Shown piece by piece: positions 1-34,944 of a stretch of 34,944 nt of DNA. The stretch is taken from assembly GCA_035635555.1 (NCBI GenBank), contig DASQAT010000014.1, positions 1-34,944 of the forward strand. Reading direction: 5' to 3'. The translations under genes were made by a program, and so were the position numbers. Every line of letters begins with the position of its first letter. The stretch's first letter is position 1. The notes under the pieces were generated by a model, which was not told the DNA's origin, searched no databases, and saw only the letters and a list, made by a program, of their open reading frames with translations. The stretch comes from Candidatus Dormiibacterota bacterium (lineage in GTDB: Bacteria; Acidobacteriota; Polarisedimenticolia; Gp22-AA2).

Positions 1-1
1 G

Positions 2-1474
2 CTACTTGTACCACCCGATCGGCCGCTCGTCGAGGTTGATGTAGACGTGCTTGACCTCCAGGTACTCGTCGAGGCCGTGCGGACCGAGCTCGCGCCCGAA
101 CCCGGACTGCTTGTAGCCGCCCCACGGGGCCTCCACGGGGGCCGGCTGCATGTGGTTGACCCAGACGATGCCGGCGCGCAGGCTCTTGACGGTCCGGATC
201 GCCTTGAAGATGTCGCGCGTCCACACGGCGGCGGCCAGGCCGTAGGGCGTGTCGTTGGCGATGCGGACGGCGTCCTCCTCCTTGTCGAAGGGGATGACCG
301 CCATGACCGGCCCGAAGATCTCCTCGCGGGCGATCGTCGCCGAGTTGTCCACATCGTAGAAGATCGTCGGCTCGACGAAGAAGCCGCGCTCGGCCCCCTT
401 CGGCAGCCCCTTCGGGCGGCCGCCCCCCAGCGCCAGCTTCGCCTCTTTCCTGCCGGCCTCGACGTACGACAGCACCTTGTCGTACTGGTCCTGGCTGACC
501 AGCGGGCCCATCTTCGTGTCGGGGAGCAGACCGGGACCGATCTTGATCTTCTTCGCCTTCTCCACCATGGCGTCGAGAAGCGTCTTGTAGATCGATCTCT
601 GCACCAGGACCCGGCTGCCCGCCGAGCAGACCTCCCCCTGGTTGACGAAGACGCCGAACAGGGCCCCCTCGACGGCCTGCTCGAAGTCGGCGTCGGCGAA
701 GAAGATGTTGGGCGACTTGCCGCCGAGCTCGAGCGACAGGCGCTTCACGGTGGCGGCGGCCTCGCGCATGATCAGCTTGCCGACCTCGCTGCTGCCGGTG
801 AAGGCGATCTTGTCGACGCCCGGGTGCGTGACCATCGGCATGCCGACCGTGCGACCGCCGCCGTTGACGACGTTGATCACACCGCGCGGGACGCCGCATT
901 CCTCGAACCCCCTGGCGAGCTCGATCACGGACAAAGGCGTCTGGCTGGCCGGCTTCAGGACGGACGTGCAGCCGGCCGCGAGCGCCGCCGCCACCTTCTG
1001 CACCGCCATCATCAGGGGGTAGTTCCAGGGGACGATCATCCCCGCTACGCCCATCGGCTCCTTCAGCGCGAGGGCCATGGCGTTGTCCGGCACGGTCAGG
1101 ACGTCGCCGCGGATCTTGGTGGCCAGTCCCCCGTAGTACTCGAAGCAGAATCCGGCGTCCGATACGTCCCCCATGGCCTCGGCCAGCGGCTTGCCGTTGT
1201 TGGTGGTCTCGATCTCCGCGAGCCGCTTCTCGTTCCTTCGGACGTACTCGGCCAGGCGGAACAGGACGCGGCCGCGCTCGCGCGCCGATGTCTGGGGCCA
1301 GCCGTCGAGATCGAACGCGCGCCGCGCCGCGCCGACCGCACGGTCGACGTCGGCTGGGCCCGAGTCGGGGACGAGCGCGATCACCTCGCGGGTGGCGGGA
1401 TTGATGACCTCGAGCGTCCGGCCGGAGGCGGCCTTGGTCCACTCGCCGTCGATGAAATTTCCCAGCGATTCCAT
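2..1474 (-). CDS. NAD(P)-dependent aldehyde dehydrogenase (betaine-aldehyde dehydrogenase-like)
   Basis: Oxidises an aldehyde to the acid with NAD(P)+ in the cytoplasm. The 490-residue protein has the normal family length and the full ALDH core: PWN with Asn151, the FTGSSEVG cofactor-binding turn near 226-233, the general base Glu249 in LELGGKSPN, and the catalytic Cys283 in NQGEVCSAGSR. EIFGPV and the C-terminal GFGREL segment are also present. The sequence resembles betaine-aldehyde and related dehydrogenases, but the substrate cannot be fixed from it. The ATG at 1474 has no Shine-Dalgarno sequence; a strong promoter ends 9 bases before it, so the message is probably leaderless. The gene stands alone, and its promoter lies close to the left end of the neighbouring island. 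The stop codon is at the very edge of the window. Confidence 0.9.
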   Translation of the reverse strand: MESLGNFIDGEWTKAASGRTLEVINPATREVIALVPDSGPADVDRAVGAARRAFDLDGWPQTSARERGRVLFRLAEYVRRNEKRLAEIETTNNGKPLAEAMGDVSDAGFCFEYYGGLATKIRGDVLTVPDNAMALALKEPMGVAGMIVPWNYPLMMAVQKVAAALAAGCTSVLKPASQTPLSVIELARGFEECGVPRGVINVVNGGGRTVGMPMVTHPGVDKIAFTGSSEVGKLIMREAAATVKRLSLELGGKSPNIFFADADFEQAVEGALFGVFVNQGEVCSAGSRVLVQRSIYKTLLDAMVEKAKKIKIGPGLLPDTKMGPLVSQDQYDKVLSYVEAGRKEAKLALGGGRPKGLPKGAERGFFVEPTIFYDVDNSATIAREEIFGPVMAVIPFDKEEDAVRIANDTPYGLAAAVWTRDIFKAIRTVKSLRAGIVWVNHMQPAPVEAPWGGYKQSGFGRELGPHGLDEYLEVKHVYINLDERPIGWYK

Positions 1475-1483
1475 GACGGGCGA

Positions 1484-1513
1484 AGCCTAGCGGCTGGCCC
1501 CCCCGAGTGTCAA
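1484..1513 (-). promoter_or_regulatory. Promoter of the aldehyde dehydrogenase, apparently leaderless
   Basis: On the minus strand TTGACA (1508-1513) is separated by 18 bp from TAGGCT (1484-1489). Only 9 bases lie between the -10 box and the ATG at 1474, so transcription should start within a few bases of the start codon. No Shine-Dalgarno sequence is visible. Confidence 0.6.
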
Positions 1514-1668
1514 CGTCGCCCGCCGCTTGGCGCTGTCCTAACTAGGACACCTTCTTTCTTGTATGACATCCTCGCCATCGGGCACACCCCTCACCACCCT
1601 TTCCCTGGCATTAGCCAGCGAAACGCTTGACGGGGGGCGATGATGGGCGTAGATTCCACGCGCCTAAC

Positions 1669-1682
1669 GGGGTCATTACCCC
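1669..1682. repeat. Small hairpin GGGGT-CATT-ACCCC
   Basis: A five-base-pair stem with a four-base loop lies about 70 bp beyond the tRNA-like sequence in minus-strand orientation. It has no T run, so a terminator role is only possible, not shown. Otherwise the stretch 1475-1720 holds the dehydrogenase promoter and the left island end; I see no gene in it. Confidence 0.3.
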
Positions 1683-1720
1683 ATTCGCCGGGTCAAGCAG
1701 TTGAACCGGTGTTCTTTGAT

Positions 1721-1850
1721 ATTCAGCGTGCGCCGGGCGGCCATCATGTTGGTGCGGCTGGCCCGAGTTGAACGGGCTACCTTCCCCTACGAGTGGGCTG
1801 CTCTATCCAGCTTGAGCTACAGCCGCATAAGCACCCGGCGCACACTGAAT
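1721..1850. repeat. 17-bp inverted repeat enclosing the tRNA-like sequence
   Basis: ATTCAGCGTGCGCCGGG at 1721-1737 and CCCGGCGCACACTGAAT at 1834-1850 are reverse complements with one mismatch (a G-T wobble in one RNA strand). They enclose 96 bp that consists almost wholly of the tRNA-like sequence at 1750-1826. The right arm ends 4 bp before the stop codon of the neighbouring gene. A transcript of either strand would fold into a long stem carrying the cloverleaf at its tip. Confidence 0.7.
1750..1826 (-). tRNA. tRNA-like sequence, tRNA-Thr(CGT)-like with a defective anticodon stem
   Basis: The minus strand folds as a cloverleaf of 77 bases including an encoded CCA. The acceptor stem GCGGCTG/CAGCCGC has seven perfect pairs, the D stem is GCTC/GAGC with a ten-base loop, the T stem GCCCG/CGGGC is perfect with loop TTCAACT, and the discriminator is A. 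The anticodon loop read in standard register is CTCGTAG, with T33, anticodon CGT (Thr) and A37; G1-C72 and C2-G71 also suit tRNA-Thr. However, the anticodon stem GCCCA/GGGAA keeps only two Watson-Crick pairs. A shifted register gives three C-G pairs and anticodon TCG (Arg) but loses T33. It may be a decayed tRNA, an element-borne tRNA mimic, or a tRNA with a base lost in this arm. Confidence 0.6.
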
Positions 1851-1854
1851 TCCT

Positions 1855-2637
1855 TCATCCCCCTCCCTGATCCTCAAGCGGCAAGGTAGCAAGCCACTTG
1901 GTCAAACGATCAACTTCCTTAGTTGTCAGATCCTCAGGTAGGTCGAGATTGATCACCATGCCGCGGCGCAGTTGATAGTTGTGCCGAACGAATCCTGCCT
2001 CTGGCCGCACTGTCCTTTCGATAGGAATATCAGAGTCACGACCATTGTTGCGATCATCTTGCGACCGTGGTTCTTGAGATTGTTTATCGGTTGTTGCTTG
2101 GGGCGCCCCTAGGGCCGCCACCAATCGATCTTGCAAATCCGCCTGAACATCCACTCGTGACACGCTCCCACGTCGACCAGCATAGAATGTCCCAAGTCCA
2201 GCAGTCTCCATCATTGAGCAAAGAACTAGAGCTGCGCCATCGCGCGCAGCATCATTAATCCCAATCTCTCTTTCCCCCCAAATCCCCACTAGGTCTGCAA
2301 CCGATACTGACTTTGACTTGCGTCGGGCCAATTCCAACAGCGCAATCTTGAACGGTGCGAATCCTAGAATGCCACGCAGAACAGCCAGGGGCCGATCGTT
2401 CTCCGTGGCGTATGCGATTCGCAGTCCCATATCAGTGAGCTTCAGGGTTTTCGGATCGGCCATTCCGAGAATGCCAAGCGTTCGCAAGATAAATGGGCGA
2501 TCGGACTGTCCGACTGCCACGTCCAGAGCGTCAACGGTTTGAGACTGACGAAGCACTTGGATTGCCTTTTCAAACTTTTCCTTCGTCGTCCGGTATGGAA
2601 GTTGGTTGGTACGATCTTTCTCTGGGGTGGCGGCCAT
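1855..2637 (-). CDS. DUF5343-like winged-helix protein, island cargo
   Basis: A 260-residue protein whose N-terminal two thirds resembles DUF5343-type winged-helix proteins: an opening LPYRTTKEKFEKAI, a helix-rich middle with ILRTLGILGMAD followed by LKLTDMGLRIAYA, then a second helical block to about residue 155. A polar, low-complexity linker (near 175-205) leads to a short C-terminal module, MVINLDLPEDLTTKEVDRL, of the type that ends many such proteins. The molecular role is unknown; DNA binding is an inference from the fold. I chose the ATG at 2637, not the upstream one at 2661, because AAAGGAG lies 8 bases before it and because the promoter's -10 box overlaps the upstream ATG. Base composition is less GC-rich than the neighbouring genes, consistent with acquisition. 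It is the only sizeable gene in the island. Confidence 0.65.
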   Translation of the reverse strand: MAATPEKDRTNQLPYRTTKEKFEKAIQVLRQSQTVDALDVAVGQSDRPFILRTLGILGMADPKTLKLTDMGLRIAYATENDRPLAVLRGILGFAPFKIALLELARRKSKSVSVADLVGIWGEREIGINDAARDGAALVLCSMMETAGLGTFYAGRRGSVSRVDVQADLQDRLVAALGAPQATTDKQSQEPRSQDDRNNGRDSDIPIERTVRPEAGFVRHNYQLRRGMVINLDLPEDLTTKEVDRLTKWLATLPLEDQGGG

Positions 2638-2660
2638 GGGACTCTCCTTTGTACGTTCCA

Positions 2661-2689
2661 AGCCTAAGGCGGTGAGTCCGTCTTGTCAA
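2661..2689 (-). promoter_or_regulatory. Consensus-like sigma-70 promoter of the island gene
   Basis: TTGACA (minus strand, 2684-2689), a 17-bp spacer and TAGGCT (2661-2666). Transcription would start near 2654, giving a leader of about 17 bases that contains AAAGGAG before the ATG at 2637. This rules out the ATG at 2661 as the start. Confidence 0.6.
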
Positions 2690-2857
2690 TACCCAATCTA
2701 CTTAAGGCAGATATGACGGATTTCTGCTCCTCGGGCTGGTCATGGGTGGGACAACCTGTGGTATCGTGTCACCGGGCGCTCAGGGAGCGACCCTTCGGCG
2801 CATCGCCCTCGATGGGGAATGGCATCCGGCAACCGCAGACGGATGCTTCCGTCGAGA

Positions 2858-2865
2858 GGAGGTGA
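2858..2865 (+). promoter_or_regulatory. Perfect Shine-Dalgarno sequence of the 47-residue protein
   Basis: GGAGGTGA, fully complementary to the usual 16S rRNA tail, lies 5 bases before the ATG at 2871 and decides the start over an in-frame ATG at 2742. A small stem, CGCTC-AGG-GAGCG, lies further upstream near 2778-2790; I see nothing else in the gap 2690-2857. Confidence 0.7.
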
Positions 2866-2870
2866 GGTTG

Positions 2871-3014
2871 ATGGGTAGGCCGAAGAAGGAAACGCAGGGC
2901 TCACGGTTCAGGATCATCTATCGAACCGTGATCACCCTGCGTAACGGCAAGAAGCTCTACGCGAGCAGCTACGGTCTCAAGGCTTGGAGGCTGCGAGTCC
3001 GAGTCGCTGCGTAG
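2871..3014 (+). CDS. Small basic protein, 47 residues, unknown function
   Basis: The protein begins MGRPKKETQG and continues with a segment predicted to form strands, ITLRNGKKLYASSYGLKAW. It is strongly basic and has no cysteines, signal peptide or membrane segment. I do not recognise the family. The perfect Shine-Dalgarno sequence five bases upstream, and a translation that looks like a real folded peptide, argue that it is expressed. It lies inside the island, divergent from the DUF5343-like gene, and is followed by the large inverted repeat at 3071-3184. A nucleic-acid-binding role would fit its charge but is only a guess. Confidence 0.55.
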   Translation: MGRPKKETQGSRFRIIYRTVITLRNGKKLYASSYGLKAWRLRVRVAA

Positions 3015-3070
3015 GGTCGGAAAGCTCCCTGAGCGCCTTCTGCGCCACTCCCGACAGGAACGGACGGGAG

Positions 3071-3184
3071 AGTCACAGGATGCAATGTAGCACGGATTTT
3101 TGAGATATCCAGCAAATCCTTATGCACCAACGATTTGGTGTGTTATTTTCAGTGTTTGTCTTTGCCGCATTGCATCCCGTGACT
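3071..3184. repeat. Second long inverted repeat of the island
   Basis: AGTCACAGGATGCAATG at 3071-3087 and CATTGCATCCCGTGACT at 3168-3184 are reverse complements with one mismatch. Further out GACAGGA (left) and TCCTGTC (right) extend the pairing after an asymmetric bulge. The enclosed 80 bp are AT-rich and contain a perfect inner hairpin CACCAA-CGAT-TTGGTG at 3125-3140. The arrangement, a 17-bp stem around a structured loop, mirrors the repeat at 1721-1850. The rest of 3015-3412 holds the right island end and the leader of the next gene; I see no gene there. Confidence 0.65.
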
Positions 3185-3412
3185 GTCCTGTCTGATCTTA
3201 TTTGTAGAAGCGGAACACTTACCCACCCACATCCAGCCAATCTAGGACACCTCACCCATAGTTAGGACAGCACCCGGCGCTTCGGGGCGGCCGCGGGAGG
3301 CCGACTACGTCCACGCCGGCGGAGCCGGGTCGCTTTTCGCCGGAGAGCGGGTGTAGGATCCAGCGGCCGCCGAGCACAACCCTGCCCGGGCCCGTTCGAA
3401 GGAGGATTTTCC

Positions 3413-3913
3413 ATGGCGAAGAACGTCAAGCCGGTCCCCGATGGTTTCCACACGGTCACGCCGTACCTGATCCAGCGCGACGCCGCTCAGGCGCTCGAGT
3501 TCTACAAGAAGGCGTTCGGAGCCGAGACCCGGCTCAGCATGCCCGGGCCCGGCGGCAAGATCATGCACGCCGAGGTGAAGATCGGCGATTCGATCATCTT
3601 CCTGGCCGACGAGAATCTTGCGATGGCCCCCGACAACAAGTCGCCGCAGACGGCGGGGTGCGTCACCGGGTCGACCTTTCTGTACGTCCCGAACGTCGAC
3701 GCCGTCGTCAAGAAGGCGGTGGACGCGGGGGCGAAGGTGACGATGCCCGTCACCGACATGTTCTGGGGGGATCGCTTCGGCAAGGTCGTCGATCCGTTCG
3801 GTCATCACTGGGGCGTCGCCACCCACATCGAGGAGGTGCCGCCGCAGGAGATGGACACGCGCCGCAAGGAGTGGGAGAAGCAGATGGCGCAGCAGATGGG
3901 ACAGAAGAAGTAA
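3413..3913 (+). CDS. Glyoxalase/bleomycin-resistance (VOC) fold protein, PhnB-like
   Basis: A 166-residue cytoplasmic protein of the vicinal-oxygen-chelate superfamily, PhnB/YdcJ-like subgroup. It shows the usual opening TVTPYLIQRDAAQALEFYKKAFGAE, then GGKIMHAEVKIGDSIIFLAD in the first half and VPNVDAVVKKAVDAGAKV, DMFWGDRFGKVVDPFGHHW in the second, which are the two beta-alpha-beta halves of the fold. The C-terminal tail after about residue 145 is a charged helix. The substrate is unknown; many such proteins are not metal-dependent enzymes with a known reaction. GGAGGA lies upstream of the ATG. The acyl-CoA dehydrogenase starts 11 bases after the stop, so the two genes are probably one transcript. 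The gene begins about 140 bp beyond the right end of the island. Confidence 0.85.
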   Translation: MAKNVKPVPDGFHTVTPYLIQRDAAQALEFYKKAFGAETRLSMPGPGGKIMHAEVKIGDSIIFLADENLAMAPDNKSPQTAGCVTGSTFLYVPNVDAVVKKAVDAGAKVTMPVTDMFWGDRFGKVVDPFGHHWGVATHIEEVPPQEMDTRRKEWEKQMAQQMGQKK

Positions 3914-3924
3914 GAGAGCGTCGC

Positions 3925-5070
3925 ATGGTCGATTTCGCCCTGACGGAAGAGCAGCAGCAGCTCCGCGCCCTGGCGCGCGAATTCGCCCAGAAGGAGATCG
4001 CTCCGAAGGCGGCGCACCACGACCAGACCGGTGAGTTCCCGCGCGAGATCTGCAGGAAGGCGTGGGAGCTCGGTCTCATGAACACGCACGTCCCCGAGGC
4101 CTACGGCGGCCCGGGCCTGGGCGTCCTCGACGGCTGCATGATCGCGGAGGAGATCGCCTGGGGCTGCACCGGCATCGGCACCGCCATGGAGGCCAACACG
4201 CTGGCCGAGGCGCCGGTCATCGTCGGGGGATCGGACGAGCAGAAGAGGCGCTTCCTCGCGCCGATGACGAAGGAGTTCAGGCTCGCGGCCTACTGCGTCA
4301 CCGAGCCGCAGGCCGGCTCCGACGTGCAGGGGATCAAGACGGTCGCCCGCAAAGCGGGGGACGACTACGTGCTGAAGGGATCCAAGATGTGGATCACCAA
4401 CGGCAGCGTCGCCGACTGGTACTTCGTCGTCGCCTACACCGACCCGTCGCAGCGCTACAAGGGGATGAGCGCCTTCGTGGTGCCGCGTGATTCCCCGGGC
4501 ATCGAAGTCGGGAAGAAGGAGCAGAACCTCGGGCAGCGGGCCTCCGACACGCGCGCCGTCACCTTCAACGACGTCAAGGTGCCGAAGGCCAACCTGATCG
4601 GCGAGGAGGGGAAGGGGTTCCTGCTGGCGATGTCGGCATTCGACCACAGCCGGCCGGTCGTGTCGGCGGCCGCCGTCGGCCTCGCCCGCTCGGCGATGGA
4701 CCACGCCATCCGCTACGCCAAGGAGCGCACCACCTTCGGCGTGCCGATCCACAAGCACCAGGCGCTGGCGTTCATGGTGGCCGAGATGGCGATGAAGATC
4801 GAAGCGGCGCGCCTCCTGGTCTGGCAGTCGGCCTGGAAGATCGACCGGGGCGAGCGCAACACCAAGGAGGCCGCCTTCGCCAAGGCGTTCGCCGCCGACA
4901 CGGCGATGGAGACCGCCCTGAACGCCGTGCAGGTCTTCGGCGGCTATGGTTTCTCGCGCGAGTATCCCGTCGAGAAGCTGATGCGCGACGCCAAGGTGTT
5001 CCAGATCTACGAGGGGACCTCGCAGATCCAGAGGCTGATCATCGCCAAGGAGATCTTCGAGCGCTCCTGA
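3925..5070 (+). CDS. Acyl-CoA dehydrogenase
   Basis: FAD-dependent flavoenzyme that introduces a 2,3-double bond into an acyl-CoA and passes electrons to ETF. The 381-residue length is typical. The order of domains is normal: N-terminal helical part from LTEEQQQLRALAREFA, middle beta domain with YCVTEPQAGSD and KMWITNGSVADW, and C-terminal helical domain with RTTFGVPIHKHQA and QVFGGYGFSREYPVEKLMRDAK. The catalytic base is Glu363 in IYEGTSQIQRL, the position used by short- and medium-chain enzymes rather than isovaleryl-CoA dehydrogenase. The ATG at 3925 gives the family length; a longer reading upstream only overlaps the preceding gene. The methylmalonate-semialdehyde dehydrogenase nearby makes an isobutyryl-CoA role in valine breakdown possible, but chain-length preference cannot be read from the sequence. 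Confidence 0.9.
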   Translation: MVDFALTEEQQQLRALAREFAQKEIAPKAAHHDQTGEFPREICRKAWELGLMNTHVPEAYGGPGLGVLDGCMIAEEIAWGCTGIGTAMEANTLAEAPVIVGGSDEQKRRFLAPMTKEFRLAAYCVTEPQAGSDVQGIKTVARKAGDDYVLKGSKMWITNGSVADWYFVVAYTDPSQRYKGMSAFVVPRDSPGIEVGKKEQNLGQRASDTRAVTFNDVKVPKANLIGEEGKGFLLAMSAFDHSRPVVSAAAVGLARSAMDHAIRYAKERTTFGVPIHKHQALAFMVAEMAMKIEAARLLVWQSAWKIDRGERNTKEAAFAKAFAADTAMETALNAVQVFGGYGFSREYPVEKLMRDAKVFQIYEGTSQIQRLIIAKEIFERS

Positions 5071-5082
5071 GTCGAAGCGGCG

Positions 5083-5700
5083 CTAGCCCTTCAGCGCCTC
5101 GTGCACCTTCCCGACCATCTTCGCGCCGGGGTTGACGAGCGTCTTGTCCCCTTCGTCCTTCCACTTGGAGGGGCAGACCTCGTTGCTCTTCTTCGCCATG
5201 TAGAGGTTGGCCTTGAACTTCCGCATCAGCTCGTCGATGTTGCGGCCGAGGTTGTAGAAGTTCACCTCGGAATTGAAGAGCGTCCCTTCGGGATTGATGA
5301 TGAAGGTGCCGCGCAGGGCCAGCCCGGAGTTCTCGTCGTAGACGCCGAACATCTTTGCGACCTTGCCGGTCGGGTCGGCGCCCATCGGGTAGCGGACGTT
5401 CGCCAGCTCCTTCTCGCTCTTCCGCCAGGCCAGATGGACGAACTTGGTGTCCTCGCTGACCGTGACGATGTCGCACCCCATCTTCACGAACCGCTCGTGC
5501 TGCTCTGCCAGAGCAGCGAATTCGGTCGCTCAGACGAACGTGAAGTCGGCGGGGTAGAAGAACACGACCGTCCAGCGCTTGCCGGCGATCTGATCCTGCA
5601 GACGGAACTTGCCGAAGTCGTCCTTGACGGGGTCGTAGATCTCGAGCTCGAAATCCGGGACCTTCTGCCCAAGCTTCAAAGCCGTGGTGGTTTCCGACAC
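5083..5700 (-). CDS. Selenocysteine-containing 2-Cys peroxiredoxin (AhpC/Prx1 class), UGA at codon 57
   Basis: Thiol/selenol peroxidase that reduces peroxides in the cytoplasm. The frame runs from GTG at 5700 (GGGAGGAA upstream) to TAG at 5083-5085, 205 residues, with one in-frame TGA at 5530-5532. That TGA occupies exactly the peroxidatic cysteine position of the PxxxTxxC motif: Pro50, Thr54, position 57 in PADFTFV-U-ATE. The active-site Arg130 (LRGTFII) and the resolving Cys176 (SNEVCPSKW) are intact. Immediately downstream lies a hairpin fitting the bacterial SECIS rules (separate entry). A nonsense mutation or sequencing error is the alternative, but the exact position, the hairpin and the otherwise undamaged reading frame favour selenocysteine. 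A Sec peroxiredoxin (PrxU) is known from Eubacterium acidaminophilum. The usual Pro after the active residue is Ala here. It is the last gene of a minus-strand cluster after mmsA, and its stop is 12 bp from that of the acyl-CoA dehydrogenase. Confidence 0.85.
5499..5517 (-). promoter_or_regulatory. Bacterial SECIS-like hairpin of the peroxiredoxin
   Basis: On the coding strand GCTGCTCT-GGC-AGAGCAGC forms eight perfect pairs around a three-base loop that begins with GG. It starts 12 bases after the UGA, so 20 bases separate the UGA from the apical loop; bacterial SECIS elements need roughly 16-37 bases and a G in the first two loop positions. The stem is built from Ala codons GCT, GCT and GCA, which are unusual beside the GCC/GCG used elsewhere, as expected if RNA structure constrains the codons. 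Confidence 0.75.
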
Positions 5701-5736
5701 GCTGTCGTTCCTCCCTGAAAGTCACGCAGAGGGCGG

Positions 5737-5758
5737 ATTCTATACCACTTCGGGTGGT
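5737..5758 (-). promoter_or_regulatory. Possible internal promoter of the peroxiredoxin with an overlapping hairpin
   Basis: In the 59-bp gap after mmsA the minus strand has TAGAAT (5737-5742), a good -10 box, giving a leader of about 30 bases. No clear -35 box is present. A perfect inverted repeat ACCAC-TTCGG-GTGGT (5744-5758) abuts the -10 box and could be an operator or a weak transcript end for mmsA. Confidence 0.35.
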
Positions 5759-5759
5759 C

Positions 5760-7241
5760 TCAGGCTTCCGGCCAGTACCGCTCCGTGACGATCTTGTCTT
5801 CCGTGAAGAAGGCGACCGTCGCCCTCCCCTGCGCCTTGATGTGGGAGAACTGCGACGCCTTCATTCCGCCGAACGGCAGGTAGGCCACGGGGGCCGGGAT
5901 GCCGACATTCACGCCGATCATTCCGGCGAGCGCCTCGAGCTTGAACTTGCGCGCGTGGTAGCCGTTCTGCGTGTAGATCGAGGCGCCGTTTCCGTACGGA
6001 TGATCGTTGACGACGCTTATCGCCTCATCGAGGTCGGCCGCCTTCAGGATCACCTGCACCGGACCGAAGATCTCCGTCCTGTGGACGCTCATCCCGGGCC
6101 GCACCTCGGTGAAGACCGTAGGCCCGATGTAATGGCCTTCGTCGCGTCCCGCGACCTTGACTCCCCGCCCGTCGAGGGCCAGCTTCGCCCCCTCCTTGAT
6201 CCCGGTGTCGATCATCGACAGGATGAACTCCTTCGCTTTCGCCGAGATCACCGGTCCCATCACCATCGGCCGGTCGGCGACCTTCGGGTCGAGGGGGTCG
6301 GCGACCACGACCTCGCTCGAGGCGCGCACGAAGCGGTCGATCACCCGGCGATAGGTCTCGTCGCCGACGCAGACGATCGCGGACGACGCCATGCAGCGCT
6401 GACCCGCGCAGCCGTAGCCCGAGGTGATCATGTTGCGGATCGCCTCGTCCATGCGGGCGTCCGGCATCACGACGAGGTGGTTCTTGGCGCCCCCCATCGC
6501 CTGGAAGCGTTTGTTGGTCCTGACGCACGCCTCCGCGATCGCCTGCGCGGTCGCGGTGCGGCCGACCACCGAGACGCCGGCGACGCCGGGGTGGGCGACG
6601 ATCGCCTCCGCCACCCGCCTGTCTCCATTCACGAGATTGAAGACACCCCGCGGGAAACCGCAACGATCGATGTACTCGGCGAGAATCTGCAGGGTGCAGG
6701 GGACCTGCTCGGACGGCTTCACGACGAACGTGTTCCCGGTGGCGACCGCGTAGGGGATGAACCAGAACGGCACCATGGCGGGGAAGTTGAACGGGGCGAT
6801 CATGGCGAAGACGCCGATCGGCAGGCGCACGACCTCGCCGTCGATGCCGGGGGCGGCGCCGATCAGCTTGTCCCCCTGCTGCAGGATCGGCATGCCGCAG
6901 GCGGTCTCGACGTTCTCGAGCGTGCGATCGACCTCGGCCCTCGCATCGGGGAGCGATTTGCCGTTCTCCTCGGTGATCTGGCGGGCGAGGGTCTCGCGAT
7001 TGTCGCGGATCAGGGCCGCCAGCCTGAAGAGGGGGGCGACACGCTTGTCGACGGGGGTCGTCGACCAGGCCGGGAAGGCGGCCCGGGCGGCCGCGACGGC
7101 GGCGTCGAGATCTGCCGCGCTGGACAGAGGGACCCGGGCGATCGTCCCGCCCGTCGACGGGTTCTCCACGTCGAGAAGGTCACGTCCGGCGGGCTCGTTC
7201 CATGCGCCGTCGACGTAGTTGCGCAGCTCTCGGATCGGCAT
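5760..7241 (-). CDS. mmsA: CoA-acylating methylmalonate-semialdehyde dehydrogenase
   Basis: Converts (methyl)malonate semialdehyde, NAD+ and CoA to propionyl- or acetyl-CoA with loss of CO2, in valine and thymine/beta-alanine breakdown. The 493-residue protein has the subfamily signs: NPSTGGTIARVPL, IAPFNFPAMVPFWF, GNTFVVKPSE, and the catalytic Cys283 in GCAGQRCMASS. The general-base glutamate of ordinary aldehyde dehydrogenases is replaced by Asn254 in GGAKNH, the hallmark of the CoA-acylating MmsA group. The ATG at 7241 is preceded by GGAGG; longer readings upstream run into the neighbouring gene's coding region in another frame. It lies 47 bp downstream of the RlmN-like gene and 59 bp upstream of the selenocysteine peroxiredoxin, all on the minus strand. 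Confidence 0.92.
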   Translation of the reverse strand: MPIRELRNYVDGAWNEPAGRDLLDVENPSTGGTIARVPLSSAADLDAAVAAARAAFPAWSTTPVDKRVAPLFRLAALIRDNRETLARQITEENGKSLPDARAEVDRTLENVETACGMPILQQGDKLIGAAPGIDGEVVRLPIGVFAMIAPFNFPAMVPFWFIPYAVATGNTFVVKPSEQVPCTLQILAEYIDRCGFPRGVFNLVNGDRRVAEAIVAHPGVAGVSVVGRTATAQAIAEACVRTNKRFQAMGGAKNHLVVMPDARMDEAIRNMITSGYGCAGQRCMASSAIVCVGDETYRRVIDRFVRASSEVVVADPLDPKVADRPMVMGPVISAKAKEFILSMIDTGIKEGAKLALDGRGVKVAGRDEGHYIGPTVFTEVRPGMSVHRTEIFGPVQVILKAADLDEAISVVNDHPYGNGASIYTQNGYHARKFKLEALAGMIGVNVGIPAPVAYLPFGGMKASQFSHIKAQGRATVAFFTEDKIVTERYWPEA

Positions 7242-7288
7242 GGGCGGCCTCCATTCTAGCGCACGTTGCACGCGTCGGAACAGCGCGG

Positions 7289-8368
7289 CTAGCCGGCGGC
7301 TGGTGCCCCGAGCGGGTCGCCGCCGTGTGTCCTGGAGGCGAGCATGCCGCAGGCGGCGTGGATGTCCGGGCCGCCCGAGTAGCGCCTGATGAAGCCGATG
7401 CCGCGTCTCGCGAGAGCGCTGAAGAAGCCGCCGCGCTCGGCGTCCGTGGCCCGCCGGAACAGACCCGTCGGGTCGTTCACGTCGATGACCGACAGCCGCA
7501 GCGGCACGCCGCGGAACAGACGGGACAGCTCCTCCGCCTCGTCCTCTCCGGTGTTGATCCCCGACATGAGGACCCACGCGAGGTTGACGCGGTCGCCGCG
7601 CGCCTCGGCGTGCCGGCGCATCGCAGAGACGAGGTCGCCCACCGCGTAGCGGCGGCCGACCGGCATGAGTCGCGAGCGCCTGTCGTCGAACGCCGAAGTC
7701 AGCGACAGGATCAGCCGGTACACGTGCCCCTCGGCCGTGTAGCGCTCGATCATCGGCAGGATGCCGACGGTCGAGATCGTGATGTTCTGCCCGCGGATAC
7801 GGCCGCCGCAGGGGTGCTGCAGGATGCGCGCGGCGCGGATGACCTGCTCGTAGTTCTGGAACGGCTCCCCCTGCCCCTGGAAGACGACGCTCGTCACGGG
7901 CCGCTCAGGTCCCTCCCGGCGGACGGTCAGCACCTGCTCGACCATCTCCCATGCTTCGAGATTGCGCGTGAAGCCGATCCGGCCTGTCTCGCAGAAGGAG
8001 CAGGCGAGCGCGCAGCCGGCCTGGGACGAGACGCACACGCTCCAGCGCGGTTTCTGGAGGGGGATCCGCACGGTCTCGAACGACTCGCCGCCCGAGCGGA
8101 ACAGGTACTTGACGAAGGGATCGACGGCGCTCCGGCGCCGATCCACGACCTCGAGACGGGTCCTGCGGGCGATCGCCACCAAGGAGCGGGCGATCTCCTT
8201 GGAAAGCCCGCGCACGCCGTCCAGTTCGTCGCGGTCCTGAGCCACCAGGCGGGTGACGATCCGGTTGGCGAGCCCAGGGTCGAGAGCGAGGTCCGGTCTC
8301 GCCGCCGCTAGACTCTCGGGCGTGTGGTTGCGCAAATGGTCGGAGGCTGAGGGCGGGCCGGGCTCCAT
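7289..8368 (-). CDS. RlmN-family radical SAM RNA methyltransferase, divergent
   Basis: Radical S-adenosylmethionine enzyme related to RlmN, which methylates C2 of A2503 in 23S rRNA and A37 in some tRNAs. The 359-residue protein carries the cluster motif CxxxCxxC at Cys119, Cys123 and Cys126 within SSQAGCALACSFCETG, and the C-terminal methyl-carrier cysteine in GGPDIHAACGMLA. An unusual point is GQGEPFQNY where RlmN normally has GMGEPLLNY, so this may be a paralogue with a different RNA target. The Cfr group is another possibility. I chose the ATG at 8368 because the residues upstream look unlike the family and cross the divergent promoter region; no strong Shine-Dalgarno sequence is visible. 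It is first in a cluster with mmsA and the peroxiredoxin. Confidence 0.75.
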   Translation of the reverse strand: MEPGPPSASDHLRNHTPESLAAARPDLALDPGLANRIVTRLVAQDRDELDGVRGLSKEIARSLVAIARRTRLEVVDRRRSAVDPFVKYLFRSGGESFETVRIPLQKPRWSVCVSSQAGCALACSFCETGRIGFTRNLEAWEMVEQVLTVRREGPERPVTSVVFQGQGEPFQNYEQVIRAARILQHPCGGRIRGQNITISTVGILPMIERYTAEGHVYRLILSLTSAFDDRRSRLMPVGRRYAVGDLVSAMRRHAEARGDRVNLAWVLMSGINTGEDEAEELSRLFRGVPLRLSVIDVNDPTGLFRRATDAERGGFFSALARRGIGFIRRYSGGPDIHAACGMLASRTHGGDPLGAPAAG

Positions 8369-8419
8369 GACGCCACAGATCTTAACACCCGCGATGCGCG
8401 GAGCCGCCCTGGCGGTGTG

Positions 8420-8425
8420 TATAAT
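8420..8425 (+). promoter_or_regulatory. -10 box TATAAT of the nuclease-like/TonB fusion gene
   Basis: A perfect TATAAT lies 19 bases before the ATG at 8445 in the 76-bp gap between divergent genes, giving a leader of about a dozen bases. No good -35 box is visible at the normal distance. Confidence 0.5.
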
Positions 8426-8444
8426 CGGCGCAGACGCCACCCCG

Positions 8445-9287
8445 ATGACCCTCGAACCCGGACGCGCCCGCTGGCTGACTGTCGTGCTGTTGCTGCTCTC
8501 CGTCTGCTCCCCCGTCCGGTCCGAGAACGAGGGCGCGGAGAAGAAGGGCACATTCGTCAGGGTGGCCACTCCATCGTCGATTGTCGTCAGGCGGTTCAAC
8601 CGCGAGTACTTCTTCGATCTTCTTGGGATTCAGGCCGTCATGAGTCTGGAGCCGACGGATTCCCTGGAGAAGGAGGCCGGGCGTTATCTCGCCTCCCTCC
8701 TCGAGGGCCAGAGCGTCGTCCTGAAGCAGGAGGAGGGGCGGGAGGGACAGGCCGGCCCGCGCACCTATGCCGGCTACGTCTACCTGGAAGACGGCACGTG
8801 TCTCAACGAGCAGATCCTCAGTCTCGGCTATGGAACCGTCGATGCCCACGCGCCCTTCTCTCGGCTCGAAGCGTTTCGATCGCTGGAGGAAGAGGCCAGG
8901 ACGCAGAAGCGCGGCCTCTGGAAGAACAGGAGGGCCCCGTTCGATCCCCGCGAAGCCACGACCTGCACCGACGGCTCGATCGCTTACGCCGGAATCTGCG
9001 GGGTGAGCAATCCCGAGATCCTTCCCGACAGCAAGATCGTGCCGGACTACCCCGGTCGCGCCCGAAGGAAGAAGATCGAGGGACGAGTGGTCCTGATGTC
9101 GATCGTCTCGAAGGATGGCAGCGTCCGCGTCGTGCAGACCCTCAAGTCCCCCGACGATCAGCTGAGCCAGGCCGCCATCGCCGCAGTCGAGCAGTGGCGC
9201 TACAGGCCGGCGCTCAAGGACGGCGAGCCGGTCGACGCTTATTTCACGATCGTGGTCGACTTCCTGCTCGCCCGGGGCGGTCTCTAG
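8445..9287 (+). CDS. Secreted protein: degenerate staphylococcal-nuclease domain fused to a TonB C-terminal domain
   Basis: The 280-residue protein starts with a signal peptide (residues 1 to about 26, core LTVVLLLLSVC). Residues 35-162 follow the thermonuclease (SNase) fold, including a GIxA strand, LEKEAGRYLASLLEGQ, GYVYLEDGTCLNEQILSLGYG and EEEARTQKRGLW. Residues 198-275 are a TonB-type C-terminal domain: PDYPGRARRKKIEGRVVLMSI to AAIAAVEQWRYRPAL. At the positions matching SNase Arg35, Asp40, Pro42 and Glu43 it has Asp58, Gln63, Val65 and Met66; only the Arg87 equivalent (Arg106) survives. It is therefore probably not a nuclease and may bind a ligand. There is no transmembrane anchor like that of TonB, so energy transduction is unlikely and the domain may be a protein-interaction module. 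The start at 8445 gives a clean signal peptide. The gene converges on the aminotransferase with six bases between the stops. Confidence 0.75.
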   Translation: MTLEPGRARWLTVVLLLLSVCSPVRSENEGAEKKGTFVRVATPSSIVVRRFNREYFFDLLGIQAVMSLEPTDSLEKEAGRYLASLLEGQSVVLKQEEGREGQAGPRTYAGYVYLEDGTCLNEQILSLGYGTVDAHAPFSRLEAFRSLEEEARTQKRGLWKNRRAPFDPREATTCTDGSIAYAGICGVSNPEILPDSKIVPDYPGRARRKKIEGRVVLMSIVSKDGSVRVVQTLKSPDDQLSQAAIAAVEQWRYRPALKDGEPVDAYFTIVVDFLLARGGL

Positions 9288-9293
9288 ACACTC

Positions 9294-10526
9294 TCAGGCC
9301 AGGACCTTGGCGATTCGCTCCAGGGCCCAGTCGGCCTCCTCGCGGGTGATGACGAGGGGGGGCGCGAAGCGGATGACCTGGTCGTGCGTCTCCTTGGCCA
9401 GGATCCCGAGACCCATCAGCTTCTCGCAGTAGGGGCGAGCCTTGCCGCGCTCTTCCTTGATCTCGACGCCGATCAGGAGCCCCTTGCCCCGGACCTCCTT
9501 CACGTGCGGCGAGTTCAGCGCGCGCAGGCGGGACATGAAGTAGGTCCCCATCTCGTGCGAGCGCTCCGGCAGCCGCTCGGAAACGAGGACGTCGAGCGCC
9601 GCCATGCCGACGGCGCAGGCGAGCGGGTTGCCTCCAAATGTAGATCCGTGGTCGCCGGGGCGGTAGAGACCGAGCGTGTCCCGTCCGCCGACGACCCCCG
9701 ACACCGGCAGCACGCCGCCGCCGAGCGCCTTCCCCACGATGAACAGGTCCGGCTTCACGCCGTCGTGATCGGCGCAGAACATCCGGCCGGTCCGGCCGAA
9801 ACCGGTCTGGATCTCATCCGCCACCAGGAGCACCTTGTGGCGGCGGCAGATTTCGAGCGCGTCCCTCAGGAAACCGTCCGGCGGGACGAGGATCCCCGCC
9901 TCCCCCTGGATCGGCTCGACCAGGAAGGCGACGGTGTGGTGGGTGATCGCCTTCTCGAGCGCCTGCACGTCACCGTACGGGATCATCCGGAAGCCGCCGT
10001 CGTACGGGCCGAAGTCGTCTTTGTACTGCGGCTCGGACGACATCCCGACGATGGTCGTGGTGCGGCCATGGAAATTGTTCTCGCAGACGATGATCTCCGC
10101 CCTGGGGCGCGCCACCTTCTTGACCATGTAGCCCCACTTGCGGGCGGTCTTGATGGCGGTCTCGACCGCCTCGGCTCCGCTGTTCATCAGGAGCGCCATC
10201 TCCATCCCGGCGAGCCGGCAGAGTTTCTCGCAGAACGGCCCGAACAGCTCGTTGTGGAACGCGCGCGACGTGAGGGTGACCTTGTCCGCCTGGTCCTTGA
10301 GCGCCTGGACGATGCGCGGGTGCCGGTGCCCCTGGTTGAGCGCGGAGTAGGCCGACAGCATGTCCATGTACCGCTTCCCCTCGGGGTCGTAGACCCAGAC
10401 GCCCTCGGCGCGTGAAATGACGACCGGAAGCGGGTGGTAGTTGTGGGCGCTCCAGGTCTCGGCCAGGTCGATCAGGGGCTGGGTCTTGTCGCTCGTGGAC
10501 GCGGCGGTCTTGGACGGTGCGCTCAT
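9294..10526 (-). CDS. rocD: Ornithine-oxo-acid aminotransferase
   Basis: PLP enzyme that transfers the delta-amino group of ornithine to 2-oxoglutarate, giving glutamate semialdehyde (pyrroline-5-carboxylate) and glutamate. The 410-residue protein has the class III aminotransferase motifs: [15 protein letters not shown] typical of ornithine aminotransferase, [19 protein letters not shown], Asp237 in [13 protein letters not shown], and the PLP lysine Lys266 in [20 protein letters not shown] precedes the ATG, and the ATG overlaps the TGA of the RND permease (ATGA at 10523-10526), so translation is probably coupled to the pump genes. It is the last gene of the tetR-led unit. A related class III enzyme with another omega-amino substrate remains possible, but the motif match to ornithine enzymes is good. 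Confidence 0.85.
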
Positions 10527-13500
10527 GAATTCTCCTCGCGGTTGAAGGGGCGATGATACACCAGAGGACGCGCCGGGCCCGCGACCTGCGCCTCTTCGCG
10601 AGTTCCGGCCCTGGTGGGAGCGGGAGCCCGGCCGAGCCAACCTTGCAGGCGCTCCAGGTAGACGTAAACGACTGGTGTGGCGTAAAGGGTGATGATCTGC
10701 GAGAAGAGCAAGCCGCCCACGACCGCCAAGCCCAGCGGGCGGCGCGACTCGGAGCCGGCGCCGAACCCGGTAGCAATCGGCAGCGTGCCCATCAGCGCCG
10801 CCATCGTGGTCATCATGATCGGCCGGAAGCGCACGACGCAGGCCTCGAAGATGGCTTCTTCGGGTGTCTTCGATCCGCTGCGCCGGGTCTCGATCGCGAA
10901 ATCGATCATCATGATGCCATTCTTCTTGACGAGTCCGACGAGCATGATGATCCCGACGTAGGCGTAGATTGACAAATCCGTGGACGGGACGAAGATCCTG
11001 AAGATGTAGAGCGTCACGAGCGCCCCGAGCCCGGCAAACGGCAACGCCGACAGGATGGTGATCGGGTGGATGAAGCTCTCGTACAGGATCCCGAGCACCA
11101 TGTAGATGACCAGGATCGCCATCACCAGGAGCAGGCCGAGACCGGCCGTCGCCGCCTGGAACGCCTGCGCGGTTCCCTGGAATTTCGTGGTGACGCCCTG
11201 CGGCAGCATTCCCTGGGCGACGTCGTTCACCTCCTTCACGGCCTGGCCGAGGGAGACGCCCGGCTTGAGATTGAAGGAGATCGTGACGGCCGGCAGCTGG
11301 CCGAGGTGGCTGACGGTCAGGGGCCCGAGCGACTGCTTCAGGCTGGCCACGGCGCTCAGAGGCACGAGCGCCCCCGAGATCGATCGAACGTACAGCATCG
11401 AGAGCGCCGCTGGGTCGGCCTGGTACTGCGGCATGAGCTGCATGATGACTTGGTATTCGTTGTTGGGCGCGTAGATCGTCGAGATCTGCCGCGACCCGTA
11501 CGCATCGTAGAGGGCCGTTTCGATCTGCGATGCGGTGACCCCTAACGTCGCCGCCTTGTCGCGCTGGATGTGGATGTCGATCTCGGGGTTCTTGATTTGA
11601 AGGTCACTTGTGACGTCTAGAAAACCGGGGAGCGTCCGCATCTTGCTTTCGAGCAGTGGGGCGACTCGGTAAAGCTCGTCGGTGTTGGCGCCTTGCAGGG
11701 CGTATTGGTAGAGGCTCTTGGTGAGACCGCCGCCGATGCGAATCGTCGGCGGGATCTGCAGATAGGCCCGCATCCCCGGCACTTGGGAGAGTTTCGGCCG
11801 CATCTGCTGGATCACTTCCTCGGCCGGAGGCCGCTCGCCGCGCGGCTTGAGGCGCATGAAGAGGAGCCCCTGGTTACTGCCGGTGTTCCCTCGGGCCCCC
11901 GCGGTCGAGAGGAAAGCCTCGACGGCCGGCTCCTTCTGGACGATCGCGGCCATAGCCTTCTGGTGCTCCACCAGCGAGTCGAAGGAGATTCCCTCGATCG
12001 CCTCCGTGAACGCCAGTACCTGGGAGTTGTCCTCGCTCGGGAAGAGTCCCTTGGGGATCAAGTATCCGAAGACACCGGTGAGAGCGAGGACGACGACCAG
12101 CCCGGCCAAGTTCACCCACTTGTGCTGCAGCGACCATGCGAGGCTCGACTTGTAGCCGTCGAGGGAGCGGTCGAACGCCCATTCGAACGACTGATAGAAC
12201 CTTCCGTGGCGCTCCCCCTTCGCGTGGCGCAGGTATCGGCTGCCGAGCATCGGCGTCAGCGTCAACGAAACAAAGCCGGAGACCAGGATCGCGGTGCCGA
12301 TGGTCACGGCGAATTCGTGAAGCAATCGTCCGACGAGGCCGCCCATAAACAGGATCGGGATGAACACCGCCGCCAGGGACAGCGTCATGGACAGGATGGT
12401 GAAGCCGATCTCTTTCGAACCGTTCAGGGCCGCCTGCAGCGGCGGCTCCCCCATCTCCATGTGACGGACGATGTTCTCGAGCATGACGATGGCGTCGTCG
12501 ACCACGAACCCGACGGACAAGGTGAGGGCCATGAGGGAAAGGTTGTCGAGGTTGTAACCGAGGGAGTACATGACTGCGAACGTCCCGACGATCGAGAAGG
12601 GGAGGGCGAGGCTCGGGATCACCGTCGCGGACAGGTTGCGCAGAAAAAGGAAGATGACCAGCACGACGAGGAAAAGAGTCAGGAGCAGCGTGAACTTGAC
12701 GTCGTTGACCGAGGCCTCGATCGAGACGGACCGGTCGTAAAGGATGTTCAATGAGACCGAAGCCGGCAGATCGCTGCGGAAGGCCGGAAGGAGCGCGCGC
12801 ACGGCGTGGGCGATCTCGACCGTGTTAGTCCCCGGCTGGCGCTGGACCGCCAGGATGATCGCCCGGTCCATCGACCGCGCGGTGCAGAACCAGGCGGCGG
12901 TCTTGTCGTTCTCGACGCTGTCGATGACACGGCCGAGCTCCTGGAGACGGACGGGAGAGCCGTTCCGGTAGGCGACGATGAGAGGCCGGTAGTCCTCGGC
13001 CGCGGTGAGCTGACCGCTGGCCTGAACGGTGAACGCCTTGTGCGCGCCGTACAGCGTCCCGGTCGGCAGGTTCACGTTCTGGTTCTGGACCGCCTGCGCG
13101 ACCTCGTCGATGCCGATGCCGCGCGCCGCGAGGGCGCGCGGGTCGAGCTGGATACGCACGGCGTACTTCTGCGCCCCGAACACCTGGACCTGCGCCACCC
13201 CGCTCACTGTCGAGATCCGCTGGGCCATGTTCGTCTCGCCGTACTCGTCGAGCGTGTAGAGCGGGAGCGTCGCCGAGGTGAGCGCGATGTAGAGGATCGG
13301 CTGGTCCGCCGGGTTGACCTTCTGGTACGTCGGCGGGCTCGGCATGTCCCTGGGAAGCTGGGAGGCGACCTTGGCGATGGCCGACTGGACATCCTGGGCG
13401 GCGGCATCCAGCTGGCGGCTCAGATTGAACGTGAGAGTGATCTGGGACGTGCCCAGGGCGCTCGTCGAGATCATCGAGTCGAGCCCGGCAATGGTTGTGA

Positions 13501-13711
13501 ACTGACGCTCGAGCGGCGTCGCCACGGCCGACGCCATCGTCTCGGGGTTGGCGCCGGGCAGGCTCGCGGTGACGGAGATGGTCGGGAAGTCGACGTTCGG
13601 AAGGTCGCTCACCGGGAGCTGCCGGTAGGCCATGATTCCGAACATCAGGATCCCGAGCATGACGAGGGTCGTCATGACGGGGCGCCGGATGAACAACTCC
13701 GCGATATTCAT
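10523..13711 (-). CDS. RND efflux permease, HAE1 family (MdtB/MdtC-like)
   Basis: Inner-membrane proton-driven drug exporter, 1062 residues, the usual length. It starts [22 protein letters not shown] and has the twelve-helix RND layout with two large periplasmic loops. The proton-relay pair is Asp405-Asp406 in [13 protein letters not shown], matching AcrB Asp407-Asp408, and the partner lysine lies in [14 protein letters not shown]. The sequence [22 protein letters not shown] near 33-54 is characteristic of the MdtBC/MexF-like branch. Both ends overlap neighbours by ATGA: the start with the adaptor's stop (13708-13711) and the stop with rocD's start. The exported compound is not evident; the coupling to an ornithine enzyme makes an amine or amino-acid-like substrate worth testing. 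Confidence 0.92.
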
Positions 13712-14883
13712 CGCCGGGCCTCCGCGGCCGAGGGGGAAGCGGCGGGAGCAACCGTAGCGCCGGCCGTGGCCGATCCCCGTGACTCCGCGTCCTGGATCTT
13801 GACGCTGGCCCCGGGAACGAGCCTGAGCTGTCCGTCCGTTACAACCGTCTCGCCCGCCTTCACCCCCTTCTCGACAATCGTCTCGTGCTCGTATACACCG
13901 ATCTGGACCACGGGACGCGACTCCACGGTCTGATCGGGCTTCACCACGTAGACGTACGGTCCCTGCTGACTCGTCTGGATCGCCTCCGTCGGCACCAGGA
14001 GGGCATTCGGCTTCGTCGAGACCTGCAGGCTGGCGCTGACGAACTGACCCGGCCAGAGGAGCCGATTGTGATTGGGGATGGTCGCCTTCAGAAGAACAGT
14101 TCCGGTCGTGCTGTCCACGGCGTTGTCGATGAAGCTGAGCGTGCCGGGGGGCGGCTGGGCGGCGCTGTCGGGAGCGGTCACCCTCACCTCGAGCTTCCCG
14201 ACAGCCCGGCGCGTCTTGATCTCCGGCAAGTCCTGCTGGGGGACCGAGAACGCCACGTAGATCGGGTCGATCTGGTTGATCACCACGAGCGGCGTGTCGG
14301 CGTTCGCCTTGACGAGGTTGCCCCGGTTCACCATCAGCTTCCCCGTGCGGCCGTCGATCGGTGAGCGGATGGTGCAGTACTCCAGCTGCACCGTCGCGTT
14401 CTCCACCGCGCCGTGGTCGGCCGCCACAGCCGCCTCGAGCGCCTCCGCGTTCGTGCGGATGCGATCATATTCCTCCTGGGTGACATAGTCCTTCTTCACC
14501 AGCTCGGCGTAGCGCGTCACGTCCTGCTGCGCGGTCTTCAGCTGAACCAAGTCCTTTTGGAGCTGGGCCGCCGCCGACTTGAGGGCCGCGTCATAGGGAC
14601 GCGGGTCGATGCGGAACAGCAGGTCCCCCCGGTGCACGTCCTGACCCTCGTGGAAGGCGACCTCGACCAGCTCCCCTCCGATCTGGGCCTTCACGGCGAC
14701 GGTCGAGTACGCCTCGACGGATCCGATCTCGCTGATCAGGATCGGAACGTCCCTCTGGACCACCTCGCCGACCGTGACCGGCACGGGATCGTGCGCGTCG
14801 ACGCGGGCCGGCCCCCTGGAGCACGCCGTGAACAGGACGGCCGCAGGGAGGAGGGCCGCGCTCGCGCGCCTCGTCAGTCTCAT
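13708..14883 (-). CDS. RND periplasmic adaptor lipoprotein (MdtA/AcrA-like)
   Basis: Membrane-fusion protein that bridges the permease and the outer-membrane channel. The 391-residue protein has a lipoprotein signal with Cys21 in VLFTACSRG. It continues with a beta-barrel/lipoyl half (VTVGEVVQRDVPILISEIGSVEA), a coiled-coil hairpin around 100-165 (AAAQLQKDLVQLKTAQQDVTRYAELVKK in part), the return lipoyl half (EYCTIRSPIDGRTGKL) and C-terminal barrel regions (LLWPGQFV, ALLVPTEAIQT). The ATG at 14883 overlaps the stop of the outer-membrane factor (ATGA 14880-14883) and gives a proper lipoprotein signal; longer readings in the same frame upstream are not coding. The tail after about 370 is Ala-rich. 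Confidence 0.92.
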   Translation of the reverse strand: MRLTRRASAALLPAAVLFTACSRGPARVDAHDPVPVTVGEVVQRDVPILISEIGSVEAYSTVAVKAQIGGELVEVAFHEGQDVHRGDLLFRIDPRPYDAALKSAAAQLQKDLVQLKTAQQDVTRYAELVKKDYVTQEEYDRIRTNAEALEAAVAADHGAVENATVQLEYCTIRSPIDGRTGKLMVNRGNLVKANADTPLVVINQIDPIYVAFSVPQQDLPEIKTRRAVGKLEVRVTAPDSAAQPPPGTLSFIDNAVDSTTGTVLLKATIPNHNRLLWPGQFVSASLQVSTKPNALLVPTEAIQTSQQGPYVYVVKPDQTVESRPVVQIGVYEHETIVEKGVKAGETVVTDGQLRLVPGASVKIQDAESRGSATAGATVAPAASPSAAEARR

Positions 14884-16337
14884 GGCTGATCTCCCTTCGT
14901 CTGTTCGCCGGGCGCCCACAATGTGCCCGTGTCGTGCGCCAGTTGCGCCATCGAAAGGAACCAGTCGGTGCGCGCCTGGGTCTCCTGGGCGCGCGCGCCC
15001 GCCAGGGCGGTCTCCGAGGTCAGGACATCGAGGATGCTCCCCACGCCGGCCTTGTAGCGTGCCGAGACGACCTCGAACGACTGTTGCGCGCTCTGCAGGA
15101 GATCGCGCGTCGTCTGCACGCGCTGCGTGGCGGTTTTCTGGTTGTAGTAGCTGCTCCAGACCTGGAAGATCGCCTGCTGCTGCAGGCTGTCGAGCCTGGC
15201 CCTGGAGGTCTCCGCCTCGGCCTCCGCCTTGAATACGTTGTACTGGTAGGTCAGTCCATTGAAGATCGGCACGGTTAACAGGAACGCAAGGCCATAGGTG
15301 TCCTGGTAGTTGTAGTCCGGGGCGTAATAGATCCGCCCGCCGTTCACGCTCGTGGTGAGCGTGGGCCTGTCCTGGGCCCTGGCGTGATCGAGGTGCGCCT
15401 GCGCCTTCTGCACGAGGGCGCGGGCCGCGGCCAGGTCCGGTCTGCGGGCCTGTGCCTGCTCGATCAGGCGATCCACCTCGTCGGTCCCCCGCGACAGCGG
15501 GACCTCCTGAACCGGGATGTCCACCTCGAAGGGCGTATTGGCGGGCAGTCCGACGGCGGTGGCGAGAACACCGCGGATCACCTGAATCTGCCCCTGCACC
15601 GTCTCGAGCTCGAGCTGGGCCTGGGACAACGCCGTCTTTGCCTGCAGGACGTCGGCGATCGTGCTGAGGCCCGCGTCGTGGCGCCTCTCCGCGGCGTCGA
15701 GATTGGCCTGGGCCTCCTTCATGGCGACCTGTTGCGCCGACTCGAGCGCCCGCGCGTTCAGGTACTGGTAGTAGGCCTGCTGGACCTGCAGGACGGCATC
15801 CTGGATGGCGGCGTTGTGCGTCCAGTCGGCGGCGACCAGGGCCTGCCGGGCCTCCTCGACCGCCGACTTCCTGCCGCCGAAATCGAGAAGCAGGTAGTTC
15901 AGGACGACGGACGGATTGGTCGTCGTCGAGTGGAAGGTGAACTGCCCGCCGACGGCGGAGCCTTTCACGCGGCTCGTCGATTCCTGGGCGAAGATCGTCG
16001 GATAGTAGGCGCCGCGCTGGCTGCCGAGATCGGCGGCGGCGGCGCGCGCGCCCGCCCAGGCGGCCCGGGTGTCGGGGTTGTTGCGCAGCGCCAGATCGAT
16101 GAGGTCGTTGAGACCGAATCCCTGCGCGACTTTCTGGAGGTCGGGCGGGATGACCGTCGGAGCGGGGGTCGCGGCGGGGGTCGCCCCGGGCGCCGCGGAA
16201 AACGGCGGGCTCCACACCGTCCCCGGGACGGGCGCCGTTCCCGGCGCCGTCCGACCCGCCGACATGTGGTGGACGCAGGCGCCGGCGGTGGCGAGGCAGG
16301 CAAGCGCGACGGGAAGATGGAGAGATCGAGTCCTCAT
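14880..16337 (-). CDS. Outer-membrane efflux channel, TolC/NodT family
   Basis: Trimeric outer-membrane exit duct of the pump. The 485-residue protein begins with a lipoprotein-like signal (Cys21 in CLATAGACVHH), a Pro/Ala/Thr-rich spacer to about residue 65, and then two tandem outer-membrane efflux repeats. Typical pieces are DLIDLALRNNPDTRAAWAGA, NYLLLDFGGRKSAVEEARQAL, RRPDLAAARALVQKAQAHLDHARAQ and SARYKAGVGSILDVLTSETALAGARAQ. The start ATG at 16337 overlaps tetR's stop (ATGA 16334-16337), and its own stop overlaps the adaptor's start, so the whole pump is translated as a coupled unit. It is also the only outer-membrane factor in the window and could serve the second RND cluster. Confidence 0.9.
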   Translation of the reverse strand: MRTRSLHLPVALACLATAGACVHHMSAGRTAPGTAPVPGTVWSPPFSAAPGATPAATPAPTVIPPDLQKVAQGFGLNDLIDLALRNNPDTRAAWAGARAAAADLGSQRGAYYPTIFAQESTSRVKGSAVGGQFTFHSTTTNPSVVLNYLLLDFGGRKSAVEEARQALVAADWTHNAAIQDAVLQVQQAYYQYLNARALESAQQVAMKEAQANLDAAERRHDAGLSTIADVLQAKTALSQAQLELETVQGQIQVIRGVLATAVGLPANTPFEVDIPVQEVPLSRGTDEVDRLIEQAQARRPDLAAARALVQKAQAHLDHARAQDRPTLTTSVNGGRIYYAPDYNYQDTYGLAFLLTVPIFNGLTYQYNVFKAEAEAETSRARLDSLQQQAIFQVWSSYYNQKTATQRVQTTRDLLQSAQQSFEVVSARYKAGVGSILDVLTSETALAGARAQETQARTDWFLSMAQLAHDTGTLWAPGEQTKGDQP

Positions 16338-16999
16338 GACAGGCACGCGCGGATCCCCGCGGCTGAAAATCGCACGATGTGGTCCACCGCGTCCGCGAGC
16401 GAGAAGTCGCGCAGCTCCTTGTCGCGCATCGCTCCGGGCGCGTTCCGCATCTGCACGACGTGCGCCAGCTGGGCGACGACCGAGTGGACGCATCGCCGGG
16501 CGGTACGCGAATCGAGACCGCGGCAGGCGGCCTGGAGCGCCTCGGTCAGGGCGCGCCGGACCGGCTCGACCATCTCCCGCTGCAGCGTGCCCGGCCTCAG
16601 GTGCGGATCGAGGAGCTCGCGGGAGAACATGCGCATCAGCCGCCGCCCGCCGCTCTGGTCCAGGTGCGGCTCGAGGAACGCGGTCGTGAAGGCGCCGATC
16701 GTCAGCTCCAGGCTCGCGCTGCCGCCGGCCTCCTCCATGGCGCGCCTGATGCCCGCGATGCGCTGCTCGCGCAGGGCCACGAGCCGGCGACGGAACATCT
16801 CGCGGTACAGGCCCTCCTTGCCGCCGAAATGGTAATTGACGGAGGCGACGTTGCAGCGAGCCTCGGACGTGAGGGCGCGCACCGAGGTGGCGCGGAACCC
16901 GCGCTCGGCAAACAGTCTCTCCGCAGCCTCGAGCAGTCGCTCGCGCGTCCTGGCCGGTGAACCGGTCACGGGTCGGGCGAGCGCGCGGGCCGGCACCAT
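16334..16999 (-). CDS. TetR/AcrR-family repressor, CecR/DUF1956-like, first gene of the pump operon
   Basis: A 221-residue one-component regulator. The N-terminal DNA-binding domain is clear: RTRERLLEAAERLFAERGF at 18-35, then the helix-turn-helix ATSVRALTSEARCNVASVNYHFGGKEGLY in outline at 37-66. The C-terminal ligand domain, with GGRRLMRMFSRELLDPH and the RHxxxVVAQLAHVVQ-type helices, resembles the CecR (YbiH) group. The ATG at 16999 has GGGAGGG upstream. A promoter and a 20-bp palindrome lie just ahead, and the gene shares its transcript with the pump and aminotransferase genes, so autorepression relieved by a pump substrate is the likely circuit. The ligand is unknown. Confidence 0.87.
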   Translation of the reverse strand: MVPARALARPVTGSPARTRERLLEAAERLFAERGFRATSVRALTSEARCNVASVNYHFGGKEGLYREMFRRRLVALREQRIAGIRRAMEEAGGSASLELTIGAFTTAFLEPHLDQSGGRRLMRMFSRELLDPHLRPGTLQREMVEPVRRALTEALQAACRGLDSRTARRCVHSVVAQLAHVVQMRNAPGAMRDKELRDFSLADAVDHIVRFSAAGIRACLS

Positions 17000-17015
17000 C
17001 GATCGGCACCCTCCC

Positions 17016-17035
17016 TTCGAAACAACCGTTTGAAA
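17016..17035. promoter_or_regulatory. Candidate TetR operator
   Basis: TTCGAAACAACCGTTTGAAA is an imperfect palindrome of the form TTnnAAACnnnnGTTTnnAA. It lies between the -10 box and the Shine-Dalgarno sequence of tetR, covering about +5 to +25, a usual site for an autorepressor. Confidence 0.5.
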
Positions 17036-17046
17036 CAGGGATCCCG

Positions 17047-17076
17047 ACTCTAGCATGCCTGCCGCGGCGACGGCAA
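17047..17076 (-). promoter_or_regulatory. Promoter of the tetR-pump-rocD operon
   Basis: On the minus strand TTGCCG (17071-17076), an 18-bp spacer and TAGAGT (17047-17052). The candidate operator lies immediately downstream. Confidence 0.45.
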
Positions 17077-17103
17077 CCGCCCGCGCCGACTCAGGACACG
17101 CTC

Positions 17104-18096
17104 CTACAGAGGGAGCCGGGTCCCCAGCCCCGACGAGACGGCGCGCTCGAGGACGAGGAGGGCCGTCGCCATGTCCTCGAGGGCGATTCCGAGGTTCATG
17201 CAGATGAGACGCTCGCGGTCGTGGAGGCGCCCGTCCTTGAGACCGGCGGCGACTTCCCCGAGGTCGGCGTACACCTCCGGGATGCGCTGGAAGAAGACCC
17301 CGCCGGCGCGCGTGCCCACGAGCTGCGGCGTGTCGTCGGTCAGGAAGCGGTCCGCCGCGGCCAGCGCCTCGGGCTTCCAGTACGAGTCGTAGTCGAGCGG
17401 CACACCGAGCGCGCCATCCGAGAGCCACTCGGGCCGGATGGCGGGGTCCGGTTTCGCCAGGATCGGACCGGCGGTGACGACGACATCGAGGCCTTCGACG
17501 GCTTCACGGGGCGTCGCCGCGGGGGCGAGACGCAGCCCCGGATGGGCTCTTCCCATCTCCTCGCAGTAACGCGCCGCCCTCTCCGGGTGGATGTCGTAGG
17601 CGCGCACCTCCTTGAGCGAGGGGAGCACCGCCGCCACCGCCTCGAGGTTCGTGCGCGCCTGCACGCCGCAGCCGAGGATTCCGAACGACGCGGCCCCCTT
17701 GCGCGCCAGGTGCCTGGCCGCGACGGCCGTCGCAGCACCGGTGCGCATCGCCGTGATCCAGGTGGCGTCCATGATCGCCACGGGCAGACCTGTGGCCGCA
17801 TCGTTCAGGATCAGGAGCCCCGAGATGTAGGGGAGACCGCGCGCCTGGTTCCCGGGAAAGCCGCCGATCCACTTCACCCCGGCCACGCTCAGGGCGGGGA
17901 GGTAGGCCGGCATGGCGTGGATGAAATTGTCGTTGCCCGGCGGTCCCGGATGGATCCCCGGCTTCGGCGGCATCTCCGTCCGTCCGTGGCCCTTCTCGCG
18001 GAACACCTCCTCGAGCCGCTCGATGATCGCCCGCATCGGGACGCCGGCCGCCTCGACGTCGGCCCGCGACAGGTACAGGACGCCGGCGGGCCTCAT
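17104..18096 (-). CDS. Ornithine cyclodeaminase/mu-crystallin family protein
   Basis: NAD(P)-binding enzyme family that includes ornithine cyclodeaminase (ornithine to proline plus ammonia), alanine dehydrogenase of archaeal type and ketimine reductases. The 330-residue protein has the substrate-site Lys75 in GVKWIGGFPGN, Arg118 in TAMRTGAATAVAARHLARKGA, and the Rossmann motif GCGVQA at 142-147 followed by the YDIHPER strand end. The exact reaction cannot be told from the sequence. Its ATG overlaps the TGA of the MscS gene (ATGA 18093-18096), so it is translationally coupled to it. It lies about 100 bp upstream of the tetR operon that ends with an ornithine aminotransferase, which makes an ornithine-linked role more plausible. 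Confidence 0.85.
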   Translation of the reverse strand: MRPAGVLYLSRADVEAAGVPMRAIIERLEEVFREKGHGRTEMPPKPGIHPGPPGNDNFIHAMPAYLPALSVAGVKWIGGFPGNQARGLPYISGLLILNDAATGLPVAIMDATWITAMRTGAATAVAARHLARKGAASFGILGCGVQARTNLEAVAAVLPSLKEVRAYDIHPERAARYCEEMGRAHPGLRLAPAATPREAVEGLDVVVTAGPILAKPDPAIRPEWLSDGALGVPLDYDSYWKPEALAAADRFLTDDTPQLVGTRAGGVFFQRIPEVYADLGEVAAGLKDGRLHDRERLICMNLGIALEDMATALLVLERAVSSGLGTRLPL

Positions 18097-19250
18097 GAAC
18101 CGCGTCTCTCGGGGGGACCGGGGACGGTGAATCCGACGGGTCGCTCCGGCGCGGGGGCGCCCGCGCCGCCCCCCAGCGCCTCCTTGAGTCCCGCGGCGTG
18201 GCCGGGCGGGATATCGAGCGTGCGCACCGGATACGGGACGACGATCCCTTCGCTGCGGTAGCGGCGCTGCAGTCGTTTCACGAACTCGTGCCGGACCACG
18301 GCCGTCCCCGGGAAATCGGATGCGCGGAGCGCGACCTGGAACTGGATCGACGAGTCGGCGAACCCCTGGTAGCGCACCGCCGGCTCGGCATCCGGGACGG
18401 CTCCCTGCACGGTGCGCTGCACGTCGCGCGCCACTTCGAGCGTCACCCTCTCCACCGCGTCGAGATCGCTGGCGTAGTGCACGCCCACCGTGACCGTGAC
18501 GGTGATGTCCGGCTGCGGCAGGTCATAGTTGATGATCGTGTTGCCTGCCAGCTTCGAGTTCGGAAGAATCAGCATGTTGTTCTGCGGCATCCGGATCCAG
18601 GTGCTGCGCCAGCCGACCCGCGTGACGTACCCCTCTTCGCCCCCCGGAAGCCTGATCATGTGCCCCGGCTCGATCGGCTTGTCGGCGATCATGTAGAGAC
18701 CGGCGAACAGGTTGGCGAGCGTGTCCTGGAGCGCCAGCGCGACGGCCAGACTGCCGACTCCCAGGGAGGCCAGGATCGGGGTGATGGAGATGCCGATGCT
18801 GTCGAGGAAGACGAGGAGCCCGAGACCGATCACGAGGCCGCGCACGCTCCCCTGGATGAGGCCGCGGGCACCGCTCAGGACGGGCGATTCGGAGGCGAGC
18901 CGGTCGAGCACGCCGCGCGTGACTCTATCGACGAACAGCACAAGAGCCAGGGAGATCGAGAATGCGAACAGGACATCGAAGCCGCGATCCCATTCCGGCT
19001 CGAGCGGCAGGATCCTGTCGAACACCAGCAAGCCGCTTCCGAGGATGGTGATGAGCAGGGGGGTGGACAGAGCCTCGATGAGGATGTCGTCCCAGGTCCA
19101 CGCGGTCTTCGCGGCCATCCGGCGCAGGGCGCCGAGGACGATCGTCTTGACGACGAGGAACAGGCCGATCCAGAGGACCAGGGCTGCCGGCGCCTGGATC
19201 CAGGGAGAAGCCGCCCACTGGAGAGCCGTCAGGTTGTCGAGCGCGGGCAT
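18093..19250 (-). CDS. MscS-family mechanosensitive channel
   Basis: Inner-membrane channel that releases solutes when membrane tension rises. The 385-residue protein has about five hydrophobic helices: near 20-42, 62-82, 92-112, 128-150 and the pore-lining helix near 158-185, SLGVGSLAVALALQDTLANL. The MscS beta domain follows directly (ADKPIEPGHMIRLPGGEEGYV, then RMPQNNMLILPNSKLAGNTIINY), and an alpha/beta cytoplasmic domain to about 350. The last 35 residues are Gly/Pro/Ala-rich and probably unstructured. It starts 9 bp after the NamZ-like gene's stop and overlaps the cyclodeaminase gene by ATGA. Coupling to an amino-acid enzyme fits osmotic control of proline or a similar solute, as an inference. 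Confidence 0.9.
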   Translation of the reverse strand: MPALDNLTALQWAASPWIQAPAALVLWIGLFLVVKTIVLGALRRMAAKTAWTWDDILIEALSTPLLITILGSGLLVFDRILPLEPEWDRGFDVLFAFSISLALVLFVDRVTRGVLDRLASESPVLSGARGLIQGSVRGLVIGLGLLVFLDSIGISITPILASLGVGSLAVALALQDTLANLFAGLYMIADKPIEPGHMIRLPGGEEGYVTRVGWRSTWIRMPQNNMLILPNSKLAGNTIINYDLPQPDITVTVTVGVHYASDLDAVERVTLEVARDVQRTVQGAVPDAEPAVRYQGFADSSIQFQVALRASDFPGTAVVRHEFVKRLQRRYRSEGIVVPYPVRTLDIPPGHAAGLKEALGGGAGAPAPERPVGFTVPGPPERRGS

Positions 19251-19259
19251 CGCTGCTCC

Positions 19260-20534
19260 TCAGGCGTAGAGGTGGAACCCCCTGGACTCCTTCTCGAACG
19301 CGACGATCTCCCTGCGCCAGGCGCGCTCCAGCCCCCGCAGATCGGCTCCCGATTCGATCGTCTCGCGCACGGCCGGGTCGCCGGTCAGGACATCGATCGG
19401 CATCCGGTCGGTCACGTATTCGTACGGCGGCTTCTTCCACTCGAACCGGTCCCTGTGCGCCGCGACGATGTCCTGCAGGAGAGCCAGGGTCGAGAGATAG
19501 GGCCGGAAGGTCTCCGGGTCGGTGACGTGGATCTGGAACCCCTGGCAGACCTCCTTCGCCCACTTGTGGAAGGTCGGCTCGAAGGGATGATCGCGCAGGA
19601 GCAGGCCGGGAAGACGGCGCGCCTCGAACCGCCGTCGGACCGCCCCGGTGTCGAGCCAGGGGGCGCCGAAGATCTCGAACGGCCGCGTGGTGCCGCGCCC
19701 CTCCGACACGTTCGTGCCTTCCAGGAGGACCTGTCCCGGGTAGACGACGGCGGTGTCGAACGTCGGCATGTTGGGGGACGGGAGGACCCAGGTCAGTCCG
19801 GTGTCGGGGAAGCGCATTCGCCGGCGCCAGCCGTCCATCGGCACGACCGTCAGCTCGCACAGTCCCGGGCAGCGGTAACCGGCTCCGTCCTTGCGGAGTG
19901 CCAGGCGGGTCTGTTTCCCTCGGCCGGCGCCGGCCAGGCGCGCGTTGACCAGCGCCGCCAGCTCGCCGAGGGTCAGGGCGTGGCGCATCGGCACGGGATA
20001 GAGACCGACGAAGGAGGTGTAGCCGGGACGGATCAGGTTCCCCTCGACCACATCGCCGCCCAGCGGATTGGGCCGGTCGAGGACGACCACCTCCTTCCCT
20101 GCCTTCGCGCAGGCCTCGAGGGCCAACGCCGTGGTCCACTCGAAGGTGTAGACGCGCGTCCCGACGTCCTGTAGATCGACCAGCAGCACGTCGATGTCCT
20201 GCAGCATCTCCGGAGTCGGCGAGCGGGTCTCGGAGTAGAGGGAGTGGACCGGGATCCTGAGATCGGCGTCGTCCCCGTGCCCCGACTCGATCATGTTGTC
20301 CTGCTTCTCTCCGGCGATGCCGTGCTGCGGACCGAACAGCGCGCGCAGGTGCTTGCGCCCGCACAGGTCGAGGACGATCCGCCGCGACGAGACGAGCTCG
20401 GACGTGACCGAGGCGGGGTGCATCAGGAGACCCACACGGCGGTTCCTGAGCCAGCGCGGCCGGGCCCGGGCCAGGACCTCGATCCCGGTCCGGACACGCG
20501 GGGCCCGGCGCGGGCGGACGGCTCGGCGCGTCAT
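19260..20534 (-). CDS. DUF1343 protein, NamZ-type exo-beta-N-acetylmuramidase
   Basis: NamZ enzymes remove MurNAc from the non-reducing end of peptidoglycan fragments. The 424-residue protein carries the family blocks LFGPQHGIAGEKQDNM at 67-82, VDLQDVGTRVYTFEWT at 119-134, DRPNPLGG, and the later PSPNMPTFDTAVVYPGQVLLEGTN. No signal peptide is evident: the N-terminus is MTRRAVRPRRAPRVR, so the protein may be cytoplasmic, or a lipoprotein or Tat route is not visible. The ATG at 20534 gives the family length. There is no Shine-Dalgarno sequence, and a TATAAT box lies 9 bases upstream, so the message is probably leaderless. First gene of a cluster with MscS and the cyclodeaminase; co-transcription of wall recycling with a tension-gated channel is plausible. 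Confidence 0.85.
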   Translation of the reverse strand: MTRRAVRPRRAPRVRTGIEVLARARPRWLRNRRVGLLMHPASVTSELVSSRRIVLDLCGRKHLRALFGPQHGIAGEKQDNMIESGHGDDADLRIPVHSLYSETRSPTPEMLQDIDVLLVDLQDVGTRVYTFEWTTALALEACAKAGKEVVVLDRPNPLGGDVVEGNLIRPGYTSFVGLYPVPMRHALTLGELAALVNARLAGAGRGKQTRLALRKDGAGYRCPGLCELTVVPMDGWRRRMRFPDTGLTWVLPSPNMPTFDTAVVYPGQVLLEGTNVSEGRGTTRPFEIFGAPWLDTGAVRRRFEARRLPGLLLRDHPFEPTFHKWAKEVCQGFQIHVTDPETFRPYLSTLALLQDIVAAHRDRFEWKKPPYEYVTDRMPIDVLTGDPAVRETIESGADLRGLERAWRREIVAFEKESRGFHLYA

Positions 20535-20543
20535 GAGGCGCGG

Positions 20544-20549
20544 ATTATA
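20544..20549 (-). promoter_or_regulatory. -10 box TATAAT of the NamZ-like gene
   Basis: The hexamer is 9 bases from the ATG at 20534, which leaves room for at most a few untranslated bases. No -35 box is obvious. Confidence 0.5.
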
Positions 20550-20557
20550 CCCGCTCG

Positions 20558-20566
20558 TGACATAAT
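20558..20566 (+). promoter_or_regulatory. Extended -10 box of the secreted-protein gene
   Basis: TGaCATAAT is an extended -10 element (TGn plus CATAAT at 20561-20566) ending 8 bases before the ATG at 20575, again suggesting a leaderless message. It lies back to back with the NamZ-gene box in a 40-bp gap. Confidence 0.45.
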
Positions 20567-20574
20567 GATCCTCG

Positions 20575-21036
20575 ATGCCGCCCGGCCGGATCGTCCTGAA
20601 AAATATTCTCCTGTGCGCGCTCGTCCTGCCGATCCTGGCCCCCTCAGGCGTTCTGGCCCGCGACCAGAAGCTGGTCTCCTGCCGGATGACGTTCAACTTG
20701 AAGGGATGGTCCGCGTTCTACAAGACCGCCCAGGGGGACGGCACGATCACCTGCGACGACGGTCAGACGGCCAGGGTCAGGATCAAGGCGAAGGGGGGCG
20801 GCATCACGTTCGGCAAATCGGAGATCGTCGGAGGCACGGGACGCTTCACCGGGGCCCGGAGCATCAACGAGCTGTTCGGATCGTACGCCCAGTCGGAGGC
20901 GCACGCCGGGGCCGGCAAGTCGGCCGACGCGCAGGCCCTGACCAAGGGAGAGGTCTCGCTCGCCCTGCACGGAACCGGACGCGGGCTGGACATCGGGTTC
21001 GCGTTCGGGAAGTTCACCATCGAGAAGGCGAAGTAG
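20575..21036 (+). CDS. Secreted protein of unknown function
   Basis: A 153-residue protein with a clear signal peptide (residues 1 to about 28, core ILLCALVLPILAPSGVLA). The mature part is predicted beta-rich with many glycines: SCRMTFNLKGWSAFYKT, GDGTITCDDGQTARVRIKAKGGG, GGTGRFTG and the end GLDIGFAFGKFTIEKAK. Two cysteines, in SCRM and ITCDD, are close enough in the first hairpin to form a disulphide. I do not recognise a named family. It is divergent from the NamZ-like gene over 40 bp and stands 136 bp before the next RND adaptor, so it may have its own transcript. The gap 21037-21172 holds no gene I can see. Confidence 0.7.
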   Translation: MPPGRIVLKNILLCALVLPILAPSGVLARDQKLVSCRMTFNLKGWSAFYKTAQGDGTITCDDGQTARVRIKAKGGGITFGKSEIVGGTGRFTGARSINELFGSYAQSEAHAGAGKSADAQALTKGEVSLALHGTGRGLDIGFAFGKFTIEKAK

Positions 21037-21172
21037 TCCCGCGTTGCAATACCCGCCACCACTCGCAGACGCCGGAAAGAACCGGGAACCGGGAGCCACG
21101 CCCCTCCGTTGAACGGATGGACACTGACGGTGACCGTGTTCCACAACGCGCAACTTAGGCCCGGAGACCCAG

Positions 21173-22405
21173 ATGCCTTCCACCTCTCGTCGCAAGCGTG
21201 CCTTCGTCTTCTCCTCAATCCTGCTGATCCTGGTCGTGGCCGCCTCGGCGACCGGCCTGTTCATCTACCAAAAATCCGCATCCGCATCCGAAGCCCTGGC
21301 CCGTAGCGACGCGAAATCGACCGGGGCATCGGGGGACGTCGTCCTGGCCAGCACCAAGGCCACTGGAAAAGCGGCCACTCCCGGGAAGGGGAAGGAAGGG
21401 GACGAGAAGGAGAAGGCCCCGGTGCCGGTGAGCGTGGCCGCCATCGCCACGGGGCCGGTCTCGGCCTACATCAGCTCGACCGCCAATCTCGTGGCCGAGG
21501 CCGACGTCAAGGTCCTCGCCGAGGCGGAGGGGCGGGTGGCGGAGGTCCTGGTGGAGGAGGGGAACAAGGTCGGCAAGGGGCAGGTCCTGGCCCAGCTGGT
21601 CAAGGACGACGCCGAGATCGCCCTCACCAAGGCGCGGGTCCGGCTGGAGAACTCGAAACTGAACTACGACCGGGCGGCGCAGGAGGTCGCGGAGCACCTG
21701 ATCAGCCAGGAGCAGTTCGACAGGACCCACCTCGAGAACCAGATCGCCCAGCAGGAGCTGGCCGAGGCCCAGTGGCGCCTCGCCAAGACGACCATCCGCG
21801 CCCCGTTCGGCGGACGCGTGACCGAGCGGTTCCTGAAGCTCGGGCAGCATATCCGCCCGGGCGACCAGCTGTTCACGGTGGCCGACTTCGATCCTCTGAT
21901 CGCGAAGATCTTCCTGCCGGAGAAGGACGTCATCGGGCTGAAGGAGGGGCGCGAGGTCCGGATCACAATGAAGGCGAGCGAGCAGACGCGCTTCCACGGC
22001 CGCATCCGCCAGATCAGCCCGGTGGTCGACACGGCGACCGGCACCGTCAAGCTCACGGTCGAGGCGACGGCGCCGCCGCCGGAAGTTCGCCCCGGCGCCT
22101 TCGTCACCATCGACATCGTGCGCGAGACCCATCCTCAGGCCGTGCTTCTGCCGCGCGAGGCGGTGATCCGCGAGCTGCAGGACGCCTACGTCTTCGTCGC
22201 CAGCGCCGGTATCGCGGAGAAGCGCACCGTCTCCCTCGGTCTCGAGGAGGGGGCCCGCATCGAGGCGCTGTCGGGTGTGAAGCCGGGAGAGCAGGTGATC
22301 GTCGCCGGGCAGGGCGGGCTGAAGCAGGGCTCGCCGATCAAGGTCATCCCCGCCCCCGAGGCCTCCGATCTCGGCGGTGTCGCCGATCGGCCGGTCCGCG
22401 GCTGA
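21173..22405 (+). CDS. RND periplasmic adaptor (HlyD/AcrA-like) of the second pump cluster
   Basis: A 410-residue membrane-fusion protein anchored by one N-terminal helix (residues 11-33, FVFSSILLILVVAASATGLF) instead of a lipid. A variable, Ala/Lys-rich linker to about residue 85 is followed by the lipoyl half (VSAYISSTANLVAEADVKVLAEAEGRV in part), the coiled-coil hairpin near 140-195, the returning lipoyl segment RAPFGGRVTERFLKLGQHI, and barrel parts with TGTVKLTVEATAPPPEVRPGAFV. GGAG lies before the ATG. The first permease starts 19 bp after the stop. It is the only adaptor for two permeases, and no outer-membrane factor is next to them. Confidence 0.9.
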   Translation: MPSTSRRKRAFVFSSILLILVVAASATGLFIYQKSASASEALARSDAKSTGASGDVVLASTKATGKAATPGKGKEGDEKEKAPVPVSVAAIATGPVSAYISSTANLVAEADVKVLAEAEGRVAEVLVEEGNKVGKGQVLAQLVKDDAEIALTKARVRLENSKLNYDRAAQEVAEHLISQEQFDRTHLENQIAQQELAEAQWRLAKTTIRAPFGGRVTERFLKLGQHIRPGDQLFTVADFDPLIAKIFLPEKDVIGLKEGREVRITMKASEQTRFHGRIRQISPVVDTATGTVKLTVEATAPPPEVRPGAFVTIDIVRETHPQAVLLPREAVIRELQDAYVFVASAGIAEKRTVSLGLEEGARIEALSGVKPGEQVIVAGQGGLKQGSPIKVIPAPEASDLGGVADRPVRG

Positions 22406-22424
22406 CGCCGGAGGCCCCAGGCCG

Positions 22425-25400
22425 ATGAGCCTCATCGAGTTCTCGCTGAAACGGCGCGTCACGGTGGCGATGTGCGCCATAGCGCTCGTCGTGTTCGGCT
22501 GCGTCGCCTTCACCCGCCTGCCGATCAATCTGCTGCCGAACATCTCCTATCCCAGCCTGACGGTCGAGACCCGCTACCAGGGGGCCGCGCCGGCCGAGAT
22601 CGAATCGCTCGTCAGCCGTCCCGTGGAGGAGGCGGTCGGCGTCGTGGCGGGGGTGCAGCGGCTCACGTCGGTGTCGCGGCCGGGGCTGTCCCAGGTCACT
22701 CTCGAGTTCGGCTGGGGGCGCAACATGGACTTCGCCGCCCTCGACGTCCGCGAGAAGCTCGATCTCGTCCGCCTGCCGCGCGAGGCGGAGAAGCCGGTCG
22801 TCCTCCGTCTGGACCCGAACAACGATCCGATCCTTCGCCTGTACCTGACCGGCGGTTCGAACCTGTACCAGCTGCGCTACGTGGCCGACGAGGTGCTGAA
22901 GAAAGACCTGGAATCGACCGACGGGGTCGCGGCGATCAAGGTGAACGGCGGTTACGAAGAGGAGATCCAGGTCAAGGTCGACCAGGGGAAGCTGGCCCTG
23001 ATGGGGATCGGCATCCAGGACGTCAACCAGAAGCTGCTGCGCGAGAACGTCAACCAGGCGGGCGGCAGCCTGTACGAGCAGGAGGCGCGCTACCTGGTGC
23101 GCGCGCGCAACGAGTTCAAAGACCTCGACGACATCATGAACACGGTCCTGGTCTCGAAGGACGGGCGCAACATCCTGATGTCGGACGTGGCGGAGGTGAC
23201 GCGCGGCCACAAGCAGCGCGAGGCGATCACGCGTTTCAAGGCGCAGGAGGCGGTCGAGCTGGCGATCTACAAGGAAGGGGACGCCAACACCGTCGGGGTG
23301 GCCCGCGCCGTGCAGAAGCGGCTCGAGCGCGTCCAGAAGGAGATGCCGGCCGGCATCACGGTGACCACGGGCGTCGACCAGTCGCGCTTCATCCAGGACT
23401 CGATCAACGAGGTCATCATCAACGCGCTCGAGGGGGGCGCCCTGTCGATCCTGATTATCCTGTTATTCCTGAAGGACCTGTTCAGCACGATCATCATCGG
23501 CGTGTCGATCCCGATCTCCATCATCGCGACCTTCTTCCTGATGTACCAGACCGGCACGACGCTGAACGTCATGTCGCTCGGCGGGCTGGCGCTCGGCGTC
23601 GGCATGCTGGTCGACGACTCGATCGTGGTCCTGGAGGCGATCTTCAAGAGACGCGAGCGGGGGGAATCCGGGGCCGTGGCCGCCCAGCGCGGCGCGTCCG
23701 AGGTCGGCCGCGCCGTCGTCGCCTCGACCCTGACGACCGTCGCCGTCTTCGTGCCGGTCGTGTTCATCGAGGGGATCGCGGCCCAGCTGTTCCGCGACCA
23801 GGCGCTCACCGTGTCGTTCTCGCTCATGGCGTCCCTGGTCGTGTCGCTCACCATCATCCCGCTGGTGTCGGCGATGATGGGGACGGCGCGCGACGCGGCG
23901 CAGACGCGTCTTCCGGCCGCCGCGCCCGAGGGGGCCGGCCGGTTGCGGCGGACCACGCACACCGCGTTCGTCTCCTGGCCACCCCTGGCGCTGGGCCACG
24001 TCCGCCGCTGGCTGGCGGGGATCGGGCACGGCCTGGCGGTGGTCGCCCGTCCGATCACGGCGTCGTTCGACCGCGGTCTCGAAGCGATCATGACGTCCTA
24101 CCCGGTCGCCCTCCGCTGGGCTCTGCGCGCGCCCTGGACCGTCCTGGCGACGGCCCTCATCGCCTTTCTAGGGTCGCTGGTCCTGGCGCGGAACCTGGGT
24201 GTCGATCTCATCCCGTCCTTCTCGCAGGGGGAGTTCAGCTTCCAGGTCGAGCTGCCGGAGGGAACGCCGCTCGAATCGACCGACCGCTTCGTGCAGGACG
24301 TGCAGAAGTCGGTGGCGGACGACGCGCGCGTCGACGCCGTCTCGAGCATCATCGGCGGCGCCGGGCTGTCGCTGTCGAACACGGGGAGCGAGGGGGAGAA
24401 CGCCGCGCGCATCCAGGTGCGGCTGAAGAAGGGGCTGGGGCGCAAGGACGAGGAGGCGGTCGCCGCCATCCTGCGCGCGCGTCTGGAGGCGTCGTCCATC
24501 GCGCGCTACAAGTTCGAGCGTCCGTCCTATTTCACCTTCCGCACGCCGATCGAAGTGGAGGTGTACGGCGACAACCTGGCCGACCTCGAATCGGCGGCCG
24601 CCGCCTTGAAGCGGGAGATGGGGACGGTCTCCGGCCTCGTGGACGTGAAATCCTCCATGGAGGTCGGCAACCCCGAGCTGCAGCTGAGCTTCCACCGTGA
24701 GCAGCTCTCGAAGCTCGGTCTGGATCTCTTCCAGGTGGCGGCGACGGTGCGCAACAAGGTGCAGGGGGAGGTCGCGACCCGCTTCCTGGAGGGGGATCGC
24801 GAGATCGACATCCTGGTCCGCTCGGTCGACGTCGGGAACGCCTCCGTGAGCGACGTGAGCGATCTCATCGTCGGACAGCGCGACGGCGTGCCGATCTATC
24901 TGAAATCGGTCGCCGACGTGACGCTCGCGCAGGGGCCGAGCGAGATCCGGCGGGTCGGCCAGAAGCGGGCCGCGATCATCTCCGGGGACATCTCCGGACG
25001 CGACATGGGGGCGGTGGCCGCGGACGTGCGGAGCGTCATCGGGAGGGAAGCGCTGCCGATGGGGGTCGTCGCCGGCCTGAGCGGCCAGGAAGAGGAGATG
25101 CAACGCTCGTTCCGGTCCCTGAAGCTGGCCCTGGCGCTGGCGATCTTCCTGGTCTACCTGGTCATGGCCTGCGAGTTCGAGTCGCTTCTGCACCCCTTCG
25201 TCGTCATGTTCACCGTGCCCCTCGGCGTCATCGGCGCGGTCCTGGCCCTGGTCGTCACCGGCCACTCGGTGAACGTCGTGGCGATGATCGGGGCCGTGAT
25301 GCTGGCCGGAATCGTCGTCAAGAACGCCATCGTCCTGATCGACGCCGTGAACATGCTGCGATCCGAGGGGATGGCGCGCGAAGAGGCGCTCGTCGAGGCG

Positions 25401-25754
25401 GGGCTGAGGCGCATGCGGCCGATCCTGATGACCACCGCCACGACCATCCTCGGACTCCTGCCGATGGCGCTCGGACTGGGCGAGGGGGCCGAGCTGCGCG
25501 GGCCTTTGGCTGTGACCGTCATCGGGGGCTTGAGCGTCTCGACCGTCCTGACCCTCCTCGTCATCCCGGTGATCTACACGCTTCTGGACCGCAGGGCCTT
25601 CGTCCCGCAGACGGCCGCCGGGCCGGTGCCCGTGGATGGCTCCGGTGGCGGGCCGGCGGTCACGGAGAGTGAATCAGCGAGCGCCGTTCCCGGCGCCGGC
25701 TTCCTGCCGCAGCCGGCCCTCGGCAGCCCCCTGGAGTCGCGCACGGAGCCATGA
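22425..25754 (+). CDS. RND permease, HAE1 family, first of a tandem pair
   Basis: Inner-membrane exporter of 1109 residues. It opens MSLIEFSLKRRVTVAMCAIALVVFG in outline and has the RND core: RLPINLLPNISYPSLTVET after the first helix, the proton-relay acidic pair in GVGMLVDDSIVVLEAIF, and the partner lysine in GIVVKNAIVLIDAVNML. Between the two halves there is an extra hydrophilic, Ala/Arg-rich insert of roughly 60 residues (after SAMMGTARDAAQ), and the C-terminus has a Pro/Gly-rich tail of about 45 residues; together these explain the excess length. GGAGG precedes the ATG at 22425. Its TGA overlaps the ATG of the next permease (ATGA 25751-25754), so the two are probably made in equal amounts and may form a hetero-trimer as in MdtBC. 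Confidence 0.9.
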   Translation: MSLIEFSLKRRVTVAMCAIALVVFGCVAFTRLPINLLPNISYPSLTVETRYQGAAPAEIESLVSRPVEEAVGVVAGVQRLTSVSRPGLSQVTLEFGWGRNMDFAALDVREKLDLVRLPREAEKPVVLRLDPNNDPILRLYLTGGSNLYQLRYVADEVLKKDLESTDGVAAIKVNGGYEEEIQVKVDQGKLALMGIGIQDVNQKLLRENVNQAGGSLYEQEARYLVRARNEFKDLDDIMNTVLVSKDGRNILMSDVAEVTRGHKQREAITRFKAQEAVELAIYKEGDANTVGVARAVQKRLERVQKEMPAGITVTTGVDQSRFIQDSINEVIINALEGGALSILIILLFLKDLFSTIIIGVSIPISIIATFFLMYQTGTTLNVMSLGGLALGVGMLVDDSIVVLEAIFKRRERGESGAVAAQRGASEVGRAVVASTLTTVAVFVPVVFIEGIAAQLFRDQALTVSFSLMASLVVSLTIIPLVSAMMGTARDAAQTRLPAAAPEGAGRLRRTTHTAFVSWPPLALGHVRRWLAGIGHGLAVVARPITASFDRGLEAIMTSYPVALRWALRAPWTVLATALIAFLGSLVLARNLGVDLIPSFSQGEFSFQVELPEGTPLESTDRFVQDVQKSVADDARVDAVSSIIGGAGLSLSNTGSEGENAARIQVRLKKGLGRKDEEAVAAILRARLEASSIARYKFERPSYFTFRTPIEVEVYGDNLADLESAAAALKREMGTVSGLVDVKSSMEVGNPELQLSFHREQLSKLGLDLFQVAATVRNKVQGEVATRFLEGDREIDILVRSVDVGNASVSDVSDLIVGQRDGVPIYLKSVADVTLAQGPSEIRRVGQKRAAIISGDISGRDMGAVAADVRSVIGREALPMGVVAGLSGQEEEMQRSFRSLKLALALAIFLVYLVMACEFESLLHPFVVMFTVPLGVIGAVLALVVTGHSVNVVAMIGAVMLAGIVVKNAIVLIDAVNMLRSEGMAREEALVEAGLRRMRPILMTTATTILGLLPMALGLGEGAELRGPLAVTVIGGLSVSTVLTLLVIPVIYTLLDRRAFVPQTAAGPVPVDGSGGGPAVTESESASAVPGAGFLPQPALGSPLESRTEP

Positions 25755-28700
25755 GCCTTCCCGAGCTCTCGATCAAGCGCCCGGTCACCACACTGATGAT
25801 CCTCCTGAGCGTCATGGTGGTCGGCGGCATCGCCATGCAGCGCCTGCCGCTCGCCTTCCTGCCGAACGTCGATCTCCCGTTCATCGGCATCACGATTCCC
25901 TACCCGAACTCGAACCCGACCCAGATCGAGAAGCAGATCACCAAGCCGGTCGAGGAGGTCCTGGCCACGATCCCGGGGGTGAAGCGTCTCGGCTCGACCT
26001 CCACGGCCGACAGCGCCGAGTTCCAGATGCAGTTCAAATGGGGGCAGAACCTCGACATCGTCCGGATGAAGGTGAGCGAGAAGATGGACCAGGTGAAGTC
26101 GAGCCTGCCGCAGGGGATCGGCGAGGTCCTGATCTTCTCGTTCAACACCAGCGACATCCCGGTCGTGCAGTCCCGCATCGCCGCCCAGGGGATCGACCTG
26201 TCGAAGAACTACGACCTGCTCGAGTCGCGCGTCGTGAACCGCATCCGGCGGATCCCCGGCGTGGCCCGGGTCAATCTCGACGGCGTGGCCCCCAGCGAGA
26301 TCTTCATCGACCTCGTCCTCGACCGCGTCAAGCAGCATGGCGTCGACATCGGGATGCTCCTGCAGCGGCTGCAGGGGGCGACCTCGAACCTGGTCCTGGG
26401 GCAGGTCAGCCACGACGGGCTGCGCTACACGGCGCGCGCCCTGGGGGCCTTCGACTCGCTGCGGGCGATCGAGGACCTGACCGTCAACGACCGAGGGCTG
26501 AGGCTCAAGGACGTGGCCGAGATCCGCTACGAGGAGCCGCCGATAGCGCACGGGCGGCACCTCGAGGGGACGCAGGCGGTCGCGCTCGACGTCTTCAAGG
26601 AGTCGACGGCCAACACGGTCGACGTCGCGACCAGCGTGATGAAGGTCATCACGGAGGACATCGACAAGGATCCCCTGCTGAAGGGGATCAAGGTGTTCAC
26701 CTTCGACGACCAGGCTAAGCAGATCACCTCCGGCATCGACGGCCTCAAGAACGCGGGCATCCTCGGGGCGCTGTTCGCGGTCGTCGTCCTCTACTACTTC
26801 CTGCGGCGCTTCGACTCGACCCTCATCGTGTCGCTGTCGATCCCCTTTTCGGTCGTGGCGGCCTGCGGTCTCATGTACTTCATGGGGAAGTCCCTCAACG
26901 TCCTGTCGATGTGCGGCCTGATGCTCGGGATCGGGATGCTGGTGGACGACGCCATCGTCGTCCTCGAATCGATCGACAGGAAGCGCCGGACCGAGCCCGA
27001 CGCGTCGAAGGCCGCGCTCGTCGGCGCGCACGACGTGTCGATGGCGGTGACCTGTTCGACGCTGACGACGATCATCGTGTTCCTGCCGCTGGTGGTCGGG
27101 GCGGGGACGGAGCTCACCACTTGGCTGAAGGAGATCGGCATCGCGATCTCGATCTCGCTCGCCTGCTCGCTGTTCTCGTCCCTGACCCTCATCCCGCTCA
27201 TGTCGGCGTGGTGGCTGAGGCGAAGGCCGGCGGCGCAGCCGAAGAGCCTGGCCTGGCTCGAGGAGCGCTACGCGCGCACGCTGGGGTGGACGCTCAGGCA
27301 CAAGGCCTGGACGATGCTCATCGTGGTCCTCGGGCTCGTGGTCGGCGTCATCCCGCCGTTCACCGGCCTTCTGCCCGCGGCGATGTTCGCGGCGATCCAG
27401 AACAAGCGCCTCTTCCTGCAGTACGAGTTCTCCGAGTTCGCCTACAAGTCGGACGCCGAGAAGGCGGTCAACGTCGTCGAGAAGTATCTCGACGCGAACC
27501 GGGACAAGTTCCTGATCAAGACGGTGTACAGCGTCTTCGAGGAGAACGAGGCCCACTCGGTCCTCAACATGTCACGGGAGGACCTCAGCGACGACGAGGT
27601 GAAGGAGCTGCGCAAGACGATCCGCGCCGGCCTGCCCCAGGTTCCCGGCGCGCGTATCTTCTTCGCCGACGAGACGGAAGGGGGGGGCGACAGCACCTAT
27701 TTCGCCGTGAAATTCTTCGGGTACGACAGCGCCATTCTCGCCAAGCTGGCGGACGAGGCGGTGCGCCGGCTGGGGACCGTCGACGGAGTCCAGGACATCA
27801 ACTCGTCCCTCAACAAGGGGCGGAACGAGGTCCAGGTCGTGATCGACCGAGACAAGGCGCGGCGCGCCGGGCTGACCGCCGAGGACGTATCGCAGGTCTT
27901 CCAGTTCACCCTCGGCGGCATGCGCCTGAACCGGTTCAATGCCGGCGACCGTGAGGTCGACTCGTGGCTCGAGCTGCGGCAGGTCGACCGCGAGAGCCTG
28001 GAGGACCTCCGGAAGATCCAGATCGGCCCCCCCGATCACCCGATCCTGCTGGGGGACATCGCCGCGTTCCAGATCGTGCGCCGGGTCGATCAGATCGCCC
28101 GCGAGAACCGCAAGGAGCGGGTCGCGGTGAACGCCACCTACGAAGGGAAGCAATGGACGAAGTCGCGCGCCGAGATCGAAGGGCTCATGAACGCGTTCGA
28201 CCTCCCGCCCGGCTACTCCTGGTCGTGGGACGACAAGATCCTCGAGCAGGGGGAGGAGAACGATCAGATGCTGACGAACTTCGTCCTGGCTCTCGTGCTC
28301 GTCTACCTGGCGATGGCGTCGCTGTTCGAGTCGATCGCCCAGCCGTTCGCCATCCTGTTCTCGATCCCCTTCGCGCTGCCGGGGGCGATGTGGCTCCTGA
28401 CCGCCACGCGCACCCCGCTCAACATCATGGCGTGGATCGGGCTGCTCATGCTGATCGGCATCGTCGTCAAGAACGGCATCGTCCTGCTCGATCACATGAA
28501 CCAGCTGCGCAAGGCGGGGCTCGGTCGCGACGAGGCGATTATTCAGGCGGGGCGCGATCGGCTGCGCGCGGTCCTCATGACCGCCCTGACCGCCATCGTC
28601 GGCCTGATCCCGCTGGCGCTCGGCAGCACGAGCGTCGGCGAGGCGTACTACTTCCCGCTGGCCCGCACCGTCATCGGCGGCCTCGCCTCGTCGACGATCC

Positions 28701-28870
28701 TGACGCTCATCGTCCTGCCGTACATCAACATCGGCGTCGAGGCGGTGGCGCGCTGGTTCGGCGATCTCTGGCGCTCGTCCGACCCCGGGCTGCGCCGGCA
28801 GCCGGCAGGCGGGATTAGTTCTTCACCGGCGGTGCCGGGACCGGCGGCAGCGTCTTCGGGGATTTCCTGA
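25751..28870 (+). CDS. RND permease, HAE1 family, second of a tandem pair
   Basis: Inner-membrane exporter of 1039 residues, starting MSLPELSIKRPVTTLMILLSVM in outline. The proton-relay pair is in GIGMLVDDAIVVLESID and the lysine in GIVVKNGIVLLDHMN. The periplasmic loops contain NTSDIPVVQSRIAAQGIDLSK, which differs from the MdtC-like pump at 10523-13711, so this pair belongs to a different branch of HAE1 permeases. The start overlaps the first permease's stop. The last 56 bp overlap the 3' end of the tricorn gene on the other strand, and this region encodes a Ser/Ala/Pro-rich tail. Substrate unknown; lipids, hydrophobic metabolites or drugs are all possible for such two-permease systems. Confidence 0.9.
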   Translation: MSLPELSIKRPVTTLMILLSVMVVGGIAMQRLPLAFLPNVDLPFIGITIPYPNSNPTQIEKQITKPVEEVLATIPGVKRLGSTSTADSAEFQMQFKWGQNLDIVRMKVSEKMDQVKSSLPQGIGEVLIFSFNTSDIPVVQSRIAAQGIDLSKNYDLLESRVVNRIRRIPGVARVNLDGVAPSEIFIDLVLDRVKQHGVDIGMLLQRLQGATSNLVLGQVSHDGLRYTARALGAFDSLRAIEDLTVNDRGLRLKDVAEIRYEEPPIAHGRHLEGTQAVALDVFKESTANTVDVATSVMKVITEDIDKDPLLKGIKVFTFDDQAKQITSGIDGLKNAGILGALFAVVVLYYFLRRFDSTLIVSLSIPFSVVAACGLMYFMGKSLNVLSMCGLMLGIGMLVDDAIVVLESIDRKRRTEPDASKAALVGAHDVSMAVTCSTLTTIIVFLPLVVGAGTELTTWLKEIGIAISISLACSLFSSLTLIPLMSAWWLRRRPAAQPKSLAWLEERYARTLGWTLRHKAWTMLIVVLGLVVGVIPPFTGLLPAAMFAAIQNKRLFLQYEFSEFAYKSDAEKAVNVVEKYLDANRDKFLIKTVYSVFEENEAHSVLNMSREDLSDDEVKELRKTIRAGLPQVPGARIFFADETEGGGDSTYFAVKFFGYDSAILAKLADEAVRRLGTVDGVQDINSSLNKGRNEVQVVIDRDKARRAGLTAEDVSQVFQFTLGGMRLNRFNAGDREVDSWLELRQVDRESLEDLRKIQIGPPDHPILLGDIAAFQIVRRVDQIARENRKERVAVNATYEGKQWTKSRAEIEGLMNAFDLPPGYSWSWDDKILEQGEENDQMLTNFVLALVLVYLAMASLFESIAQPFAILFSIPFALPGAMWLLTATRTPLNIMAWIGLLMLIGIVVKNGIVLLDHMNQLRKAGLGRDEAIIQAGRDRLRAVLMTALTAIVGLIPLALGSTSVGEAYYFPLARTVIGGLASSTILTLIVLPYINIGVEAVARWFGDLWRSSDPGLRRQPAGGISSSPAVPGPAAASSGIS

Positions 28871-31800
28871 TCTGCTCCATCACGACCTCGATCCCCTTCT
28901 CGAGCTGGGGGTCGCGCCCCTGCACCACCAGGTCGTCGCGGTTGTCGACCTCGATGTCGGGGTCGACGCCGTGCCCCTCGATGACCCACTGGCTGTCGAT
29001 GCCGTAGGTGCCGAACTCGGGACGCGTGACGTAGCCGCCGTCGACCAGCGGCGAGTAGCCGCGGATACCGACGACGCCGCCCCAGGTGCGTGTGCCGATG
29101 AGCGGGCCGAGCCCGTACTTCTTGAAGAAGTAGGGGAAGATGTCCCCGTCGGACGCCGAGTAGTGGTTGATGAGGCAGACCAGCGGTCCGTAGAAGACCT
29201 GCGCGGGGTAGGTCGTGACGCCGCCGTTGCGGCTGTTTCCCATGCCGGCCAGCACACGGCGAAGCCGCTCGAGGATGAGCTCGGAGACGAAGCCGCCGCC
29301 GTTGTTGCGCACGTCGATGATCAACCCCTGCTTGCGGATCTGCGGGTAGTACTGGCGCACGAACTCGTTGAGGCCGTCCCCCCCCATGTTCGGGATGTGC
29401 ACGTAGCCGACCTTGCCTTCGGTCGCCTTCTCGACTTTCTTCCGGTTCGTTTCGATCCGGTCGAAGTAGCGGATCTGCTCCTCGTCCTCGAGCGGCCGCA
29501 CCGTGACCTGCCGGGCCCCCTTGTCGTCCGGCCGGGAGTTGACGGTCAGGGTGACCGTGCCGCCGGTCTTGTTCTGCAGCAGATCGTCGGGCAGGTCGGG
29601 TGATTTCAGGTCGACGCCGTCCACCTTCAGGACGTACGACCCTTCGGGCACGTCCACGCCCGGCTCGGTGAGCGGCGAGCGGCGCGCCTCGATCCAGTTC
29701 TGTCCCTGCAGGACGCGCTCGATGCGGTAACGACCGGTCGCCTTGTCGAGGGCGTAGTCGACGCCGAGCAGGGCGATCGGCACCGTCTTCGTCTTCGGGA
29801 AGTCGCCGCCGCCGACGTAGGCGTGGCCGATGTTCAGCTCGGCGATCATCTCGCCGATGATGTAGGTCAAGGCGTTTCGATGCGCGACGTGCGGCAGGAG
29901 CGCGCCGTACTTCGTTTTCATCGCCGGCCAGTCGAGGCCGTGCATGTTCGGGACGTAGAAGAAGTCGCGCTCGAGGCGCCAGGTCTCGTCGAAGATCTGC
30001 CGCCACTCGGCCGGCCGATCGAGCAGCATCGACATCGCATCGAGCTTCAAGACGCCGTCCCCGGCCTTGGCCGGCGCCGTCCCCGGCTTCGCGTCCAGAA
30101 TGCCGTACTGCTTGTCGGCGGCGTAGATCACCTTGGCGCCGTCGGCCGAGAGGTCGTAGCCGCCCACGGAGGCGATCAACACCGCGTCCTTGCGCTTCTC
30201 CAGATCGAACGCGTGCACCACGCCCTTGGGCGCCCCGTCGTCGTCCCCGGCGCCCCCCAGGGTCGGGGCCGGGCCGGTCATGTAATAGACGAACGACGCG
30301 CTCGCGGCGATGTGCGACAGCGTTCCCGGCTCCATCGGGAAGGCGACGATCCGGTCCTCGATTCCGTCCAGATCGATCCGGATCGGCGCGACCTCCTTCG
30401 CGGCCGCCTTGCCGCCCGTCTTCTTCTCCTTGCCGGCGTCCTTCTCCTTCGACGCCGGTTCGGAAGCACCCGCCTCCTTTCCCGCCTCGCCGACCTGCAC
30501 CTCGTCCGACTCGGGCGCGAACGGGGAAGGGAGATCCTTGCGCAGCGTCACGGCATAGACCCGCGTCACGTTGTCGTAGACATAGGAAAAGTCGAACGCC
30601 CCGACCCCGGCGTTGAGGTCGCGGTCGGAGAGAAAGTAGAGGTAGCGGCCCCCGGGGTCGAAGACGGGGGTGCGGCTGTCGTTCATCTCGGACGTCAGAC
30701 GCGTCACCTTGCCGGTCTCGATCGCAAAGAGAAAGACCTGCCTCATCTGGTCCGGGTGCTGCTTCGAGTAGGCCAGGTACCGGCTGTCCGGGGACCAGGC
30801 GTAGTCGTTGATCTCCGCCTCCTTCGCCTGGTCGGCGAGCGTGACCTTGCCGCCCAGGGCGTCGACCCAGTACAGCCTCTGGTCCTTGTCGGCGAAGGCG
30901 AGCCTTTTGCCGTCGGGCGACCAGACCGGTCCGAAGCGCCAGCAGTGCCCGTCGGTCGTCACGCGCCGCGCCGCGGCCGATCCATCCTGAGGCTCGATCC
31001 AGATCTCCTCCTCTCCCGTCCGATCGGAAAGGTAGGCGATCCACTTACCGTCCGGGGACCAGGAGGCCCCGCGCTCGTGCGCCCCCGACGAGTTCGTCAG
31101 GTTGCGCGTGTTCCCCTTCTCGGCGGGGACGGTCAGGATCTCGCCGCGCGCCACGAACAGCGCCCGCTTCCCGTCGGGGGACAGGCCGAACTCGGTGATC
31201 TTCTCCGCGAGCGGGACGAAGCCGGGGCGCGCCGCCGGCCGCTCGGCGGGGACGCGGACGACGACCTTGGCGCTCTTCGCGGCCGCGATGTCGTAGACGT
31301 AGAGATCCCCGCCGTTCTCGTAGACCACACCGTCGGGTCCTCCCGACGCCCAGCGGACGTCGTAGTCCTTGTGGTCGGTCAGCTGGGTGACCTTCTTCGA
31401 CCCCGGATCGACGGAGTACAGGTTGAACGTCTTGTCCCTGTCCGAATCGAAGATGATCCGATCGCCGATCCAGACCGGCTCGGTCGAGTTGCTGTCGTTC
31501 TCGGTCAGCGGCTCGAGCCTGTTGCCGGCGAGATCGTAGATCCAGAGGCTCAGGGTCATCCCGCCGCGATAGCGCTTCCAGGTGCGGAAGTTCGTCCAGA
31601 TCCGGTTGTAGACGACCCGCCTGCCGTCGGGCGAATACGCGGCCAGCCCCCCCTCCGGCATCGGCAGCGGCTCCGGCAGGCCGCCCTCGAGAGCGACGGT
31701 GTACAGCCGCCCGGCGCGGTCCTCCCAGGCCTGGTGCCGCGATCGGAACAGGATCCGCTTCCCGTCCGGCGTCCAGCCGATGACCATGTTGTTCGGTCCG

Positions 31801-32201
31801 GCCCGCTCGGCGGGGTGGCCGGTGTCGGCCCAGAAGGTCAGACGCTTCGGCACGCCCCCCTCCGCCGGGATGACGTACACGTCGCGATTGCCGTCGTACT
31901 GCCCGGTGAAGGCGATCCACTTCCCGTCCGGCGAATAGCGCGGGAAGATCTCGAGCCCCGGGTCGGAGGTGAGCTGCCGGGCCACCCCGCCGCTCCGCGC
32001 CACCGCCCAGAGGTCCCCCGCGTACACGAAGGCGATCGAGTCGCGCGACAGCGTCGGGAAGCGCAGGAGCCGCGTCGCGGACGTCGCGTCCGTCTCGACC
32101 GCGCCGGGCGAGGCGGCCGGCCAGGCGACCAGGAGAAGGCCGAGGAGGATGAGGACTGCACAGGTCAGCGGGATGAAACGCAGGGACGGCGCGCGGCGCA
32201 T
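28815..32201 (-). CDS. Secreted tricorn protease homologue (peptidase S41 type)
   Basis: Large serine protease that trims oligopeptides. The 1128-residue protein begins with a signal peptide (core LIPLTCAVLILLGLLLVAW-like, cut near residue 34), so it acts outside the inner membrane, unlike the cytosolic archaeal enzyme. Then come PD40/WD-like propeller repeats (SPDGKWIAF, SPDGRRVVYN, SPDGKRALFVA and others), a Lys/Glu/Ala-rich linker near 585-620, a second propeller part, the C1 domain, a PDZ domain (around GSYVLKVDGVDLKSP) and the C2 protease domain. The probable nucleophile is Ser1015 in NHYSASDGD, with Glu1075 in QWVIEGHGVDPDIEVDN and a His in LNIGHAYVGGGD. AAGGAG lies 7 bases before the ATG at 32201. 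The gene is divergent from the VIT fusion and convergent with, and overlapping, the last RND permease. Confidence 0.9.
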   Translation of the reverse strand: MRRAPSLRFIPLTCAVLILLGLLLVAWPAASPGAVETDATSATRLLRFPTLSRDSIAFVYAGDLWAVARSGGVARQLTSDPGLEIFPRYSPDGKWIAFTGQYDGNRDVYVIPAEGGVPKRLTFWADTGHPAERAGPNNMVIGWTPDGKRILFRSRHQAWEDRAGRLYTVALEGGLPEPLPMPEGGLAAYSPDGRRVVYNRIWTNFRTWKRYRGGMTLSLWIYDLAGNRLEPLTENDSNSTEPVWIGDRIIFDSDRDKTFNLYSVDPGSKKVTQLTDHKDYDVRWASGGPDGVVYENGGDLYVYDIAAAKSAKVVVRVPAERPAARPGFVPLAEKITEFGLSPDGKRALFVARGEILTVPAEKGNTRNLTNSSGAHERGASWSPDGKWIAYLSDRTGEEEIWIEPQDGSAAARRVTTDGHCWRFGPVWSPDGKRLAFADKDQRLYWVDALGGKVTLADQAKEAEINDYAWSPDSRYLAYSKQHPDQMRQVFLFAIETGKVTRLTSEMNDSRTPVFDPGGRYLYFLSDRDLNAGVGAFDFSYVYDNVTRVYAVTLRKDLPSPFAPESDEVQVGEAGKEAGASEPASKEKDAGKEKKTGGKAAAKEVAPIRIDLDGIEDRIVAFPMEPGTLSHIAASASFVYYMTGPAPTLGGAGDDDGAPKGVVHAFDLEKRKDAVLIASVGGYDLSADGAKVIYAADKQYGILDAKPGTAPAKAGDGVLKLDAMSMLLDRPAEWRQIFDETWRLERDFFYVPNMHGLDWPAMKTKYGALLPHVAHRNALTYIIGEMIAELNIGHAYVGGGDFPKTKTVPIALLGVDYALDKATGRYRIERVLQGQNWIEARRSPLTEPGVDVPEGSYVLKVDGVDLKSPDLPDDLLQNKTGGTVTLTVNSRPDDKGARQVTVRPLEDEEQIRYFDRIETNRKKVEKATEGKVGYVHIPNMGGDGLNEFVRQYYPQIRKQGLIIDVRNNGGGFVSELILERLRRVLAGMGNSRNGGVTTYPAQVFYGPLVCLINHYSASDGDIFPYFFKKYGLGPLIGTRTWGGVVGIRGYSPLVDGGYVTRPEFGTYGIDSQWVIEGHGVDPDIEVDNRDDLVVQGRDPQLEKGIEVVMEQIRKSPKTLPPVPAPPVKN

Positions 32202-32427
32202 CGTGGGCTCCTTGGTTGTCGGTGCGCCCGCGTTTCTACCCGCTCCCAGGGCCCGCGTCAAGTCAGTCTGGGGTTCGGTTCGGAGCGTCGGCTGGTCGGT
32301 TTGCTGTCCGGACTCCGCGATCGCTGCGCCCCGGAGACCGCGCCTGGAGGGAAATCGGGACGGCACTTCCTTTCGAGTCCTCGTAGATTGAATGCGGGGG
32401 ACGAGAGAACTCGTCGGAGGTGCCGTC
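32202..32427. promoter_or_regulatory. Divergent promoter region between the tricorn and VIT-fusion genes
   Basis: For tricorn, the minus strand has TTGACG (32256-32261), a 17-bp spacer and TAGAAA (32233-32238), giving a leader of about 25 bases with AAGGAG. For the VIT fusion, TAGATT at 32384-32389 could be a -10 box but lacks a good -35. A small stem ACGAG-AGAA-CTCGT (32401-32414) directly precedes its GGAGG. Nothing else recognisable lies in these 226 bp. Confidence 0.45.
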
Positions 32428-34944
32428 ATGAAACAGATCGTCGGCCAATTGTGTCTCGTTCTCCTCCTTCTCCTCGTGGTCCCCCTGGCAGCGCGGGCCG
32501 ATCAGCTCGCGCCCACCGGCGGCGAGCTGCGCGTTCTCACGCGGGGCGGGCCGGTCGAGCAGTGCCCGCTGAAGCACACGGACGTCGTCGCCGAGATCAC
32601 CGGCAACGTGGCGCAGGTCGAGGTGACCCAGACCTTCCAGAATCCCTACGACCGGAAGATCGAGGCGGTCTATGTCTTCCCGCTGCCGGATCGCGCCGCG
32701 GTCAATGACATGGAGATCAAGGTTGGCGAACGGACGATCAAGGGGCTGATCAAGAAGAAGGAGGAGGCCCGGGCCATGTACGAGACGGCCCGCCAGGCCG
32801 GCCATGTCGCCGCCCTTTTGGACCAGGAGCGGCCCAACATCTTCACCCAGTCGGTGGCGAACATCCTGCCCGGCAGAGAGGTGGTGGTGACGATCCGCTA
32901 TTTCGAGACGGTCCCCTACGCCTCGGGCGATTACGAGTTCTCCTTCCCGATGGTGGTCGGACCGCGCTTCATCCCCGGCGATCCCACGACGCAAGGGGAG
33001 CGCGGTCTCTCCCCCGATACGACCGAGGTGCCGGACGCGTCGCGCATCACGCCTCCGGGGATCCGGCCCGAGACGCGCACCGGGCACGACATCTCCCTCG
33101 AGGTGCGTCTGGACGCCGGCGCCACGGTGCGCGAGCTGGTCTCCCCCACGCATCAGATCCGCGTCGAGAGCAACGGACGTGGCGGCGACATCGTCCGGCT
33201 GAAAGACGAGGACTCGATCCCGAACCGGGACTTCGTCCTGCGCTACCGGGTCGATGGCGACGCCCCGAACCTGATCGTCCTTCCCCACCGCGGGGAGGGG
33301 GACGGCTACTTCCTGATGCTCGTCCAGCCCGAGGCGAACCCGTCGGAAACGGACATCACCCCGAAGGAGATGATCTTCGTGGTCGACTGTTCCGGCTCGA
33401 TGAGCGGCGAGCCGATCGAGAAGGTCAAGGAGGCGATGCGATACGCCCTGCAGGGCCTGGATCCGCGCGACACCTTCCAGATCGTGCGCTTCTCGGAACG
33501 GGCAAAGACCTTCGAGCCCGCTCCCGTCCTGGCGACCCCCGGCAACATCGAGCGCGCGCTTCAATACGTCGCCCGCCTGTCGGGCGAGGGCGGCACGATC
33601 ATGCTGGAGGGCGTGAAGACCGCGCTGTCGTACCCGGAGGATCCGGAGCGTCTGCGCATCGTCTCCTTCATGACCGACGGGTACATCGGCAACGAGGAGG
33701 CGATCCTTGCCTACATGTCGAAGCACCTGGGCGGCGCGCGGCTCTTCTCCTTCGGTGTCGGCACCTCCGTCAACCGGTATCTGCTCGACAAGATGGCGGA
33801 TTTCGGCCACGGCGCGGTGAAATACGTCCTGCCTGGCGAGGACTCCGGCAAGTCGATCCGGCGCTTCTACGACCGGATCCGCAGCCCGCACCTCACCGAC
33901 ATCCAGATCGACTGGGGAGGGCTCGGCGTGACCGACATGTACCCCCGCGAGATCCCCGACCTGTTCCTCGGCCAGCCTGTCGCCGTCTATGGCCGCTACG
34001 GGCAGCCGGGGACGTCCGAGGTGATTCTGCGCGCCCGACTGGGGGGCAAGCCGTACGAACAACGCTTCACTGTCGAGCTTCCCGACCGGCAAGACGAAGG
34101 CGAGGCGATCGGCACGCTGTGGGCCCGCGCCCGCATCGAGGACCTCTCCGATCAGCTCATCGTCGGCTCACAACCGGCGCTGGTCGAGGAGATCACCCGC
34201 ATCGCCCTGGCCCACCGACTGGTCTCGAAGTACACCTCCTTCGTCGCCGTCGAGGAACAGATCGACACCGGACCCGAGAACCCGGCGCTCGTCGAGGTGC
34301 CGGTCTGCACCCCGCCCGGCGTCAAGTACGACATGACCTACGCCGCATCGGGGGGAGTCGAGCTGGCGGAGCGCGTCCGGGTCGCCGCCCAGGGCGACGT
34401 CGTCAATGCGGACTCGACCACCACCTCGACGGTCTTCAACTCCGAGTTCATCGAGGCCCTGCCGATCCTGGGGCGCAACTATCAGGACGTCCTGACGCTC
34501 GCCCCGGGCGTGTCGGACGTGGACGGCGACGGCAACCCGACGATTCATGGATCGCGCGACACCGACGTCATCACTCTCGTGGACGGCGTTTCGACCAACG
34601 ACCCGCTCACCGGGAAGCGGGGACAGGAGATCAACATCGACTCGATCCAGGAGATCGAGGTAATGACGGCGGGGGCGACCGCCGAGTTTGGCCGGGGCGA
34701 GGGAGGGTTCGTCACTCTGGTCACCAAGTCGGGCGGGAACGAGTTCGAGGGGAAGTTCAGCTTCTACTGGCGCGGCAAGACGTTCGACGGGGACGGAGCA
34801 GGAATCGACGACCCGAAGCTGCACGGCGGCCTGGGTGAGCTCGGCCTGCGCGACCTGAAATTCAACGACTTCACGCCGTTCCTGTCGCTCGGCGGGCCGA
34901 TCAAGAAGGACAAGGCCTGGTATTACTTCACGGCCGAGTACATC
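32428..34944 (+). CDS. VIT-VWA-TonB-dependent receptor fusion, 3' end beyond the window
   Basis: One open frame of 839 codons runs to the window edge without a stop. A signal peptide (residues 1 to about 25, core LCLVLLLLLVVPLAARA) is followed by a VIT domain at about 30-170 (VEVTQTFQNPYDRKIEAVYVFPLP, then KKKEEARAMYETARQAG). A VWA domain at about 313-480 has an intact metal site: Asp320-Cys-Ser-Gly-Ser, Thr390 and Asp417 in FMTDGYIG. A VIT-protein C-terminal region follows to about 640. From about 660 the chain becomes the plug of an Oar-like TonB-dependent receptor: SEFIEALPILGRNYQDVL, LAPGVSDVDGDGNPTIHGSR, LVDGVSTNDP, AEFGRGEGGFVTLVTKSGGN, then first barrel strands (GKFSFYWRGK, FLSLGGPIKKDKAWYYFTAEY). 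VIT-VWA replaces the carboxypeptidase-like domain usual in Oar proteins. GGAGG lies 7 bases before the ATG. I know of no characterised protein with this order. Confidence 0.85.
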   Translation, partial: MKQIVGQLCLVLLLLLVVPLAARADQLAPTGGELRVLTRGGPVEQCPLKHTDVVAEITGNVAQVEVTQTFQNPYDRKIEAVYVFPLPDRAAVNDMEIKVGERTIKGLIKKKEEARAMYETARQAGHVAALLDQERPNIFTQSVANILPGREVVVTIRYFETVPYASGDYEFSFPMVVGPRFIPGDPTTQGERGLSPDTTEVPDASRITPPGIRPETRTGHDISLEVRLDAGATVRELVSPTHQIRVESNGRGGDIVRLKDEDSIPNRDFVLRYRVDGDAPNLIVLPHRGEGDGYFLMLVQPEANPSETDITPKEMIFVVDCSGSMSGEPIEKVKEAMRYALQGLDPRDTFQIVRFSERAKTFEPAPVLATPGNIERALQYVARLSGEGGTIMLEGVKTALSYPEDPERLRIVSFMTDGYIGNEEAILAYMSKHLGGARLFSFGVGTSVNRYLLDKMADFGHGAVKYVLPGEDSGKSIRRFYDRIRSPHLTDIQIDWGGLGVTDMYPREIPDLFLGQPVAVYGRYGQPGTSEVILRARLGGKPYEQRFTVELPDRQDEGEAIGTLWARARIEDLSDQLIVGSQPALVEEITRIALAHRLVSKYTSFVAVEEQIDTGPENPALVEVPVCTPPGVKYDMTYAASGGVELAERVRVAAQGDVVNADSTTTSTVFNSEFIEALPILGRNYQDVLTLAPGVSDVDGDGNPTIHGSRDTDVITLVDGVSTNDPLTGKRGQEINIDSIQEIEVMTAGATAEFGRGEGGFVTLVTKSGGNEFEGKFSFYWRGKTFDGDGAGIDDPKLHGGLGELGLRDLKFNDFTPFLSLGGPIKKDKAWYYFTAEYI

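Follow-up and report, generated by a model that had tools for sequence, protein, structure and literature searches.

The locus at positions 5083 to 5700 raises a simple question: does an AhpC-type peroxiredoxin frame with TGA in place of the catalytic Cys codon encode a selenoprotein, or is the gene broken, or its TGA read in some other way? It lies in a stretch of 34,944 nucleotides, which we call the window. An earlier note, made from the letters of the window, had proposed an AhpC-type peroxiredoxin with selenocysteine (Sec) at the peroxidatic position.

A peroxiredoxin frame with a single in-frame TGA

We found that the minus strand from 5700 to 5083 holds one 205-residue frame, intact except for a single TGA (translated with TGA as U). 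The coordinates, the strand and the place of the lone TGA (5532-5530, on the column of the peroxidatic Cys) are as the earlier note gave them. So are the resolving Cys176 (TGC, 5175-5173) and the active-site Arg130, both of which are retained and invariant in 33 relatives. The features of the locus, all on the minus strand, are as follows.

5083-5700, minus strand: coding sequence of a predicted Sec-containing AhpC-class 2-Cys peroxiredoxin; GTG start, TAG stop, 205 amino acids (translation, Pfam, structure)
5530-5532, minus strand: TGA codon, predicted Sec57, peroxidatic position in PADFTFV-U-ATE (56 loci have TGA in this column)
5499-5517, minus strand: putative SECIS hairpin, 8-bp stem GCTGCTCT/AGAGCAGC, loop GGC (fold, codon conservation, compensatory changes at three pairs)
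5311-5313, minus strand: codon for Arg130 of the active site (no substitution among the 33 aligned relatives)
5173-5175, minus strand: TGC for the resolving Cys176, within a CP..W motif (invariant across 33 aligned relatives)
5710-5716, minus strand: putative ribosome-binding site AGGGAGG, 9 nt 5' of the GTG start (read by eye)

Translated with Cys at the TGA, the protein matched the Pfam family AhpC-TSA (E 2.5e-36) and solved chains of AhpC and Prx (E to 1.5e-45). An AlphaFold2 model, also made with Cys, had a 2-Cys Prx/AhpC fold (pLDDT 92), and the nearest PDB folds were the 2-Cys Prx 5zte and the AhpC 1n8j. P50, T54, C/U57, R130 and C176 were invariant in the 33 aligned sequences, in agreement with the motif PxxxTxx[C/U]. 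The modelled peroxiredoxin fold, the Arg and the resolving Cys place the predicted protein in the AhpC/Prx1-class 2-Cys group, with predicted activity.

The TGA column in homologues

We scanned a single genome for each GTDB species, which yielded 68 homologous loci. The catalytic column was TGA, followed by Ala-Thr-Glu, in 56 loci of the clade, a count that takes in the window itself and loci from a separate search. It was TGC or TGT in 28 other matches. Such an alignment, to see Cys or TGA in this column, was a check that the earlier note had proposed.

Among the TGA-form records that name a phylum, the TGA forms span at least seven phyla (Nitrospirota, Acidobacteriota, Rokuibacteriota, Planctomycetota, Krumholzibacteriota, Methylomirabilota, Myxococcota, Binatota). 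The TGA form was sparse in the window's own phylum, probably Acidobacteriota going by the nearest named records, where it was motif-confirmed in 8 of 297 genomes, 7 of these 8 with selA. The gene was present in 83 of 296 sampled genomes of Nitrospirota, and had one TGA in 54 of the 296. One relative (L098; G090:C525:4341-4931) has one TGA and two TAG codons in the matched stretch and an illegible active-site motif; it is probably a decayed or misassembled copy.

A conserved hairpin downstream of the TGA

The hairpin GCTGCTCT-GGC-AGAGCAGC starts 12 nt 3' of the TGA, with 20 nt from the TGA to the loop, and its 8-bp stem and GGC loop are exactly as claimed. Published criteria for bacterial SECIS elements are a loop of 3-9 nt, a stem of 4-16 bp, a G within the first two loop positions, a distance of 16-37 nt from the UGA and an MFE of at most -7.5 (PMC13188914). 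This hairpin falls within all of them, with a 3-nt loop that starts with GG, a stem of 8 bp, a spacing of 20 nt and a computed MFE of -13.2 kcal/mol.

As the fold of a single sequence the element is unexceptional against dinucleotide shuffles (a weak z-score of -0.80 for the 40-nt piece alone). When the window's own peptide was recoded synonymously, 28 of 5000 recodings folded equally stably, and 1 of 5000 retained a stem of 7 bp whose loop starts with G. An Rfam scan of the window at the gathering threshold gave zero matches. An additional 5-bp lower stem under the hairpin (columns 6-10 with 40-44) was unsupported, being merely 70% paired.

The hairpin codons GCT GCT CTG GCA GAG CAG showed zero synonymous variation in the 56 loci, each codon being tested on the 51-55 of 56 sequences that retain the amino acid. 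Mean normalised codon entropy was 0.78 of the maximum across 120 other columns of the gene in the same loci, and GCT is the rarest Ala codon outside the hairpin in these genes (58/719). This invariance describes the first set and is not absolute, as wobble positions vary in some additional Nitrospirota Sec forms. Across the alignment of TGA forms, 98.9% of stem cells pair. Both sides had changed at three stem pairs (C-G to A-U; U-A to C-G; U-A to C-G or G-U), whereas shuffles gave 0.6, and the covariation signal disappeared when the partner strand was slid along. The loop is GTC in some Planctomycetota, with the first G retained. The hairpin sequence is gone from the Cys forms examined.

Decoding of the TGA

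The earlier note had supposed that the organism decodes Sec and had suggested a search for sel genes and tRNA-Sec, whose absence from a complete genome was its refuting case. The host genome, a 4.28-Mb draft in 59 contigs (99% complete), has them all: a tRNA-Sec with anticodon UCA (ARAGORN and Rfam; 75.9 bits, gathering score 47), selA (542 bits), selB (333.7 bits) and selD (365.8 bits), the last likewise containing an in-frame TGA. That one TGA lies at the catalytic position of selD (L017; G000:C46:119634-120566) in the context ARSGG-U-AAKLSP, and SelD is probably itself a selenoprotein in this genome, a known pattern. Upstream of the tRNA-Sec gene (L001:1497-1594), at a distance of 47 nt and in the same orientation, is a tyrosine recombinase-like ORF (L001:1642-2805); an integrated element may adjoin this tRNA locus.

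We did not find selA in a few TGA-form genomes (G104 and the genomes of L062 and L081), which may be incomplete assemblies. The presence of selA was of no use in telling Sec forms from Cys forms, because most genomes with the Cys form have it too (8/11, compared with 13/15 genomes with the Sec form).

Might UGA be read here as another amino acid, either Cys, through a UCA tRNA charged with Cys, or Trp, through reassignment of the code? Cys-inserting tRNAs with a UCA anticodon are known from some bacteria. However, the UCA tRNA of this genome was identified as tRNA-Sec by both ARAGORN and Rfam, and selA, selB and selD accompany it. In addition, the neighbouring acyl-CoA dehydrogenase gene ends in a TGA stop (5068-5070), and a conserved SECIS would be needless if UGA were reassigned. 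We consider such a reading very improbable. A pseudogene, or a Cys gene with a wrongly read codon, has next to no likelihood. We rejected a nonsense mutation and a sequencing error alike, given that the TGA column and its hairpin are both conserved: a change of TGC to TGA would look alike in one genome alone, but the same TGA stands in 56 separately recorded loci of several phyla, the frame is intact past it, and the codons downstream are under constraint at the RNA level.

Because the genome has the sel machinery, the TGA recurs in 56 loci, and the hairpin is conserved, covaries and agrees with the SECIS criteria, we conclude that this is almost certainly a selenoprotein gene and not a pseudogene. 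The predicted product is an AhpC/Prx1-class 2-Cys peroxiredoxin in which Sec replaces the peroxidatic Cys. On this point the interpretation in the earlier note was borne out by the machinery, the conserved column and the covariation of the SECIS; what it said about the residue after Sec was not, and the protein does not belong to PrxU as NCBIfam defines it.

Relation to PrxU and other peroxiredoxins

The gene has the same catalytic position as the curated PrxU family (NCBIfam NF040737), is of similar length, and has NF040737 among its best models. However, with the cut-off at 270 bits, it scored 175.1 and its clade 165-190, and true PrxU genes in the same phylum reached 370-420 bits. A single Sec clade that includes PrxU was rejected (AU p 0.005), and the SECIS sequences differ. 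Membership in PrxU in the NCBIfam sense was rejected on score and tree, and we regard it as highly unlikely. In a tree of 73 sequences the two Sec groups stood apart, with the window's group inside a clade of Cys AhpCs. In terms of sequence phylogeny, the window gene's clade is a second predicted Sec clade, distinct from PrxU and set within the Cys AhpCs.

Like PrxU of Eubacterium acidaminophilum (NF040737), the window gene has a TxxU motif with predicted peroxidatic Sec, an in-frame TGA and, downstream of that, a hairpin. Unlike it, the window gene is only ~42% identical to the two PrxU genes compared (L114, L115), the SECIS of PrxU is of the type TCGGC-GGTC-GCCGA, and PrxU has both UPTE and UATE. 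In the window's phylum, 24 of 297 genomes had true PrxU genes (L116-L139), every one with TGA; the residue after Sec was Pro in 12/24 (UPTE) and Ala in 12/24 (UATE). Ala follows Sec in 56/56 sequences of the window's clade. The earlier note had called Ala at this position uncommon; given these counts in the clade and in PrxU, it is ordinary. Ala after Sec was found in two separate Sec clades.

The gene shares its fold, PxxxTxx[C/U], Arg and resolving Cys-Pro motif with Cys AhpC (TIGR03137; Salmonella AhpC, 1n8j). It differs in having Sec for Cys, and it missed the cut-off of the AhpC equivalog TIGR03137 (180.3 bits, cut-off 272). The clade members tested fall below the NCBIfam cut-offs for both AhpC and PrxU.

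Earlier work predicted an AhpC with TAG-coded Sec in Blastococcus saxobsidens (PMC5330540), as well as selenoproteins of the Prx-like COG0450 kind from the Sargasso Sea (PMC1088965). By their descriptions alone, these resemble the window gene in being AhpC-class with predicted Sec. Literature searches by name and phylum, which gave partial coverage, found no paper on the window's Sec-AhpC clade. The principle of an AhpC-class selenoprotein is known from these earlier predictions; the case for this gene is firm.

Exchange between Sec and Cys

Twelve Cys-Ala forms without the hairpin branch within the Sec clade or next to it, at roughly five points, and L056 (Planctomycetota) was nested within the Sec clade in the best trees. 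On the first tree, placing all Sec forms in one clade gave an AU p of 0.023, and holding L056 outside gave 0.015. With a larger set containing more Nitrospirota, a single Sec clade was no longer rejected (p 0.15), and the significance of Sec-to-Cys reversals seen on the first tree vanished.

Reversal from Sec to Cys within the clade is likely. A possible alternative is a Cys-Ala ancestor that predated Sec. Since a single Sec clade stands (p 0.15) and such an ancestor is possible, we do not take the link between Ala and Sec as causal. Ten Nitrospirota Cys forms have Ala and lack the SECIS sequence (L173, L174, L179, L180, L183, L184, L188, L191, L194 and L195). Ala-retaining Nitrospirota Cys forms such as these are candidates for Sec-to-Cys reversal.

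Sec-to-Cys changes are rare and are documented mainly for FdhA and SelD (2026 review, PMC13188914). For the clade as a whole we tentatively suggest, with slightly less than even confidence, that a broad AhpC clade gained Sec apart from PrxU, with one stereotyped SECIS, and that it returned to Cys several times, keeping Ala and losing the hairpin.

Proposed mechanism and genomic setting

In the Prx1/AhpC mechanism the peroxidatic residue attacks peroxide, a resolving Cys follows, and a thioredoxin-like donor reduces the enzyme. From the sequence and the genome content, we propose that SelB and Sec-tRNA-Sec(UCA) would bind the hairpin, which begins 12 nt past the UGA, and decode that codon as Sec. 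By analogy with the family, the Sec selenolate would reduce peroxide and become a selenenic acid, which Cys176 of the partner subunit would resolve to a selenenylsulfide. A thioredoxin-type reductant would then regenerate the enzyme. No AhpF scored above the cut-off in the genome, the best matches spanning the reductase part only, and thioredoxin therefore appears the likelier donor.

In the window, an aldehyde dehydrogenase gene on the same strand ends ~60 nt upstream of the peroxiredoxin gene, and the acyl-CoA dehydrogenase gene is convergent with it. These two neighbours co-occur in close kin only. A gene for a Fur-family regulator lies near the peroxiredoxin gene in the loci of nine relatives. 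Genes for a flavodiiron protein and desulfoferrodoxin are nearby in Nitrospirota (L039, L040, L042, L043, L047, L061), partly with an FMN reductase too. Surroundings of the Fur, flavodiiron and desulfoferrodoxin kind are in line with a role in peroxide and oxygen defence.

Implications

Ordinary annotation probably misses this gene. In many genomes of Nitrospirota, Acidobacteriota, Rokubacteria and Planctomycetota, a gene caller that ends frames at TGA would probably cut it short, and such truncation would hide a selenium-dependent peroxide defence. The clade supplies Sec and Cys enzymes that are close relatives, with and without a SECIS, and that bear on the benefit of Sec to a peroxiredoxin and on the direction of Sec/Cys exchange. 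If the proposed history is true, the clade would be a natural series for the reversal of Sec to Cys.
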